Below, piece after piece: positions 1 through 64,000 of a stretch of 64,000 nucleotides of DNA. This DNA comes from Lysinibacillus sp. FSL M8-0337. Its GTDB lineage: Bacteria; Bacillota; Bacilli; Bacillales_A; Planococcaceae. The position numbers were made by a program, and so were the translations under genes. The notes beneath the pieces were generated by a model. That model was not told where the DNA came from and ran no database searches. It worked only from the letters and a program-made list of their open reading frames with translations. Numbering within the stretch: the first letter of the stretch is position 1; each line of letters begins with the position of its first letter. The stretch spans positions 3,782,001 through 3,846,000 of the forward strand of contig NZ_CP151996.1 in NCBI RefSeq assembly GCF_038593855.1, read 5' to 3'.

Positions 1-63
1 AACAACTGTAATAATCAAAAATGCAAATATTAGTAGCCAAATACGTGTGGAAATCTTTTTCAT
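1..63 (-). CDS. Sensor histidine kinase, N-terminal fragment (cut by window edge)
   Basis: Only the first 21 codons lie in the window. They read Met-Lys-Lys-Ile-Ser followed by a run of hydrophobic residues (WLLIFAFLIITVV), which looks like the first membrane helix of a membrane histidine kinase. The ATG overlaps the stop of the OmpR-type response regulator as ATGA, so the two are translationally coupled. The kinase identity rests on the position after the regulator and on the membrane segment; no catalytic domain is visible. Confidence 0.6.
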   Translation of the reverse strand, partial: MKKISTRIWLLIFAFLIITVV

Positions 64-743
64 TCGCCAGGGTCAAAGCGGTAGCCTACTCCCCAAACGG
101 TTTGAATATACCCTGCCGCTTCCTTTCCAAGCTTCAAGCGTAATGTTTTAATATGGGTATCAACCGTTCTTGTTCCCCCTAAATAATCTATATCCCAAAT
201 ACGCTCTAACAATTGTTCACGTGAATAGGCATTGCCTGGATTTTTCATAAATAAATGTAATAATTCAAATTCCTTTAAAGTTAACGGAATCACTTTTCCT
301 TCAACAGAAACTTTCCGAGAAATTTCATCTAATTTAATGGACCCAAAGACAATAATTTTTTGCTGCAAATCGGTTATATTCGAACCACTTCTTCTTAATA
401 CAGCATGCATTCGTGCCACTAGTTCATCATTTGTAAACGGCTTTACGATATAATCATCTCCACCGAGTGTCAGACCCTTTACTTTATCCTCATTCGCATC
501 TCTTGCCGTTAAGAAAATCACAGGGACATTCGACATCGCACGAATACTTTGACAAACTGTAAAACCATCTTCATGCGGCATCATTACATCTAATAGAACT
601 AAGTCAATTTTTTCCCGCACAATAATATCGTACGCCTCAGTTCCATTTGCAGCTGTAAAGGTCTCGAACTTGGAATTATTGAGCATCATCTCGATTAAAT
701 TACGCATATCTTGCTCATCATCAACAATTAATACCGTTGTCAC
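60..743 (-). CDS. OmpR/PhoB-family response regulator
   Basis: A 227-residue two-domain transcription regulator. The receiver (about residues 1-120) has the acidic pair D8/D9, the phospho-acceptor D52 in LLDVMMP, T79 and K101 in the conserved KPF motif. A winged-helix OmpR-type DNA-binding domain (about 130-225) ends in the usual GVGYRF motif. The start is GTG and overlaps the stop of the upstream lipoprotein gene as GTGA. The likely partner is the membrane kinase that begins at its 3' end. Lipoprotein, regulator and kinase therefore form one operon, with the lipoprotein a candidate signal-sensing partner. The signal cannot be read from the sequence. Confidence 0.93.
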   Translation of the reverse strand: MTTVLIVDDEQDMRNLIEMMLNNSKFETFTAANGTEAYDIIVREKIDLVLLDVMMPHEDGFTVCQSIRAMSNVPVIFLTARDANEDKVKGLTLGGDDYIVKPFTNDELVARMHAVLRRSGSNITDLQQKIIVFGSIKLDEISRKVSVEGKVIPLTLKEFELLHLFMKNPGNAYSREQLLERIWDIDYLGGTRTVDTHIKTLRLKLGKEAAGYIQTVWGVGYRFDPGE

Positions 744-1708
744 TTTTCTTCCTCCCTTACTAACAGTTGAAATGCACCTTTACCAACATCAACTGTTTTT
801 TGTACCTGACCGTCTTTTATAAAATATAATGTGTGGTCGTCATAGCCAGCTACAACAATATAATTCTTAAATTGATTTACAACAAATGGATTAGCCCCTA
901 CCTCTTTATGCCATTTTACCGTTCCATTAAAATCAACGACATATAATTCATTATGACCATGGCTGACCACTAACACATTATCTTTCGTCTTTGTTAAACC
1001 TACTGGCATTAAAGGCATTTCTATTTCACCATGAACAGCACCCGTTGTAAGATCATAACGCTTCACCGAACTATTCGGTTTGCTGCCTTCACCATGTCCA
1101 CCAATCCATAACTCATTTGTCTCTTCAATAATGACAATCCCATGTGACGATTTTTCTATTGGCCACTGTTGTTCTATCGTTAAATCCTTAATGGATAACA
1201 CGGATAGTTTGGTGTCTTTATAGTTCACGACATAAAGCTTATCTTTATACGTTGCCATCGACATCGGATAGTTGCCAAGTCGCTGTGAAGCAAGTTCATT
1301 GCCTTCCACATCAAAGCTTGTCACTGTATTCATCTTACTATTCGTAATAAAAAATTGTTTGAACTTCGGCGCATAATACACATTGGTCGTGCCAATTTCT
1401 ACTTTTTTTGAATAGAGCTTTTTACCTGTCGAAAGTGCAAAAACATCTATTTCATCTAATTGATGACCATATAGTAAAACTCGGTCCTTATCGAGGAGTA
1501 TTGCGCCTGTATAGGCTTTGTCAAATGTCCAAGATGCAAAAACTCCACCCTGATCATCAATAAAATCAAGCGATGGTTCTTGAATATTGAGAGACGCAAT
1601 AAAATGCTGATTACGTTCAATTGGCTCAAAAGATATCTCTGTACACCCTGCTAACCAAATAATTTGTATAAAAGAAAAAATGAAGAATGCCCATTTTTTC
1701 AAAATCAT
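740..1708 (-). CDS. Beta-propeller (YncE-like) lipoprotein
   Basis: About 322 residues. An N-terminal hydrophobic signal ends in a lipobox, LAGC, so the mature protein should be lipid-anchored on the outer face of the membrane. The rest shows repeated short blade-like segments (for example SVLSIKDLTIEQQW, NELYVVDFNGTVKW) typical of YncE or YVTN-type beta-propellers. The chosen ATG (1708) lies 8 nt after AGAGGG; a GTG directly upstream (1711) is also in frame. It is the first gene of an operon with a response regulator and kinase, so an accessory sensor or envelope-stress role is plausible but inferred. Confidence 0.75.
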   Translation of the reverse strand: MILKKWAFFIFSFIQIIWLAGCTEISFEPIERNQHFIASLNIQEPSLDFIDDQGGVFASWTFDKAYTGAILLDKDRVLLYGHQLDEIDVFALSTGKKLYSKKVEIGTTNVYYAPKFKQFFITNSKMNTVTSFDVEGNELASQRLGNYPMSMATYKDKLYVVNYKDTKLSVLSIKDLTIEQQWPIEKSSHGIVIIEETNELWIGGHGEGSKPNSSVKRYDLTTGAVHGEIEMPLMPVGLTKTKDNVLVVSHGHNELYVVDFNGTVKWHKEVGANPFVVNQFKNYIVVAGYDDHTLYFIKDGQVQKTVDVGKGAFQLLVREEEK

Positions 1709-1891
1709 CACCTCTGCCCTCTAACTATACTTCACATTTGTGAAATCCGCGTGAAACTTGGAAGGTAAATTTATGACACATTCCCAGCTGATAACAGCGC
1801 GTGTTTCCTATCAATAGCAAAAGACTTAAGCATCGCAAAAAAGCCTATTCACACATATACTACAAAGATTATCGTAAGGAGGAATCACATT

Positions 1892-2977
1892 ATGGTAACC
1901 ATTAGTTTATGTATGATTGTGAAAAATGAAGAAGATGTTATTGCCAGATGTCTTGAATCAGTAAAGGATTTAGTTGATGAAATAAATATAGTAGATACTG
2001 GCTCCACCGACAATACAAAGAAAATTGTAAAACAGTTTACTAATCGTATTTTTGAATTTGAGTGGGTGCATCATTTTGCCCAAGCGCGAAATTTTTCATT
2101 CCAACAAGCTACACAGGACTATATTCTTTGGTTAGACGCTGATGATGTGTTATTAGCGGAAGATCAAGAGAAATTTAAAGCCTTAAAGGAATCTTTAACA
2201 CCTGAAATTGATGCTGTCTCGATGAATTATTATTTAAGCTTTGATGCCGAAGGAAAAGTGAATTCTTTTTTAAGAAGATATCGATTAGTTAAAAGAGATA
2301 AGCAATTTAAATGGATTGGAGCAGTTCATGAATATTTAGAGGTTAGTGGACATCTTTACGAAAGTGATGTCGCTGTTAGCCACTTACCACTTCATCATGA
2401 CCACCAGCGGAATATTACTATTTATAAGAAACTCCTTGAATCAGGTGAAGCATTAACTCCACGTGACACATTTTATTATGCCAATGAATTACTAGATCAT
2501 AATGAAATTGAGGATGCAATCTTTTACTATGAACTTTTTTTAACATCAAAACGTGGTTGGGTAGAAGATAATATTCAATCTTGTTTTAAACTAGCAGACT
2601 GTTACACGACTTTAAATGATAAAGAAAATAATGTAAGTTCTATTTTAAGAAGCTTTGAATATGATATCCCACGTCCAGAGGCATGCTGTAGGCTTGGCCA
2701 TCATTTTATGGAACAAGCGAAAAATCAGGAGGCAATCTTTTGGTATGAACAAGCATTGACAATAAAAACAAAACCAAACGCTCCATTTCTAAATACAACT
2801 TTTACCACGTGGTTACCTCATATACAACTTTGTGTCCTCTATGACCGTTTACAACAATACGAATTAGCCAATATCCATAATGAATTAGCACGAGCCTACT
2901 TACCGAACGATGAAAAAATCCTACACAACAAAAACTATTTTGAGCAGATGTTTAAAAAGATACATGATAACAATTAG
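1892..2977 (+). CDS. Family 2 glycosyltransferase with TPR-like C-terminus
   Basis: A 361-residue protein. The N-terminus (ISLCMIVKNEEDVIARCL) and the DTGSTDNT motif mark a GT-A, family 2 sugar transferase; WLDADD holds the DxD-type metal/nucleotide-sugar motif. The C-terminal part (about 190-340) is helical with repeated Y/F-rich pairs that look like TPR repeats, as in SunS-type and spore-surface glycosyltransferases. A strong SD, AAGGAGGA, precedes the ATG. Its stop lies only about 45 bp before a collagen-like exosporium gene remnant, which suggests it once glycosylated that protein. The acceptor and sugar are not known. Confidence 0.85.
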   Translation: MVTISLCMIVKNEEDVIARCLESVKDLVDEINIVDTGSTDNTKKIVKQFTNRIFEFEWVHHFAQARNFSFQQATQDYILWLDADDVLLAEDQEKFKALKESLTPEIDAVSMNYYLSFDAEGKVNSFLRRYRLVKRDKQFKWIGAVHEYLEVSGHLYESDVAVSHLPLHHDHQRNITIYKKLLESGEALTPRDTFYYANELLDHNEIEDAIFYYELFLTSKRGWVEDNIQSCFKLADCYTTLNDKENNVSSILRSFEYDIPRPEACCRLGHHFMEQAKNQEAIFWYEQALTIKTKPNAPFLNTTFTTWLPHIQLCVLYDRLQQYELANIHNELARAYLPNDEKILHNKNYFEQMFKKIHDNN

Positions 2978-3024
2978 ATTAACTATTAATTCAGAAGTAT
3001 ATACCAAATTCAGGGGATTTCTAG

Positions 3025-3582
3025 TTTTATAAGAAAGTCTCTATTGGGCCGACTGGTCCTACGGGCGACACTGACGCTACGGGGGCGACGGGACCTACAG
3101 GGCCTGCTTTTACAGAAGGTTTCTCTGCATTTTTAAATACTCTATCTGTTAGTAACTCTGCTACCTTAACTAATTGGAGTGTAGCCTCACCTTATTTCAC
3201 AACACCTGCATTTAACCCAACAACTGGTATATTCACGGTTCCAACAACTGGAAGGTATTGCTTTGAAGCAACAATTAACTACTCAACAGTAGCTGCCATC
3301 AGTCTGGGCATTGGCGCAGGTGTTAACCCCTCATTTACAATTCGTAGAAATACAACAACTAATTTAATAAGTGGTTTATTCCCAGTATTAAATTTAGCTG
3401 TTACCCTTTTAACTATTAGAGCAGTTCTCGGTAATGGTACTGTTACATTAGCTGGAGAAGTCAATTTGAATGCAGGCGATTTGATTGATCTATTTTATGA
3501 TGCAAATGGATTAAGCATTGCATTGACCTTAGGGGGCGCTAACTCAGGTGGTATTGTTTGGTCATGCCACAGAATTTCTTAA
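3025..3582 (+). pseudogene. 5'-truncated collagen-like exosporium (BclA-type) protein
   Basis: An open frame begins right after a TAG at 3022 and runs to TAA at 3580, but has no usable ATG, GTG or TTG near its 5' end and no SD. It encodes a short Gly-X-Thr run (GPTGPTGDTDATGATGPTGP) followed by about 150 residues of a hydrophobic Thr/Asn/Gly-rich domain resembling the trimerising C-terminal domain of BclA-like exosporium glycoproteins. One collagen Gly is changed to Asp. The signal and leader, most of the collagen region and the promoter are missing. Read as the 3' remnant of a deleted gene; it could still be a donor for recombination. Confidence 0.7.
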
Positions 3583-3709
3583 TTGCTAGACATAGTCTAT
3601 TCTATGTTCAACAACTCCTATCACTTTTAAGAAAGATGGAAATATACTAATCCATCGTGCTCCCATCCTGATTAACATTCAGTTTCTTTTCAATAGATAC
3701 TAATTTTTT

Positions 3710-3750
3710 GGCGCCTTAAAATTGCCATGCTAATTTTAAGGCGCCTTTCT
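3710..3750 (+). terminator. Rho-independent terminator after collagen-like remnant
   Basis: A perfect 14-bp inverted repeat (GGCGCCTTAAAATT, 3710-3723 with 3732-3745) with an 8-nt loop, followed by TTTCTTTATTT on the plus strand. It is the first strong terminator downstream of the glycosyltransferase/collagen unit. Confidence 0.85.
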
Positions 3751-3854
3751 TTATTTCAACATTTAAGTAATCCAACACTGTGAAGAACAAAAGAAATGCT
3801 TTCAATGATTGCTACTATGATTATTTAAACAAATACTTAAAAAAACATCCTATC

Positions 3855-3888
3855 AAAAAAAGTAGTACAAATGTAAATTTGCACTACT
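3855..3888 (-). terminator. Terminator of the haem operon
   Basis: On the minus strand an AGTAGTGCAAAT stem pairs with ATTTGTACTACT and is followed by a T-run. It begins a few bases after the hemY stop. The stem has one mismatch. Confidence 0.8.
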
Positions 3889-3891
3889 CTT

Positions 3892-5325
3892 TTACTGTTC
3901 CTGTTTAAACATATTACTTAAAACTTCATTTGCCACTTTACAGCCTTGCTCAACACATTCCGGAATTGAAATTCCCTCAAAAGAGCTACCTGCAAGTTTA
4001 ACTGTTGGAAAGTGTTCATAAAGTTCTTCCTTTACACGAGCAATTTTCGCTTCATGTCCAACAGTATATTGTGGCATAGCGTTTTTCCAACGAGAGACAA
4101 CGGTTGTCACGGGTTCACCGTCTAGCCCTATTGTATTCTTTAAATCTTGTAATACTGTCTTTTCAATCTCTGAATCAGATAAGGCAACTATTGTTTCATC
4201 ACCGACACGACCAATATAACTACGTAATAATACATAGCCTTCAGGGGTAGCATTCGGCCATTTTCGGTTAATCCACGTACAAGATGTTATTGAAAAATCA
4301 CTATTTCTAGAGACAAAAAACGAAAGTGCATCTAAGTCTCCAAGCTGCTCTTTTTTAAATGCCATTGTCACTGTAGCAATAGTTGCGGCTTTCATCGTAT
4401 TTAACTCTGTCAAAAGCTGATGCTTATTAAACATCTTTTGTGCAACATTAAATGGTGTTGCGATAATAATTGCATCTGCTGTTATATGCGAAAAATTATT
4501 TAGTACGACTTGCACAGCACCATCTTTACCATGATCAATTTGTTCTACTTTCGCACCCTTCATAACTGTCCCTGGAAGTAGAGATTCTTCTAACTTTTCG
4601 ATAAGTGTCTCAAGTCCATTTTCAAAGGTTTGAAAAATTCCCTTATCCTTCGTTATCTGATTGTAACTTAGAAAATTTGTCCCTGATTTCTTCATACCTA
4701 AAAGCAAACTACGATATTTTTGCTCCAATTCGTAAAGCTGTGGAAATATAGAGCGCATACTTAATTGTTCAATATCCCCCGCAAAGGTTCCTGCAAGTAA
4801 AGGTTCCACTAGGTTTTCTACAACCTCTGCGCCAAATCTTCTTCGAAAAAATTCCCCTAATGGCTGGTCGTCATCCCGTGCAGAACGCGGGAGAATAAAA
4901 TCTCCCGCTGCACGAATTTTTCCACTAAGTGAAAACAAGCCAGATGTAATGAATGACGAGATATGTGGCGTTGCTCCTGACATCAGACTGCTCGGAATAG
5001 GGTACAATTTACTTCCTACAGCTACATAAGTAGGTCCCGAATCTCCGGTAATCATCTCATGTTCAATACTAAGCTCTTTTGCCAATGCTTGCACATGATT
5101 TTCACGATCGAAAAAGGATTCTGGTCCACGCTCGATAATAAAGCCGTCTTTTCTAAGCGTTTGGATTTTTCCGCCAAGACGTAATGACGACTCGACAAGT
5201 ACGATATCTACCGGCAATTCTTTTGTACGCGCTTGTTTTTGCATATAGAACGCAGCTGTAAGGCCTGTAATGCCACCGCCAACAACAACTACCTTTCGTC
5301 TTTTTTGAGTCACCAACATCATCAC
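3892..5325 (-). CDS. hemY: Coproporphyrinogen III / protoporphyrinogen oxidase
   Basis: A 477-residue FAD enzyme (HemY/CgoX) that oxidises coproporphyrinogen III to coproporphyrin III in the Gram-positive branch of haem synthesis. The N-terminus carries the dinucleotide-binding motif GGGITGL, and the ERGPESF and C-terminal GSSFEGISIPECV segments are typical of the family. It is the last gene of hemE-hemH-hemY, 11 bp after hemH. The start is uncertain: GTG, ATG, ATG lie in tandem (5325, 5322, 5319). Membrane-associated in relatives; no membrane helix is evident here. Confidence 0.93.
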   Translation of the reverse strand: MMMLVTQKRRKVVVVGGGITGLTAAFYMQKQARTKELPVDIVLVESSLRLGGKIQTLRKDGFIIERGPESFFDRENHVQALAKELSIEHEMITGDSGPTYVAVGSKLYPIPSSLMSGATPHISSFITSGLFSLSGKIRAAGDFILPRSARDDDQPLGEFFRRRFGAEVVENLVEPLLAGTFAGDIEQLSMRSIFPQLYELEQKYRSLLLGMKKSGTNFLSYNQITKDKGIFQTFENGLETLIEKLEESLLPGTVMKGAKVEQIDHGKDGAVQVVLNNFSHITADAIIIATPFNVAQKMFNKHQLLTELNTMKAATIATVTMAFKKEQLGDLDALSFFVSRNSDFSITSCTWINRKWPNATPEGYVLLRSYIGRVGDETIVALSDSEIEKTVLQDLKNTIGLDGEPVTTVVSRWKNAMPQYTVGHEAKIARVKEELYEHFPTVKLAGSSFEGISIPECVEQGCKVANEVLSNMFKQEQ

Positions 5326-5336
5326 TTTCTTTTCGC

Positions 5337-6257
5337 TTAGCTTAATTTTTTATGAATGGCATCTACCATCGCATCAATAAATAATGGATGTGTATTTGGC
5401 ATTGCAGGACGATAATAGTTAGCACCTAACTCATCGCAAACAACTTTACATTCATAATCGTTATCGTAAAGTACCTCTAAATGTTCTGTTACAAATCCTA
5501 CTGGTGTGTAAACAAATGAACGGTACCCCTTTTGCTCATAAAGATCACGTGTTAAATCTTGTACATCTGGACCAAACCATGGCTCTGGTGTTTGTCCTGC
5601 TGATTGCCAGCCCACTTCTACATTTTTCACACCCGTAGCTTCTTGAATTAAGCGAGCTGTTTCTATTAATTGGTCTTCGTAAGGATCGCCTAGTTCTTTA
5701 ATTTTTACTGGAAGTGAATGCGCTGATACGATTAAGCAAGCCTTCTCGCGTTCTTCAGCAGACATAGCATCGAATGTTTCGTTCACTTTCTCCTTCCAAT
5801 ATTCAATAAACTTAGGCTCATCATACCAAGACTCAACAGACGTAATTGTTAGGCGTTCACCTGCTGTTTCCGCTGCGCGGCCATTGTATGATTTAATAGA
5901 GAATGTTGAAAAATGTGGTGCTAAGACGATTGATACGGCTTCTTTAATGCCCGCAGCGACCATTTCCTCCACAGCATCCTCAATAAATGGATGAATATGC
6001 TTTAAACCAATAAATAGCTTGTATTCTACCTCATCTTGCACTTCATTTAAACGTGCACATAAAGCTTCAGCCTGTGCTTCTGTTGCAGCAGCCAGTGGTG
6101 ATAAACCACCAATTGCCTCATAGCGACTGCGTAAATCTTCTAAATGCTCGTCAGATGGTTTACGTCCATGACGAATATGTGTGTAGTACGGTTCAATATC
6201 TTCTTCTTTATAGGGTGTACCATATGCCATCACTAATAAACCTTTAACTTTTTTCAT
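5337..6257 (-). CDS. hemH: Coproporphyrin III ferrochelatase
   Basis: About 306 residues from the ATG at 6257, which follows GAGGTG with 9 nt spacing; an in-frame GTG at 6269 is less likely. It inserts Fe2+ into coproporphyrin III (HemH/CpfC). The metal-site His lies in SAHSLP, and the Tyr/Glu-rich segment [10 protein letters not shown] matches the conserved acidic side. The length is normal for the Bacillus enzyme (about 310). It lies between hemE and hemY, as in B. subtilis. Confidence 0.94.
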
Positions 6258-6379
6258 AGTCCTTTTCACCTCTAAATAATTGTTAAGCTATATTTTTTGT
6301 ATGGTTTCTATACGTTAACAACAACTACATCAAAAGAAGTGTAATCGTTTAGTTAAATTTGCTTTTTACTTACACTACT

Positions 6380-7432
6380 TTACGAATGTGCTTGAATTTG
6401 TTGGGCACTATATTCATGAATAAGTGTTGTTAAACGTTTTAATACGGCTGGATCAACCTCTGGGAATACACCATGGCCTAAATTAAAGATATGACCTGGC
6501 ACCTCTAAGCCTTGATCGATAATATCTTTTGTTCGTTTTTCAATTACTGACCAATCAGCCAGTAATAATGAAGGATCTAAGTTTCCTTGTACTGGTTTTG
6601 TTATACCTTTTGCGCGCGCTTCTTTAATCGGTAAGCGCCAATCTAAGCCTACTACGTCGATTGGTAAATCATGCCATTCTTTTACTAAATGGCTTGCACC
6701 TACACCGAATTGAATAAGTGGTACATTTTCTTTTTTTAACTCGCCGAAAATACGTGTCATTACAGGTTTAATAAAGACACGATAGTCTTCAACACTTAAA
6801 GCACCTACCCATGAGTCAAATATTTGGATCGCTTTAGCACCTGCTTCTACTTGTGCAGAAACGTCCGCAATAATCATATCTGCTAATTTATCCATTAGCG
6901 CAAACCATGCTTGTGGTTCTGAAACCATAAATGATTTTGTTTTATTATAGTTTTTAGAAGGTCCGCCTTCAATCATATAGCTCGCTAATGTAAATGGCGC
7001 TCCTGCAAAACATATTAATGGCACATGAAGTTGTTCTTCTGTTAGTAATTTTATTGTCTCTAATACGAAAGGTGTATGTTCCTTTGCATTGAACTCACCT
7101 AATTTTTCTACATCTGCTACTGAGCGAATTGGATTAGAAATAACTGGGCCTACACCCGCTTTAATTTTCACATCTATACCGATACCTGGTAGTGGCGTTA
7201 CGATATCTTTATATAAAATTGCAGCGTCCACATTGTAGTTTTCTACCGGCAAACGTGTTACATACGCACAAAGCTCAGGTTGATGTGTAATTTCTTCTAA
7301 TGAATATTTTTCTTTAATTGCACGATATTCTGGCTGAGAACGACCTGCTTGTCGCATATACCAGACTGGTGTATGTTCAGTCCTTTCTCCTTTTGCAGCA
7401 CGTAAAAGTGTATCATTAAAATGTGTTGTCAT
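6380..7432 (-). CDS. hemE: Uroporphyrinogen decarboxylase
   Basis: A 350-residue cytosolic enzyme that removes four carboxyl groups from uroporphyrinogen III to give coproporphyrinogen III. The N-terminal [12 protein letters not shown] motif (substrate-binding arginines) and PFTLASY are clear. It is the first gene of the hemE-hemH-hemY operon; 122 bp separate it from hemH, so an internal regulatory element is possible. It is transcribed away from hmoB, a haem-degrading monooxygenase, placing haem making and haem breaking back to back. Confidence 0.95.
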
Positions 7433-7665
7433 TGATTATTTCCTTCCCCTCGATGAAATTCAAATCTTAAAAAATCACTTGTTTATTCCATTATTATTGA
7501 TATCCGTTTTCAATAGTAAACGCTTCCTCTGCTATTGTATAGTTTTCCTCATGAAATGTCATAAAATTGTTCTTTCTACGCGCCTTCTTTTTTGACAAAG
7601 CGTTCGACTTGCACTTAAATGGAGTTAATCACGTAATTTTAGCTATTTATAAGGAGGGCAAAATA

Positions 7666-8181
7666 ATGTATATTTATTTAACTTCTGGCACAGGAGAATT
7701 TATGGAACAGGTGAAAAATAAGTACCTTGATGAGCAAATGATTTTATTGCACGGAGAAGGAAATTCTGTGCTTATACATGAAACAGAAGGAAAATCTGTT
7801 TTTGCAACGCCACGTAAATTCGAAGTATTGGATTCTGTAAACAAATTAGAAGAACGCGGCTTCTTTGTCTTCAACAATATTCCTGTTACTGATGAAGGTC
7901 GTCCTGTTTTTGAACATCGTTTTTTAAATCGCGCACGTGCAATTGAGGACGAGCCTGGTTTTGTGGCATTCCGCCTACTACGCCCATTAAATGGTGACAC
8001 GTATATTGTCATGACACAATGGAATGGACCACACTCATTCGAAGCATGGAAAAGCTCACAAGCTTATAAAACAGCTCATGCCCAACGTGAAGAGCCGACT
8101 GGCGTGCGACAACAAAATATTTTTTCTGCCGCTTCCTATGTTTCAACATATAGCGTTGCCCCTCAAGAAGAAGAGGCTTAA
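7666..8181 (+). CDS. hmoB: Heme-degrading monooxygenase HmoB-like (ABM domain)
   Basis: 171 residues from the ATG at 7666, which follows AAGGAGGG; the longer open frame upstream has no SD. The C-terminal half (about 65-160) is an ABM/IsdG-like ferredoxin fold with FVAFRLLRPL and the NGPHSFEAWKSS segment that carries the typical W/H haem-pocket residues. The N-terminal extension matches B. subtilis HmoB (about 166 residues). It is predicted to open haem and release iron in the cytosol. In B. subtilis the homologue was once annotated as traP. Confidence 0.85.
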   Translation: MYIYLTSGTGEFMEQVKNKYLDEQMILLHGEGNSVLIHETEGKSVFATPRKFEVLDSVNKLEERGFFVFNNIPVTDEGRPVFEHRFLNRARAIEDEPGFVAFRLLRPLNGDTYIVMTQWNGPHSFEAWKSSQAYKTAHAQREEPTGVRQQNIFSAASYVSTYSVAPQEEEA

Positions 8182-8203
8182 TTTTTAAAAGGAGCACTTA
8201 TTT

Positions 8204-9364
8204 ATGAATCAACAATTACTCGAAAAAATTGATGCTCATTTTGAAGAAATGGTGGCGATTCGCCGCCATCTACATATGCATCCAGAACTAAGCTTCCAAG
8301 AACAAGAAACAGCCAATTATATTATGCAATATTATCAAAAGCTCGGTGTCCCTGTTGAACCAAATGTTAGCGGTTACGGACTAATCGCGCGCATTAAAGG
8401 GAACAAACCTGGTAAAAGAATTGCCTTACGTGCAGATTTTGATGCACTTCCTATCCAAGATGAAAAGGACGTTCCTTACAAATCGACAGTAGCTGGTGTT
8501 ATGCATGCTTGTGGTCATGATGGGCATACCGCTACATTATTAATCATAGGGAAACTTTTATGGGAAATGCGCGATGACTTAGCAGGAGAATATGTGCTGA
8601 TTCATCAACATGCTGAAGAAGCCGATCCAGGTGGTGCTATCGGTATGGTACAAGCAGGTGCACTGAACGGGGTTGATGCTATATTTGGAACACACCTATC
8701 ATCAAATCATCCAACGGGTATGATTGGCTACAGGGTTGGTCCATTAATGGCGGCAGTTGATAGTTTTGAACTGAAAATTCAAGGTAAAGGTGGACATGGC
8801 GCACACCCTCATCAAACAAAAGACGCTATTGTGATTGGCTCACAACTTGTTATGAACTTGCAACAACTTGTGGCACGCCGTGTAGCGCCAACTGAGTCAG
8901 CAGTTCTTACAGTTGGCTCATTCGTTGCTTCGAATGCTGATAACATTATTGCAGATACAGCCTATTTAAATGGAACAATCCGTACTTTTGACAAAGAGGT
9001 ACGTGAAACGATGGAGCGTGAATTTAAACGGGTTGTACATGGTACTGAAATTGCTCAAGATTGCACGATAGAACTTGATTACCGTCGAGGCTATCCAGCC
9101 ATTGTCAATCATGAAAAAGAAACATGTTTTGTTCGAGATATCGCGCAAGATATTTGCGATGTTGTTGAAATACCAGCTACAATGGGCGGAGAAGATTTCG
9201 CGTACTATTTAGAGGAAAAGCCAGGGACATTTTTCTTCACAGGAGCTGCTCCTACTGAATATGCACCACATCATCATCCAAAATTTGATATTGATGAAAA
9301 AGGTATGCTTGTCGCAGCAAAAGTTATGTTAAACGCTGCGCTCGAATATCAATATGTAAAATAA
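8204..9364 (+). CDS. yhaA: M20 family amidohydrolase
   Basis: A 386-residue zinc-dependent amidohydrolase of the hippurate/N-acyl amino acid hydrolase group. The HACGHDGH motif near residue 104, the HQHAEE segment (catalytic Glu) and GGEDFAYY supply the M20 metal and catalytic residues. The middle insertion (about 180-290) is the dimerisation domain, with GGHGAHPH. It follows hmoB by 22 bp with its own SD (AAGGAG), so the two are probably co-transcribed. The substrate is not determined by sequence; B. subtilis YhaA is the likely syntenic homologue. Confidence 0.88.
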   Translation: MNQQLLEKIDAHFEEMVAIRRHLHMHPELSFQEQETANYIMQYYQKLGVPVEPNVSGYGLIARIKGNKPGKRIALRADFDALPIQDEKDVPYKSTVAGVMHACGHDGHTATLLIIGKLLWEMRDDLAGEYVLIHQHAEEADPGGAIGMVQAGALNGVDAIFGTHLSSNHPTGMIGYRVGPLMAAVDSFELKIQGKGGHGAHPHQTKDAIVIGSQLVMNLQQLVARRVAPTESAVLTVGSFVASNADNIIADTAYLNGTIRTFDKEVRETMEREFKRVVHGTEIAQDCTIELDYRRGYPAIVNHEKETCFVRDIAQDICDVVEIPATMGGEDFAYYLEEKPGTFFFTGAAPTEYAPHHHPKFDIDEKGMLVAAKVMLNAALEYQYVK

Positions 9365-9366
9365 AC

Positions 9367-9411
9367 AAAAAGCTCATTTTACCTACGAAAAATAGGGAAA
9401 ATGAGCTTTTT
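9367..9411. terminator. Bidirectional terminator
   Basis: A 14-bp perfect inverted repeat, AAAAAGCTCATTTT, pairs 9367-9380 with 9398-9411, A-rich on the left and T-rich on the right. It serves the convergent yhaA and ecsB genes. Confidence 0.9.
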
Positions 9412-9437
9412 AACATTGCCACAAACAAACATCCTTT

Positions 9438-10622
9438 TTAAGACTTAGACATCTTGGCAGTCAATTCACTTATTACAAAGATAATGATTGGTGTCACATA
9501 AAACATCGGCTGTGTCACGCCACAAAGACCAACAATGACAGCTTGAGCAATCATAGTCAGGCGCACTAGTTGCTGAACGGCAACTTTACGTGCATTTTCT
9601 GGCAATGGATAAAGCATGTCCATACGGAATTCTCCGCTAGCTATTAAAGCTTGCTTTAACTGAATCGTCGTCGCAAAGCTAAGTGCACCCGCCACAATCC
9701 ATGTTACCAATGGGATATTGACAAAGGCTGCAATTACGGCTGAGATAACCGTTAATCGAAGCCATAAATAAAAATGATCGTCTGTACGAATAAACGTACG
9801 GAACACTAAATACTTTTGAGCATTGCCCTTTTGGTAGGGAATAAAATTGTAAAACCAGTCAAGCCACGCTCTCCGTCGAATACTTCCATGCAGATGGGGT
9901 ACATCTGTGAAATAATTTGCAAAACGGTAGAAACTCATCATGCGATTTTGTTCTAGTTTTACAAAATGTTCATACGGTACAGGCTCATTCGCACATTTTT
10001 TGCGAAACACCAATACATAGATACATCCGATGACCGCCACAACGAGTGCTAAAAGAAGCTGCATTTGAAGCCCCATATAAACGGTTACACCAAATACGAT
10101 CGCGCGTACTAATCGATCGACCCATACATAGTGACCACGTTCACTATAACGATAACTAAATTCTCCCTGTACACTTACAAATTTCAAGGCGATGACAATA
10201 AAAAATATGGACCAAATATTAAAAGTTGTTAACTCTGTGACAGCTTTTATTAACGGAATACTAATGATATAAACAATTGCCACAATCCAAACTTGTGACC
10301 AAAATGTCCACGCTAGCGCCTTTTTAAAATACTGTGACATTTTTGATTCTAATGGCAATAAATATACTTGGTCTGGCTCGCGCAATAATGTTGTTGGGCG
10401 GCTAAATGCTAATAGTATACCGATTATTAAAGCAATGAGCCCTTCCGCCGGAAAATCTGTTTCTACGATTTTCAACCATTCACTATATTGATAGCCCCCG
10501 GCTCCAACAAGAAATACAAGTACAATCGCTATATGTCCAGTGAAAATAAACTGCATATATTTTTGTACTTCACTGATATAGTGCATGAAGCGCGAGGACC
10601 ATACATCACGCATGTTCTTCAT
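9438..10622 (-). CDS. ecsB: ABC transporter permease EcsB
   Basis: A 394-residue polytopic membrane protein with several hydrophobic helices in pairs (for example about 28-50, 56-75, 105-150, 165-205, 300-335, 355-390) and no enzymatic motif. It overlaps the 3' end of ecsA by 17 bp and is the membrane part of the Ecs exporter. In B. subtilis Ecs affects secretion, competence and intramembrane proteolysis by RasP. The third gene, ecsC, is absent here: a terminator and yhaA follow directly. Confidence 0.9.
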   Translation of the reverse strand: MKNMRDVWSSRFMHYISEVQKYMQFIFTGHIAIVLVFLVGAGGYQYSEWLKIVETDFPAEGLIALIIGILLAFSRPTTLLREPDQVYLLPLESKMSQYFKKALAWTFWSQVWIVAIVYIISIPLIKAVTELTTFNIWSIFFIVIALKFVSVQGEFSYRYSERGHYVWVDRLVRAIVFGVTVYMGLQMQLLLALVVAVIGCIYVLVFRKKCANEPVPYEHFVKLEQNRMMSFYRFANYFTDVPHLHGSIRRRAWLDWFYNFIPYQKGNAQKYLVFRTFIRTDDHFYLWLRLTVISAVIAAFVNIPLVTWIVAGALSFATTIQLKQALIASGEFRMDMLYPLPENARKVAVQQLVRLTMIAQAVIVGLCGVTQPMFYVTPIIIFVISELTAKMSKS

Positions 10623-11355
10623 GGTCCCGCTCCTTCGTCATAGCAATATAGAGGTCATCTAACGTTGCATGAGGCATTGCAAATGCTTTACGTAAATCAG
10701 CCATCGTTCCTTGCGCTCGCACTCTTCCTTCATGCAATAAAATAATGCGGTCACAATGTTTTTCGGCCGTCGATAAAATGTGCGTAGACATTAAAATCGA
10801 TGCCCCCTCTTTTTTCTTTGTATCCATTTGATCTAGCAATGATTGAATACCAAGCGGGTCGAGCCCAACAAACGGCTCGTCTATAATATAGAGGCTTGGA
10901 TTAACTAAAAACGCACACATGATCATTACTTTTTGACGCATCCCTTTAGAGAAATGCGATGGAAACCAGTTTAAACGCTTTTCCATTCGAAATTCTTTTA
11001 ACAATAGTTCAGAACGGGCCGCGAGTGTAGCCTCATCTAAACCATAGGCCATTGCTGTTAATGCCAGATGTTCACGCAATGTTAACTCATCATATAAAAC
11101 TGGTGTTTCAGGAATATATGAAAATGCTGTTCGATACTTGTCCGTGTTTTCTTTTAACGTTACGCCATTTAGACGAATGTCGCCTTCTTTTGGAAGCATT
11201 GTACCTATGATATGTTTAATGGTCGTACTTTTACCTGCACCATTTAAACCTATTAGCCCGACAAGTTCTCCTTTACCTATTGTAAATGACAAATCTTTAA
11301 TAACAGGCTTTTTCGTATAACCACCTGTCACATGTTGCACTTCTAATACCGACAT
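10606..11355 (-). CDS. ecsA: ABC transporter ATP-binding protein EcsA
   Basis: A 249-residue ABC ATPase. Walker A is GLNGAGKST (36-44), the signature is SKGMRQKV, Walker B is LYIIDEP, and the switch His lies in STHI. It energises EcsB and lies divergent from hit, as in B. subtilis. The 17-bp overlap with ecsB implies coupled translation. Confidence 0.94.
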   Translation of the reverse strand: MSVLEVQHVTGGYTKKPVIKDLSFTIGKGELVGLIGLNGAGKSTTIKHIIGTMLPKEGDIRLNGVTLKENTDKYRTAFSYIPETPVLYDELTLREHLALTAMAYGLDEATLAARSELLLKEFRMEKRLNWFPSHFSKGMRQKVMIMCAFLVNPSLYIIDEPFVGLDPLGIQSLLDQMDTKKKEGASILMSTHILSTAEKHCDRIILLHEGRVRAQGTMADLRKAFAMPHATLDDLYIAMTKERDHEEHA

Positions 11356-11459
11356 ACCCTCACTCCTCTTCTAGTTATTATTTTATCAAAAATTAGCAAA
11401 TGATTCAGTTATGAGTATGATAGAATAAACTTACATATTAAATAAGGGGGATTTTACGA

Positions 11460-11873
11460 ATGAGCGATTGCCTATTTTGCAAAATCATTGATGGAACAAT
11501 TCCAAGCACAAAAGTATATGAAGATGAACAGGTCTATGCATTCACGGACATTGCACCTGTTGCAAAAGGTCATACTTTATTAATACCTAAACAGCACTGC
11601 CAAGACCTATTTGAAATGCCTGAAGATGTAGCGCGTAATTTATATGCGGTCGCACCTAAGCTAGCCAATGCCATTAAAGCAGCATTTAACCCAATTGGCA
11701 TGAATACTATTAATAACAATGGTGCAGCAGCTGGACAAACTGTTTTCCACTACCACTTACATTTTATTCCGCGTTATGACGAAAAAGAAGGCTTAGGCTT
11801 AATTTGGCAAACACAAAAATATACCCCAGCGCAATTGACAGAAGTTGCCGACAGCATTAAAGCGAATCTTTAA
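11460..11873 (+). CDS. hit: HIT-family nucleotide-binding protein
   Basis: A 137-residue histidine-triad protein (Hint-type nucleoside phosphoramidase/AMP-lysine hydrolase fold). The catalytic triad motif His-X-His-X-His is H97-Y-H99-L-H101. The N-terminal C4-x2-C7 (CLFC) may bind zinc together with H46, as in many Hit proteins. An AAGGGGG SD precedes the ATG. It is divergent from ecsA. A copy of the 21-nt stop-proximal repeat begins 11 bp after its stop codon. Confidence 0.93.
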   Translation: MSDCLFCKIIDGTIPSTKVYEDEQVYAFTDIAPVAKGHTLLIPKQHCQDLFEMPEDVARNLYAVAPKLANAIKAAFNPIGMNTINNNGAAAGQTVFHYHLHFIPRYDEKEGLGLIWQTQKYTPAQLTEVADSIKANL

Positions 11874-11884
11874 TGCATTCTTTG

Positions 11885-11905
11885 GTGCCAGGCACGCAAA
11901 CAATT
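11885..11905 (-). repeat. 21-nt stop-proximal repeat, copy 1
   Basis: GTGCCAGGCAC followed by GCAAACAATT on the plus strand, just downstream of hit. The same 21-nt core occurs at 23904, 23968, 39991 and 62824. Strand is given relative to the AATTGT...CTGGCAC reading. Confidence 0.75.
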
Positions 11906-11946
11906 TGCATACATGAATGCTGGTTACAATTGGACATGAAACGCTA

Positions 11947-11975
11947 TTGTCAAACGAACAATTTTAGCGTACAAT
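11947..11975 (+). promoter_or_regulatory. Sigma-A promoter of trpP
   Basis: TTGTCA (11947-11952), a 17-bp spacer and TACAAT (11970-11975). Transcription would start near 11982 and give a leader of about 70 nt containing the TRAP-like triplets. Confidence 0.75.
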
Positions 11976-12011
11976 CACTAGTAAGTTTCGCTAACGGTCA
12001 AGAGGACACGT

Positions 12012-12050
12012 TAGGAGATGACTAGATTAGCATAGTTGAGGAGAGATTAG
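12012..12050 (+). promoter_or_regulatory. Probable TRAP-binding site in the trpP leader
   Basis: UAG/GAG triplets occur at 12012, 12015, 12023, 12028, 12033, 12038, 12043 and 12048. The last six are spaced exactly 5 nt apart (triplet plus 2-nt spacer), the ideal pattern for the tryptophan-activated 11-subunit TRAP ring. The site covers the SD region and ends 3 nt before the trpP ATG, so bound TRAP would block translation, as for B. subtilis trpP. Confidence 0.8.
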
Positions 12051-12052
12051 AA

Positions 12053-12589
12053 ATGAATACAAAAAATTTAGTGTTAATGGCACTCTTAGTTGGTGTCGGT
12101 GCTGCCCTTTATGTGGTCACACCAGGTATGGTTAATGGCATGAAACCTGACTTCATGTTAACAATGATGTTTATCGGTATTTTATTGTTCCCTACAATAA
12201 AAGAAACGTTTTTACTTTCCTTGTCAACAGGGGTACTATCAGGTTTGTTTACAACTTTCCCAGCAGGCTTTATCCCAAATATTATTGATAAAGCAGTTAC
12301 TGGATTTGCGTTTTTAGCAATACTGATCGTGCTGAAAAAAGTCGTGAGTCATTTTGCTGTATCAGCTATTTTAGTTGGGTTAGGTACCATTTTATCAGGT
12401 ACAGTCTTTTTATCCGTTGCCCTTTTTGTGTTTAACGCAAACGTCGGCGCAACATTCACAATGTTATTTGTTGGTGTTGTCATACCAGCTGTTGCATTTA
12501 ACGTTGTAGCTTTTGTGATTATCTATCCAATCGTTGCAAAATTAGTGAAACGCTCTAAATTCAACACGGCCATTTCACAAGCTTTATAA
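12053..12589 (+). CDS. trpP: Tryptophan transporter TrpP
   Basis: A 178-residue membrane protein with about five hydrophobic helices (6-26, 33-50, 55-75, 82-100, 105-170), matching the small TrpP/YhaG tryptophan permease family. The identity is supported by its place between hit and yhaH/hpr, as in B. subtilis, and by the triplet-repeat leader that is diagnostic of TRAP control. It is expected to import tryptophan and to be translationally shut off when tryptophan is plentiful. A strong terminator follows. Confidence 0.9.
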   Translation: MNTKNLVLMALLVGVGAALYVVTPGMVNGMKPDFMLTMMFIGILLFPTIKETFLLSLSTGVLSGLFTTFPAGFIPNIIDKAVTGFAFLAILIVLKKVVSHFAVSAILVGLGTILSGTVFLSVALFVFNANVGATFTMLFVGVVIPAVAFNVVAFVIIYPIVAKLVKRSKFNTAISQAL

Positions 12590-12678
12590 CAGCAGCAGCT
12601 ATTGCTTGTTGCTACACTTTTTAAACGAACAATGAATACAGGTACGAACGTAAGACGTTTCAAGCCTAAATATAAGGG

Positions 12679-12727
12679 AAGAAGCTAAAATGTGAAGCAA
12701 AATCACTCGTTTAGCTTCTTTTTTCTT
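12679..12727 (+). terminator. Terminator of trpP
   Basis: AAGAAGCTAAA (12679-12689) pairs with TTTAGCTTCTT (12710-12720), with an inner GTGA/TCAC pairing, followed by a long T-run. Confidence 0.88.
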
Positions 12728-12796
12728 TTTGAATCTATAGATTTCATGGTTTAATAGAGGAAAAGATAACAAATATAGAAATGAGGGTACTTAATT

Positions 12797-13192
12797 ATGA
12801 AAGCAAGACCATTTTTACTCGGATTAACAACAGGCATTATTGGTGGCGCCATTGCGGTCCTTTTTTCAACACCTCAATCAGGCCAACAATTACGCACTAC
12901 TTTACTGTCCAACACAGATAGTGCAAAAGAAAAGCTTCAAGATGTAAAATATCAAGTCAACAACGTGAAACAATCTGTTAGCACATTAACAAATGAAGCG
13001 AAAAATAATATACCACAAATAATAAATGATCTAAAACAGTCGATTACTACTTTCTCACAGGAAATCGAACCGACAAAGAATAATTTACAACAAGAAATAG
13101 AAGCATTACAGAATTCAATTAACGAAATCGAGAAAAACATTGCACAATTTACCGACAAAAAGAAAAAACCACAAGAAAAAGTGCAGGCATAA
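12797..13192 (+). CDS. yhaH: YtxH/YhaH-like general stress or envelope protein
   Basis: 131 residues. A short N-terminal membrane helix (GLTTGIIGGAIAVLFSTP, residues 9-26) is followed by a long charged, Gln/Asn/Lys-rich helix (about 40-125) predicted as coiled coil. This is the YtxH-domain layout (one membrane anchor, cytosolic or extracellular coil). It sits between trpP and hpr as yhaH does in B. subtilis. The function is unknown in the family beyond stress association. Confidence 0.82.
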   Translation: MKARPFLLGLTTGIIGGAIAVLFSTPQSGQQLRTTLLSNTDSAKEKLQDVKYQVNNVKQSVSTLTNEAKNNIPQIINDLKQSITTFSQEIEPTKNNLQQEIEALQNSINEIEKNIAQFTDKKKKPQEKVQA

Positions 13193-13348
13193 AGTTTCAT
13201 AAGCCGAAATAAAACCGCATTTTTTTATCAAAAATATTCATCAAAATATTATTTTTTAACCACTTTTCAATTTTTTAATTTTTCTAACTTTAAACTTTTT
13301 TTCTTTATTGCTATAATAATTTTAAAACGTTAAAGAAAGCAGCAGGTG

Positions 13349-13909
13349 ATGGCTTTGTCAGAGGAATTATACACGCAAAAAGAAGCGATGCTTTACAGTC
13401 AAAGAATTGCACAGTTATCAAAGGCCTTATGGAAAGCAGTTGAAAAGGATTGGCAACAGTGGATTAAACCTTATGATCTAAACATTAACGAGCACCATAT
13501 ACTGTGGATTTCCTATCATTTAAAAGGGGCTTCCATTTCAGATGTAGCAAAATTTGGCGTAATGCACGTTTCAACCGCTTTTAACTTCTCTAAAAAACTA
13601 GAAGAACGTGGATTACTAAAGTTTTCGAAACGTGATGATGACAAACGTAATACTTATGTAGAGCTCACTGAAACAGGGACAGACCTTATTATTGAAATGA
13701 ATAGCAATTATCATAACACATATCATTCTGTACTTGAGGGCTCGTTAGCGTTAAAAGACTTATATGGTCGCTTCCCGGAATTTTTAGATGTGATGGCTGT
13801 TATTCGTAATATTTATGGTGAAGACTTTATCGATATTTTTGAACGCTCATTTCAACACTTCCGTGATTCCTTTGACACGTTAGAAGAACGTTCAACTGTA
13901 AAAGGATAA
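13349..13909 (+). CDS. hpr: MarR-type transition-state regulator Hpr (ScoC)
   Basis: 186 residues from the ATG at 13349 (a GTG directly upstream is also in frame; the SD is AGCAGG). The core [18 protein letters not shown] plus the [15 protein letters not shown] segment and the HTH/wing region ([35 protein letters not shown]) are nearly those of B. subtilis Hpr, which represses protease genes and other post-exponential genes. The acidic C-terminal tail is shorter than in B. subtilis. The syntenic position next to yhaH agrees. Confidence 0.94.
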
Positions 13910-13920
13910 ATGTATGTTAA

Positions 13921-13965
13921 AAAGGAGGCGTTTCAGAAACATTTCTGAAATACCTCCTTTCTCTT
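13921..13965 (+). terminator. Terminator of hpr
   Basis: AAAGGAGG-C-GTTTCAGAAA pairs with TTTCTGAAAT-A-CCTCCTTT around a CA loop (13921-13960), followed by CTCTT. A strong stem with a moderate T-tract. Confidence 0.8.
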
Positions 13966-14012
13966 GCATTCTGTTAGAAATCAATTTACATTAAATAGGA
14001 CCCTTCCCTATT

Positions 14013-14576
14013 ATGGAGTTGATATTGAACATGCATTGCTGGAAAATTTTAAACCTCGAACATCATTATGGCACGACACGTATCATCATGATGGCTGTAA
14101 TCGTCTTTCTATCTGTCTTTTCAGTGTCCTATGTGACATTTAATTTATTCAATGATGAGTACTATACTGACCATTTATTCTGGCTATTTGTGGTTGCTGT
14201 ACTTGCTCTTTACCCTATCCATAAATATATACACTTTCTCGCATTATTTGACTTACGCCAGCATCTCAAATTACGTGTCCGTACCCAATTTTACGTTATT
14301 CCTGTACTACACATGCGTATTCGAGAGCCCTTATCAAAAACTAGATATATTTTTGCATTGCTTGCACCCTTTATTGTGTTAAATACAAGTATCGTTATCG
14401 GTACATGGCTATTACCTGCCTATACACATTATGGAACATTACTTTTAGCGTATCATTGCAGTTTATGTTTAATTGATATTCTTTACGTGAAATATTTATT
14501 GAATTCACCTAAAGATGCCCAAATCGAAGAAACACCGAAGGGCTATGAAATTTTAGTACCACCTACGATTCATTGA
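14013..14576 (+). CDS. DUF3267-like polytopic membrane protein
   Basis: A 187-residue membrane protein with four likely helices (about 25-46, 53-80, 110-130, 135-160). The region around residue 70 reads P-I-H-K-Y-I-H, the position where DUF3267/M50-like putative zincins carry HExxH; here the glutamate is Lys71, so catalysis by the usual mechanism is doubtful. The start is uncertain: neither ATG 14013 nor ATG 14031 has a well-placed SD. It lies between hpr and prsA. The family assignment is moderate and no function is claimed. Confidence 0.65.
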   Translation: MELILNMHCWKILNLEHHYGTTRIIMMAVIVFLSVFSVSYVTFNLFNDEYYTDHLFWLFVVAVLALYPIHKYIHFLALFDLRQHLKLRVRTQFYVIPVLHMRIREPLSKTRYIFALLAPFIVLNTSIVIGTWLLPAYTHYGTLLLAYHCSLCLIDILYVKYLLNSPKDAQIEETPKGYEILVPPTIH

Positions 14577-14646
14577 TTCGCTTGTACTTGTGTTTTATTG
14601 AAGTTTTTTGATATGCTAATAATACTGAAAGAGGGGAGGAATAGAC

Positions 14647-14832
14647 TTGCTATTAATGATTGTAGTTCTATTCTCGGTATTCTATTTATTTCAAATTAAC
14701 CGCATGACATACGCACTGTGCATGCGACGTGAAATTCCCGAAGAAAACCAACCAAAGATATTCCGAACTATCAATATACTTATTACAATTTTACTTGTAT
14801 CATTTTATGTTGAAATTTTATTTGCTGTCTAA
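14647..14832 (+). CDS. Small two-helix membrane protein
   Basis: A 61-residue protein starting with TTG, supported by a very strong SD (GAGGGGAGGA, 6 nt upstream). Residues 1-17 and 42-60 are hydrophobic and flank a short charged loop (MRREIPEENQPKIF), so both ends are in the membrane. I do not recognise a named family. It follows the DUF3267-like gene and precedes convergent yjcZ. A weak GC-rich hairpin and T-run follow at about 14845-14875. Confidence 0.7.
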   Translation: MLLMIVVLFSVFYLFQINRMTYALCMRREIPEENQPKIFRTINILITILLVSFYVEILFAV

Positions 14833-14967
14833 TGAAGACGCATCCGCGCCCGTCCGCACGCGGGTCTTTATTTTTAAAATAGTGAAACAGCTATCGGTTT
14901 TAAGTGACGCCAAAATTCTTTTGGCCTCGACCCAAGCGTGCGGTGCGAATGCCTAGATATTGCTAAG

Positions 14968-15003
14968 AAAAGCTAAGGAAAAATATATCCTTAGCTTTTT
15001 GGC
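14968..15003. terminator. Bidirectional terminator
   Basis: AAAAGCTAAGGA (14968-14979) pairs with TCCTTAGCTTTT (14988-14999). It serves the minus-strand yjcZ-like gene and the plus-strand small membrane gene. Confidence 0.82.
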
Positions 15004-15013
15004 ATTTTATTAA

Positions 15014-15121
15014 TTAGTATAGGAACGCTGCACCAACAATAATTAATAAAATAAATAGCACAACTAATAAAGCAAAGCCTGAGCCGTAGCCACCGCCACC
15101 ACCGTATCCTCCGTTGCTCAT
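15014..15121 (-). CDS. YjcZ-family sporulation micropeptide
   Basis: A 35-residue protein with a Gly/Tyr-rich head ([15 protein letters not shown]) and one hydrophobic helix ([20 protein letters not shown]) that runs to the C-terminus. This is the hallmark of the YjcZ/SscA-like sporulation micropeptides, which assemble in the spore coat or membrane. The SD GGGGGTG lies 6 nt before the ATG. It is divergent from prsA and followed by its own terminator. Confidence 0.88.
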
Positions 15122-15263
15122 AACTTCACCCCCTTTCTTTTCTATATCCTATGCGCGTTGAAATTTGAAATTTAGGCTATACTCAAGGGGGAACCATTTT
15201 GTTTTTAAAACGTTTATGTTATAGTAAAAAATGGACGAAACGAAATAAGGAGAGAATATCCAT

Positions 15264-16220
15264 ATGAAAAAGACTGTATTATCTTTAACATTAGCAGCCT
15301 CAATTTTAGCTCTTGGTGCTTGTAGTGGAGCTGATAAAGCGTTAGTTACATCTAAAGTAGGCGATATTTCAGTATCTGATTTTAACGACAAAGCAAAGAC
15401 TTTAACAGGCTCTTATGTATTACAACAGATGGTGACAGAAAAAGTATTAGCCGACAAATATGAAGTGACTGATAAAGAAATTAAAGAACAATACGACGCA
15501 ACAGCATCACAGTTTGGTGATAGCTTCGCACAAGCACTTGCTGAAAACGGCTTAACAGAACAAGGCTTTAAAGATTCTTTACGTGTACAACTGCTTCAAG
15601 AAAAAGCTTTAAAAGACAAAGCGATTAAAGAAGAAGACGTAAAAAAATATTATGAACAAATGAAAACAGAATTAAATGGTCGTCATATCCTTGTAGCAGA
15701 TGAAAAAACTGCGAAAGAAGCTATTGAGAAAATCAAAGGTGGCGCATCTTTTGCTGATGTTGCAAAAGAATACTCAACTGATACTGGTTCTGCAGCAAAA
15801 GGCGGCGAGTTAGGTTGGTTTACTGTTGGCTCTATGGTAGATGAGTTCAACGATGCTGCTTATGCACTTCCATTAAATACATTAAGCGAACCAGTTAAAT
15901 CAAGCTACGGCTATCACGTAATTGAAATTACGGAAAAGCGCGATGTAAAAGGTGTTGGCTCATTTAAAGACGAAGAAGATAAAATTCGTACAACAATGAT
16001 TAACAAATTAACACAATCTGGTGAAGCTCAAACATTGCTAAAAGACATTGTTGCAAAAATGGCAAAAGATGCAGACTTTAAAACTTCTGATAAAGAATTA
16101 AAAGATGCATTACAATCATTTACAACAACATCGGAAGAACAAGCAAAAGCGGCTGAAGAAGCTGCTAAAAAAGCTGAAGAAAAAAGCAAAGACGAGTCTA
16201 CTGATAAAGAGTCTAAATAA
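15264..16220 (+). CDS. prsA: Foldase lipoprotein PrsA (PpiC-type peptidyl-prolyl isomerase)
   Basis: A 318-residue extracytoplasmic foldase. The signal peptide ends in the lipobox LGAC with lipidated C20. A parvulin/PpiC domain spans about 132-228 (NGRHILVADEKTA... KGGELGWFTVGSMV... SSYGYHVIEI), flanked by SurA-like helical regions. The C-terminus is Lys/Glu/Ala-rich and disordered. In Bacillus it helps secreted proteins fold after Sec export and is essential in B. subtilis. Hpr, a known repressor of secretion functions including prsA in B. subtilis, is encoded nearby. Confidence 0.96.
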   Translation: MKKTVLSLTLAASILALGACSGADKALVTSKVGDISVSDFNDKAKTLTGSYVLQQMVTEKVLADKYEVTDKEIKEQYDATASQFGDSFAQALAENGLTEQGFKDSLRVQLLQEKALKDKAIKEEDVKKYYEQMKTELNGRHILVADEKTAKEAIEKIKGGASFADVAKEYSTDTGSAAKGGELGWFTVGSMVDEFNDAAYALPLNTLSEPVKSSYGYHVIEITEKRDVKGVGSFKDEEDKIRTTMINKLTQSGEAQTLLKDIVAKMAKDADFKTSDKELKDALQSFTTTSEEQAKAAEEAAKKAEEKSKDESTDKESK

Positions 16221-16238
16221 TCATGGATTTACGATAGA

Positions 16239-16273
16239 AAAAAGGGTTACGCTGATAAAGCGTAACCCTTTTT
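16239..16273. terminator. Bidirectional terminator between prsA and yhaM
   Basis: A perfect 15-bp stem, AAAAAGGGTTACGCT (16239-16253) with 16259-16273, and a 5-nt loop; A/T tracts at both ends. The minus-strand yhaM stop lies 3 bp beyond it. Confidence 0.92.
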
Positions 16274-16275
16274 GT

Positions 16276-17214
16276 TTACTGAATACTTGGCTTGTAAAAC
16301 GAACGATTATCGAGCGGGAATAGTCGCTCTGTAAATTCTCCAGGAGCCGTTTTACCCAATGCTCGCGTAAGCATATTCATTTTCGCATCAATATTATCAA
16401 TATAATGTAAGATTTCTGCTTCTTGAATCATCGGTTTTTTCGGACTGCCCCATTCTTCTTTCCCGTGATGTGAAAGCACTAAATGTTGTAAAAGCATCAC
16501 TTCTTCGCCTTCGATTCCAAGCTCACTTGCAATTTTAGCTATTTCATTGACCATAATGGTAATATGACCAAGTAAATTCCCTTCCACTGTGTACATTGTT
16601 GCCACAGGTCCAGATAATTCAACAACTTTTCCTATATCGTGTAAAATAATACCCGCGTATAATAAATCTCGATTTAACGTTGGATATAAATCAGCAATTG
16701 CTTTTCCTAGTCTCAGCATCGATACCATATGATCCAGCAAGCCAGAAGCATAATCATGATGGTTTTTTGTTGCTGCAGGATATACTAAAATAGCATCCTG
16801 GTGCTTTTTAATAGCTGCACGTGTAATACGGGAAATATTCGGGTTTTTAATATCAAAGAAAAATTGTGTTAATTCTTCGTAAAGCTGTTCTTTTGGAGTA
16901 GCTGCCGAAGGAACTAAATCATTAACTGCAATTCCCTCCTCTGGTTTTGCCACACGAATCGTTTTAATACGTAATTGATTTTTACCACGATAGTCGTGAA
17001 TTTCTCCACCTACATGAACAATCGCCTCTGCATGATACATTTTTTCATGCTCTTCGTTTGTGTCCCATAGTTTCGCCTCAATATCTCCACTTTTATCTTG
17101 TAGTAATAGTGACATAAATGGCTTACCTACAGTAGTAACCCCTTTTGTCGACTGTTTAATTAATAAAAATTGATCAACTGATTCTCCTACTTGGAGCGTC
17201 GTAATACCTTTCAT
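16276..17214 (-). CDS. yhaM: 3'-5' exoribonuclease YhaM
   Basis: A 312-residue nuclease with an N-terminal OB-fold (about 10-100, KLWDTNEE... [18 protein letters not shown]) and a C-terminal HD domain ([29 protein letters not shown]) binding divalent metal. YhaM trims short RNA 3' ends and degrades ssDNA in Gram-positives. It overlaps yhaN by 4 bp (17211-17214), so yhaO-yhaN-yhaM is one translationally coupled unit. The length is the family norm. Confidence 0.94.
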
Positions 17215-20111
17215 GTGGACGTCACTCCCCTTTCATTTGCTAGTGCTCCTAGATCGACAATTTGTTCTTTTTGCCAAAGTTCGAGCATCCCTTCATGGCA
17301 AGTAAAATATAAAATTTGACGTTCATATCCTACTTCTTTCATTAATTGTACCATTTTGTTTGTACGGTTTCGATCAAAATGGACAAAAGGGTCATCCATT
17401 ATAAACGGAAATGGTGCTGAAGTTGCAAGGGTTTTCGCAAGTGCCATTCGCAGTGAAATATAAGCTTGCTCCTTTGTAGCTTGTGATAATTCTGCTACAT
17501 GATAGCGTAAGCCAGAAACGGCTTGTGCTTCAAAATAGCCTTCTTCATGAATAAAGAGCTTATCGTAACGGCCAGCTGTTAAGGAATTGAAAATAGCATT
17601 TACCTGCGTAAGGACATGTGGCAATTTCTCCTCACGTAGGCGGAATAATGTTTCATGAATTGCGGTTGCTAACATTTTTTTACTAGCCCATTGTTCTATC
17701 AGTTGTTGCAATAGTGCTTTTTCTTGCTCAAATTGTTGCAGCAATAGTCCATATTTTTCGTCGTTGAGCAATTGTTCTTTTTCAATCTGCAATGTAGCTC
17801 GCTCTTCTAGACATTGATCAATTGTCACTTGAAGGGCATTGCGCTCTTCTTCTACAGCTTGTATTTTTTCATGAAGTTGTTCCCCATTTAGCAAATGCTC
17901 TTGCTGCTGTATCTCTAGAGAAGTTAACTGATTTTGAATCGTTTGTAATTGTCCTTGTAGCTTTTGTTGCTGCTGAAAGAGCTCAAACGTCTCATAAAAA
18001 GCATGTTCTGAATTGACGTTTGCGCTAGTAAATAACTGTTTTATTTGCGATTCATAGTTTTGCAAAAGTGATTGTGTCTCTTGCTTTTTTGAAAGTAGAT
18101 GGGCAACTTGTTCTGTTGTTTGTAACATTTGTTGTTGTGCCTGCTGAATCGCTAAGTAGCTTGTGCGCAGATGCATAAAAATTTCCTGCTCACTATATTC
18201 ATTTTTTAAAACTTGCTGTACCGCTTCATAAAGCTCGTTTTTTTCATTTTGTATCGCATGCAAAAGCTTGAATGTGCTCCTTTGCTTTACGTCCATTTCC
18301 TGTACAGCGCGAATGCGCATAAACAACTCCGGCAATAAAGTCCTTGGCACATTTCCTTCTAAATGAAAACGCCGCAAAAAGTTTTCCAGCATTTGATTTG
18401 CTTCAGCGCTTGTTTGTTCAGCTTGTTGAATTTTATGTTCGAGCTGTGCATACTGACGTTCTTTATCGCGTTGTTGTTCATTAGCTACTATCCACCGATC
18501 CTCAAGACGCTGTTTGTTCACAAGCAACTGTTGAACTACGTGTTCTTCTTGCTCTAATTCCTTTAGTAAGTGGCTATTACGCTCTAGCGGCTCTTCTTCC
18601 ACTTGTTTAGCATGGTTTAAAAACAATAAGAATAATAAGCCTAAGATGGCTCCTATTACAATGACCGCCCAATTCTTTTCAACAACACCATAAACAACTG
18701 CCACAATACTTATAGCTAACACGAGATAAATAAAAAGTATTGGTTGCTTCGGTTTCGAGCGTTGTAACTGAACATGCCGTAATTGTTCCAAGCGCCTTTT
18801 TTTCTGGGGCCACTGTGCTAAAATATGTTCTTCTTCAGCGGTTAATGCCTCCTGTTGAAGCTGCTTTTTCTGTCGAGCAATGTTATCTAATTCCGCATGT
18901 ATTTGCTCTAATGATTGTAAATAAAACTTCAGCTCTTCTTCTGTTGTATTTAAGACGGTCAATTGTCGTTGAAATTGTTCCTCTTGTTGTAATGATACAG
19001 TTCCCTCCAGAAGTATTGCTTGCGCCTCTTTTTCTTGCACACCTAATAAACGAAACTGGGCTTCGATGTCTTGCTGTAGGACAAATAGCTCGTCCTTTAA
19101 GTTCTGTTCTTTAACAACAAGCTGATTCCACGTTGCTTCTTTATGCATCAGCCTTGTTATTTCTTCAATGGTCTGTTCATCTGCGGTCAATTGTAGCTTA
19201 CTTTGTAGTGCTTGATATTGGTCCTCTAGTTGCGTCAGTTGCAACGTTTCATGCGTCAGTCGATCTTTTAACTGTTCATAGCGTCTAATTCCTTCTGGAG
19301 GGAATTGAACAGGTGCATTGCTATTCAGTGACTGCTGTAGCTTATCTTGCTGTTCAATCAGTGGCAGCGCTTGTTTCATGATAGTGAGTTGTTGCCATTG
19401 ATGTTGCAAAGTTTTTTGCTGGCCGTATAAATCCTTTAGCTGGTGTTCGAGGTGCTGTAATTTAAGCGATTTAGCTTCAAAGGTCTGAATGGTCGCCTGT
19501 TCTTTTTTAATGGTCTTTTCAAGCTGCTTTAAATGCTCAATCTTTTGATTTATAAGTGGCAGCTTACCAGATTTTTTAAAAAGCTCGCCAGCATCTTTGT
19601 CTACTTTCTTTTCAAGTGCAGATAGTTGATGAATACCGGTCGTTCCCGATGCGAGCAATAAATGCGTCAGTTCATCCTCCGACATTTTTTCAATGCCTTG
19701 TAGTTCATGAATGGAAAAAGAGAAAATAGCTTCGAATGATGCGCGTGAATAGCCATATAAAAGCTTCGCTAACAGTTCCTCATGCCCCTTTGTACCATCT
19801 GCTGTATAAACTGTGACATCGCCCGTTGCCTTTCCTTTTACACGTTCAATTGTACACTGACCATAGATTGGGTGTTGAATGGTCAACTGACCGCCAAATT
19901 TCGGTGATGTTTTCGGCTCATATTTCCGCTGGCTTTGCTGCTTTGTTGGAAAACCAAAAAGCATCTGCAGTATAAATTGCTGGATTGTCGTTTTCCCTGC
20001 TTCATTCATACCGTAAAAAATGGTCACACCGTCTTGGAGAGAGATGGTGATATTTTCATGTTTACCAAAGCCGTAAATGTGGATTTTCTGTATCGTTAAC
20101 AAAGTTCTCAC
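17211..20111 (-). CDS. yhaN: SbcC/Rad50-like ATPase YhaN
   Basis: 966 residues. Walker A is GMNEAGKTT (34-42), a long coiled coil covers about 165-770, and the C-terminal ATPase half holds [13 protein letters not shown] (Walker B and D-loop). Within the coil, near residues 457-476 and 481-499, are two strongly hydrophobic segments that look like a membrane hairpin. It works with the YhaO phosphoesterase as an SbcCD/Mre11-Rad50-type DNA end-processing pair. It overlaps yhaO and yhaM by 4 bp each. Confidence 0.9.
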
Positions 20112-21322
20112 ACCCTTTGAATTTCATCCGCTAATAACGCCTGCGCCTCAAGCTTCAAATGCTTAATTTCTCGTTCCGTTAAAGGTTCAACAAATCTCGC
20201 ACCACTCGCATGTTGGTACAAATCCTTTAAAATATCCTTCCACTCCGTAATGTCCCATTGATCCATAACACTTATTACCGATTCTGTTATAGCTGTCGGT
20301 TCAGAAGATGCTGTACTCTTATGGATAAATAGTTTTTGCACCCACCCCATCGGTTCAATGCCATCCTCTGCTTCGCGAATGGTTTCTAGCCATTCATCTA
20401 TTGTGGCATGTTCAAATAATGCTTCAGCCTCATCATCTATATGGTTTAGGTGCAAGTCAATAACAGAGGCACCATATTCCATACGATTAATGGCGATGGC
20501 CTCCTCGCATTTTTGCAGTAACTCGTTGGCATGCATTACATTTGTACAATCCACTTCTACGACGTTATAAACAACAGCAGAGGTTGGTACAAATGTTAAA
20601 TTAGCAGAGGTTTGTGACAAGGTTACATCGTAAAATCCTTTTATGCCTTGTTCATTACGATGGCGGCTTTGAATATTGCCCGGATAAACTATTGGCGGTT
20701 CTTTGTGTAATAACTGTCGTTTATGAATATGCCCAAGCGCCCAATAATGATATCCTTTTGCAAGAAGTTGCTCTTTTTTAAATGGTGCATAGACCGCGTG
20801 AGTTGAATCACTAGCTTCACTGCCATGCAACATACCTATATGGATAGCATGCTGATCCTGCGCAACTGGATAATGGTGGATCATCGCTTCCTTTACATGA
20901 CGCTGACCATAGCTGAAGCCATAAATATTTACCTGCTGACCACGAATTTTTAATTGCACAACACTCGTATCTGCTGGTAATTCGTAAACATTGCTCGGCA
21001 AGGCAAAGCGTGTCCAAGAACCGTTTAAATGATCGTGATTGCCATAGCTGACAATAACAGGGATGTTATGCTCAAAAAGTGTTTCCATTGCTGATTGAAA
21101 ACGTCTTTGTGCCTGTAAACTGCGATTTTCTCCATCATAAATATCACCAACAATAAGCAAGAAATCCGGTCTTTCTTCGATTGCCCTATGAATAATTTTA
21201 TTAAATGCTTCAAAGGTACTTGCTCTAATTTTCTTAAGATTATTGTCAGGTAATCCAAATAAGCCTTTAAAAGGACTATCTAAATGTAAATCTGCCATAT
21301 GGAAAAAACGAATTGCGGACAT
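20108..21322 (-). CDS. yhaO: SbcD/Mre11-like phosphoesterase YhaO
   Basis: A 404-residue metallophosphoesterase. The metal motifs run in order: D-x-H in MADLHLDSP, GD in IVGDIYDG, GNHD in VSYGNHDH, H in GMLHGSE, and GHIH in LGHIHKR. The C-terminal part (about 270-404) is the helical cap and YhaN-contact region. It is the first gene of the yhaO-yhaN-yhaM operon and the nuclease subunit of an SbcCD-like complex. The role in vivo (repair, possibly anti-phage) is inferred from the family. Confidence 0.93.
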   Translation of the reverse strand: MSAIRFFHMADLHLDSPFKGLFGLPDNNLKKIRASTFEAFNKIIHRAIEERPDFLLIVGDIYDGENRSLQAQRRFQSAMETLFEHNIPVIVSYGNHDHLNGSWTRFALPSNVYELPADTSVVQLKIRGQQVNIYGFSYGQRHVKEAMIHHYPVAQDQHAIHIGMLHGSEASDSTHAVYAPFKKEQLLAKGYHYWALGHIHKRQLLHKEPPIVYPGNIQSRHRNEQGIKGFYDVTLSQTSANLTFVPTSAVVYNVVEVDCTNVMHANELLQKCEEAIAINRMEYGASVIDLHLNHIDDEAEALFEHATIDEWLETIREAEDGIEPMGWVQKLFIHKSTASSEPTAITESVISVMDQWDITEWKDILKDLYQHASGARFVEPLTEREIKHLKLEAQALLADEIQRV

Positions 21323-21610
21323 CTAATCACCTCTATAAATAAATGGAATCTCATAATTAAGTCTAGATTTTGATTTTGCTTGTAGATTTGTGCTATCTAC
21401 AGAAAGGATGAATCAAAAGCGAATATTTGTTCTATTTTATCATACTTCCTACAATATGAGAAACGAATTCATGTAACAGCCCTTCTTGAGGTTGTACTAA
21501 ATTTTCCACAATTTTCGTAAATTATCGAAATATTCGCTAGATATACCGTGAAGTTTATATTTCTTCTATGTATAATAGAGATATAATTTAGTAAAGGGTG
21601 GGGTTTGTGT

Positions 21611-21796
21611 ATGAATAATTATCGTTTTACAGCTTTTGAGAAAACTGGGGAAACTTTGTATGATGAAACTTGGACATTTGAAAACGATGAAGCAGCAAAA
21701 GTAAACGGTCAACAGCAAATCGAAGAAAAGGGAGTTGCGGAAAAAACACACCGCCTTGTGAACTCTTCAGGAAAATTAATATTATTCCATGTTTAA
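21611..21796 (+). CDS. yhzC: Small conserved protein YhzC-like
   Basis: 61 residues from the ATG at 21611, preceded by GGGTGGGG at 7-nt spacing. The sequence starts MNNYRFTAFEKTGETLYDE and is charged and soluble. It resembles B. subtilis YhzC in sequence and in position between yhaO and the enoyl-CoA hydratase gene. A TATAAT (21571-21576) about 35 bp upstream is the probable -10. The function is unknown. Confidence 0.78.
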   Translation: MNNYRFTAFEKTGETLYDETWTFENDEAAKVNGQQQIEEKGVAEKTHRLVNSSGKLILFHV

Positions 21797-21842
21797 TTGA
21801 TGACGCATGTCACATTGTAATCAGCTATATTTGTGAAAATAG

Positions 21843-21955
21843 GTAAGCCCCGCCACTTCGCTTTTTGTGGTCGAGCAACGAGCATTCTCTCCTTGCATCA
21901 TGCATGCAATGGAATCTCGTTGTCTCGCTACAGAAATGTTCGTGGCGGGGCTTAC
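21843..21955. repeat. 113-nt imperfect palindrome
   Basis: GTAAGCCCCGCCAC (21843-21856) is perfectly repeated in inverse at 21942-21955. Inner arms CGAGCAACGAG... and ...CTCGTTGTCTCG also pair, and the centre TTGCAT..ATGCAA is palindromic. It lies in the 224-bp gap between convergent yhzC and yhaR. It could be a structured RNA, a terminator or a MITE-like element. Confidence 0.7.
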
Positions 21956-22020
21956 GTTGTATCATTTATTCTTTTCGAAAATGTTAAGCTGTGACCTATA
22001 TCTTTGATTACATAAATGCC

Positions 22021-22803
22021 TTATTGTCCTACAAAGACAGGTGTTCTTTTTTCAACAAATGCATGAATGCCTTCTAAATGATCTGCCGTTTTTCGCATAG
22101 CAGATTGCCCTTGAGCTTCCATCGCTAAAACGCTCTCTAATTGAGGCATATTCTGACTATGCAAAATTCTTTTTGTCATAATCATTGACGCAATTGGTGA
22201 AGCAAGCATCTTTCCTACTAACTGATCAGCCACTGCAAAAACCGACCCTTCAGGTGCAACATAATCAATTAAGCCTACACTATGTGCTTCCTCGGCTGTT
22301 AGCACTTTTCCTTCCCAAATCATTTGTTTTGCCTTTACAGTGCCAATTCTTTCCTTCATAAAGAAATGACCTCCACCATCTGGTATTAAGCCAATCCCGA
22401 TAAAGTTCATCGCCAGCTTGCTATTTTCACAAGCAACGATAATATCTGCACCAAGTGTTAAACTAAATCCTAACCCCGCTGAAGCACCATGAACTGCAGC
22501 TATCACAATCATTGGTAGTTGGTAATAAGCCTTAACAATTCGGGTTAAATAGCCCATTGCCTCATCAATATTTAACGGCTTATGAGGATCAAGCATTGCC
22601 TTAATATCCCCGCCCGCAGAAAAAACTTTACCTTCCCCGCGAATAACCAAAACCTGTATTTCCTGTTCTTGCTGTAATGCTTCAAAACACTCTGCTAATT
22701 CACGCATCATCACATCATCCATTGCATTCATCGCTTGTGGTCGATTGAGCGTTAATGTTGCACGACGCTCTAATTTTTCTAATGTAATTGTTGAAAATTC
22801 CAT
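22021..22803 (-). CDS. yhaR: Enoyl-CoA hydratase/isomerase family protein (YhaR-like)
   Basis: About 260 residues from the ATG at 22803 (SD GGGGG, 7 nt upstream; a GTG at 22809 is also in frame). It has the crotonase fold: GEGKVFSAGGDIKAM forms the first oxyanion-hole strand, GASAGLGFSLTLGADI the second, and LIPDGGGHFFM follows. The conserved Glu of hydratases is not evident at the second catalytic site, so isomerase or other acyl-CoA chemistry is possible. It sits next to yhzC as yhaR does in B. subtilis. The acyl-CoA substrate is unknown. Confidence 0.85.
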   Translation of the reverse strand: MEFSTITLEKLERRATLTLNRPQAMNAMDDVMMRELAECFEALQQEQEIQVLVIRGEGKVFSAGGDIKAMLDPHKPLNIDEAMGYLTRIVKAYYQLPMIVIAAVHGASAGLGFSLTLGADIIVACENSKLAMNFIGIGLIPDGGGHFFMKERIGTVKAKQMIWEGKVLTAEEAHSVGLIDYVAPEGSVFAVADQLVGKMLASPIASMIMTKRILHSQNMPQLESVLAMEAQGQSAMRKTADHLEGIHAFVEKRTPVFVGQ

Positions 22804-22941
22804 GTCCACACCCCCAAATATGAATAGTCATTCACTATGTACTATTCGGCTTTTTTTGGAAAACTCCTTCTGTTCTACGCAAAATAGCGGTTGTTATGCT
22901 ATATTTAATGTCGAATAATGAAATTAAAGGTGGGTATTTTT

Positions 22942-23904
22942 GTGACACAAAAGGACTTTCGTGTATTACTTTATTATAAATATGTTGCTATCGAGGATCC
23001 TGAAGCATTTGCAGCAGAGCATTTAGCATTCTGTAAAGAACTTGGATTACTCGGTCGTATTTTAGTAGGATTAGAGGGCATTAACGGGACAGTTTCTGGT
23101 ACGGTTGAACAAACGGAACAGTATATGAATCATATGGAGGCGGACCCTCGTTTTAAAGATATTATGTGGAAAATCGATGAAGCAGAAGGACATACCTTTA
23201 AAAAAATGCATGTACGTCCTCGCAAAGAGATTGTCCACCTAGGGCTAGAACAGGATATTAACCCATTAGAAATAACGGGCGATTATTTAACACCTAAGGA
23301 ATTTATGACGCGTATGCAGAAAGATAATACCGTTATTATCGATGCACGAAATGATTATGAATTTGATTTAGGACATTTCCGCAATGCTGTGCGTCCAGAT
23401 ATCGAAAACTTCCGCGATCTTCCTGCTTGGATGGAGGAACATAAAGAGGATTTTGTTGGTAAAGACATTTTAACTTATTGCACAGGTGGCATTCGCTGCG
23501 AAAAGTTCTCTGGTTGGTTAAAGCGAGAGGGCTACGGTGAAAGTGTCGGTCAATTACATGGCGGTATTGCCACGTATGCTAAAGACCCTGACGTTCAGGG
23601 ACAATTATGGGATGGACAGATGTTTGTTTTTGACCGCCGTCGCAGTGTGCCGATTAATCAGGTAGAGCATGTGATTGTTGGCAAAGACTATTTCACAGGA
23701 GAGCCAACAGAGCGTTATACAAATTGCGCTAATCCGGAATGTCATAAATTAATGCTATGCGAGGAAAAGCATGAGGCATTTTATATGCGCAGCTGTTCAG
23801 ATGATTGTCGTCGCGCCAAACGGAATTTCTTTGTTGAAGAAAATGGCTGGACAGAAGAGCAAGTGGAAGAACAAATCGCAAAAATTGCACAAGTTCAACG
23901 TTAA
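22942..23904 (+). CDS. trhO: tRNA uridine(34) hydroxylase TrhO (rhodanese domain)
   Basis: 320 residues from the GTG at 22942, which has AAGGTGG 8 nt upstream; an ATG at 22918 lacks an SD. A ferredoxin-like N-domain (about 1-115) is followed by a rhodanese domain with catalytic Cys180 in [10 protein letters not shown], then a Cys-rich tail ([16 protein letters not shown]... CSDDC) that may bind zinc. TrhO makes 5-hydroxyuridine at the tRNA wobble base, O2-dependent, on the way to 5-methoxyuridine in Bacillus. One copy of the 21-nt repeat starts at its stop codon. Confidence 0.93.
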
Positions 23905-23924
23905 ATTGTTTGAGTGACTGGCAC
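23904..23924 (+). repeat. 21-nt stop-proximal repeat, copy 2
   Basis: AATTGTTTGAGTGACTGGCAC plus-strand copy; its first base is the last base of the trhO TAA. It is in direct orientation with copy 3, 64 bp away. Confidence 0.75.
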
Positions 23925-23960
23925 TGCGGGCAAGCGACTTACATTTCGTGCTTCCCGCAG
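23924..23960. terminator. Hairpin between convergent trhO and FAD dehydrogenase
   Basis: CTGCGGG-C-AAGC pairs with GCTT-CCCGCAG around a 15-nt loop. No T-run follows on either strand, so it may be a weak terminator or an mRNA 3' end-stabilising hairpin. It is framed by two direct copies of the 21-nt repeat. Confidence 0.55.
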
Positions 23961-23965
23961 AAGCC

Positions 23966-25630
23966 CTAATTGTGTGAGTGACTGGCACCGGCTAAATAAC
24001 GTCCTACTTGCCGTCCAGTGAATAAACATCCGCCAACAAATGTGCCTTCCAACGCGCGGTATCCGTGTACCCCACCGCCACCGAAACCACTCACTTCTCC
24101 AGCTGCAAATAACCCTGGCACTGGCAGTCCGTCCATACCAATTACAGCTCCATCTAAATTGGTTTGTAATCCCCCTAATGTTTTACGGGTTAAAATATTT
24201 AAGCGCACTGCAATTAGTGGCCAATTTTTTGTATCTAACATTTTATGAGGCTTTGCAACGCGCACGATCTTATCACCAATATAATTTCTCGCTCCGTAAA
24301 TAGCATTCACTTGTACATCCTTCGTAAATTTATTATCCATTTCGCGATCTCGTGCTAGAATTTGTTCCTTAATTTTTATAAAATCAAGCAAGTCATTACC
24401 TGCAAGTTTATTCATACCATCGACGAGTTGCTTTAAATCGTTCGCTATAACAAAGTCCTCACCATGATTTTTGAATGCTTGAATCGGCGCAGGTGGACCA
24501 GGCAATATACGTTTCAGCAACTGCGGGATGCTTCTATTTGTTAAATCTGGATTTTGCTCTGAACCCGATAAAGCAAACTCCTTTTCAATAATTTTCTCCG
24601 TTAAAATAAACCATGAATAATCATAACCTGTTTTTTGAATAGCCTCTAATGTGCTTAATGTATCAAACCCTGGAAAGTTGGGTGTCCCAAAGCGATTTCC
24701 CTCGGCATCAAACCACAAAGAAGATGGGCCTGGTAAAATACGAATACCGTGATTGGGCCAAATTGGATCCCAATTTTTCAATCCCTCTGTATAATGCCAC
24801 ATACGATCACGATTAACGATACGACCACCTACATGTTCAGTAATTTCTAGCATTCGGCCGTCTACATATGCTGGCACACCACATACCATATTTTTTGGTG
24901 GTGCCCCAAGTCGAGCTGGCCAATTTTTGCGCACTAAGTCAACATTGGCACCAATACCACCACTTGCTACAATAACCGCATCTGCTTCATAGGAAAATGC
25001 ACCAATACCAAGACGCGAACTTTGCTCTCCACGTTGGGCAAAGCTTTCTGCTAAAATTGTGCCACTTATCCCTGCAATTTTGTCGCCTTTTTGTATAAAT
25101 TCATCGACACGGTGCCTCGGCTTAAAGTCTACAAAGCCTACCTTAATCGCTTTTTTCACTTTATCGGCAAATGGCTTTACAATCCCTGGACCTGTGCCCC
25201 ACACAATATGAAAACGCGGAACTGAATTACCGTGACCACCTGCTAATGAGCCCCCACGTTCAGCCCAACCAACAACAGGGAAAAACTTTATTCCGAACGA
25301 TTTAAGCCAAGCGTATTTTTCTCCGGCAGCAAAATCTACATACGCCCGTGCCCATTTGTAAGCCCATGCATCCTCATCTTCCAATCGGTCGAAACCAGCA
25401 GTCCCTAGCCAATCCTGCCATGCAAGTTCTTTACTATCCTTAATGCCAAGCCTCTTTTGCTCTGGTGAATTTACTAAAAAGATGCCACCAAAAGACCAAA
25501 ATGCCTGACCCCCCATCGAATTTTCCGGCTCCTGATCTACTAACAGTACACGCTTCTTCGCATCTATTAATTCACAGGCGGCAACAAGTCCAGCCAGTCC
25601 AGCACCAACAATCGCTACATCGTATTTCAT
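23966..25630 (-). CDS. FAD-binding dehydrogenase (KsdD/fumarate reductase-like)
   Basis: About 554 residues from the ATG at 25630 (SD GGGGGTG). The N-terminal motif VAIVGAGLAGLVAACEL binds FAD, and the C-terminal LFAAGEVSGFGGGGVHGYRALEG completes the flavin site. The fold is that of the FAD_binding_2 group (3-ketosteroid dehydrogenase, fumarate reductase flavoprotein), but the substrate is unknown. Its last six codons and stop (GASHSHN then TAG) are supplied by a copy of the 21-nt interspersed repeat, so the original C-terminus was probably replaced or extended. Confidence 0.85.
   Translation of the reverse strand: MKYDVAIVGAGLAGLVAACELIDAKKRVLLVDQEPENSMGGQAFWSFGGIFLVNSPEQKRLGIKDSKELAWQDWLGTAGFDRLEDEDAWAYKWARAYVDFAAGEKYAWLKSFGIKFFPVVGWAERGGSLAGGHGNSVPRFHIVWGTGPGIVKPFADKVKKAIKVGFVDFKPRHRVDEFIQKGDKIAGISGTILAESFAQRGEQSSRLGIGAFSYEADAVIVASGGIGANVDLVRKNWPARLGAPPKNMVCGVPAYVDGRMLEITEHVGGRIVNRDRMWHYTEGLKNWDPIWPNHGIRILPGPSSLWFDAEGNRFGTPNFPGFDTLSTLEAIQKTGYDYSWFILTEKIIEKEFALSGSEQNPDLTNRSIPQLLKRILPGPPAPIQAFKNHGEDFVIANDLKQLVDGMNKLAGNDLLDFIKIKEQILARDREMDNKFTKDVQVNAIYGARNYIGDKIVRVAKPHKMLDTKNWPLIAVRLNILTRKTLGGLQTNLDGAVIGMDGLPVPGLFAAGEVSGFGGGGVHGYRALEGTFVGGCLFTGRQVGRYLAGASHSHN
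23968..23988 (+). repeat. 21-nt stop-proximal repeat, copy 3 (inside a CDS end)
   Basis: AATTGTGTGAGTGACTGGCAC on the plus strand. Read on the minus strand it encodes the last codons (Ala-Ser-His-Ser-His-Asn) and the first base of the stop of the FAD dehydrogenase. Confidence 0.75.
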
Positions 25631-25992
25631 GCCCACACCCCCTAAAATCTAAATCCACCTTTCTTTACATACATTCTTCTCTTGTGGTTGCTTTACCTCC
25701 TAACTTTTTATTAGTTTGTAAAAAATGTTTCAGCACAAAATTGTTCGCCTTCCGCATCAAAATAAAGAAAGTTTATTGGAAAAAATCTATTATATTCCAA
25801 TAATTATTTATTGTTTTTTTATCATTTCATTCTCTAGAAATCCCCATGTCACCTGTCTTGACAGATTCGTTAGCGCTTACATTGTCCTCCGCAAAAAGAC
25901 GAACGTTATTAAATTAAAAAGTTAATATAGTTCGCATTTAGGTATTTTTCAGACTTTTGAAGTGAAGAATTTTAATCTTTTTTCGATTTATT
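25631..25992. other. Intergenic region without a gene
   Basis: About 360 bp, very AT-rich, between the divergent FAD dehydrogenase and serA. No open frame here has a credible SD and codon use. It must hold the FAD dehydrogenase promoter, but I could not pick one with confidence. Confidence 0.6.
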
Positions 25993-26022
25993 GTTGACAA
26001 AGGTGAACAATAAGGATTATGA
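25993..26022 (+). promoter_or_regulatory. Sigma-A promoter of serA
   Basis: TTGACA (25993-25998), an 18-bp spacer and TATGAT (26017-26022), about 30 bp before the T-box stem I. Confidence 0.78.
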
Positions 26023-26049
26023 TGTTATCAAATTTAATCACACAAAAAT

Positions 26050-26326
26050 ATAACGACGGAGACACGCTAGTCGAAAGAAAATCCAAAGAGAGCTGATGGT
26101 TGGTGTAAATCAGTGATTTCTACGATATAGTTCCACTCCCGAATAGATAAGCCGAAACTGTCAAAGTAAGCCTATCCGTCACATGCACGTTACGCATATA
26201 GCTAAGACTGCAACGGAATCTTTTCGTTCAGTGATTAAGGGTGGTACCGCGAACCTATATTTATTCAGCCTTTCGCCCCTTACGACACAATACCTGTGTT
26301 TGTAAGGCGTGGAGGGCTTTTATATT
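26050..26326 (+). promoter_or_regulatory. Serine-specific T-box riboswitch
   Basis: The T-box sequence AGGGTGGTACCGCG is at 26238-26251, followed by a terminator-like stem (CCTTAC/GTAAGG, then GGGCTTTT) ending near 26326. Stem I carries AGAGAGCTGATGG and TTGGTG distal-loop motifs. At the base of stem I, CGGAG pairs with CTCCCG and leaves a bulge reading TTCCA; the specifier is therefore TCC (26132-26134), a serine codon. Uncharged tRNA-Ser would favour antitermination and serA expression. Confidence 0.9.
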
Positions 26327-26442
26327 GTTTCGAATAAAGAAAGGAGATTGTTTGCATGCTGTAAGATGCCGCAATATTACAAAATCCGGACTGTCCCATA
26401 TAGACACCACTAATAATTTTATTTAAAAGGAGCTAATTACAA

Positions 26443-28050
26443 ATGACAACTGCAACAAAAACTATTAACGTATTTATCGCTGACCCACTAAGTGAAGATG
26501 GTATTTTCCCACTACGCCAAGAGAAAGATTTAAACTTAAACGTTATTATTGATACTGGGCTAGCACCAGAGGAATTAATTGCAAAAATCGCTGATATCGA
26601 CGTATTACTTGTGCGTTCTCAAACTACTGTGACACGTGAAGTAATCGAAGCTGCAAAAAATTTAAAATTAATCGGACGTGCCGGTGTAGGCGTTGACAAC
26701 ATTGACCTAGCTGCTGCAACAGAGCATGGTATTATCGTAGTAAATGCTCCAGATGGTAACACAAACTCTGCAGCTGAACATACAATCGCCATGATGACTT
26801 CTCTTGCTCGTCACATTCCACAAGCTTTCAACACACTGAAAAACGGTAAATGGGACCGTAAATCATATGTTGGGGTTGAGCTTAAAAATAAAACATTAGG
26901 TGTTGTTGGTTTCGGTCGTATCGGTGTAGAGGTAGCTTACCGTGCAAAAGGGCAACGTATGAATATTATGGCATACGATCCATTCTTAACTGATGAACGT
27001 GCAATTGAATTAGGTGTGACAAAATCTACTGTAGAAGAAATTTGTGCTGCTGCTGATTTCATTACAGTACACACACCATTACTTCCTGAAACACGTAACC
27101 TTATTAACAAAGAAAAATTCGCTATGATGAAAGATGGCGTACGCATCATTAACTGCGCACGTGGTGGTATCATCAATGAAGACGATTTATATGATGCGAT
27201 TGTAGAAGGCAAAGTAGCAGGTGCAGCACTAGACGTATTCGTTTCTGAACCAGCAACTGATCATAAATTACTAACTTTACCACAAGTAATTGCAACACCT
27301 CACTTAGGTGCATCTACAATTGAGGCGCAAGAATCTGTAGCGGTTGACGTTTCTAATGACATTATTAAATTCTACAAAACAGGTACAGTGACAAACCCAG
27401 TTAATATGCCTTCAATTCCAAAAGAACTTCTTGCACAAGTAGAACCTTTCTTTGAATTAGCTGAAAAACTTGGTTCATTCTTATCACAAGTAACAGTAGA
27501 ACCAGTAAAAGAGATTAACTTATCTTATGCTGGTGAAGTAGCAAATTACGACGTACGTCCATTAACTTCTAATGCTTTAAAAGGATTACTAGCTAAAAAC
27601 CATGGTAACCACGTCAATGACGTTAATGCTCGCTACTTATCTGAACGTATCGGCATGAAAATTAACGAACATAAAACTACTACTGCTAAAGGCTTCACAA
27701 GCTTAATTACGATTGAAGTAAAAACAGCAAATGAAACACATACAGTAGCTGGTACATTACTAAATGGCCTTGGCGCACGTATTGTAAAAGTAGAAAACTA
27801 CGTAGTAGACGTTGTACCAGAAGGTCACCTTCTTTACATTAAAAACACAGATAAACCAGGTGCAATTGGACGTGTGGCAACGAAGTTAGCTGAAAAAGAC
27901 ATTAACATCGCTACGATGCAAGTGGGACGCGCTGAAATTGGCGGAACAGCTGTTATGATGCTTACTATTGATAATGTTGTGACAGAAGAAGATTTAGCAT
28001 TCGTTGCACAACTTGAAAACATCGACGAAGTAAAAGCAATTGATCTTTAA
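26443..28050 (+). CDS. serA: D-3-phosphoglycerate dehydrogenase
   Basis: A 535-residue enzyme for the first step of serine synthesis (3-phosphoglycerate to 3-phosphohydroxypyruvate, NAD+). The NAD motif GVVGFGRIG, catalytic Arg in [13 protein letters not shown] and His in [11 protein letters not shown] are present. An allosteric-substrate-binding-type domain (about 330-450) and a C-terminal ACT domain (about 460-530) make it the long type, which is often feedback-inhibited by serine. The SD is AAAGGAG. It is controlled by the T-box upstream. serC is not adjacent. Confidence 0.96.
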
Positions 28051-28083
28051 TCATTAAAATACGTAGAAGCTGGGACAAAAGAG

Positions 28084-28124
28084 AAAAAGTGTTAGATTGA
28101 ACCCAATCAATCTAACACTTTTTT
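28084..28124 (+). repeat. GTGTTAGATT hairpin repeat, copy 1 (serA terminator)
   Basis: AAAAAGTGTTAGATTGA pairs with TCAATCTAACACTTTTT. It is preceded by GGGACAAAA and followed by TTGCTATG, flanks shared with other copies. It is suited to terminate serA. Confidence 0.85.
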
Positions 28125-28130
28125 GCTATG

Positions 28131-28260
28131 TCGTTGTTGTCCGCTTCGACGGTGCTTTCCGCGGGCACACCGTAAGCCGCAACCCTCGCTAACGCGCGGT
28201 CTGTTGCGTCTTACATTGCGTGCTGTTCCCACAGGAGTCACCGCCTCCGCTACCAACAAC
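28131..28260. repeat. GC-rich inverted repeat element (GTTGTTGTCCGC ... CAACAAC)
   Basis: About 130 bp, bounded by GTTGTTGTCCGCTTCGACGG and CCGCCTCCGCTACCAACAAC, which are imperfect inverted repeats. The inner part contains TTTCCGCGGGCAC and GTGCTGTTCCCACAGGAGTC, resembling a common Bacillaceae intergenic repeat (GACTCCTG.GGGAA...CCGCGGAAAGC). It has no ORF; a mobile or structured-RNA relic. Confidence 0.65.
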
Positions 28261-28435
28261 TAGTGAACACTTCTAATTTTTTATTTATTGCAAAAGCAAG
28301 AATAGCTAAGTTCTACATAATAGCAAAAATTTATGAACACCTTTCCTCTGTTCCTTAAATTATTTTAGTTATGTTCCAACCTCTTTCTAATTCACAAAAA
28401 AGCGTTTATTGTTGCGAACAGGTTTGGACAAAAAG

Positions 28436-28463
28436 AAAAAGTGTTAGATAATCTAACACTTTT
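28436..28463 (+). repeat. GTGTTAGATT hairpin repeat, copy 2 (short loop)
   Basis: AAAAAGTGTTAGAT directly abuts ATCTAACACTTTT, so the loop is almost absent. It is preceded by GGACAAAAAG and followed by GGCTATG-CCGTTGTTGTC, the same module order as copy 1. It lies just downstream of the catabolic operon on the opposite strand. Confidence 0.8.
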
Positions 28464-28504
28464 GGCTATGCCGTTGTTGTCTGCCTTACTTTTTGTTTGG
28501 GATG

Positions 28505-29980
28505 TTATTTTAACGCAATACAAATATTTTTTGCTTCGGTGAAAAATTCTAGACTATGGTGACCACCTTCACGCCCTACGCCGCTCTTTTTAAAACCGCC
28601 AAACGGGGCACGTAAGTCGCGTACAAACCAGCAATTGACCCAAATTGTTCCCGCCCGCACATCATGTGAAATACGATGTGCACGTTGTAAATTTTCCGTC
28701 CAGACCACTGCATTCAATCCATATTCTGTGCCATTTGCAATCGCTAATGCTTCCACTTCTGTGTCAAATGGAATAATCGTAACGATTGGCCCGAAAATTT
28801 CCTCTTGGCAAATACGTGCTTGAGCATTTTCCTGCAAATATATAGTCGGTTGTAGGTAATAACCCGTGCTTAAATGTACTGGTAATTCAGGACGTTTGCC
28901 GCCATAAATAAGCGTCGAGTTTTCATATTCAGCAATGCTTAAATAGCTAGTTACTTTGTTGTAATGGGCTTGACTTACGACTGGCCCCATATTCGTTTTA
29001 GCATCTTGCGGATCGCCAACAACTAATGCTGCAGCCGCTTCTTTAAAGCGTGTGAGAAATTCATCTAAAATAGTACGCTGCACTAAAATACGTGATCCTG
29101 CTAAGCATACTTGACCCGAATTCATAAATGCTGCCTGAATGGAGACAGGAATGGCCTTATCTAAATTCGCATCTTCAAAAATAATATTAGCTGCCTTTCC
29201 ACCTAATTCAAACGAAACCTTTTTTAATGAATCTGCACCATTTTTCATTATAGCTTTCCCTGTTGTTGTTTCCCCCGTAAAAGAAATTAAATCAACTTCA
29301 GGATGCGTCGTCATAAATTCTCCTGCTGACTGAACACCAAAGCCATGCACGACATTAACGACCCCATCTGGAATACCAGCCTGTTGTGCAATCTCTCCAA
29401 GTAACGATACGGTTAATGGAGTAATTTCTGCTGGTTTAATAACTGCCGTATTCCCTGAAGCTAAACAAGGCCCAAGCTTCCATGTTGTCAGCATAAAAGG
29501 TAAATTCCATGGAGTAATTAATGCAGCCACCCCAACTGGCTCATACCGCGTATAATTTAAATACGCATCGTCCATTGGATATACCTCACCACCTTGATGC
29601 TCCATAAAATCCGCAAAAAACTTTAAATTTTCTGCTGCCCGTGGTATTTCACGCTCTAACGCTACTTGGTAAGGCTTCCCTACGTCTAATGCCTCTAAGC
29701 GAGCTAACTCTTCTTTGCGTTCGATGATGATTTCAGCCATCCGACGAATTTTTGCACAACGTTCCGATAGTGGCATCGTGCGCCAAGGTCCTTCTTCAAA
29801 AGCTTGACGTGCAGCTTCACAAGCACGATCCACATCTTCAAAACTGGCTTCGTGAACTTTTGCAATAATTTCCTGAGTCGCTGGATTTTTCACCTCAAAC
29901 AATGTTTGAGAAGAAGATTCTACATATTCTCCATTTATGAATAGTTTAACTTCCTTCAATTTCGTTTGTGTATTTGCCAT
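28505..29980 (-). CDS. 2-hydroxymuconic semialdehyde dehydrogenase
   Basis: 491 residues from the ATG at 29980 (AAGGAG, 9-nt spacing). It has the aldehyde dehydrogenase fold: ELGGKAANIIFEDAN holds the general-base Glu, NSGQVCLAGSR the catalytic Cys, and EEIFGPIVTI the cofactor Glu. The WVNCWFVRDLRAPFGGFK segment is typical of the XylG/DmpC group, which oxidises 2-hydroxymuconic semialdehyde to 2-hydroxymuconate with NAD+. It is the last gene of the meta-cleavage operon and feeds the adjacent tautomerase. Confidence 0.88.
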   Translation of the reverse strand: MANTQTKLKEVKLFINGEYVESSSQTLFEVKNPATQEIIAKVHEASFEDVDRACEAARQAFEEGPWRTMPLSERCAKIRRMAEIIIERKEELARLEALDVGKPYQVALEREIPRAAENLKFFADFMEHQGGEVYPMDDAYLNYTRYEPVGVAALITPWNLPFMLTTWKLGPCLASGNTAVIKPAEITPLTVSLLGEIAQQAGIPDGVVNVVHGFGVQSAGEFMTTHPEVDLISFTGETTTGKAIMKNGADSLKKVSFELGGKAANIIFEDANLDKAIPVSIQAAFMNSGQVCLAGSRILVQRTILDEFLTRFKEAAAALVVGDPQDAKTNMGPVVSQAHYNKVTSYLSIAEYENSTLIYGGKRPELPVHLSTGYYLQPTIYLQENAQARICQEEIFGPIVTIIPFDTEVEALAIANGTEYGLNAVVWTENLQRAHRISHDVRAGTIWVNCWFVRDLRAPFGGFKKSGVGREGGHHSLEFFTEAKNICIALK

Positions 29981-29993
29981 GATAGACCACTCC

Positions 29994-30191
29994 TTACTCT
30001 TCATTTTGTCGACGTTGGATGGACTTTCCTGCAATCCCCCAATGAGAACTTGGGATTTCATTTAAACATACACGAACCGTTTCCAGTGGAGCATCAAGTA
30101 CCGAAGAAACGGTTTTACTCATTTCTTCTATTAATAGTTCCTTCTGTTCTTTCGTTCGCCCCTCAATAAACGTTACTTGAATAAATGGCAT
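29994..30191 (-). CDS. 4-oxalocrotonate tautomerase
   Basis: A 65-residue subunit. After Met removal the N-terminal catalytic base Pro-1 is exposed (MPFIQVTFIEGRTKEQK), with the substrate-binding Arg at the expected positions (R12 in GRTKEQ and R40 in TVRVCL). It converts 2-hydroxymuconate to 2-oxo-3-hexenedioate. A strong SD (AAGGAGGAG) is present. It lies between the dehydrogenase and the decarboxylase, the same order as xylH in Pseudomonas meta operons. Confidence 0.9.
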   Translation of the reverse strand: MPFIQVTFIEGRTKEQKELLIEEMSKTVSSVLDAPLETVRVCLNEIPSSHWGIAGKSIQRRQNEE

Positions 30192-30207
30192 CTCGGCTCC
30201 TCCTTAT

Positions 30208-30999
30208 TTATCGCTCTACTTGAACGGATAATGATTCCATTCCGTCAAAACTGACAGTAAAGCTATCTCCTGCATGCATTGTGGCAGAACCTGTTAATGC
30301 GCCACTAAGTACAATATCTCCTGCTCGAATATGCTGACCACGGGCAATTAATTTATTCGCCATCCATGCAATGGCTCTTGCTGGATGCCCCATAACGGAA
30401 CCTGCTGTACTCGTCGCAATCATTTCATCATTTTGTGTAAAAATACAGCCCATATTAACCAGATCCACTTCATTCACTGCATATTTTTGCGAACCCACTA
30501 TGTAGCGAGAGGAAGAGGAATTATCAGCGATTACATCTGGCAATGTAAAATGGAAGTTTAAATAGCGACTATCAATTATTTCCATGGCAGGTGCAACATA
30601 GGCAGTTGCTATCAGTACGTGCGCGACAGTCACTACTGGGCCGACTAAATCTTCCTTAAACACGAAGGCAATCTCTGGCTCAATTTTGGGGTGAATAAGT
30701 GATTTTAATGATATTGGATGTTGGGCATTGACCGCCATATTCGCTAATAACACGCCATAAGTAGGCTCATGCACTCCCATCATTTGCTGTTTAGCTTTGC
30801 TTGTTAAACCGAGCTTAAGTCCCGAGATGGATGTTTGCTCATGTTTGCACTTTAGTTCAATAAGTTTGTCTTGAATATCATAAGCTGTTTCAACGGTTAA
30901 TTCTGGATAGCGCTCGACAAACTTCGTAACCTCATACACATCCCGCTCTGCTAAATACAACGCATATGCAATTTGATCTAGCGTATCGGTTTTCATCAT
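30208..30999 (-). CDS. 4-oxalocrotonate decarboxylase (XylI/DmpH type)
   Basis: About 263 residues from the ATG at 30999 (GGAGG, 8 nt upstream). It belongs to the hydratase/decarboxylase family of fumarylacetoacetase-like enzymes: KIEPEIAFVF carries the metal-binding Glu pair, and DSRYLNFHFTLPDVIADN and TGSATMHAGD are conserved. Sequence alone does not separate decarboxylase from hydratase; the assignment comes from gene order (hydratase-AcDH-aldolase-decarboxylase-tautomerase, as in xylJQKIH). It would decarboxylate 2-oxo-3-hexenedioate to 2-hydroxypenta-2,4-dienoate. Confidence 0.82.
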   Translation of the reverse strand: MMKTDTLDQIAYALYLAERDVYEVTKFVERYPELTVETAYDIQDKLIELKCKHEQTSISGLKLGLTSKAKQQMMGVHEPTYGVLLANMAVNAQHPISLKSLIHPKIEPEIAFVFKEDLVGPVVTVAHVLIATAYVAPAMEIIDSRYLNFHFTLPDVIADNSSSSRYIVGSQKYAVNEVDLVNMGCIFTQNDEMIATSTAGSVMGHPARAIAWMANKLIARGQHIRAGDIVLSGALTGSATMHAGDSFTVSFDGMESLSVQVER

Positions 31000-31019
31000 C
31001 GCTCGTTCCTCCATTCTCT

Positions 31020-32033
31020 TTATACTGACTGTTTCACATCTGCTATGTTACGTGCAATCTCTGCTATTAAATCTTCCTGACCACCTACTGCTTTCATTTT
31101 GCCAAGTTCTACTAAAATTTCGCGTTCATCTACGTTATATTTTTTCGCTGCTTCTTGAGTGAATAGTAAAAAGCTTGAGTAAACGCCTGCATAGCCCATC
31201 ATTAAGCTAGACCCTGTTATTTCCTGTGGTCGTGGCATAAATGGCGCTACGACTTCATTGGCAACGTCGATTGTTCGATATAAATCAATGCCTGTTTCAT
31301 AGCCTAGACGGTCGAAAACCGCTACCATTACTTCTGTTTGAGTATTTCCACTACCAGCACCTAAACAGCGTAAACTACCATCCACATACGTAGCACCTGC
31401 TTCGACTGCAGCCATCGTATTTGCCATAGCAAGTGATAAATTATTATGGGCATGGAAGCCAATTTCGCAAGAAACATGCGATTTTAGTGCAGCTACCCGC
31501 TCTTTCACCTCATGGGGGAGCATGGCACCTGCTGAATCTGTCACATAGATAATTTCAGCTCCATAACTTTCAAATAATTTCGCCTGCTCCACTATTACTG
31601 ACGTCGGAGCCATATGTGCCATCATTAAAAAGCCGACTGTTTTCAATCCTAATTCTCGACTTAAATAAATATGTTGACCAGCAACATTTGCCTCCGTGAC
31701 ATGCGTTGCAACCCTCGCCATGGTAGCGCCCACCTTCACAGCATTTTTTAAATCTTCCTTTAGACCAATTCCAGGTAATATTAAGACTGAAATTGCCGAA
31801 TCACCACATTCTTCTTTTGCCGCCGCTATTAACTTCAGTTCATCCACTTTCGAAAAACCGTATTGCAAAGAGGAACCACCTAATCCATCCCCATGGGAAA
31901 CCTCAAAGTATTTCACTTTTGCTTCTCCTAAACCTCTTGCAACATCTCGCACTTGCTGCTCCGTAAATGCATGGCGCATTGAATGACTGCCATCCCTCAA
32001 TGTCACGTCTAAAACGGTTAGTTGTTTTGTCAT
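31020..32033 (-). CDS. 4-hydroxy-2-oxovalerate aldolase
   Basis: About 337 residues from the second of two tandem ATGs (32033; SD GGAGG). A DRE-TIM metallolyase: TLRDGSHSMRH has the catalytic Arg-Asp and proton-relay His, and IGFHAHNNLSLAMAN the metal His pair. The C-terminal domain (about 275-335) is the communication domain that docks the acetaldehyde dehydrogenase. It splits 4-hydroxy-2-oxovalerate to pyruvate and acetaldehyde, which is channelled to the partner encoded just upstream. Confidence 0.93.
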   Translation of the reverse strand: MTKQLTVLDVTLRDGSHSMRHAFTEQQVRDVARGLGEAKVKYFEVSHGDGLGGSSLQYGFSKVDELKLIAAAKEECGDSAISVLILPGIGLKEDLKNAVKVGATMARVATHVTEANVAGQHIYLSRELGLKTVGFLMMAHMAPTSVIVEQAKLFESYGAEIIYVTDSAGAMLPHEVKERVAALKSHVSCEIGFHAHNNLSLAMANTMAAVEAGATYVDGSLRCLGAGSGNTQTEVMVAVFDRLGYETGIDLYRTIDVANEVVAPFMPRPQEITGSSLMMGYAGVYSSFLLFTQEAAKKYNVDEREILVELGKMKAVGGQEDLIAEIARNIADVKQSV

Positions 32034-32048
32034 CATCCTCACCTCCAA

Positions 32049-32933
32049 TTAGTTCGACTTGACTGTTCCATGTTGCAGCTTAGCCATTTGATTTCCGACT
32101 TGCACTGCTGCCGCTGTCATAATATCGAGGTTTCCTGAATACGGTGGGAAAAAGTCTCCCGCCCCCTCAACTTCCAAAAAAACTGATATTTGTTGACCTT
32201 CAAAAATAGGCGCACTCGTCATGCGATAACCCGGTACATATTGTTGTACAGCGTTCACAATCTCTTCAATAGCCTTTGTAATTTCCTCTTCCTTGCCACC
32301 TTCATTCACTAATACATGTACGGTGTCACGCATCATAATTGGCGGCTCTGCGGGATTTAATATAATAATGGCTTTCCCTTTGTTTGCACCGCCTACTTCC
32401 TCTAGCGCACTAGCTGTTGTGCGTGTAAATTCATCAATGTTAGCCCGTGTGCCAGGCCCTGCACTTTTACTCGCCACCGTTGCCACAATTTCTGCATACG
32501 TAACATCCACCACTTGATTAATGGCATACACAATAGGAATCGTCGCTTGCCCCCCACAAGTCACCATATTGACATTGTCAACCGCCACGTACTTTTCCAA
32601 GTTTGCACACGGCACAACAAATGGACCAATAGCCGCTGGTGTTAAATCGACTATCTTTTTGCCAAGTGCCAGTACTTGTTCACTGTGCGCAGTATGGGCA
32701 TTAGCAGTTGTTGCATCAAACACAATATCGAAGAGCTCTGGGCATGCAACTAAACCCGCAATACCATTTGTAATGGTATGATAGCCACGATCCTTCGCAC
32801 GCTGAATGCCATCCGATGTAGGGTCTATTCCCACCATTACACTCATCGTTAAATACTCACTGCGCTCAATTTTGTACATTAAATCTGTCCCAATATTTCC
32901 AGAGCCTAAAATGGCAACTTTCAATTTGACCAC
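32049..32933 (-). CDS. Acetaldehyde dehydrogenase (acylating)
   Basis: 294 residues, GTG start. Its SD (GGAGGAG) lies within the last codons of the upstream hydratase gene, so translation is coupled. The NAD motif [10 protein letters not shown] (10-19) and catalytic Cys126 in [11 protein letters not shown] are present. It converts acetaldehyde plus CoA and NAD+ to acetyl-CoA and works as a channelled complex with the aldolase encoded next. Its presence argues that the pathway ends in acetaldehyde and so starts from catechol rather than homoprotocatechuate. Confidence 0.93.
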
Positions 32934-32935
32934 TT

Positions 32936-33724
32936 TTATTTCTCCTCCTTTCTTCGAAACGTGGCGGAAACAGCACCAAGATGAGCAAAGTCCGCTGTAA
33001 AACTATCTCCATCTTCTATCGTTACGGCTGATGTTAATGCGCCTGCTAAAACCATTTCCCCTGCTTGCAAGCCAATATGGTATTTACTTAGCTTATTAGC
33101 AAGCCATGCTACTGCCCGTAGTGGATTTCCCATTACAGCAGCCGCTGCTGCACTATCAAAAAGCTCGCCATTGCGATAAACATTCATACCAATATGCGGT
33201 AAATCTACCTCAGTCAATTTTGTTGGTGTGCCGCCAATAATAACCATTGCGGAAGAACCGTTATCTGCTACTGTATCTTCAAAATTAATTTTCCAATCGG
33301 TAATACGACTATCAATAATTTCTAAAGCTGGCACAATATAATCTGTCGCTTCGATAACATCCATCTCCGTAATAGAGGGCCCATATAAATCCTTCTTCAA
33401 GATAAATGCTATTTCAAATTCCAACTTTGGCTGAATAAAATGATTGAGAGAAATGGTTGCACCGTCCACCTCAACCATATCCGATAAAATATGACCGTAA
33501 TCTGGTTCTGTTACTTGAAATTGTTGTTGCATCGCCTTGCTTGTTAAACCTATTTTTTTACCGATAATTTGTTTGCCCATTTGTTGCTTTGCTGCAATTT
33601 GAAGTAATTGAATCGTATAAGCGTCATCGACAGTAATATCTGGTACAGTGGACGTTAATGGGGCAATAGGTCGCTTTGCTTCTTCTGCTTCTAATAACTT
33701 CTTTGCATAAAGTTGTCTATCCAT
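32936..33724 (-). CDS. 2-hydroxypenta-2,4-dienoate hydratase (XylJ/DmpE type)
   Basis: About 262 residues from the ATG at 33724 (AGGAGG, 6-nt spacing); a longer frame upstream overlaps the flavin reductase and is rejected. A paralogue of the decarboxylase encoded three genes downstream, with the same metal-binding [10 protein letters not shown] and [21 protein letters not shown] motifs. The position next to the acylating dehydrogenase matches xylJ/dmpE. It hydrates 2-hydroxypentadienoate to 4-hydroxy-2-oxovalerate. Confidence 0.83.
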
Positions 33725-33734
33725 TGTCAACCTC

Positions 33735-34214
33735 CTAAGCCTGCATTGTTGTTTCCACTGCAAGTGAGCCGTATCTTCCATTGAAAAATAGTAACGGCTC
33801 TCCATCTTCTAGTTGAATGTCCTTTACACTGCCGATAAATAAAGTGTGGTCGCCTTCAACATATGTGCTCGCTACCTCACAGCTAATTTGTGCAAGCGCG
33901 CCCTCAATTGTCGGGGCCCCTTGTAAATCACTGAATTGGACCTCGCGCTTTTCTTTTATTTGGCCGGCAAATAACATAGATAATTCTTGCTGTTGTGCAG
34001 ATAATATATTGACTGTAAATGTCCCACTTTGCTTGATATGCTCCAGCATTGAAGCCTTCTCCCCAATCGAGATCACTACTAGTTTTGGATTAAGTGAAAC
34101 AGACATGAACGCATTTGCCGTCATGCCATGAATAGTGCCATTCACATTTGTTGTAATGACAGTTACACCTGTTGCAAATTTCCCCATTGCATTTCTAAAA
34201 AGACGATCATCCAT
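33735..34214 (-). CDS. NAD(P)H:flavin reductase (HpaC/PheA2-like)
   Basis: A 159-residue flavin reductase domain: GKFATGVTVITT, TANAFMSVSLNPKLVVISIG and GTFTVNILSAQQQELS are the typical flavin-binding stretches. It supplies reduced FAD to the monooxygenase encoded two genes upstream, forming a two-component aromatic hydroxylase. It is soluble and lies only 10 bp before the hydratase start, in the same operon. Confidence 0.9.
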   Translation of the reverse strand: MDDRLFRNAMGKFATGVTVITTNVNGTIHGMTANAFMSVSLNPKLVVISIGEKASMLEHIKQSGTFTVNILSAQQQELSMLFAGQIKEKREVQFSDLQGAPTIEGALAQISCEVASTYVEGDHTLFIGSVKDIQLEDGEPLLFFNGRYGSLAVETTMQA

Positions 34215-34306
34215 TACATAACCTCCTCATCAATTAGTGCTGTCTCAAATACTAAAAAGTAGTAGTTAAGACAGCTATTTAGGCACGCTATTTATTACTC
34301 ATCTAT

Positions 34307-35272
34307 TTATTTCACTGGAACTTTCACTGCACGATCAGGTGTGCCATATAAGAAATACTCATTAGGTAGAGGTGAGCCATACCAAATAATCGCCTCGTCT
34401 AACTCATTTTCGCGCCAAGTGATTGGCTTCCAGTCAGGGTCGAAAATAAGATAACCAGAGTCACCAAATAATTCTACTCGGTTTCCACCAGGCTCCATTA
34501 CATACATGAAATACGCTTGACTTACACCATGTTTTCCTGGGCCCGCTTCTATTTGAATTCCGTTTTCTACGAAAATATCCGCTGTATCCATTAAATGCTG
34601 TGGATAGCCATACCAAAATGCAATATGATGGAAGCGACCACTATTACCAGTTTGATCGTTCATTAATGCCACTTCATGTACTAATGGGCTCACACTCATC
34701 CACGCACCAATTTCTTCATTATTATTCAAGACAATTTGTTCACGTAGCTTAAAGCCTAAATGTTCAGACATAAATTCACGATTTTTTGCTACATCTCTAC
34801 ACATTAAGTTGATATGATCTAAACGTCGGGCAGGGACACCCATTAATGGTCGTTTTTGTGGACGGCTTTTTAATAATGTTTTTTGATCTTCCGCTGGCTG
34901 GAAATAATCTACTTCCCACAAAATTTCTTGTTTATGACCATCAGGTGTAACAAATTGATAAGCACGACCATGCCCTAAATCGCCATCAATCCAACCTTTT
35001 CCATAGCCGCTTTTCTCTAACGATGCAACCCTTCGTTCTAACGCTTCAGGTGAACTCGCACGCCATGCCGAATGTCCAAGACCTGCTTCTTTACCTTCTG
35101 TTAACTTTAATGTGTGATGATAAAAATCCTCGTACCCTCGTAAATAAACCGATTGCCCCTCACGCGCAGTAATTTGTAAGCCCATATAGTCGGTGAAAAA
35201 TTTTAAAGATTCCTCTGGTTTCGGTGTAAAAAGCTCCACGTGCGCTAATTGTGCTACATCAAAATTTGTCAT
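34307..35272 (-). CDS. Extradiol ring-cleavage dioxygenase (catechol 2,3-dioxygenase)
   Basis: A 321-residue two-module VOC-fold type I extradiol enzyme. The Fe(II)-binding facial triad is H153 (DHINLM), H216 (FHHIAFW) and E267 (NRVELFG). H199 and Y257 sit where homoprotocatechuate 2,3-dioxygenase has its acid-base His and Tyr. It opens catechol next to the OH groups to give 2-hydroxymuconic semialdehyde. The sequence is of the homoprotocatechuate/Bacillus PheB type, so substrate range could include substituted catechols; the downstream genes favour catechol. Confidence 0.9.
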
Positions 35273-35292
35273 CCATCATTCCCCCTGATTTT

Positions 35293-36831
35293 TTATTTAT
35301 TTGTAAAGTAATTCACATCATCCGGATTTACCCAAGTCGGGTCTGTCCAACCCGTTAAATCATAATCAGCCATACATTGCTCAGCAAAAGCGATAAACTC
35401 GTCTGTTTTCCCGCTTCCCTGTGCACCAAACAACGTTTGTAATCTTATGTCTTCATGGTTTCCAGCGTAATTTCGTTCATATAGCTCACTTCGACCACCG
35501 AATTCTGTACCAATGGCATCCCACAGTAGCTTGATTGTTTTAATTTTTTCAAGAGCCTCAATACCATTTGAACCACGATAAAGCTTATCCAATGTTGGAC
35601 GGAATTCCTCATTTAAAAAGTCTCTAGCACTGGATGGCTGCACAATTAAATTCCCTGCTACGATTTGCTGGATGATGCCTTTAATCTTCGGCCAGCCTTC
35701 CTGCAAAAATACGCGATAGGCTAAGCCACCATTTAAATTTGGAATGACAATGCCATTCTCTTTTTTCTCTGGATTCAGCGCCATCGCATCGCTTAATGAC
35801 CAGAACATATGACGCCATGCCATAATCTCACCAATATGCACTTGAACACCTCGGAATTGATCCGTACCTGCTGTCTTTAATGCCTTTAGCAAGACACCGA
35901 TAATAAAATCTAATTTCACAGCTAAGCGTGTGACACCTTGGAACGTAAAGCGATTAATGAAACCGCTTTCTACAAAGAATGAAGTCGTCTTCTGCATATC
36001 TTCATAAATTAAAATATTTTCCCACGGAATAAGAGCTTGTTCGAATACAAGTACTGCGTCATTTTCATCGAAGCGGCTACTTAATGGGTAATCAAACGGA
36101 CTTCCCATAATCGCAGACGTCATTTCATATGAAGCACGGCTTATAAGCTTCACTCCTGGTGCATCCATAGGTGCAATAAAAACCACCGCAAATTTTTTAT
36201 CTTTGATAGGTAAACCATACGTACCAACGAAATTGTAGTTTGTGATTGCAGAGCCAGTAGCCACCATTTTTGAACCACTGACGATTAAGCCCTTATCCGT
36301 TTCACGCTCTACTTGAATAAATACATCGCCGACTTCATGCACGTCTTTATGGCGGTCCACTGGTGGATTGACAATGGCATGATTGAAAAACCAATTGCGC
36401 TCTTGTGACTCTTTATACCAACGCTTTGCATTTTCTTGAAAAGGTGAATAGTATTCGGGATTTCCTCCGAGCGTTGCAAGGAAGGATGCTTTATAATCTG
36501 GTGTGCGTCCCATTTGTCCATAAGTCAGTTTTGCCCAAGCAACAATTGCGTCTCGCCCTTGAATTAAATCATCTGCGCTCCGTGCTGCTCGGAAATACTT
36601 ATGTGTATAACCCCCGCTCCCCGTATCCGTTTCACAAGTTAAAATATCTTTGTATTGCGGGTCATGCATGGCATCATATAAACGTGAAATCGATCGTGCT
36701 GAATTTCGAAAAGCTGGATGTGTCGTGACATCCTTCACACGTTCACCATGTAACCAAATTTCCCGACCATCCTTTAAACTTTCTAAATATTCCTGCCCTG
36801 TCAATGGCTTCGTACCTTGTTGAACAACCAT
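35293..36831 (-). CDS. FADH2-dependent aromatic (phenol / 4-hydroxyphenylacetate-type) monooxygenase
   Basis: 512 residues, 4-hydroxyphenylacetate 3-hydroxylase (HpaB) family large component: an N-domain with TGQEYLESLKDGREIWLHGE, a middle beta domain (VSGSKMVATGSAITNYNFVG, VFIAPMDAPGVKLI) and a C-terminal four-helix bundle (GGRSELYERNYAGNHEDIR). It hydroxylates a phenol ortho to the OH with reduced flavin from the HpaC-like reductase. Family members include both HpaB and Geobacillus phenol hydroxylase PheA; operon context favours phenol. The SD is AGGAGGG. It is the first gene of the operon. Confidence 0.87.
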   Translation of the reverse strand: MVVQQGTKPLTGQEYLESLKDGREIWLHGERVKDVTTHPAFRNSARSISRLYDAMHDPQYKDILTCETDTGSGGYTHKYFRAARSADDLIQGRDAIVAWAKLTYGQMGRTPDYKASFLATLGGNPEYYSPFQENAKRWYKESQERNWFFNHAIVNPPVDRHKDVHEVGDVFIQVERETDKGLIVSGSKMVATGSAITNYNFVGTYGLPIKDKKFAVVFIAPMDAPGVKLISRASYEMTSAIMGSPFDYPLSSRFDENDAVLVFEQALIPWENILIYEDMQKTTSFFVESGFINRFTFQGVTRLAVKLDFIIGVLLKALKTAGTDQFRGVQVHIGEIMAWRHMFWSLSDAMALNPEKKENGIVIPNLNGGLAYRVFLQEGWPKIKGIIQQIVAGNLIVQPSSARDFLNEEFRPTLDKLYRGSNGIEALEKIKTIKLLWDAIGTEFGGRSELYERNYAGNHEDIRLQTLFGAQGSGKTDEFIAFAEQCMADYDLTGWTDPTWVNPDDVNYFTNK

Positions 36832-36971
36832 TCTCTTCCCTCCTACAAATCTTTTTTCTTGTTTGACATGTCTATTTCAATTTAATACTTTTTGAATTTT
36901 TAGATAATTAACAAAAAGTATAGTCTTCTCTTTTTTTTCTTTAAAATTTGAAAGAAATTTTCGTATAAACT

Positions 36972-36996
36972 AGAAAAAGCCAGCAAAATCGCTGAC
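36972..36996 (-). terminator. Terminator of the phenol-sensor regulator gene
   Basis: On the minus strand GTCAGC pairs with GCTGGC across a 6-nt loop, followed by TTTTTCT. It separates the regulator from the catabolic operon, whose own promoter must lie in 36832-36971. Confidence 0.7.
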
Positions 36997-37001
36997 TTTT
37001 C

Positions 37002-38786
37002 TCACTTTTTATTTTCTAAAGTTTTAATTGCATAATAAATTTTCAATGCCAAATGACAGCGAAAACGGCCATCCCCTGTACGCATGTCTTCCTGCAATAA
37101 TGATTCAATTTTTTCCATTCGATAACGAAAACCAGGGATTGATAGATTCAAAGCTTTTGCAGTTTTATTGACGTTACCGCTATGGTTTAAAAAGACTTCT
37201 AACGTATGGACAAGTGTTGCATGATTTTGCTCATCATATTCTAATAACTGACCAAGTACCTCTTTGTAAAACTGTAAAAGCTCTCTTGGATTTGTCGTTT
37301 TTAAAAATAACATAATATGTTGGAAGTTTTCGTAAATGGCCGCTTGTGACTGTTGTGGCGCTGCGTAACGTAAAAATTGGCATATTAATTTCGCATCGTT
37401 ATAGCTATTCCCGATTTCTTCTAACTTCTCTGCATTTTTTCCTACGCCTATTTGGAAAGTTGCTTGCTTAAAGCGCTCCATTACCCTTTTCGATAAGGCA
37501 CTAAGGAAGTTCGACATATATTGAACATCTTTCTTGCAGTCTTCAAGAATAAGCAGTACTTCCTGATTTTTAATAAAGCACTCCACGTTTAAATACTCAG
37601 TCGCTAAAAAGCTATGCACTATTTCTGGTTCTTCATGTTCCATTGTTATAACGATAACACGATTATTTTTACTCGGATCAAAATAAAAAATATTTCGTGC
37701 TTTTTTAATAAGCTCCTCCGAGAGAGCTTGTTGACTCATAACTTCATCTAAAAAATCCGATTTTTTCTTCCACTGCGATTGTGCAATTTGTATTTGCGTA
37801 TATAAATAAATCGAAAAAACCGTTACAGCACGTTCAATAATCATTTCCTGTTCACGTGTTAATGCTTTGTGACTTAAAATTACCAATGTACCCAATTGTT
37901 TTTTCATCGTCATAATATCATATTCATGGCGAAACTCTTTTTTCTTACGACTCGCTTCTATATAAACTCGTTCATCGTCTTCATGCATAAAATAGTAACC
38001 AATTGGTTTCATTAAGTATCTTCGTTCCACAGTTACACTGCATTGTAACGCATCACTTAACAGGTATAACAGCTGGTTTAATGTATATCCTTCAAGCATT
38101 GCATGTGTCATTTGTTTATGAATTGTGTCTGAATGCACAATGGAATTATTAAGACTTTTTAACTCATTAAATGTATTATCTAATTCATCAGCTAACGAAG
38201 TATCTTGAAAGTAGCGCAATATTTCCAACTGTTCTTCAGTAGCGTGCTCCTTTGTCCGTACAACAAATTTACAATAATCATCGCATTTCCCTCGACATTT
38301 CTCCTCAAAAACGACAATCTCTTTTGGATACGTTTTGGCTAAAAATCCTGCTACATAACCGATTAATGTCCAACAAACACTTTCATCACTAAAACCAAAA
38401 TGGCGGACATGTTCCTCTGCCTCGTAAGAATGAAACCATTTCCCTTCCATTTCGAACTTATCATTAGTTATTTCCAATACATCAATTTGTACACTGACAA
38501 CGCCCTCTAATGTATGAATGGCAGCCCCAGCCCTAATTAACTCTTTTAACTCTTTCCAGTTGTACATTTTCTCGATAGAGCCACCAGCACTGTAGCCACA
38601 TGCCCAGCCATATCGTAATAAAAAACCTTTTGCACGCTCCATATTCAAGGTTTGAATAATATCACGTCTAAAAAAGCCAAGCGCTTCAGCTGACTTTAAA
38701 ATCATTCGATTCCCATTGAATTTTATAATGCCTGAGCGTGGATTAATATCTATAGCATTTTCAAACACTAAACGATTTGCTTTCAT
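37002..38786 (-). CDS. Phenol-responsive regulator: XylR_N-V4R sensor with PucR-type HTH
   Basis: 594 residues. Residues 1-180 match the XylR_N plus V4R phenol-sensing module of DmpR/MopR. C138, E161, C164 and C172 keep the exact spacing (23, 3, 8) of the MopR zinc ligands; H91 and W117 are good candidates for the phenol-contacting His and Trp. Instead of a sigma-54 AAA+ domain, a central region (about 230-480) leads to a PucR/CdaR-type helix-turn-helix (NHSGNVNKTAKALNLSIPG, about 535-575). The SD is GGGGGTG. Probable activator of the meta-cleavage operon directly downstream. Confidence 0.85.
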   Translation of the reverse strand: MKANRLVFENAIDINPRSGIIKFNGNRMILKSAEALGFFRRDIIQTLNMERAKGFLLRYGWACGYSAGGSIEKMYNWKELKELIRAGAAIHTLEGVVSVQIDVLEITNDKFEMEGKWFHSYEAEEHVRHFGFSDESVCWTLIGYVAGFLAKTYPKEIVVFEEKCRGKCDDYCKFVVRTKEHATEEQLEILRYFQDTSLADELDNTFNELKSLNNSIVHSDTIHKQMTHAMLEGYTLNQLLYLLSDALQCSVTVERRYLMKPIGYYFMHEDDERVYIEASRKKKEFRHEYDIMTMKKQLGTLVILSHKALTREQEMIIERAVTVFSIYLYTQIQIAQSQWKKKSDFLDEVMSQQALSEELIKKARNIFYFDPSKNNRVIVITMEHEEPEIVHSFLATEYLNVECFIKNQEVLLILEDCKKDVQYMSNFLSALSKRVMERFKQATFQIGVGKNAEKLEEIGNSYNDAKLICQFLRYAAPQQSQAAIYENFQHIMLFLKTTNPRELLQFYKEVLGQLLEYDEQNHATLVHTLEVFLNHSGNVNKTAKALNLSIPGFRYRMEKIESLLQEDMRTGDGRFRCHLALKIYYAIKTLENKK

Positions 38787-38878
38787 GAATAGGCACCCCC
38801 ATAAACATGCTGTTTTCTCCCATCATGTTTTTACTGTCTACACATTTTCCCTTACTACTACGATTTCCCATACGAATA

Positions 38879-38893
38879 AGTAAGCGTTTTCTT
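38879..38893. promoter_or_regulatory. Possible CcpA (cre) site upstream of the regulator
   Basis: Minus strand AGAAAACGCTTACT matches the cre consensus TGAAAACGCTTACA at 12 of 14 positions. It lies downstream of the regulator's promoter, where CcpA could act as a roadblock. Confidence 0.4.
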
Positions 38894-38970
38894 GACATTA
38901 AACAAAGAAGAGCACAAAAGCGTTGCCAGATAGATAATTCGAAGATTTAAAGTGTTTAAGTTTACTAACA

Positions 38971-38999
38971 ATCATAGTATATTTTTAGTTTTCAGACAA
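38971..38999 (-). promoter_or_regulatory. Sigma-A promoter of the phenol-sensor regulator
   Basis: On the minus strand TTGTCT, a 17-bp spacer and TATGAT, about 185 bp upstream of the ATG. Confidence 0.65.
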
Positions 39000-39030
39000 T
39001 TTAAATTACTAGACGCCAAAATGTTTGCAT

Positions 39031-39064
39031 AAAAAAAGTACTGACCATTTAAGAATCAGTACTT
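39031..39064 (-). terminator. Terminator of the HAD phosphatase gene
   Basis: AGTACTGA and TCAGTACT pair (39038-39045 with 39056-39063); a run of seven T follows on the minus strand. Confidence 0.82.
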
Positions 39065-39081
39065 AAAAAATAGTAAAGATA

Positions 39082-39870
39082 TTAAAGTTCTTGTACAAGC
39101 TTTAATAAGGCTGTTAACGAATCTACCTCAAAGGTTGGTGTTACATTCCCAGTTAGTTTGTTGTTTTCACGGTTAATCCACACATTGCGCATGCCCACTC
39201 GAGAAGAACCTAAAATATCCGTATTTAAGTTATCGCCAACCATAATAGCATCGTTAGCAGTAATGCCCGCCGTTTCCATTACATGCTCAAAAATAGAGGC
39301 ATCAGGCTTTCCTTTACCAAAGTCACCAGAAATAATGATATGGTCGAAGTACGGTGCGATTTCAGGTGTAATTTCAAGCTTTAAATTTTGTAAACTTGGT
39401 GCACCGTTCGTTAGTAATATCAGTTGATATTTGCCTTTTAGCTCATCTAAAACTGCAAACGTATCTTCGTATAAAAAAGGTGAAACTTTGCGTTCAGCTA
39501 CAAAGCGTTCTCCTAGTTCAGCACCTAACTTTGCATCGTCTATACCAAGTGCCGCTAAACCCTTTGTCCATGCTTCAGTACGATAACCTGGCACAAGTTC
39601 TTTCATTTTTTGAAAAGAATCAGTAGGGTCATCAAACGTTCCCCAAAGCCCTTCAAAAGGGTTAATACCGATTAACACTGTATAATCATATGTTTCGTAG
39701 CCCTCATAAAGTGCACGTGCTTCTTTGCGCACAGCTTCCTCTAATGCTGCTGAATCCACATTATGTATTGTCGCTGCATATTCACATGTTTTTTCAAAAG
39801 CTGTTTTAACAGATTTTTTGTCCCATAACAACGTATCATCCAAATCAAAAATAATTGTATTAATTGACAT
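39082..39870 (-). CDS. HAD-superfamily hydrolase
   Basis: About 262 residues from the ATG at 39870 (AGGAG, 8-nt spacing). The four HAD motifs are present: DLDDTLL (nucleophile Asp), LLTNG, the Lys in FGKGKPD and VGDNLNTD. The alpha-helical cap between motifs I and II is of the YjjG/YfnB type, so it is probably a small-molecule or nucleotide phosphatase. No neighbour points to a substrate. Confidence 0.85.
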   Translation of the reverse strand: MSINTIIFDLDDTLLWDKKSVKTAFEKTCEYAATIHNVDSAALEEAVRKEARALYEGYETYDYTVLIGINPFEGLWGTFDDPTDSFQKMKELVPGYRTEAWTKGLAALGIDDAKLGAELGERFVAERKVSPFLYEDTFAVLDELKGKYQLILLTNGAPSLQNLKLEITPEIAPYFDHIIISGDFGKGKPDASIFEHVMETAGITANDAIMVGDNLNTDILGSSRVGMRNVWINRENNKLTGNVTPTFEVDSLTALLKLVQEL

Positions 39871-39990
39871 AGTGTCAGCTCCTAGCTTCTTTTCTACTTG
39901 AACAAAAAGCATTCATATCGCTTATTTTAGCATATTTTCAAAATAGTTAGCATAGCTTTTTGAGCAGGTTCTCGCTCCTACAAACATCAT

Positions 39991-40011
39991 AATTGTTTGC
40001 GTGACTGACAC
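39991..40011 (+). repeat. 21-nt stop-proximal repeat, copy 4
   Basis: AATTGTTTGCGTGACTGACAC; lies 17 bp beyond the glycerate kinase stop and, relative to that gene, has the same orientation as copies 1 and 5 have to theirs. One base differs in the CTGGCAC core. Confidence 0.65.
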
Positions 40012-40028
40012 TGAAATACAACATCTAC

Positions 40029-41165
40029 TCATCCGCCATTTTTCATGTAATGCTCAACTAGTTGTTTTGTTTTCATGCGAATGAAACGATATGGTTCTTG
40101 CATTGCCTGCACAACAGTAGTCGATTCATCTACTAGTGATTCCACAACGGTAAAATGCTCCAGCAAAGCAGGCTTATGTTCTTCATCAATAGCACCAGAC
40201 AATAGCACGACATGTGCATTTGTTGATTTTGCAGCTAGTGCTACCCCCAATGGCGCCTTTCCATGTAATGTTTGACGATCCGATTTCCCCTCACCAGTAA
40301 AAACTATTTGAGCGTCTAGTAGATGCCTTTTTAACTGTACAGCCTCTAACACAATATCTATGCCTGCTTGGAAAGTGCCATTTAAAAAGGCAATTAATGC
40401 GCCACCAACGCCTCCTGCCGCACCAGCTCCTTTATAATCGTGTAAACGAATGTGAAATTGTCTTTCTACAATATCTGCAAAACGTTTCAAACACTCATCA
40501 AACAAAGCAATTTCATGCTCTTTGACACCCTTTTGCGGACCAAAAATTGCTGTAGCTCCGCGCTCTCCAACCAAAGGATTATCCACATCACAGGCAATAG
40601 TAAATGTTGCATCAGACAGACGTGCATCGAGTTGACTACTATCAATGGATGCTAAATCTAGTAATCCCGACACGCCATTAGCAATGGATGAACCATCACC
40701 TTTCCTAAATTGCAGCCCAAGTGCCTTTAATAGACCAATACCCGCATCGTTAGTAGCACTGCCACCAATACCGATAATAAACTGACGAAAACCTTTATCC
40801 AGTGCAGCCTTAATTAACTGCCCCGTGCCATACGTTGATGCGAGCTCTGGGTTTTTTTCGCTGTCCTGCAACAGCAGAATACCCGAAGCTTGTGCCATCT
40901 CAATAACACAGGTTTCATCATCCCCAAGCACTCCATAGTTTGCTTTAATCATTCTACCTAGCGGATCAAGTACACTTGCTGAAATATATCTCCCGCCCGT
41001 TGAAGCAATAAGTGATTCTAATGTACCCTCTCCTCCATCCGCTATTGGTAAAATAACGGTCTTAATTGTTTGATCTACATCCAAGACGCCTGCCTGCATT
41101 GCATTTGCAACCTCAAATGCAGATAATGTACCTTTATAAGAATCTGGACAAATAATGACTTTCAT
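40029..41165 (-). CDS. glxK: Glycerate kinase
   Basis: A 378-residue class II glycerate kinase (GlxK/GarK family). PDSYKGTLSAFEVANAM at the N-terminus, GIGGSATNDAGIG in the centre (phosphate-binding) and FTGEGKSDRQTLHGKAPLGVA at the C-terminus are the family signatures. It phosphorylates D-glycerate with ATP, giving 2- or 3-phosphoglycerate, which could feed serA. A palindromic AAGCGCTT cre-like site lies about 62 bp upstream, consistent with carbon catabolite control. Confidence 0.92.
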   Translation of the reverse strand: MKVIICPDSYKGTLSAFEVANAMQAGVLDVDQTIKTVILPIADGGEGTLESLIASTGGRYISASVLDPLGRMIKANYGVLGDDETCVIEMAQASGILLLQDSEKNPELASTYGTGQLIKAALDKGFRQFIIGIGGSATNDAGIGLLKALGLQFRKGDGSSIANGVSGLLDLASIDSSQLDARLSDATFTIACDVDNPLVGERGATAIFGPQKGVKEHEIALFDECLKRFADIVERQFHIRLHDYKGAGAAGGVGGALIAFLNGTFQAGIDIVLEAVQLKRHLLDAQIVFTGEGKSDRQTLHGKAPLGVALAAKSTNAHVVLLSGAIDEEHKPALLEHFTVVESLVDESTTVVQAMQEPYRFIRMKTKQLVEHYMKNGG

Positions 41166-41226
41166 TTTATACCCCCACTCTGTTCATATTTTCCTTCGTG
41201 TTAGCAATCAGACAATCCTATAAAAT

Positions 41227-41240
41227 ATTAAGCGCTTACA
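41227..41240. promoter_or_regulatory. Possible CcpA (cre) site upstream of glxK
   Basis: Minus strand TGTAAGCGCTTAAT; the core AAGCGCTT is perfect and 10 of 14 positions fit TGAAAGCGCTTTCA. Confidence 0.45.
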
Positions 41241-41364
41241 AATTATTATAATGATAATAAATTCAGAAAACATTAAAATGACCTGCACATTTCGTTGATT
41301 CCTAAGGGAAGGTTGTGCAGCGATTTGTCCTGCCTTTGTGGCGATTCACAAACTTTTAAACAGC

Positions 41365-41403
41365 AAAAAGTGTTAGATTGGTCACAATCAATCTAACACT
41401 TTG
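41365..41403. repeat. GTGTTAGATT hairpin repeat, copy 3
   Basis: AAAGTGTTAGATTG pairs with CAATCTAACACTTT around an 8-nt loop. It lies 5 bp beyond the hemZ stop, so it probably terminates hemZ on the minus strand. Confidence 0.82.
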
Positions 41404-41407
41404 CTCT

Positions 41408-42913
41408 TTATGCATGATATAAATCATTTAATAGCTCAATTTTTTTACCTATGGCTTCTTCAAACGTCATGATATAAGCCGCCGGATCTTTTGGATTATG
41501 GAACTGTGTAATCTTCCCTGTCTCAGGGTGAACAAATTTAGAAGATGCTCCGCAGCCAATACCTAAAATCGTCTGCACTTCCTCCATAATGACAATATTA
41601 TAAATGCTTTCTTCGCCTGCTTTACTATAGCCTACATTTTCTAAATTACCTAAAATATTTTTTTGACGGTATAGATAATAGGGAACATAATCATTTTCCT
41701 TCGTCCATACTTGTGCCATCTGCATCATTTCTGCTACCGTATCGCGATCAGCTACTTTATATTTATCTTTATTACGCGTCATTTCTGAAGCACGCTTAAA
41801 GGATAGCGTGTGCACAGTTAACGACTCTGGTTGCATTTTTGCGGATTCCTCTAACGAATGTTGGAACTCCTCTGTCCCTTCATTGGGCAAGCCAATAATT
41901 AAATCCATATTAATATTATTCATACCGGATTCACGTGCTAACCAAAACTTATCAACCGTTTCTTGTACCGTATGATGGCGTCCGATTGCCTTCAGTGTTT
42001 CATCTGTATAAGACTGCGGATTAACACTAATTCGATCAATGCCCCATTTTTTTAAAACAGCTAATTTTTCTGGTGTAATCGTATCCGGGCGACCAGCTTC
42101 AACTGTTACCTCTCGAATCGTTTCAGGATGTGGGAAAGCGTCATACATCGTTTGATATAATGCGTCCATTTCATGTGCTTCGATTGAAGTTGGTGTACCC
42201 CCGCCCCAATAAATAGAAGTTATGGTCATATTATTTTCTGTCAGCCATCTACCCATTTCACGTAATTCAATGTGTAGTCCATCTAAAAACGTGGTTACAC
42301 GCCCCTGCTTACGATTACTACCAATCGCATAGGCTGGGAAAGTACAATAAGCGCATTTGGTTGGGCAGAACGGAATGCCAATATAAACGCTAATCTCTTT
42401 CCCGATATGATCTAAGTCAGGAATTGTGACTAACTGTCGTTCAACAATGTTTTTCAACAATGCTACCTTTTCCTCTGACAATCGAAAATCACGAATTAAC
42501 ACTTCCGCAATTGCTGCGTCATCCATACCAGCCTTACGGAATTTATGATAGAGCTTTGTCGGACGGACACCTGTTAAAATACCCCATTGTTGATGCATCC
42601 CCGTATGTTGCTCGAGCACATCTAAAAATACATGCGATAATGCACGTTTCATACGTATATTTTGCTCACGTCCAACAGCTTCTGTCGCATATTCAATATG
42701 GTAATCATTTGTATAGCGTTTACCATCAACCTCTAATACCGCGCTTGTATAGACAGTAAAATTAGCATCAACGCGGTAACTGAATGCAACGGACATCTCG
42801 GCTTCTTGTGCATTTGTACTTAACTTCGAATCCTCAAAAAATAAATTCGCAATATGATTTAACACGCGAATCCAATCTTCAGGATACTTTTGATCTATTT
42901 GAATAATTTTCAT
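41408..42913 (-). CDS. hemZ: Radical SAM coproporphyrinogen-type enzyme HemZ
   Basis: 501 residues. The radical-SAM cysteines C183, C187 and C190 (PFCPTKCAYCTF) and the GGGTPT motif are present; a HemN-like C-terminal domain follows, and about 160 residues at the N-terminus are peculiar to HemZ. In B. subtilis hemZ was proposed as an oxygen-independent coproporphyrinogen III oxidase, although proteins of this HemN/HemW family can have other roles. B. subtilis hemZ also precedes the yhe genes, so synteny agrees. Confidence 0.88.
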   Translation of the reverse strand: MKIIQIDQKYPEDWIRVLNHIANLFFEDSKLSTNAQEAEMSVAFSYRVDANFTVYTSAVLEVDGKRYTNDYHIEYATEAVGREQNIRMKRALSHVFLDVLEQHTGMHQQWGILTGVRPTKLYHKFRKAGMDDAAIAEVLIRDFRLSEEKVALLKNIVERQLVTIPDLDHIGKEISVYIGIPFCPTKCAYCTFPAYAIGSNRKQGRVTTFLDGLHIELREMGRWLTENNMTITSIYWGGGTPTSIEAHEMDALYQTMYDAFPHPETIREVTVEAGRPDTITPEKLAVLKKWGIDRISVNPQSYTDETLKAIGRHHTVQETVDKFWLARESGMNNINMDLIIGLPNEGTEEFQHSLEESAKMQPESLTVHTLSFKRASEMTRNKDKYKVADRDTVAEMMQMAQVWTKENDYVPYYLYRQKNILGNLENVGYSKAGEESIYNIVIMEEVQTILGIGCGASSKFVHPETGKITQFHNPKDPAAYIMTFEEAIGKKIELLNDLYHA

Positions 42914-43091
42914 CGTATTCGCTCTCTTCTTTCAATATTCCAATGTACTTTGTTCAATAAATGGATTGCCTCAATAGTTTAACAAATTTTATTAATGATA
43001 AGCAAAACTGCCATAATAACAGAATATTCCGTCTAATGATAGACATATTAAGTACTATTACTTATAATTTTTAAAAAAGGTGGTGTTGATA

Positions 43092-43469
43092 GTGGTTCTA
43101 GTTAAAGACAAGTATTCTCCTGTTTCTAGCTTCATTGAGCAATTAGAAGTGGCTTTCCATCATTTTGATTTACAACGCTGTGATGAAAAAACTCTGTATG
43201 TGACCATATTACTGAAATATCGTGGGCAAAAAGTTCTTTGTGATTTGATTTATCTTATCAATCAACAAGAAATGTACGGTGCTATCTCTATCAACGAGCA
43301 TTATAAACACGCCCGAAACTTTATTCAACAACATTTTCGCCATATCCTTCTCTATTCGGATGAATTACGTTTAGCTAAAAACTTTATGCATACATTTCAT
43401 TTCAAGCAAGCTTTACAGCAATTCGCCAAAAAGTATCCAAAGTATATAACAAATAAACAACTCGTATAG
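43092..43469 (+). CDS. Hypothetical protein, 125 residues
   Basis: I do not recognise a family. The GTG at 43092 has AAAGGTGG 8 nt upstream; an earlier GTG (43080) overlaps the SD and is unlikely. The protein is basic and rich in Tyr, His, Phe and Gln, with no signal peptide or membrane helix and a predicted alpha/beta start (VSSFIEQLEVAFHHFDLQ, LYVTILLKYRGQKVLCDLIYLI). Flanked by hemZ (divergent) and an RNase H-like gene (convergent), it forms its own unit with a terminator. Confidence 0.6.
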   Translation: MVLVKDKYSPVSSFIEQLEVAFHHFDLQRCDEKTLYVTILLKYRGQKVLCDLIYLINQQEMYGAISINEHYKHARNFIQQHFRHILLYSDELRLAKNFMHTFHFKQALQQFAKKYPKYITNKQLV

Positions 43470-43537
43470 GGCAAGTAAGAAAGCACGAAAACTCCTACCT
43501 AAAAACATCCCAAGACTCAATATGTATGGTCAATAAA

Positions 43538-43583
43538 AAGACTGAAGACAATGTCAAATTTCTTTGACCTAATCTTCAGTCTT
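43538..43583. terminator. Bidirectional terminator
   Basis: AAGACTGAAGA pairs with TCTTCAGTCTT, with an inner GTCAAA/TTTGAC stem. It lies between convergent genes. Confidence 0.82.
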
Positions 43584-43621
43584 GAGAGCTATCAGTAATT
43601 TTGACACTGCTCTCTAGTGTG

Positions 43622-44284
43622 TTATTCCTTTATCATTTCACTCACTCCTGTAATATCAATACCGTTTAATGCTTGTGTAGCCAATCTGTCCGCTTCAGTA
43701 TTTTCTTTTCTTGAAATAAGTTGATAGTCTGCTTGCAGACCAAGCTCGCTTAGTTTTGCATCAATTTTATCTGCCCAGCCTGACAAATCCTTTTCCAGAG
43801 CTGGCCACTCGCCAGTTAGCTGATTAATAACTACTTGCGAATCGCCTACAATCTGTATCGGTAAATGGTGAGCATTTAATAATTCAAGCTCTACTAAACC
43901 TAAATATAGCGCGGCATATTCTGCCTCATTATTTGATTTAAGTTCCGAAGAAAATGCATTTTTTCTTAATCTATAAGGCTTACCATTTTGCTCATAATAA
44001 ATAGCACACCCAAGACCAGATTGTCTCGTTGCACGGTCAAAGCCCCCATCAAAATAAACAGTAATGTTATGAGGTTCTGTTTCAACTTCCTTTAAATATG
44101 CCTTAAGCTCCTTAATAGACCAGTTCGTATCCTGACGGTCAATAAATTGTAGTGATTTGACACGTCCAGTACGTTCCATATCCTCTGCCAACAATAAAGC
44201 TTGTGCTGCCGGCATTTCTTCTGACCTTAATACTGTTCCCGCACCCTTTGGTGTCTTATAAGCCCATTCAATTAAAACATGCAT
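43622..44284 (-). CDS. RNase HI-like protein
   Basis: 220 residues. An N-terminal domain of about 70 residues (not RNase H) is followed by an RNase HI fold with the four catalytic acids D79 (YFDGG), E120 (SNNEAEY), D148 (VGDSQ) and D199 (ENTEADRLA). All four are present, so nuclease activity is plausible. The layout is like the YpeP/YpdQ-type RNase H-like proteins of Bacillus, which are distinct from RnhB and RnhC. The SD is AAGGAGG. Confidence 0.85.
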   Translation of the reverse strand: MHVLIEWAYKTPKGAGTVLRSEEMPAAQALLLAEDMERTGRVKSLQFIDRQDTNWSIKELKAYLKEVETEPHNITVYFDGGFDRATRQSGLGCAIYYEQNGKPYRLRKNAFSSELKSNNEAEYAALYLGLVELELLNAHHLPIQIVGDSQVVINQLTGEWPALEKDLSGWADKIDAKLSELGLQADYQLISRKENTEADRLATQALNGIDITGVSEMIKE

Positions 44285-44325
44285 GACATTCCCTCCTTAA
44301 TATATAACCTACGATTAGCTAAAGT

Positions 44326-44359
44326 GAAAACGTGTCCCGAATAGCCGAGACACGTTTTC
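44326..44359. terminator. Terminator of the yheB-yheA unit
   Basis: GAAAACGTGTC (44326-44336) pairs with GACACGTTTTC (44349-44359) across a 12-nt loop; T-rich on the distal side of both strands. Confidence 0.78.
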
Positions 44360-44447
44360 CTACTTACTTTGTTATATGTGCAAATAACCGTTTATTTATT
44401 CGTCGCAACACGTAACAGACTATCGACAACTATTTTTTCTGACTTAC

Positions 44448-44792
44448 TTACATGCCTTCATACAACGACTGTATCGGTTTTACTAAAATGCGATTTACTT
44501 CTTCGATTACACCACTAAGCTTCATCTCTGCCTCCAGCATCGCTACAATTTTCTCATTTTGTTGCGCAAGCTGAGCAGTTTTTTGTGCATAAATCAGTTC
44601 ATCTTCTTGTAAATCCTCACCAGCCATTTGTTTTTTCTGTAAATCCACCTGAATTTTGCGGAAGTTTTGGAATAACTTTATCGCATCTTCATCTGCTTTC
44701 ACGACAGCTACTGCCGCTTCCAATGCTTTAAACTCCTCTGTTTTACGGAAAGTAGCCTCCAAAGCATTAATTTCATTATAAATATTAACCAT
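44448..44792 (-). CDS. yheA: YlbF/YmcA-family protein YheA
   Basis: A 114-residue all-helical protein of the Com_YlbF family (INALEATFRKTEEFKALEAAV; DAIKLFQNFRKIQVDLQKKQ; QNEKIVAMLEAEMKLSGVI). YlbF and YmcA, with YaaT, control competence, biofilm and RNase Y in B. subtilis; YheA is a paralogue of unknown role. It follows yheB by 15 bp with an AAAGGGG SD, so both are one operon. Confidence 0.92.
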   Translation of the reverse strand: MVNIYNEINALEATFRKTEEFKALEAAVAVVKADEDAIKLFQNFRKIQVDLQKKQMAGEDLQEDELIYAQKTAQLAQQNEKIVAMLEAEMKLSGVIEEVNRILVKPIQSLYEGM

Positions 44793-44807
44793 TCTTATTT
44801 CCCCTTT

Positions 44808-45950
44808 CTAAATCAAGTAGACAATTAAACCTTGCACAATACCAATTAAACCACCAAGAACTGCACCTAGCACTGTAATCATTTTAAATTCACGTTTGGA
44901 AATACCAAGTACAAGCTCTTCTAGTTTCGATACTGGGAATGAATCCACTTGTTCACGAACTACTTCTTGTAAATTTAAACGTTTTAGTACATCTTCTAAT
45001 TTATCTTCCGCTCTAACAAATGCTTTATCAATTACTTGAGGTATTACCGTTTCCCTCATCCAAGAACTACCTGTTGGCCAATAATAGGAAATAGGATGCT
45101 GTAAGCGTTCTGTTACTGCTAATTGTTCTTTTACATAGCTTTGTAAATTTGCCAATATCGGTTCAAAGTCAATATCCCCTAAATAATCCATAGCTGGTCG
45201 ATCCTTTAACTTCTCCCACTCTTGCGTAAAAATGTTTGTCAGAAGCGATGTTGTACCTGGGGCTTGTAAAAACTTTACAAGCTCGCGTTGTACTTTGCCG
45301 ACAAGTGATGAGGAATCCCCTAAAAACATATTAATCATACCGCCAAGTGACCCTTTTGACGATAAAAAGTCATCAATCATTGCTTTTATCGTCATCTCGC
45401 CTGCGGGTGATAAAAAATACTCCTCACCCTTCTCTAAAATATGTCCCACTGCTAATGGAATTTTAGCATCAATCGTATTTTGGATGTCCTCCGATAACAG
45501 TGTACGAATTGATCTCGTAGATAATGTATTCTTTACTGATTCAAATTGTCCCGCTACAATTCGTTCTACCTTTTGTTCAATAGTGGCAGGCATATTGGAG
45601 AAGCCTGCTAAATCTAACCAGTCCTGAATTGTTTTATCGTTCGTGAAAAATGTCTCTTCCACTTTTACTTGTGCAAATTGTTCAACTTTATCTTGAATAT
45701 CTTTAGAGAAAAATTTCTTTCTAAACGTCTCAGGTGTTAATAAATAATTTACAACTGTAAGACCAAGTTGTTTCGCTAGTTCATCACGTCTCTTTGGAAT
45801 AAGACCCGGTGTAAATGGTACGCGCCAATTTTTAATATAGATCGCTTCGTGCGGTCGAAAAAGCATTTTAATCGCTAGATGATTTGTTATACCACCGATT
45901 GCGGCGCCGATAATTGCCATAAATAATAATGTCACTAAAAAATTGTCCAT
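44808..45950 (-). CDS. yheB: DUF445 membrane protein YheB
   Basis: About 380 residues from the ATG at 45950 (GAGAGG SD). One membrane helix at each end (residues about 3-25 and 355-378) flanks a large helical domain; NHLAIKMLFRPHEA and PFTPGLIPKRRDELA are DUF445 signatures. In B. subtilis yheB sits next to yheA and is linked to spore properties. The biochemical role is unknown. Confidence 0.9.
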   Translation of the reverse strand: MDNFLVTLLFMAIIGAAIGGITNHLAIKMLFRPHEAIYIKNWRVPFTPGLIPKRRDELAKQLGLTVVNYLLTPETFRKKFFSKDIQDKVEQFAQVKVEETFFTNDKTIQDWLDLAGFSNMPATIEQKVERIVAGQFESVKNTLSTRSIRTLLSEDIQNTIDAKIPLAVGHILEKGEEYFLSPAGEMTIKAMIDDFLSSKGSLGGMINMFLGDSSSLVGKVQRELVKFLQAPGTTSLLTNIFTQEWEKLKDRPAMDYLGDIDFEPILANLQSYVKEQLAVTERLQHPISYYWPTGSSWMRETVIPQVIDKAFVRAEDKLEDVLKRLNLQEVVREQVDSFPVSKLEELVLGISKREFKMITVLGAVLGGLIGIVQGLIVYLI

Positions 45951-46171
45951 TAGCATCCTCTCATTTCAATCGTATTCACATTTGGCGTAATTTGTCGCCT
46001 ATTGCACTCATTATAGCAGAGCAATGAAATCCAACGAAAGAAATACCCTCCATTTTATTACGACAAAGCATAATTGTTCCTATCAAAACATCATCCGATA
46101 TTGTTTAGTTGCAATATTACCACTATCCTTGAATAATATTAAATACATATCATTAGAAGTGGGGTTTGTAT

Positions 46172-46375
46172 ATGATTCAGCATTTTAGCTTTAAACCTTT
46201 ATTTGAAAATACACAGCTTCCTGGATGGGCCATTTCCTTTTTCTATCAACGTGAACGTTACGCGGCAGAATATTTAAAGGATGGCGTCATCCAATGGATT
46301 GGTCCTATTCCTCCACATGAAGAAGATGTTAAAAAAATGATTCATGAGTTAATGCTCTTCCATATTTATGACTAA
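46172..46375 (+). CDS. yheE: YheE-like small protein (DUF5342)
   Basis: 67 residues from the ATG at 46172 (SD AGTGGGG); an in-frame TTG 6 bp earlier is less likely. The sequence FSFKPLFENTQLPGWAISFFYQ matches the YheE family, and the position by yheB agrees with B. subtilis. The YheC/YheD ATP-grasp genes found between them in B. subtilis are missing here. The function is unknown. Confidence 0.82.
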   Translation: MIQHFSFKPLFENTQLPGWAISFFYQRERYAAEYLKDGVIQWIGPIPPHEEDVKKMIHELMLFHIYD

Positions 46376-46545
46376 AAAAACCAATATATTTTTGCCTTTG
46401 TCTAATTAAAAACGCCTAATTTTTACTATTAAAAACACTGCTATTATACGAAAAGTGTCTGTTTATATTGATATTCCTGTATTTTTCTTATACATTTAAT
46501 AAATGAATTTAATTCTAAATGTTTTATATGCAGGGGGCTATTTCA

Positions 46546-46956
46546 ATGAGTAAAGTCGCACTTTCTGATGACTTAAACAACTATAATACAAAAGCATTAA
46601 TTCGCGCTAAAGTAAAAGAACTTTTTTCCGAATTTTCCGCAAAAATTTTCGAGTTAGTCGATGAGTCTAGTTCAATCGATAGTAAAAAATTTGAAGCACT
46701 ATCTGGATACAGTAGTAATTTTTACAGTGAGTATTGCAGCCAACTAAAAGCTATTTTTGAATCTCCAAGTGCTATAGGAAAACGTTCCATTAAACATTTA
46801 TACTTATCTTACAATGGGAAACAGTATATCCTAACACAACAAGGACTAACAGAAAAGGCTCCTATCACCATCTCCACACACTTAGACACGATTCCTTTAA
46901 AAGAAACTGTTCATGATGTGGAAAAAGCTTGTCTAAAGTTGCGCTTCCAACAGTAA
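46546..46956 (+). CDS. Hypothetical protein, 136 residues
   Basis: The start ATG at 46546 has CAGGGGG upstream; earlier in-frame codons lack an SD. No family is recognised. It looks soluble and helical, Ser/Lys/Glu-rich (LIRAKVKELFSEFSAKIFELVDE near the N-terminus), with a central KHLYLSYNGKQYILTQQGL segment. It stands alone, with its own terminator, between yheE and the CNNM transporter. Base composition is like its neighbours, so there is no sign of recent transfer. Confidence 0.6.
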   Translation: MSKVALSDDLNNYNTKALIRAKVKELFSEFSAKIFELVDESSSIDSKKFEALSGYSSNFYSEYCSQLKAIFESPSAIGKRSIKHLYLSYNGKQYILTQQGLTEKAPITISTHLDTIPLKETVHDVEKACLKLRFQQ

Positions 46957-47360
46957 ATAATTATTGCCTTTTTAGAAATACATATTATAAAAGTGTCCGT
47001 ACATGTGCTTCTCGTTCGCGCAAAAAAGGTTGCCTCATATGAGACAACCTTTTTTTGTTGCATATTAAAATAATTCATTTAAAAAAATCCGCAAGTAAAG
47101 CTCTCTTGAGATTTTTGACGTGTCGTTTTATATGAGATGCAAATGCTTCTTTCTCTAAACAAACTATCCTTGCTCCATTTAAAGTTAGCATAATGCCAAT
47201 TGATTTTCAATCATTTGTCATCTGAAAGTATCCGTTTTCTTTATTCGCAAATTCATCTTAAAATAGTATAAAAAAGTCGTTGTCAATATTTGTGTTTTAG
47301 TTACAAATAACTTATGATTAAAACATCCAACAATTTTTTAAATCATAGGAGGTGTACACT
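46957..47360 (+). other. Intergenic region upstream of the CNNM transporter
   Basis: About 400 bp. It contains the terminator at 47022-47057, then AT-rich DNA. A possible promoter TTGTCA...TACAAA (about 47282-47309, 16-bp spacer) lies before the upstream short ORF. No metal riboswitch fold was recognised by eye. Confidence 0.5.
47022..47057 (+). terminator. Rho-independent terminator
   Basis: AAAAAAGGTTG-C-CTCAT pairs with ATGAG-A-CAACCTTTTTTT. A strong T-run follows on the plus strand. Confidence 0.88.
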
Positions 47361-47432
47361 TTGTTTACTTCCCTCATTTGGGCGGGGACAAAGGAATTAT
47401 TTGGACGGAGACATATTGGAAATAACCATTAG
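47361..47432 (+). CDS. Possible 23-codon leader ORF of the CNNM transporter
   Basis: A TTG at 47361 has an excellent SD (AGGAGG, 8 nt upstream) and opens a 23-codon frame starting MFTSLIWAGTKELFGRH, ending at TAG 47430, 14 bp inside the CNNM coding region. It may be a regulatory leader or may provide coupled re-initiation for the transporter, whose own TTG start has a weaker SD. It could also be chance. Confidence 0.35.
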   Translation: MFTSLIWAGTKELFGRRHIGNNH

Positions 47433-48759
47433 GTTGGCGGCATTCGCCCTACTAATTATAATGACAGGATTTTTCGTTGCAACTGAATTTGCAATCGTAA
47501 AAGTGAGAACTACCCGCATCGATCAATTACTCGCAGAAGGACATAAAAAAGCGAAAAATGCAAAACGTGTTGTATCGGATTTAGACGAGTACTTATCTGC
47601 ATGTCAGTTAGGTATTACCATTACAGCACTTGGACTTGGCTGGCTAGGTGAACCTACATTTGAAATCATTTTACATCCAGTGTTCGAGTTTCTAAATCTG
47701 AGCGGTAGCATAACATCTATCCTTTCATTTATACTTGCATTCTCAATCGTCACGTTTATGCATGTAGTTATTGGGGAATTGGCGCCAAAAACTTTAGCCA
47801 TCCAAAAAGCAGAATTTGTAACATTAAACTTTTCTGGTGCATTAATTTTATTCCACAACATTACTTATCCAATCATTAAATTATTGAATGGCTCTGCACG
47901 TGGTTTAACAGGTCTATTCGGTCTTAAAATGATGTCAGAATCAGAAGTTGCACATACTGAAGAAGAATTGCGCATGATTTTGTCAGATAGTTTAAAAGGT
48001 GGAGAAATTAATAACGCAGAATATGAATATGTTAACAGTATCTTCGAGTTCTCAGATCGTCTTGCAAAAGAAATCATGGTGCCACGTACTGAAATCGTCG
48101 GTATTGAGAAAGAACTTACGATTAAAGAAGTATTTGATTTAATGGGTGTGGAGCAATATACTCGTTATCCAATTATCGACGGGGATAAAGACCATATTAT
48201 TGGTTTAGTCAATATGAAGCACTTATTAACTGCTTATATTAAAGACCCTGCAAATGGTGATAAATTAGTAATTGACTATATGCAACCGATTATTCGCGTG
48301 ATGGAAACTACGCAAATTAACGAATTGTTACTCAAGATTCAACGTGAACGTATTCATATGGCTATTTTAATGGATGAGTATGGTGGTACATCAGGTCTTG
48401 TAACCATTGAAGATATTATCGAGGAAATTGTCGGGGATATTCAAGATGAGTTTGATGAAGATGAAATTCCAGAAGTGCAGGAAATTGCAGAAAATCATTT
48501 TATTTTAGATGCAAAAATGCTACTAGAAAACGTCAATGATATGCTAGGTACTGACATAGAAGATGATGATATCGATACGATTGGTGGTTGGTTCATGACA
48601 AAGCGTTTTGATGCAATCGAAGGTGATAGCATTGAAGAGCAAGGTTATGAATTTACAGCAAAAGAATTAGATGGTCACCACATATTATACTTAGAAGTTC
48701 TGAAATTACCTGAACTTGATTTAACAAATGAAATCGAAGAATCGAAAGACGATAAATAA
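47416..48759 (+). CDS. CNNM/CorC-family Mg2+ exporter (MpfA-like)
   Basis: 447 residues if started at the TTG at 47416 (GGAG, 5-nt spacing); another TTG at 47401 is possible. The DUF21 membrane domain (four helices, about 5-190, with FFVATEFAIVKVR) is followed by a CBS pair (about 205-330; VPRTEIVGIE, MDEYGGTSGLVT) and a C-terminal CorC_HlyC domain (about 350-435). This is the layout of B. subtilis MpfA (YhdP), which exports Mg2+. An upstream short ORF overlaps its start. Confidence 0.9.
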   Translation: MEITIRLAAFALLIIMTGFFVATEFAIVKVRTTRIDQLLAEGHKKAKNAKRVVSDLDEYLSACQLGITITALGLGWLGEPTFEIILHPVFEFLNLSGSITSILSFILAFSIVTFMHVVIGELAPKTLAIQKAEFVTLNFSGALILFHNITYPIIKLLNGSARGLTGLFGLKMMSESEVAHTEEELRMILSDSLKGGEINNAEYEYVNSIFEFSDRLAKEIMVPRTEIVGIEKELTIKEVFDLMGVEQYTRYPIIDGDKDHIIGLVNMKHLLTAYIKDPANGDKLVIDYMQPIIRVMETTQINELLLKIQRERIHMAILMDEYGGTSGLVTIEDIIEEIVGDIQDEFDEDEIPEVQEIAENHFILDAKMLLENVNDMLGTDIEDDDIDTIGGWFMTKRFDAIEGDSIEEQGYEFTAKELDGHHILYLEVLKLPELDLTNEIEESKDDK

Positions 48760-48763
48760 AAAT

Positions 48764-48800
48764 GCAAAACGACTCCCTTTCATATAAGGGGGTCGTTTTA
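48764..48800 (+). terminator. Terminator after the CNNM gene
   Basis: AAAACGACTCCCTT pairs with AAGGGGGTCGTTTT; an in-line T-run (TTTTATAA) follows. Confidence 0.82.
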
Positions 48801-48833
48801 TAATGCCCGAAAGTTTTGCGAGGAGGAAACAAA

Positions 48834-49742
48834 ATGGAGCTCTATACAAATTTACGTCAAGGGGAAAAAGGAGCTTGGCTATCAATTGCCACTTACTTAA
48901 TACTGAGCTCAGTAAAACTAACAATTGGCTATATCGGAACATCAGAAGCTTTAAAAGCAGATGGATTAAACAATACAACGGATATCATCGCATCCATTGC
49001 TGTTTTAATCGGCTTACGCATTGCTCAAAGACCTCCAGATTCAAATCACCAATATGGTCATTTACGAGCTGAAACTGTTGCGTCACTCGTTGCCTCATTT
49101 ATTATGCTAATCGTCGGCTTACAAGTTTTAATTGCTTCTTTACAAGGACTATGGGAGCCATCTGGCACAACACCATCTTTGTTAACAGCATTTGTTGCAA
49201 TCGGAAGTGCAGCCGTCATGTATGTTGTCTATCGTTATAATTTAGCGCTGGCAAAAAAAATACGAAGTGCGGCTGTAAAAGCTGCTGCCTATGATAATCG
49301 CTCGGATGCGCTGGTCAGTATCGGTACAGCCATCGGGATATTCGGAGCAATTTTTGGCTTTCCAATTATTGATACATTAACAGCCCTTGTTGTCGCTTTT
49401 CTAATAATTAAAACTGCTGTAGAAATATTTTGGGAAGCAGTTCAAAGTCTTACAGATGCCTTCGATATTGATGAAGTCGAGACATTATCGGTATTAATTC
49501 GCAATGTTAGTGGTGTTATTGAGCTTTTAGATTTCAAAGGGCGTGCGCATGGGAATATGTACTTTATCGATGTAACAGTGACTGTCAATCCTTATTTAAA
49601 TGTCTTTGAAAGTCATCGTATTACAGAGGAAATAGAACATACCATTATGCGCGAAAATCGCTTTTGTCAGGTGCTTGTGCATATTGAACCGCATATCGAA
49701 GAACTACCTCCAACAAGCAAAAGCCAGTCACCTACCATTTGA
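48834..49742 (+). CDS. Cation diffusion facilitator (CDF) metal exporter
   Basis: About 302 residues from the ATG at 48834 (GAGGAGG SD). Six membrane helices are followed by a cytosolic ferredoxin-like domain (about 215-290). The transport-site motifs are KADGLNNTTD in helix 2 and AYDNRSDALVS in helix 5, with Asn in place of the first His/Asp, as in Mn2+-type CDFs like MneP. The loop YGHLRAE replaces the usual YGHGKAE. The likely substrate is Mn2+, less likely Zn2+. It is downstream of a Mg2+ exporter, perhaps a metal-efflux pair. Confidence 0.88.
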   Translation: MELYTNLRQGEKGAWLSIATYLILSSVKLTIGYIGTSEALKADGLNNTTDIIASIAVLIGLRIAQRPPDSNHQYGHLRAETVASLVASFIMLIVGLQVLIASLQGLWEPSGTTPSLLTAFVAIGSAAVMYVVYRYNLALAKKIRSAAVKAAAYDNRSDALVSIGTAIGIFGAIFGFPIIDTLTALVVAFLIIKTAVEIFWEAVQSLTDAFDIDEVETLSVLIRNVSGVIELLDFKGRAHGNMYFIDVTVTVNPYLNVFESHRITEEIEHTIMRENRFCQVLVHIEPHIEELPPTSKSQSPTI

Positions 49743-49762
49743 TGGTAGGTACTGGCTTTGTT
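49720..49762 (+). terminator. Terminator overlapping the end of the CDF gene
   Basis: AAAGCCAGT-C-ACCTACCAT pairs with ATGGTAGGT-ACTGGCTTT (49720-49759). The left arm lies in the last seven codons of the CDF gene, so the stop codon sits in the hairpin loop. The T-run is short (TTTGTTG). Confidence 0.75.
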
Positions 49763-49800
49763 GTATTATGTCACTCGCGTTTTAACTAGCAGTATTGTAT

Positions 49801-50547
49801 TTACTTAATTGCAATATAAATATCCACCTGTGCCTCATGAGACTGGGCACATCGTTCATCATACAATTCAAAGTCTCCACTATACGTTCGTTCTACTTCC
49901 GTAGTATTGGCAAACCAAGCCCAAATATCTTGCCAAGCTTGGATTACAATATCCGGCATTAGCCCTTTTTCTGAAGTGAACACTAAATATTTTGATGCGG
50001 GAATTGTTTTTATCACCATACCTGTTGGAACTTCAACGTCAGCCGATACCTCCACTCCAAGCGTGAGTGTATATTCTCCGTTCACATCTGTTTCGTAATC
50101 TGAATACAGCCCATACATGCCGGCATTGTTTTGTGGACTTGGTAGTTGACCTGCAATATCTTGCTGGTAATAAGTGGTCCATAATTGCGGTATTTTCGCT
50201 TGTGTCGTGATTTCGTTCGCATTATTCGTTTTTGCTGAAATCCCAGCGATATGAAAGCTTTGTTTTTCTTTCATAACAGGTTGTTTGCCAGTATCTGTTC
50301 TCCATCTTTTTAAACGTGGTAAAAAGGAAGCTAACATTTGTCGTGCTTCTTCTTCTGCCATCCCATCTTCCTTTAAATGAGGTACACATATGTCAATCAT
50401 TTCATGAATAGTTACATTCGGCTGTTTAAACGCTCCTAATTCGTAACAATATGTGCAATAGTCCCGACAAACTTGCCCTTCTTTTTCTGTTCCAAATAAT
50501 TTTTCATGCACTAATGGCATCCCACAGCTTTGGCAATAACTTTGCAT
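49801..50547 (-). CDS. Zinc-ribbon plus GyrI-like ligand-binding protein
   Basis: 248 residues in two parts. Residues 1-85 form a putative zinc ribbon (CQSCGMPL, then CRDYCTYCY) followed by a helical tail. Residues about 95-248 are a GyrI/BmrR-like effector-binding domain (IPQLWTTYYQQDI, GMYGLYSDYETDVNGEYTLTLGVEVS). Such small-molecule binders often assist or sense drugs. It is next to, and in the same orientation as, a WYL repressor. A DNA-binding or stress function is inferred only. Confidence 0.8.
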   Translation of the reverse strand: MQSYCQSCGMPLVHEKLFGTEKEGQVCRDYCTYCYELGAFKQPNVTIHEMIDICVPHLKEDGMAEEEARQMLASFLPRLKRWRTDTGKQPVMKEKQSFHIAGISAKTNNANEITTQAKIPQLWTTYYQQDIAGQLPSPQNNAGMYGLYSDYETDVNGEYTLTLGVEVSADVEVPTGMVIKTIPASKYLVFTSEKGLMPDIVIQAWQDIWAWFANTTEVERTYSGDFELYDERCAQSHEAQVDIYIAIK

Positions 50548-50638
50548 AGTTTACGTCCACCCTTCGTTTAATTTGTTATTACTATAACAAAGCAAACTTG
50601 ACATCTGTATGTCATCTATTGAAAGGACAAAAATGATT

Positions 50639-51565
50639 TTACCTATTATTTGCTGTATATATTTCGACGATTTCTTGTGCCCGTTTTTGCACGATATCAA
50701 CTAAGTAAGGTGGGTCAAGAAGCTTTATTCGATTACCAAAGCTTAGCAAAAAGCCATAGAGCCATTCATCTTCCGGCAATGCAACTTGCACGATGGACTT
50801 CTCATAATCTATCTGTTCCACACCAAATGTTTCCTCCATTAATGTTAAAATCTGTGCATCAAATGACAGTGTGAGCTCTACTAAATTTTCTGGTTGTTGC
50901 CATGCTTTATCCCAAGGAAGATTAGATAAATGTACTTCCTTTCGTTCAAAACTGCGTTGCTCCTCTTTAATTTGCTTCATTCTTGATATTTTGAATAAGC
51001 GAAAACCGTTTCTTAATGTGCAATAGCCGTAGATATACCACATTTTGCCCTTTTGCACTAAAGTGTGCGGCTCTATTATTCGATTGGTCATCGTACCATG
51101 AGTAGTCGAATACAAGAAGCTTACACAATGCTCGCCCTCGATTGCTTTTTTCAATAATGTGATTTGTTCTTTTAATAGTACATTTTGTCCCCATGGACTA
51201 AGATCAATAAAAAAATGATCAATGGATTGTTTTACTTGCTCATCTGCTACACCAGTTAATTTTTCTAAAACAGCTTTGGCGTGGGCATCCTCATAGGAGG
51301 TTAAAGCACTTTTAAGAGCAATTGAAAGAGAGGTTAGCTCTTCTTTTGTTAATACTTGTTTATCCATTCGATAGCCTTCCATTAAACTTATTCCGCCATT
51401 AACCCCTTGTTGGCTTAAGATTGGAACCCCCGCACAGCTCAGGGTTTCGACATCCCGATAAATGGTTCGAACAGATACGTCAAATAACTCGGCTAATTCC
51501 TGTGCTTTTACTTTTTTACGATTAATTAAAATCATTGTCATCGTGAGTAAACGATCTACTTTCAT
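50639..51565 (-). CDS. HTH-WYL domain transcription regulator (YafY family)
   Basis: 308 residues: an N-terminal DeoR/HTH_11 winged helix (ELAELFDVSVRTIYRDVETL, about 20-45), a WYL domain (about 140-205; FLYSTTHGTMTNRIIEPHTLVQKGKMWYIYGYC) and a C-terminal WCX extension (about 220-305). The ligand is unknown; WYL domains bind nucleic acid or nucleotides. The WYL gene is upstream of the GyrI-like gene on the same strand, 91 bp apart, so it may regulate it. Confidence 0.9.
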   Translation of the reverse strand: MKVDRLLTMTMILINRKKVKAQELAELFDVSVRTIYRDVETLSCAGVPILSQQGVNGGISLMEGYRMDKQVLTKEELTSLSIALKSALTSYEDAHAKAVLEKLTGVADEQVKQSIDHFFIDLSPWGQNVLLKEQITLLKKAIEGEHCVSFLYSTTHGTMTNRIIEPHTLVQKGKMWYIYGYCTLRNGFRLFKISRMKQIKEEQRSFERKEVHLSNLPWDKAWQQPENLVELTLSFDAQILTLMEETFGVEQIDYEKSIVQVALPEDEWLYGFLLSFGNRIKLLDPPYLVDIVQKRAQEIVEIYTANNR

Positions 51566-51974
51566 TTCTTCAACCCCTCAACTTTGTACATTTTTTTAAA
51601 TCACACACTACTTTTCCACAACAAAGTAATTTTCAATTACTTATATCCTATTATTTTTAAGTATTTTTTAAGTACCTTTTGAGTTTTCTTTAAGTCAAAT
51701 GTACTATAATAACGGCTATTACATAATACAAGCATTAAAAAGGTTTTATAAAATAAGAAAAAAAACAAACTTTAACCCTTCAATCAAATTTCTAGTTTAA
51801 CTATTATATTTTTATTTTTTCAAAATAGTTTAATTATAAACGCTTATACAATTATTTCAATTCTCTTAACAGTACATAAAAAACTTCTATCCTCTATATA
51901 AGGGGAGACCTTTTCAAAAACAATGAACTAGAGTTTAATGGTTTTCAATTTAATTGTATAAAGGAGATTTTGAT
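51566..51974. other. AT-rich intergenic region without a gene
   Basis: 409 bp between divergent WYL and SARP regulators, nearly all A/T. A TATAAT is at 51715-51720 without a good -35 element. No open frame with an SD and no strong hairpin were seen. It must hold both promoters. Confidence 0.55.
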
Positions 51975-53096
51975 GTGATTCGAGCCGTTTTAATAGACAA
52001 AGAACCTCTAGCTTTACACTATTTTCAAAATAAGCTACAAAACTTTCAACAAATAGAGGTTACTAAAACCTTCACTAGTGTAAAGCTATTTTTAAATAGC
52101 CTTCCATCACTGGACTTTGAAGTCATATTTTTAGAAATAAAGCTTGATGAACTGAATGGGCTTGAAGTTGCTGATATTATCAAAAGCAATCGACCACATG
52201 TAATTGTTATCTTTATTACTTCGTATTCAGATTTTGCCATACAAGCATATGAAATTGGAGGACTTGATTATTTACTTAAACCGATTAGCCTAGCACGATT
52301 AGAAAAAACCGTATCACGTATTGAACATGAATTTTCTATGCAACAGTTGGTACATCAAACTTCTAATACTACGTTAAACGTCCAATGTTTTAATCAATTC
52401 GCTACCTATAGCAACAATAGTCTCGTTTCCTTTAAAACAGAAAAAACAAAGGAATTATTTGCTTATTTCATATTACATCCAAACATGCCCATTCATCGGG
52501 ATGTTCTCATTGAAATTCTTTGGCCAAATTTAGATTATGTTCGCGCAAAATCGAATTTGCATACAGCCTTATCCTATTTAAGAAAAACGTTAAATAATTT
52601 GGGTTATTCCAATTGTATTATATTTTCAAATAAGTATTATGTTTTTGAAAAACCGAATATTATGTGTGATTTATATGACTTCCAAGATTATTTTAGTGAT
52701 TTCAAGAAGTTAGATTGCCCCCCTCTGTCATTAATCAATCAATGCCTTACCATCTATAAAGATGGGCTACTCATTTTTGATGATTATGAATGGGCTACTG
52801 CAGACAGAGATAAGCTAACTAAATCCTACATAGAGTTATTGGAAAAAGGCTTTCAAATTAGCATAATGAATGAAACAGAAGTGGCCATAGATTATCTGAA
52901 TCGCTTATTAGAGTTCGACCCTTATAATGATTATAAAATCGAACAATACTTACAACTGTTGATTGATGCAGGAATGCAAAAACAGGCTCACTCTGTTTTT
53001 TTAACCTACGAACAAAAATTAAATGAAGACTTGGCCCTTACACCTAGTACTACATTGCAAGAAATGTCGAACAAATTATTTAGTCATAATCAATAA
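51975..53096 (+). CDS. SARP-type response regulator with atypical receiver
   Basis: 373 residues from the GTG at 51975 (AAAGGAG, 8-nt spacing). Residues 1-115 form a receiver, but the acidic pair is D8-K9 and the phospho-acceptor position holds E54 (IFLEIKL) instead of Asp; T82 and K102 are kept. An OmpR-like DNA-binding domain (about 150-225) and a bacterial transcriptional activation domain with TPR-like helices (about 240-370) follow. This is the SARP/BTAD layout. No kinase is adjacent. The Glu may lock it in an active state. Confidence 0.85.
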   Translation: MIRAVLIDKEPLALHYFQNKLQNFQQIEVTKTFTSVKLFLNSLPSLDFEVIFLEIKLDELNGLEVADIIKSNRPHVIVIFITSYSDFAIQAYEIGGLDYLLKPISLARLEKTVSRIEHEFSMQQLVHQTSNTTLNVQCFNQFATYSNNSLVSFKTEKTKELFAYFILHPNMPIHRDVLIEILWPNLDYVRAKSNLHTALSYLRKTLNNLGYSNCIIFSNKYYVFEKPNIMCDLYDFQDYFSDFKKLDCPPLSLINQCLTIYKDGLLIFDDYEWATADRDKLTKSYIELLEKGFQISIMNETEVAIDYLNRLLEFDPYNDYKIEQYLQLLIDAGMQKQAHSVFLTYEQKLNEDLALTPSTTLQEMSNKLFSHNQ

Positions 53097-53140
53097 ACTT
53101 ATATGAACGACATGGTGACTCTTTGCAAAATGCACATAGC

Positions 53141-53180
53141 AAAAAGTGTTAGATTGATTAACGGCAATCTAACACTTTTT
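53141..53180. repeat. GTGTTAGATT hairpin repeat, copy 4
   Basis: AAAAAGTGTTAGATTG pairs with CAATCTAACACTTTTT around an 8-nt loop. Its minus-strand flanks (GGGACAAAAGCG upstream, GCTATG downstream) match copy 1. It lies between the convergent SARP gene and NarL-type regulator and can serve both as terminator. Confidence 0.85.
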
Positions 53181-53205
53181 CGCTTTTGTCCCATTTCTGG
53201 TTATT

Positions 53206-53853
53206 CTACTGACCACTGCCCTCTGTCAATCCATGCTTTACTGCATAAAGCGCAGCCTGCGTCCGATCTTGTACTTGTAGTTTTGTAAAAATATTTGAAA
53301 TATGTGTTTTCACTGTTTTTTCCGTAACGAATAAAGATGATGCAATTTCTCGATTGCTTTTTCCCTTCGTCAGTTCAGCAAGTACATCTTGCTCACGCGG
53401 GGTTAGTGGATTTAAGACATGTAGTGCATTTTCTGATTGTTGTCGATCCATTTCAAGCGTCGATGTTGCTTCAGGGTGCAAAGTATGTTCCCCTTGCATA
53501 ATGCGACGAATTGATAATACTAATTCATCGGGCTCAATATCCTTTAGCTGATAGCCTGCTGCTCCAGCTTCCATAGCTGGTACAACATGATCACGGTCAG
53601 AAAAACTCGTCAACATTAAAATTTCGATTTGTGGAAACTTAGCTTTTATACGTTTCGTTGCTTGAATACCATCCATTTCTGGCATTACTAAATCCATTAA
53701 GATAATATCCGGCTGTATACTTTCAGCAAGTGCGACCGCTTCCACACCATTTTTCGCTTCCCCTACCACTTCAATATCTTTCTGTGTCTTTAAAAAAAAT
53801 AATAATCCTCGTCGGACTACATGATGGTCATCTGCAATTAGTACACGAATCAT
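53206..53853 (-). CDS. NarL/LuxR-type response regulator
   Basis: 215 residues. The receiver has D8/D9, phospho-acceptor D54 (ILMDLVMP) and K104-type Lys in YQLKDIEP. The C-terminal LuxR-type HTH (about 148-205) reads LTPREQDVLAELTKGKSNRE and VTEKTVKTHISNIFTKL. It is encoded 13 bp after its kinase, so they form one operon and a cognate pair. The target genes are unknown; bdbC is the nearest divergent gene. Confidence 0.94.
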   Translation of the reverse strand: MIRVLIADDHHVVRRGLLFFLKTQKDIEVVGEAKNGVEAVALAESIQPDIILMDLVMPEMDGIQATKRIKAKFPQIEILMLTSFSDRDHVVPAMEAGAAGYQLKDIEPDELVLSIRRIMQGEHTLHPEATSTLEMDRQQSENALHVLNPLTPREQDVLAELTKGKSNREIASSLFVTEKTVKTHISNIFTKLQVQDRTQAALYAVKHGLTEGSGQ

Positions 53854-53866
53854 TTTCGTTCCCCCC

Positions 53867-54982
53867 TCAATACGGTAAACGAATTAGCAGTTCCGTTCCC
53901 TTGCCAATTTCGCTTACCCAGTCAGCAGTACCTCCTACCGATTTAGCCCGATCCTTTATCGATTGTAAGCCCATGGATAGAAGCTTCGTATTATGATCAA
54001 TCACAAAGCCTCGTCCCTCATCACGAATAACTAATAATATATCCGTAGCTGTGACAGTAATATAAAGTGCCACCTCAAGTACTCCAGCATGGCGACGGAC
54101 ATTATTAAGTGCCTCTTGTGCCACACGAAATAATGTTTCTTCAATACGAGATGGAAATTGCAGTACGCCTGATACGGTAACATGAAGCTTTAAGCCAAGC
54201 ATTTCTGCATACACTTTTATCGCTTCTAGTAACCCATTTTCCAAGCCTTTTGGTCGTAGCTGCCATATTAGTGCACGCATTTCAGTTAAAGCATCTTGTG
54301 TTAAATGTTGAATTTCCTTAAACGTTTCCTTTACTTCACTATCGTTGCTCATTTCAATGCCAGCCCTCGCCGTTAATGTCACGGAAAATAATAGCTGGTT
54401 GACAGAATCATGTAAGTCACGTGCTAATCGGTTACGTTCTTTCACAAGTGCCATTTCCTGCTCCTGTTTGGTCAATAATATCCGTTTAATAGCCGAGCCC
54501 ATTTGAAAGGCAACTGATTCAAGTAAAGCGAGCTCCTCCTCTGAAAAACGCACCGTATTTTTGGATGCTACATTCAAGACACCAAAACGTTCCTGCCCCG
54601 ATTGAAGAGGTACTGTTGCATGATGTGTGATACCATCGTGATCGCCAACATTCGCAGCAATTGCACTTTCAATACGTTGACATTCAATAATGTTCGAAGC
54701 CTTTTTTAACTCTTCATTGCGATAGCGGGAGACACACCAACAACCACCCTTTTTTAAATAGTGACAATTTTTATATTCAAGTGCCTCGGGCAAATTTTCA
54801 TGGACAACGAGCTCTGATCGTCCCTTTTCGTCAATAAAGAATATCCAGCCTGTTTCGAAATTGGTGCCATTTAAAAACTTTACTAGTGCGCCTTTTAGTG
54901 TTGTGACGATTTCTGTTTCTTCGTTCAATAATTCAGCAATTTCCTTTAAAATACTAATATTGGAGTGCTCGTTCTCTCTCAC
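53867..54982 (-). CDS. GAF-domain sensor histidine kinase (NarX/DegS type)
   Basis: 371 residues from the GTG at 54982 (AGAGG SD, 7-nt spacing); an upstream ATG has no SD. No membrane helix. The GAF domain (about 20-170) holds four cysteines, C73, C81, C83 and C101, in a compact cluster that could bind an Fe-S centre, haem or metal, or act as a redox switch. The HisKA_3 box has H191 (ARDLHDSVNQ), and the ATP domain has EALNNVRRHA and IRDEGRGF. Predicted to be a cytosolic redox or gas sensor acting on the adjacent NarL-type regulator. Confidence 0.92.
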   Translation of the reverse strand: MRENEHSNISILKEIAELLNEETEIVTTLKGALVKFLNGTNFETGWIFFIDEKGRSELVVHENLPEALEYKNCHYLKKGGCWCVSRYRNEELKKASNIIECQRIESAIAANVGDHDGITHHATVPLQSGQERFGVLNVASKNTVRFSEEELALLESVAFQMGSAIKRILLTKQEQEMALVKERNRLARDLHDSVNQLLFSVTLTARAGIEMSNDSEVKETFKEIQHLTQDALTEMRALIWQLRPKGLENGLLEAIKVYAEMLGLKLHVTVSGVLQFPSRIEETLFRVAQEALNNVRRHAGVLEVALYITVTATDILLVIRDEGRGFVIDHNTKLLSMGLQSIKDRAKSVGGTADWVSEIGKGTELLIRLPY

Positions 54983-55196
54983 AAAAACACCTCTTTTTAT
55001 TGGCATTACTTCTAATAATGATAACATTTCCAAGTCGCAGGTGTCTGCCTAAGCCATTCATACTTTAGACTGAATTTCCAACGGATTTCGGAATGATATG
55101 AGCGTTTTGGCTGGTTATAATTGAAACATTTTACTTCTAAATTCAAAACACATATAATCTTAACAAGTACAGCGTTATAATAAAGGGAGTTTTGAT

Positions 55197-55622
55197 ATGT
55201 CTAAAAAAGAGGAAAATAGTTTATTATTTATTTGGATAGTGTCCGTCGTTGCAACACTCGGTTCTTTATATTTTTCTGAAATTCGTCATTACGAGCCTTG
55301 TAAAATGTGTTGGATTCAACGTATATTTATGTATCCAATTGTAATCATGACTACTATAGCCCTTATTCAAAAAAATACACGTATTGCGGTAACAACAGCC
55401 GTCTTTGCTATAATGGGAGGTACAGTATCACTTTATCATTATGGTATTCAGAAACTAAGCTTTTTAGCTGCATCTGCCCCATCTTGTGGTGCCGTATCTT
55501 GTACAGGTCAATACATAAACTGGCTTGGGTTCATTACAATCCCGTTTTTGGCCCTAACTGCATTTATTTTAATTGCAGGAGCTAGCTTCTATTTACTAAA
55601 GGCTTCTAAAGCTGCAAAGTAA
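55197..55622 (+). CDS. bdbC: Disulfide bond formation protein BdbC (DsbB-like)
   Basis: A 141-residue membrane protein with four helices (about 8-26, 40-58, 63-82, 110-135). Two redox cysteine pairs face outside: C35-x-x-C38 (EPCKMC) and C97/C102 (SCGAVSC). This is the DsbB/BdbC thiol oxidase layout, which re-oxidises an extracellular thioredoxin-like partner (BdbD) with quinone. The partner gene is not adjacent. The SD is AAAGGGAG. Confidence 0.92.
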   Translation: MSKKEENSLLFIWIVSVVATLGSLYFSEIRHYEPCKMCWIQRIFMYPIVIMTTIALIQKNTRIAVTTAVFAIMGGTVSLYHYGIQKLSFLAASAPSCGAVSCTGQYINWLGFITIPFLALTAFILIAGASFYLLKASKAAK

Positions 55623-55842
55623 TCCAACTTAATGCGTAAAGCTCTCTTTCATGTAAGTATATTGTTTGAAAGACAGAACAACATAAGAAAATTCGCGCTA
55701 TGCCTGCGGGACTGCGATTCAAGCTAGATTATCTAGCGGCTTTAACATTTGTTTCGTGTGAATCACCTGCGGAAATGGAGCGGATTTTTTTGTATCAAAA
55801 ACAAGGGTATCTAAATAGACCCTATTCCACGGAGGAAAATCG

Positions 55843-56682
55843 ATGTTTCAATATGAAATAAAAGACAGTAATATCACAGTTGAGGAGCTTTTGCGAAATC
55901 ATTGGCGACTGGGAAAAAAGCTAGTACATGAATTACGTATGGCAAAGGCTGTCACAACAATAGATGGTGAGCCCTTACTTTGGAAGGAGCCACTTCCAGC
56001 AGGAACCATGTTAAAATTTACATTCCCAATCCCAGCTTCTAACTATAAACCAACACCTGTTTGTGCAATTGACGTTGTTTATGAAGATGATCACTGTTTA
56101 ATTGTCTCTAAACCAAAGGGTATGTCCACCCATCCAAATGATGACTACGATACACATACTTGTATGAACCATGTAATGGCTCATATGAAAGAGCAAGGCC
56201 TTCACTATGCAGAGCATGTGCATCGTCTAGATAAGGGCACTGAAGGTTTATTATTAGTTGCAAAACATCCTCTAGCCAAATCCATTTTTGATCGGATGAT
56301 TGAAGAAAAGACGATTATTCGTACGTATGCTGCCGAGGTACAAGGCAATCTTCGCTCCACATCTGGTACGATTGCTGAATCTATTGGGAAAGATCGTCAT
56401 CACCCAACACGACGCGTCGTGTCAAATACAGGTCAACGTGCCGTCACACACTATGAAGTTGTAGCACGCTATAAACATTCTTGTGTTGTCCATCTTGTCC
56501 TAGAAACAGGTCGTACACATCAAATTCGTGTACATTTGGCGCATATCGGTCATCCTATTATTGGCGATACAATGTACGGTGCACGTGAAACGGCAAGTGG
56601 TGACTATGAACTACATGCTATCCAATTAGAATTTGAACACCCATTTTTAAATAAGCTCATTTTAGTGAAAGACGAATCATAG
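55843..56682 (+). CDS. RluA-family pseudouridine synthase (YhcT-like)
   Basis: 279 residues. The catalytic Asp lies in HRLDKGTEGLLLVAK, and the C-terminal GRTHQIRVHLAHIGHPIIGD motif is typical of the RluA/RluD group. The N-terminal part (TVEELLRNHWRLGKKLVHELR) is S4-like. The target RNA (23S rRNA or tRNA) cannot be told from sequence. The SD is GGAGG. A strong terminator follows. Confidence 0.92.
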   Translation: MFQYEIKDSNITVEELLRNHWRLGKKLVHELRMAKAVTTIDGEPLLWKEPLPAGTMLKFTFPIPASNYKPTPVCAIDVVYEDDHCLIVSKPKGMSTHPNDDYDTHTCMNHVMAHMKEQGLHYAEHVHRLDKGTEGLLLVAKHPLAKSIFDRMIEEKTIIRTYAAEVQGNLRSTSGTIAESIGKDRHHPTRRVVSNTGQRAVTHYEVVARYKHSCVVHLVLETGRTHQIRVHLAHIGHPIIGDTMYGARETASGDYELHAIQLEFEHPFLNKLILVKDES

Positions 56683-56693
56683 CAACCTCATCG

Positions 56694-56729
56694 TAGTACA
56701 AACCTGCTCAAGGTTTGTGCTATTTTTTT
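56694..56729 (+). terminator. Terminator of the pseudouridine synthase gene
   Basis: TAGTACAAACCT pairs with AGGTTTGTGCTA (one G-U pair), followed by seven T. Confidence 0.9.
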
Positions 56730-56939
56730 ATGGAAAAATTCCAAAAATAAAAATATCCATTTTTAATATTTATTTCAAATTAAAATATGAATTTATGAAT
56801 TAATAATTACTTCACCTATTTTTTACAATAATTTTAATATTTATTTTTCCAATATTGGTAATGACGATGAATTTCTTTCATGTTAGAATAGAGTAAATTG
56901 TCAGTCATCTGACATATACATGAGGGAGGAATTCATTAT

Positions 56940-59120
56940 ATGAAATGGGTTAAAAGTATTGCAGCAACAACTCTAGCTGCCAGTTTGCTAGCTTCACCAG
57001 GCTTTGCGGCACATGCAGCAGAAACAGCACCAGCTGCTACAAAGGAAGGCTTTAATTTAACAATTTTACATTCTAATGATACACATTCGCACGCTGAATA
57101 TGCTCCGCAACGTACAACAAAAATTAAAGAGTTACGTGCAGCAAATCCAAATTCACTTCTATTAGATGCAGGTGACGCATTAACTGGTACGCTTTACTTC
57201 AACGAATTTACTGGAGAAGTAGAAATGAAGTTAATGAACCTAATGGGTTACGATGCGATGACTTTTGGTAACCATGAGTTCGATTTAGGGTCAAGCCCAG
57301 AAGGTCATGCTGCTCTTGCAAAATTTGTTAAAGGTGCTGAATTCCCATTACTTGGAGGCAACCTCGACTTCTCAAAAGACCCATTATTTGATGGCTTACA
57401 ATTCCAAACAGTAACAAAAGACTTCCAAAACGGTAAAATCTATAACGGCATAATTAAAGATGTTGACGGTGAAAAAGTTGGTATTTTCGGTTTAACGACA
57501 GAGGAAACACCATCTATTTCAAGCGTAGCAAACGTACAATTTGCAAACTATATCGACTCTGCAAAAAAAGCAGTAGCTGAATTTGAAAAACAAGGTGTCA
57601 ATAAAATTATTGCCCTTACTCATATAGGCTATGACGATTCTGCTGATTGGGATAATGATAAACTACTGGCATCAGCAGTAGAAGGTATCGACGTTATTGT
57701 AGGTGGACATACACATACAAAACTAGATAAAGCTGTGAAAGCAGATACTTCATTTAAAAATCCAACAATTATTGTACAAACAGGACAATTTAGCGAAAAC
57801 TTAGGTGAGCTTGATTTAACTTTTGATGATAACGGAGCTGTTGTTGAATACTTCGGCCAATTACATGCTTTAAATAATAAAGAAAATCCTGTTGCCGAAG
57901 ATGCTGATACAACTAAACTATTAGCGCCTTATACTGAAAAAATTGCAGCAGTTAAAGAACAATCCACAGGCAATACAGCAGTATCAGTACTTGATGGTAA
58001 TGGTAAACGTGGACTTTGGGGTGTTCGTGCTGGTGAAACGAATCTAGGTAACGTTATTACGGACGGTATGCTTGCTGGCGCTAAAAAAATTGACCCAGAA
58101 GTACAATTCGCATTCCAAAATGGTGGCGGTATCCGTGCGAGCATTGACGCGGGAGATATCACTGTTGGTGAAGTAATGACGGTAATGCCTTTCGGTAATG
58201 CACTTGGTATCGTAAAATTAACAGGTGCTGAACTCTATAAAATTGCTGAACATAGCGTAAAAGAGTTCCCGAAAGAATCAGGTGGCTTCCTACATTTCTC
58301 TGGTCTACAAGTAGAGTTTGATGGAAAAGCACCTGCTGGCAAACGTGTTCAATCTATTAAATTAAACGGTAAAGAACTTGATAAAGCAGCTTACTATAAA
58401 GGTGCAACAAATACGTTCACTGCTAAAGGTGGCGATGGCTATGAAACACTTGCAAAAGCTTATGCAGACGGCCGTGTAAGTGAACCTGGTACAGTAGACT
58501 TTGAAATGTTCATCGATCACTTAAATTCACTTAAAACAGTAGACGCTAAAGTGGAAGGACGCATTATCGCAACAATTCCATTTACGGATATTGCTAAAGG
58601 TTCTGAAACAGAAGGTTACGTGCGTGATCTTTACTATCGTGATTTAACACAAGGTACATCGGCAACAACCTATTCGCCAAATGCTAACTTAACTCGTGCA
58701 CAAGCTGCATCATTTATTGCGCGTGTCTTAAAACTAGAAGCAAAAGGTACAACAACATTCTCTGATATTACTAGTTTAGAAGCAGCGACTCAAAAAGAGA
58801 TTACAGCACTTGCAGAAGCTGGCATTGTACAAGGTCAAAATGGCAAGTTCAACCCTACTGCAAAAGTAACGCGCTCTCAACTTGCATTAATGTTTGCACG
58901 TGCCTATAACTTACAACATGATGCAAAAACTGGTTTAACTGCTGGTTTCAGCGATATTTCTAAATACAATAAAGAAACACAAAATGCTATCGCACTTTTG
59001 CAAGATTTAAAGATTGCTAGCGGTTCAAATGGCAAATTCATGCCAAGTAACAATGCGACACGTGCGCATATGGCAAAAATGCTATCAAACTACATCCCTT
59101 ATGTAAAAGAATCGAAATAA
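56940..59120 (+). CDS. Surface-anchored 5'-nucleotidase / phosphoesterase with SLH domains
   Basis: 726 residues. A signal peptide (1-27, ends AAHAA) is followed by a metallophosphoesterase domain (LHSNDTHSH, LDAGDAL, GNHEFD, GGHTHT), a 5'-nucleotidase C-terminal domain (QNGGGIRASIDAGDI, about 390-550) and three SLH repeats (about 550-720; NLTRAQAASFIARVL, VTRSQLALMFARAY, ATRAHMAKMLSNY). It should hydrolyse extracellular nucleotides and be held on the cell wall through pyruvylated polymer. This anchoring mode fits an S-layer-bearing Lysinibacillus. Confidence 0.94.
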   Translation: MKWVKSIAATTLAASLLASPGFAAHAAETAPAATKEGFNLTILHSNDTHSHAEYAPQRTTKIKELRAANPNSLLLDAGDALTGTLYFNEFTGEVEMKLMNLMGYDAMTFGNHEFDLGSSPEGHAALAKFVKGAEFPLLGGNLDFSKDPLFDGLQFQTVTKDFQNGKIYNGIIKDVDGEKVGIFGLTTEETPSISSVANVQFANYIDSAKKAVAEFEKQGVNKIIALTHIGYDDSADWDNDKLLASAVEGIDVIVGGHTHTKLDKAVKADTSFKNPTIIVQTGQFSENLGELDLTFDDNGAVVEYFGQLHALNNKENPVAEDADTTKLLAPYTEKIAAVKEQSTGNTAVSVLDGNGKRGLWGVRAGETNLGNVITDGMLAGAKKIDPEVQFAFQNGGGIRASIDAGDITVGEVMTVMPFGNALGIVKLTGAELYKIAEHSVKEFPKESGGFLHFSGLQVEFDGKAPAGKRVQSIKLNGKELDKAAYYKGATNTFTAKGGDGYETLAKAYADGRVSEPGTVDFEMFIDHLNSLKTVDAKVEGRIIATIPFTDIAKGSETEGYVRDLYYRDLTQGTSATTYSPNANLTRAQAASFIARVLKLEAKGTTTFSDITSLEAATQKEITALAEAGIVQGQNGKFNPTAKVTRSQLALMFARAYNLQHDAKTGLTAGFSDISKYNKETQNAIALLQDLKIASGSNGKFMPSNNATRAHMAKMLSNYIPYVKESK

Positions 59121-59127
59121 CATGAAC

Positions 59128-59163
59128 AAAATCCCGCTTCAACTAGTTTGATAGCGGGATTTT
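59128..59163. terminator. Bidirectional terminator
   Basis: AAAATCCCGCT pairs with AGCGGGATTTT across a 14-nt loop; between the convergent nucleotidase and aldo/keto reductase genes. Confidence 0.87.
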
Positions 59164-59169
59164 CTATAG

Positions 59170-60006
59170 TTAAAAATTAAATTTGAAATTATCTGGATCT
59201 TGACCAAAACGATGATCACGATTTAATGTTGTCATTTGATCCATCTGAGCCTGCGTTAATTCAAAATCGTATATTTGTGCATTTTCCTCAATACGACTGG
59301 CTGTTACAGATTTCGGAATAATCAATGTATCTTTTTGCAAATGCCAACGAAGTACGACTTGAGCCGCTGTCTTCCCTATTTCTTGAGCGATTTCAAGAAT
59401 AGTAGGATTATCAAGCACACCCCCACGCCCTAGTGGTGACCATGCTGTGACTGCAATTCCATGCTCTGCACAAAATGCCTTTAATGCCTCTTGTTGTAAG
59501 TATGGATGTAATTCAACCTGATTGACCATTGGCGCGATATTGGCTTTTGATAATAATTTTTGCAAATGATGTTCATGGTGATTCGACACACCTGTTGCTC
59601 GTATTAACTTCTCATCATACAAACGCTCAATAGCTCTGTATGTTTCTTCAAATGTTTCAGGCACTGCCCAATGCGTTAAATATAAATCTAAATAATCCAT
59701 ATTTAATTTTTTTAGTGACACTTCAAAGGCACGCAGCGTTGCATCATAACCTTGGTCCGTATTCCAAACCTTTGTTGTGACAAAAATATCCTCGCGCTTA
59801 ATGCCTGAGTAACGAATCGCCTCACCCACTTCTACCTCATTACCATATAACGAAGCAGTATCAATTGCACGATAACCCACTTTCAATGCCTTATCAATCG
59901 CCTGTAGCGTTTCATCGCGTTCCGTCATTTTGTATACGCCTAGACCAAAGCGAGGCATTTCAATACCATTTGTTAACGTTTTTGTTGATTGTATATTCAA
60001 AAACAT
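59170..60006 (-). CDS. Aldo/keto reductase
   Basis: 278 residues from the ATG at 60006 (AAAGGGG SD). It has the AKR catalytic tetrad: Asp in AIDTASLYGNE, the Tyr in the same motif, Lys in VTTKVW and His in LTHWAVP. The NADPH-binding C-terminal segment IIPKSVTASRIEEN is typical. It is close to the Bacillus YvgN/YtbE group that reduces methylglyoxal and other reactive aldehydes. Its 5' region carries the 21-bp tandem array. Confidence 0.92.
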   Translation of the reverse strand: MFLNIQSTKTLTNGIEMPRFGLGVYKMTERDETLQAIDKALKVGYRAIDTASLYGNEVEVGEAIRYSGIKREDIFVTTKVWNTDQGYDATLRAFEVSLKKLNMDYLDLYLTHWAVPETFEETYRAIERLYDEKLIRATGVSNHHEHHLQKLLSKANIAPMVNQVELHPYLQQEALKAFCAEHGIAVTAWSPLGRGGVLDNPTILEIAQEIGKTAAQVVLRWHLQKDTLIIPKSVTASRIEENAQIYDFELTQAQMDQMTTLNRDHRFGQDPDNFKFNF

Positions 60007-60099
60007 CAGCCCCTTTCTTTTCCTAGTTTCATTATACAAAAAATTGGATTAAAAATAATACCATTCGTTTCTGTTGTAGAATTCTTTCTGCGTGCGCAA

Positions 60100-60310
60100 G
60101 GATTATTCTCATTCAGTGGGATTTACTCCTGCTTCGCGGGTATTCTCTCCTTTTCCGCGGGTATTTACCTCTATTTCGCGGGTATTCTCTCCCTTTCCGC
60201 GGGTATTTACCTCTGCTTCGCGGGTATTCTCTCTCATTCCGCGGGTATCTCACCTCAATCGCGGGGCTTTACCTCTATCCCGCGGGTAATCCCCCTACTC
60301 AAGCAGGTAT
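60100..60310. repeat. 21-bp tandem array (about ten units)
   Basis: Units of the form TTCCGCGGGTATTTACCTC / TTCGCGGGTATTCTCTCC recur with GGG at 60118, 60138, 60159, 60180, 60201, 60222, 60243, 60264, 60284 and near 60305, nearly always 21 bp apart. Two unit types alternate, so there is also a 42-bp period. It lies between a 56-codon gene and the aldo/keto reductase gene. The GC-rich units stand out in AT-rich DNA. A 147-codon frame across it is probably not a gene. Confidence 0.9.
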
Positions 60311-60327
60311 TTCCTTTGATCTTCTAC

Positions 60328-60498
60328 CTATTGTTTGTCTTCGGGTTCATCATCTACTTGAATTGGGTCTGCAATGCGTTCATCCTCGGCAAGTTCAAGA
60401 CCATCTCGCAAATGCTCCATTTGTTTGCCTAGATCTTGCAACTCTTTAAAATTTCTAGCCATTGTCCCGTTTTCTATATTAGGAGCCTTCTTTTCCAT
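60328..60498 (-). CDS. Small acidic hypothetical protein, 56 residues
   Basis: A short gene with a clear SD (AGAGGTG) before the ATG at 60498. It starts MEKKAPNIENGTMARNFKEL and continues as a helical, strongly acidic protein that ends DDEPEDKQ. There is no signal or membrane segment. No family is recognised; small acidic proteins like this are common among Bacillales sporulation or stress genes. Its 3' end runs straight into the 21-bp tandem array. Confidence 0.7.
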   Translation of the reverse strand: MEKKAPNIENGTMARNFKELQDLGKQMEHLRDGLELAEDERIADPIQVDDEPEDKQ

Positions 60499-60642
60499 TT
60501 TTATCACCTCTGTTATAGTTTTCCCGAAATATTAAAGTCTGAACCATTTCTGACATATTTTATTCAGCAAGGTCGTTTCATTTTTATAATAGATAGGCTA
60601 TACTAAAAAGAGATTGCTTATAAACATGAGGAGGGTTCTTCC

Positions 60643-60735
60643 ATGAAGTTATTATTAATTATTGGTGTAACTGTTGCTTTCCTAGCTGCTATTTTCACTG
60701 CTGGGTACGAAGGCGACTACAAAGCGGACAAATAA
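60643..60735 (+). CDS. Single-helix membrane micropeptide, 30 residues
   Basis: MKLLLIIGVTVAFLAAIF is one membrane helix, followed by a short polar tail, GYEGDYKADK. A strong SD (GAGGAGGG) lies 7 nt before the ATG, and a perfect terminator follows 10 bp after the stop, so it is a self-contained transcription unit. Function unknown. Confidence 0.78.
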   Translation: MKLLLIIGVTVAFLAAIFTAGYEGDYKADK

Positions 60736-60741
60736 TACTCC

Positions 60742-60785
60742 AAGAAAATCACTAAGTATATTTTAATACTTAGTGATTTTCTTAT
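60742..60785 (+). terminator. Terminator of the 30-residue micropeptide gene
   Basis: AAGAAAATCACTAAGTA pairs with TACTTAGTGATTTTCTT, an almost perfect palindrome. Confidence 0.85.
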
Positions 60786-60788
60786 TTT

Positions 60789-60822
60789 AAAGAAGTAGCC
60801 ATTGCGGTTACTTCTTTTTTTT
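60789..60822 (+). terminator. Second terminator in tandem
   Basis: AAAGAAGTAGCC pairs with GGTTACTTCTTT across ATTGC, followed by a T-run. It stops read-through into the catE promoter. Confidence 0.82.
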
Positions 60823-60838
60823 CGATCAATTTAACTAC

Positions 60839-60867
60839 TTGACTTCCATCACTTTATAAAATATACT
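60839..60867 (+). promoter_or_regulatory. Sigma-A promoter of catE
   Basis: TTGACT (60839-60844), a 17-bp spacer and TATACT (60862-60867). Confidence 0.8.
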
Positions 60868-60883
60868 TACTTACATTAAGTAA
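60867..60883 (+). promoter_or_regulatory. Palindromic operator overlapping the catE start site
   Basis: TTACTT-ACATT-AAGTAA, a perfect inverted repeat with a 5-nt spacer. It begins at the last base of the -10 box and so covers the transcription start. The position and shape fit a repressor of the MarR/DUF24 type, as YodB and CatR on catDE in B. subtilis. The regulator gene is not in the window. Confidence 0.6.
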
Positions 60884-60925
60884 CTTGATAATTAATGATA
60901 ACTAAAGTATTGGAGGAATACTATC

Positions 60926-61771
60926 ATGCATTTTCATGAACAACCGAACACATATGTCACAAATGTTGAAGTTAAAGTAAGTGATTTACAACAATCTTTA
61001 ATATACTATCAAGACATTATTGGCTTTAAAGTTTTACAGCAAGAAGCGAATCGAGCTACATTAACTGCTGACGGTAAAACAGCATTGCTTACAATTGTTC
61101 AACTGGAAACAATTGAACAAAAAACGAGCTCAACAAGTGGACTTTATCACTTTGCACTACTATTACCTACACGCCGTGATTTAGCAAATATCATTACTCA
61201 TTTCCGTCAATCAGGCGTTTACTTTGGTGCCTCTGATCACGATGTAAGTGAAGCACTTTATTTACGTGATCCAGATGAAAATGGTATTGAAATTTATGTA
61301 GATCGTCCTGAAAGTGACTGGACTTGGCGCTCAGACCAAGTGCATATGGTAACTGAGCCGCTTAATATTCCTTCTATATTGGCAGAAGATGATGGACAAT
61401 GGCATGGTTTACCTGCTAATACGGTTATGGGGCATATTCATTTATCGGTTTCAAGCTTAGTTGCAGCCGAAACGTTCTATACAAAGGGCTTAGGCTTTGA
61501 CATTGTCACTCGTTATGGTGAGCAAGCATTATTTATTTCTACTGGCCGTTATCACCATCATATCGGTTTAAATACTTGGTATTCTGAAGGTGCACCAAAA
61601 CTTGGGGAAAATCAAATTGGTCTAAAATCTTTTACACTGCGTCTAGATAATGAAGAGCAGGCAAATACATTAAAAGCAAACTTGCGACAATTAGGTGCGC
61701 CTGTTACTGATATAGAGGGTGGTTTCCAAACAGAAGATCCTGCCGGGAATGTTATTTTGCTGAAATTTTAA
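60926..61771 (+). CDS. catE: Catechol 2,3-dioxygenase-like glyoxalase-fold protein CatE
   Basis: 281 residues with two VOC modules, each with GLYHFALLLP/GHIHLSV-type histidines and RDPDENGIEIYVDRP in the first. The sequence tracks B. subtilis CatE (285 residues), a thiol- and quinone-stress-induced ring-cleaving dioxygenase, including the ...GYHHHIGLN-like segment. It differs from the phenol-operon dioxygenase and is likely for detoxification. It heads a two-gene operon with a luciferase-like monooxygenase; catD (DoxX) is absent here. Confidence 0.88.
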   Translation: MHFHEQPNTYVTNVEVKVSDLQQSLIYYQDIIGFKVLQQEANRATLTADGKTALLTIVQLETIEQKTSSTSGLYHFALLLPTRRDLANIITHFRQSGVYFGASDHDVSEALYLRDPDENGIEIYVDRPESDWTWRSDQVHMVTEPLNIPSILAEDDGQWHGLPANTVMGHIHLSVSSLVAAETFYTKGLGFDIVTRYGEQALFISTGRYHHHIGLNTWYSEGAPKLGENQIGLKSFTLRLDNEEQANTLKANLRQLGAPVTDIEGGFQTEDPAGNVILLKF

Positions 61772-61783
61772 GGAGGCTATCGT

Positions 61784-62818
61784 ATGGAATTTGGTATTTA
61801 CACATTGGCAGATATCGGACAAAATCCGGTGAATGGCTATATGCCAACTGCTAAAGAACGCCTCGATGAAGTAATGCAATACGGACAGCTAGCAGATGAA
61901 GCCGGTCTTCACGTATTTGGTGTGGGTGAACATCATCGTTTAGATTATGCTATTTCAGCCGTACCAGTGGTATTATCTGCACTTTCCCAGCGGACAAAAA
62001 ACATTCAATTAATAAGTACGACGACTGTACTTAGCACGGTCGATCCAGTGCGCTTATACGAAGATTTCGCAACACTGGATTTACTGTCAAATGGTCGTGC
62101 AGAAATTGTTGCTGGACGAGGTGCATTTATCGAATCGTTCCCTTTGTTTGGTTATGATGTAGATGATTATGATGCACTATTTGAGGAACATTTAGCCTTA
62201 CTGTTAAAGTTAAACCGAGAAGAGCGTGTAACGTGGAGTGGCAGCTATCGCAAACCGCTTCAACATGCTGACATTGCACCACGTGCTAGTCGTGAAATCC
62301 CCATTCATATCGGTGTGGGTGGAACGCCTGAAAGTGCTAGTCGAGCGGGTCGTTATGGCGTTGGCCTAAACTTAGCCATTTTAGGTGGGGATCCAAGACG
62401 TTTCAAACATTTGGTTGATATTTACCGCGAAGCATTGCTCACAGCAGGACACGATGAGAATAAAGCAAAAATCACTGTTTCAGGGCACGCATACTTTGCT
62501 GAAAATTTAGCACAGGCTAAGGATGAATTTTATCCACATTACTCAAATTATTGGCACTATGTTAATGCACAACGTGGTATGCGCTATCATTTATCTAAAG
62601 AAGGCTTTGACAATATGACAGCTGGTCAAAATGCGCTATTTGTTGGTAGTCCAAATGAAATTATTGAAAAAATATTAATGCAGCATGAAATATTCGGTCA
62701 TTCACGTTTTATGGCACAGCTTGATATTGGCGCAGTACCATTCAAGCAGGTAGCGAAATCTATTGAGCTACTTGGCACTCATATTATGCCCGCAGTCAAT
62801 AAAGCACTAAAAAAATAA
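61784..62818 (+). CDS. LLM-class flavin-dependent monooxygenase
   Basis: 344 residues with the luciferase-like TIM-barrel: FGVGEHHRLDYAISAVP at the N-terminus, RAEIVAGRGAFIESFPLFG and the phosphate-binding HIGVGGTPES motif. It uses reduced flavin to oxidise an unknown substrate. It is 12 bp after catE with its own SD (AAGGAGG), so it is probably induced with catE under quinone or aldehyde stress. Confidence 0.9.
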   Translation: MEFGIYTLADIGQNPVNGYMPTAKERLDEVMQYGQLADEAGLHVFGVGEHHRLDYAISAVPVVLSALSQRTKNIQLISTTTVLSTVDPVRLYEDFATLDLLSNGRAEIVAGRGAFIESFPLFGYDVDDYDALFEEHLALLLKLNREERVTWSGSYRKPLQHADIAPRASREIPIHIGVGGTPESASRAGRYGVGLNLAILGGDPRRFKHLVDIYREALLTAGHDENKAKITVSGHAYFAENLAQAKDEFYPHYSNYWHYVNAQRGMRYHLSKEGFDNMTAGQNALFVGSPNEIIEKILMQHEIFGHSRFMAQLDIGAVPFKQVAKSIELLGTHIMPAVNKALKK

Positions 62819-62823
62819 AAGTG

Positions 62824-62844
62824 GTGCCAGGCACTAACACAATT
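62824..62844 (-). repeat. 21-nt stop-proximal repeat, copy 5
   Basis: GTGCCAGGCAC then TAACACAATT, beginning 5 bp after the monooxygenase stop, the same arrangement as copy 1 after hit. Confidence 0.75.
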
Positions 62845-62874
62845 TCCATGCAAAACGGGCATCTGCGACATAAC

Positions 62875-62908
62875 AAAAAGCGTTCGAAACAATCGAACGC
62901 TTTTTTTC
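62875..62908. terminator. Bidirectional terminator
   Basis: AAAAAGCGTTCGA pairs with TCGAACGCTTTTT across a 5-nt loop, between the convergent monooxygenase and trmL genes. Confidence 0.92.
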
Positions 62909-62918
62909 TCGCTTTTTA

Positions 62919-63392
62919 TTAGTGTAACCCTGGGTAGCCCTGTTGTCGTAAAGCCTCGTAAATAACAATTGCGGCTGTATTCGATAAATTTAGTGAACGC
63001 ACATGTTCACTTTGTGGAATGCGTAAACACATTTCTTTACGCTCATAGGCAAAATCCTTTGGCAAGCCTGTCGTTTCTTTTCCAAACATAAAGTAAATAT
63101 CCCGATCCTTATCACTAAAATCATGCGTAGTAAACGGTTCTTCACTATACGTTTCAATTAAATAGACATCCCCATTTTTTGATACTTCTAAAAAATCCTC
63201 AAGGGAATCGTGGTACACCACGTTAACACTATGCCAATAATCCAAGCCAGCACGTTTTAGCATTTTATCGTCGGTTGAAAAGCCAAGCGGCCGTATTAAA
63301 TGGAGTGAGGTATTCGTACCAGCACAAGTACGTGCAATATTGCCTGTATTTGCTGGTATTTCTGGTTGATATAAAACGATATGCAATGGCAT
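62919..63392 (-). CDS. trmL: tRNA (cytidine/uridine-34 2'-O)-methyltransferase TrmL
   Basis: 157 residues, the minimal SPOUT-fold TrmL (CspR) size. PEIPANTGNIARTCAG, LIRPLGFS, FMFGKETTGLP and RIPQSEHVRSLNLSNTAAI form the knotted SAM site. It methylates the wobble ribose of tRNA-Leu with SAM. It is encoded 14 bp after queG, another wobble-base enzyme, so the two form a tRNA-modification unit. Confidence 0.94.
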   Translation of the reverse strand: MPLHIVLYQPEIPANTGNIARTCAGTNTSLHLIRPLGFSTDDKMLKRAGLDYWHSVNVVYHDSLEDFLEVSKNGDVYLIETYSEEPFTTHDFSDKDRDIYFMFGKETTGLPKDFAYERKEMCLRIPQSEHVRSLNLSNTAAIVIYEALRQQGYPGLH

Positions 63393-63406
63393 AACGAAAC
63401 ACTTCC

Positions 63407-64000
63407 TTAGCTAAAAAATTGTAAACCTTTGTTTATTTCCACGAGGACTTCCTCATCTTGTTCTTGATCCTGCGCAGCGAGTAAAGCATTTTCCGCCTGC
63501 TCTCCACCAATCTTCCCCAATGCCCACGCCGCTGTCCCTCGAATAACTGGTCGCTCATCTTTTTCGAGAAGCTCAATTAAATCAGGTACTGCTGCGTCCT
63601 CTTTAAAATGCGCTAGCGCTAATATAGCATTGCGTTGAATTGGTTTTTTTCCTCGCCATGAGCCTGAAACATGACCAAACTTTGCTTTAAATTCTCGATT
63701 AGAAATCGTTAAAAGTGGTGTTAGTAAGGGTTTTGCAAGCTCTGGATCGGGTTTAAATTCCTCATGTATCCAATTGATTTTGCCTTTATTTTTTGGACAG
63801 ACTGTTTGACAAGTATCACAGCCATATAGCCGGTTTCCTATATGTGAGCGGAATTCATCCGGGAGGTAACCTTTCGTTTGCGTTAAAAAGGCGATACAAC
63901 GCTGTGAATTAAGTTGTCCCCCTTCGATTAACGCACCTGTTGGACAAACATCCAAACATAAACGGCACTCCCCACACTCGTCCTCCATTGGCTTGTCCGG
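63407..64000 (-). CDS. queG: Epoxyqueuosine reductase QueG, C-terminal part (cut by window edge)
   Basis: The last 197 codons are in the window. Two 4Fe-4S clusters are clear (CGECRLCLDVCP and CDTCQTVCP), followed by a HEAT-repeat-like tail (about the last 80 residues, VPDLIELLEKDERPVIRGTAAWALGKIGG) that binds tRNA. QueG reduces epoxyqueuosine to queuosine with cobalamin; the cobalamin domain lies outside the window. It is followed by trmL on the same strand. Confidence 0.93.
   Translation of the reverse strand, partial: PDKPMEDECGECRLCLDVCPTGALIEGGQLNSQRCIAFLTQTKGYLPDEFRSHIGNRLYGCDTCQTVCPKNKGKINWIHEEFKPDPELAKPLLTPLLTISNREFKAKFGHVSGSWRGKKPIQRNAILALAHFKEDAAVPDLIELLEKDERPVIRGTAAWALGKIGGEQAENALLAAQDQEQDEEVLVEINKGLQFFS

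Follow-up and report, generated by a model that had tools for sequence, protein, structure and literature searches.

Gene content of the regulator locus

The window, by which we mean the whole stretch of 64,000 nucleotides analysed from Lysinibacillus sp. FSL M8-0337, contains a regulator gene at positions 37002..38786, coordinates that the first-pass annotation had given correctly. The gene sits on the minus strand as a single open frame encoding 594 amino acids, and stops are abundant in the plus strand across the same interval. The open reading frame list, Pfam and PDB alignment gave the order XylR_N-V4R-linker-GGDEF_2-HTH_30 for its product.

The pathway genes all lie downstream of the regulator on the same strand. 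An HpaB-type flavin monooxygenase (35293..36831; PF11794/PF03241), a probable phenol hydroxylase that scored 706 bits with TIGR02310, below the cut-off of 885, is followed by a catechol 2,3-dioxygenase (C23O; 34307..35272; TIGR03211, 359 bits, above the cut-off of 320), a flavin reductase partner (33735..34214; PF01613), a DmpE-like hydratase (32936..33805; TIGR03220, 279 bits, below cut-off), an acylating acetaldehyde dehydrogenase of the DmpF type (32049..32933; TIGR03215, above cut-off), a 4-hydroxy-2-oxovalerate aldolase of the DmpG type (31020..32048; TIGR03217, above cut-off), a DmpH-like decarboxylase (30208..31014; TIGR03218, 266 bits, below cut-off), and a 2-hydroxymuconic semialdehyde dehydrogenase-like protein (28505..30061; TIGR03216, 604 bits, below cut-off). 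The assignments of C23O, the aldolase and the acetaldehyde dehydrogenase pass their cut-offs, and the others were inferred from the best-scoring model together with gene context. The cluster reads as an operon of the catechol meta-cleavage kind, which would convert phenol via catechol to pyruvate and acetyl-CoA. The entire 4.56-Mb genome contains only two HpaB genes.

Comparison of gene neighbourhoods revealed at least one aromatic-pathway match in all of 45 context loci, with an HpaB- or PheA1-type monooxygenase in 42 (not L036, L065 and L077), a dioxygenase match in 43 (not L059 and L061), and a flavin reductase in 40; the references were taken from the window and from L034–L036, so these loci match themselves, and most loci had been picked for strong XylR_N scores. 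Within the clade of the window's regulator, the next reference-matched gene was HpaB in 23 of 23 loci. Of these 23 rows, 8, counting the window protein itself, share 86% or more identity with that protein. In L034, L039, and L040, HpaB lies 750–3704 nt from the regulator. Eleven of the clade's loci carry an extradiol C23O and 12 an intradiol dioxygenase, that of L034 being a Dioxygenase_C member.

Domain architecture of the regulator

Pfam analysis identified four domains, every match exceeding its curated cut-off. XylR_N (PF06505, E 6e-25) spans residues 10–105 (38472..38759, minus strand) and contains H91 (38514-38516). V4R (PF02830, E 6e-10) spans residues 119–177 (38256..38432, minus strand) and contains C138, E161, C164, and C172, putative zinc ligands by homology; W117 (38436-38438) is located just N-terminal of it. 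The CdaR-type, GGDEF-like domain GGDEF_2 (PF17853, E 2e-7) covers residues 357–467 (37386..37718, minus strand), and the PucR C-terminal helix-turn-helix HTH_30 (PF13556, E 2e-16), which includes a conserved SIPGFRYR stretch, covers residues 525–583 (37038..37214, minus strand). The 594-residue protein had no Pfam match to AAA+ or Sigma54_activat.

A phmmer search against the PDB matched residues 14–209 to MopR (5kbe, E 1.1e-29), residues 8–216 to DmpR/CapR (6iy8, E 2.1e-26), and residues 17–195 to PoxR (5fru, E 2.5e-21). The likeness to MopR and CapR extends to residues 209–216, i.e., into the linker, and the corresponding linker of DmpR is a coiled coil according to the accessible text of PMC7264223. 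These results agree with the first-pass annotation, which had described an N-terminus of XylR_N plus V4R joined to a PucR/CdaR-type helix-turn-helix output without AAA+.

The AdeR model NF058503 (NCBIfam) matched residues 306–583 (E 4e-18), with 65.5 bits against its own cut-off of 700. When a profile built from 23 relatives was searched against the PDB, it recovered CapR (E 1e-64), MopR (E 8e-64), the PucR-type protein Rv2242 at profile positions 461–612 (E 5e-7), and, weakly, SpoVT at profile positions 242–342 (E 0.0045); SpoVT_C was found by Pfam in 3 of 56 relatives. The AdeR and Rv2242 matches therefore identify the output half as an AdeR/CdaR-type module. The middle part of the protein may be GAF-like, a weakly seen feature suggested by the SpoVT resemblance. 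An AlphaFold model from three sequences, with a mean pLDDT of 38.4 and a pTM of 0.25, was too poor to show the geometry of the zinc ligands. A fusion or annotation artefact was ruled out by the single open frame and by the full-length occurrence of the protein in relatives down to approximately 20% identity.

Sensor residues and the probable inducer

Alignment with MopR (5kbe) paired H91 with H106, W117 with W134, C138 with C155, E161 with E178, C164 with C181, and C172 with C189. The DmpR ligands Cys151, Cys177, and Cys185 have an identical spacing of 26 and 8, and Glu172 is printed as a DmpR ligand, the invariant Glu of our alignment lying three residues N-terminal of the second Cys (PMC7264223, accessible text). 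The accessible portion of PMC10715001 describes the His/Trp dyad and a Cys3-Glu site in MopR, CapR, PoxR, and three Aromatoleum proteins, and in DmpR-type sensors of known structure phenol is held by the dyad (PMC7264223, PMC10715001; accessible portions). On the strength of the MopR alignment and the published DmpR spacing and dyad, the earlier reading, in which the four residues in V4R occupied the MopR zinc-ligand positions and H91 and W117 those of the phenol-binding His and Trp, is therefore right.

To these comparisons we added an alignment of 57 relatives without AAA+, including the window protein, made together with 7 sigma-54 relatives. Eleven positions within residues 1–200 were invariant across the 57 rows (G64, H91, G95, W117, E122, C138, G143, G147, E161, C164, and C172), and all six named residues were among them. 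A separate alignment of 56 complete homologues, consisting of the window protein and members 20–98% identical to it, yielded the identical 11 positions; L110, which runs off its contig end before the output, was counted in the 57 sensor rows and left out of the 56. The probability that 11 of 200 columns drawn at random would contain the six named residues is approximately 6e-9, a figure that ignores the general conservation of Cys and Trp and the presence of near-copy rows. The TOL-type XylR of pWW53 (L037) has Tyr at the His position, as is also stated for XylR in the accessible text of the DmpR paper (PMC7264223).

Among the MopR pocket residues listed in the accessible portion of PMC10715001, H106, W134, Y161, V112, and V114 (MopR numbering) are kept in the window protein, Tyr144 (window numbering) being retained, and eight have changed (F99 to I84, P103 to A88, F132 to G115, A162 to V145, Y165 to F148, S166 to L149, Y176 to V159, and I191 to F174). 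The kept residues suggest that the ligand is likely a phenolic compound; with eight altered pocket residues, its size and identity are therefore not fixed by homology. The same design with a natural inducer other than phenol itself, either a substituted phenol (cresol or a 4-hydroxyphenyl compound) or the intermediate catechol, is a possibility that we entertain tentatively. It would account for the G115 that replaces F132 in 23 of 23 clade rows and for the changes to I84, A88, L149, and V159 in the window, and catechol is the intermediate at which the two forms of the operon, extradiol and intradiol, coincide; furthermore, the HpaB protein scores below the 4-HPA hydroxylase cut-off, so its substrate is not fixed. 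However, the window protein retains Tyr144 and the His/Trp dyad, and it is through this dyad that the DmpR-type sensors of known structure bind phenol (PMC7264223, PMC10715001; accessible portions). For the preferred reading, a regulator responsive to phenol-type compounds, the gene neighbourhoods carry a further indication: the regulator and the hydroxylase stay paired while the ring-cleavage route switches, which favours the hydroxylase's substrate as the inducer, although catechol, which both cleavage routes share, may still play that part.

Control region upstream of hpaB

A terminator-like hairpin is located directly 3' of the regulator stop codon (36974..37001, minus strand); a hairpin scan found two in 36600-39200, where 1.4 were expected by chance. 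On inspection by eye, L049, L050, L051, and the Lysinibacillus copies likewise showed a hairpin followed by a T-run.

Between this hairpin and hpaB, a conserved block at 36891..36940 (minus strand), which contains GACTATAC (36918-36925) and is a putative promoter/operator of the hpaB operon, was common to the window, L050, L051, and L049. The 50-nt block had a log-likelihood ratio of 123.3, compared with a maximum of 99.1 in 20 shuffles (12 starts for the shuffles and 40 for the real run), and at a width of 24 nt it was barely above the shuffles (48.0 versus a maximum of 45.6). Detection was confined to these four extradiol-type promoters. The regulators of L050, L051, and L049 are 63, 41, and 34% identical to that of the window, respectively, and the conservation of the block could partly be plain shared ancestry.

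Inspection of the intergenic stretches by eye gave a candidate sigma-A -35 (TTATCT) and -10 (TAAATT), 17 apart (36879..36907, minus strand), and the block lies mostly upstream of this pair. The promoter scan offered an alternative, TTTAAA-17-TATACT, with TATACT at 36917-36922 as the -10; overall, the scan returned 5 sites versus 9.5 expected by chance. A repressor released by phenol, or a dual regulator, appears unlikely at this promoter. PucR-type regulators either activate or repress, and the conserved block is near or overlaps the possible promoter; however, the possible -35 is weak and in one reading the block is upstream of it, as with activators, and DmpR, MopR, and AdeR, the proteins to which similarity was found here, are activators. 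We therefore favour activation, with the exact operator and promoter positions taken as candidates.

The sigma-54 promoter consensus used for the search has a GG-N10-GC core. This core was present in none of 12 stretches, comprising the window and 11 others (up to 230 nt before hpaB, coding strand). The best consensus match was 6–9 of 12 letters, about like the shuffles (means 7.0–7.6), and two of the 12 stretches reached 9 of 12 letters without the core. The genome of the strain encodes two strong sigma-54 activator domains elsewhere, and the absence of a sigma-54 site here is therefore not for want of a system. A sigma-54 activator was ruled out by the lack of both an AAA+ domain and a sigma-54 core site.

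Motif finding across the 12 promoters did not yield a common operator and gave mainly a cre-like site of the intradiol-type group instead. All eight intradiol-type hpaB promoters tested (L034, L039, L040, L041, L042, L045, L046, and L057) contained a TGTAATCGCTTACT-like (cre-like) palindrome within a 16-nt stretch beginning 32–38 nt before the start codon, pointing to possible catabolite repression of these promoters. In the window, a cre-like site with one mismatch, AGAAAACGCTTACT, occurs at 38879-38892 upstream of the regulator, although chance alone would give 3.9 such sites per window; by eye it was also present in L002, L054, and L055 and absent from the other five relatives aligned. A perfect palindrome, GACATGTC, is located between the promoter and hpaB (36865-36872) and was identical in 9 of 9 aligned sequences, including L050.

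Distribution and history of the architecture

XylR_N, V4R, and HTH_30 were found by Pfam in all 56 complete homologues and GGDEF_2 in 55, and Sigma54_activat was not among the Pfam families listed for the 56. In a second set of 54 XylR_N proteins from the same order, Pfam matched HTH_30 in 46, V4R in 47, GGDEF_2 in 45, XylR_N in 51, and STAS in 7, and Sigma54_activat was again not among the families listed for these proteins. HTH and AAA+ models built from our own rows matched 47 and 0, respectively, of the 55 loci of this set, which include L168, a repeat of L070 left out of the 54-protein Pfam count.

Of the 261 genomes that represent the window's order, 61 had XylR_N, and in 59 of these the match exceeded the family cut-off; in the genome collection this order is a single family with the same 261 genomes. 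The listing for the order gave 113 places, of which 102 were taken and 11, including one with an internal TAG, were left out; with two places in one gene, this gave 101 genes, and 93 of these (47 in the first set and 46 in the second) encode a PucR HTH. The occurrence of XylR_N in 61 genomes ruled out a single domain swap confined to this strain. Across the phylum, 7 of 398 sampled genomes had XylR_N, the strain's own included, and none of 14 control genomes did. One or two genes were checked in each of the six other phylum-sample genomes: in five genomes they end in HTH_30 (one genome with two such genes), and in the sixth the gene, L110, runs off its contig; two of these proteins have an extra GAF domain. 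Fragments L086-L088, from one phylum-sample genome, were left out of the classes.

Among the further HTH-bearing rows, the zinc ligands, W117, and G95 were kept in 47 of 47 and the H91 position was His in 46 of 47 (L168 repeats L070). It is highly improbable that the sensor fold is now only a structural or dimerisation part that has lost ligand binding, as the full retention of the zinc ligands in this set beside one loss of the His (Lys in L134) might suggest, given that H91 and W117, neither of them a zinc ligand, do not vary in any of the 57 rows and that 45 of 45 context loci have at least one aromatic-pathway match.

The exception, L134:2191-4023, in which Lys replaces the phenol-anchoring His and the zinc ligands are intact, is the sole case among the 47. 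Seven short proteins of 337–379 residues (L159-L161 and L163-L166) have a remote XylR_N-like N-terminus with a weak or no Pfam XylR_N match, no HTH, no Cys ligands, and Tyr at the His position; they fit the seven STAS matches. L167, a short frame of 365 residues, has retained the sensor residues but lacks an HTH.

Relatives also occur in other genetic settings. At L104:1358-11949, an XylR_N-V4R-GAF-GGDEF_2-HTH_30 regulator shares its strand with a BzaD-type radical SAM protein for the B12 lower ligand (TIGR04385, over cut-off), a second radical SAM protein, and an O-methyltransferase/DUF2284 fusion, so that a DmpR-type sensor adjoins genes for the aromatic part of cobamides. L105, L106, and L107 are relatives in apparently anaerobic genomes, with neighbours that include an aromatic-acid-type MFS transporter and an aldehyde ferredoxin oxidoreductase, a sulfhydrogenase-like set, and a CoA ligase. 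The sensor-PucR design is therefore not tied to aerobic hydroxylases.

In the tree of sensor domains, the seven sigma-54 rows formed one side of a well-supported branch (100/99 at the fork, 100/100 in the table), and 34 of 500 label shuffles were equally tidy because there are only seven such rows. The first-pass annotation had proposed that the phenol-sensing module was re-used in a sigma-A-type activator. The sensor does belong to the same DmpR/MopR/XylR family, but 're-used' implies a direction of change, whereas the tree is unrooted, so that either output, sigma-54 or PucR, could be older. A single output exchange would suffice to explain the tree. We consider the chances roughly balanced that the standard aromatic sensor of this Bacillota lineage is the XylR_N-V4R-PucR protein, representing a large and nearly unstudied family in which a zinc/His/Trp sensor drives sigma-A transcription without an ATPase, and that the sigma-54 DmpR/XylR sensors arose by one exchange of output, for which the ancestor may have been of the PucR type. 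If this is true, one sensor has been wired to two unrelated activation machines.

Proposed mechanism

Taken as a whole, the gene product is probably a regulator of the PheR kind, a one-component protein responsive to phenol-type compounds. The sensor would form a dimer of the DmpR/MopR type (XylR_N-V4R) with a structural Cys3-Glu zinc site, in which the His91/Trp117 pair would anchor the phenolic hydroxyl. It would be joined, via the start of a DmpR-type helical linker, to a CdaR/AdeR-like module made up of the GAF-like region, the GGDEF-like domain, and the PucR HTH. Ligand binding might then re-set the output dimer through the linker; this dimer would bind the conserved block immediately 5' of the promoter of the hpaB operon and, without ATP hydrolysis, would help ordinary sigma-A RNA polymerase to start at that promoter.

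DmpR and MopR, the standard models of aromatic gene switching, act through a sigma-54 ATPase. Naturally occurring proteins that combine this sensor with an output lacking an ATPase could help to separate the sensor's share of the signal from that of the output, and Bacillus hosts could draw on them as ready-made candidate phenol sensors. Since the regulator is linked to the hydroxylase gene under either route of ring cleavage, the question of the inducer is directly testable.

Comparison with known systems

Among the full-text matches listed, with most subscription papers outside their coverage, there was no other account of the XylR_N-V4R-PucR design or of how it switches genes on. The term XylR_N has reportedly been used for a Sphingomonas in one paper. 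Plasmid proteins annotated as 'XylR N-terminal domain-containing protein' share the four-domain design.

A 2008 paper described PheR of Geobacillus stearothermophilus DSM6285 as the regulator of a phenol meta operon; its accessible text says that the sub-domain architecture of PheR differs from those of DmpR and XylR and that pheR is co-transcribed within its own operon (PMC2590616). The main text has zero occurrences of 'PucR' or 'helix-turn-helix' (PMC2590616). The comparison with PheR was made through L035 from a Parageobacillus thermoglucosidasius plasmid, which has the same length (642 residues) and the same gene order and lies in a phenol meta-cleavage operon. Like the window protein, L035 has the four domains and keeps the His/Trp pair and the zinc ligands; however, the two are only 27.8% identical, and the L035 locus encodes a PheA1-type hydroxylase (acyl-CoA-dehydrogenase fold), whereas the window locus encodes HpaB. 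The gene arrangements differ as well, pheR being co-transcribed in its operon, whereas a terminator-like hairpin separates the window's regulator from its operon.

MopR, DmpR (CapR), and PoxR share with the window protein the sensor domain, the dyad, the zinc-ligand positions, and the start of the linker, but they carry an AAA+ sigma-54 domain and a Fis-type HTH_8 where the window protein has a PucR HTH and no AAA+. The AdeR/CdaR/PucR family has the GGDEF_2 and HTH_30 output in common with it, the difference being the N-terminal XylR_N-V4R sensor. The design is thus not new: with its four-domain order and its location beside hydroxylase and catechol pathway genes, the window protein is of the PheR kind, which is frequent in this lineage.
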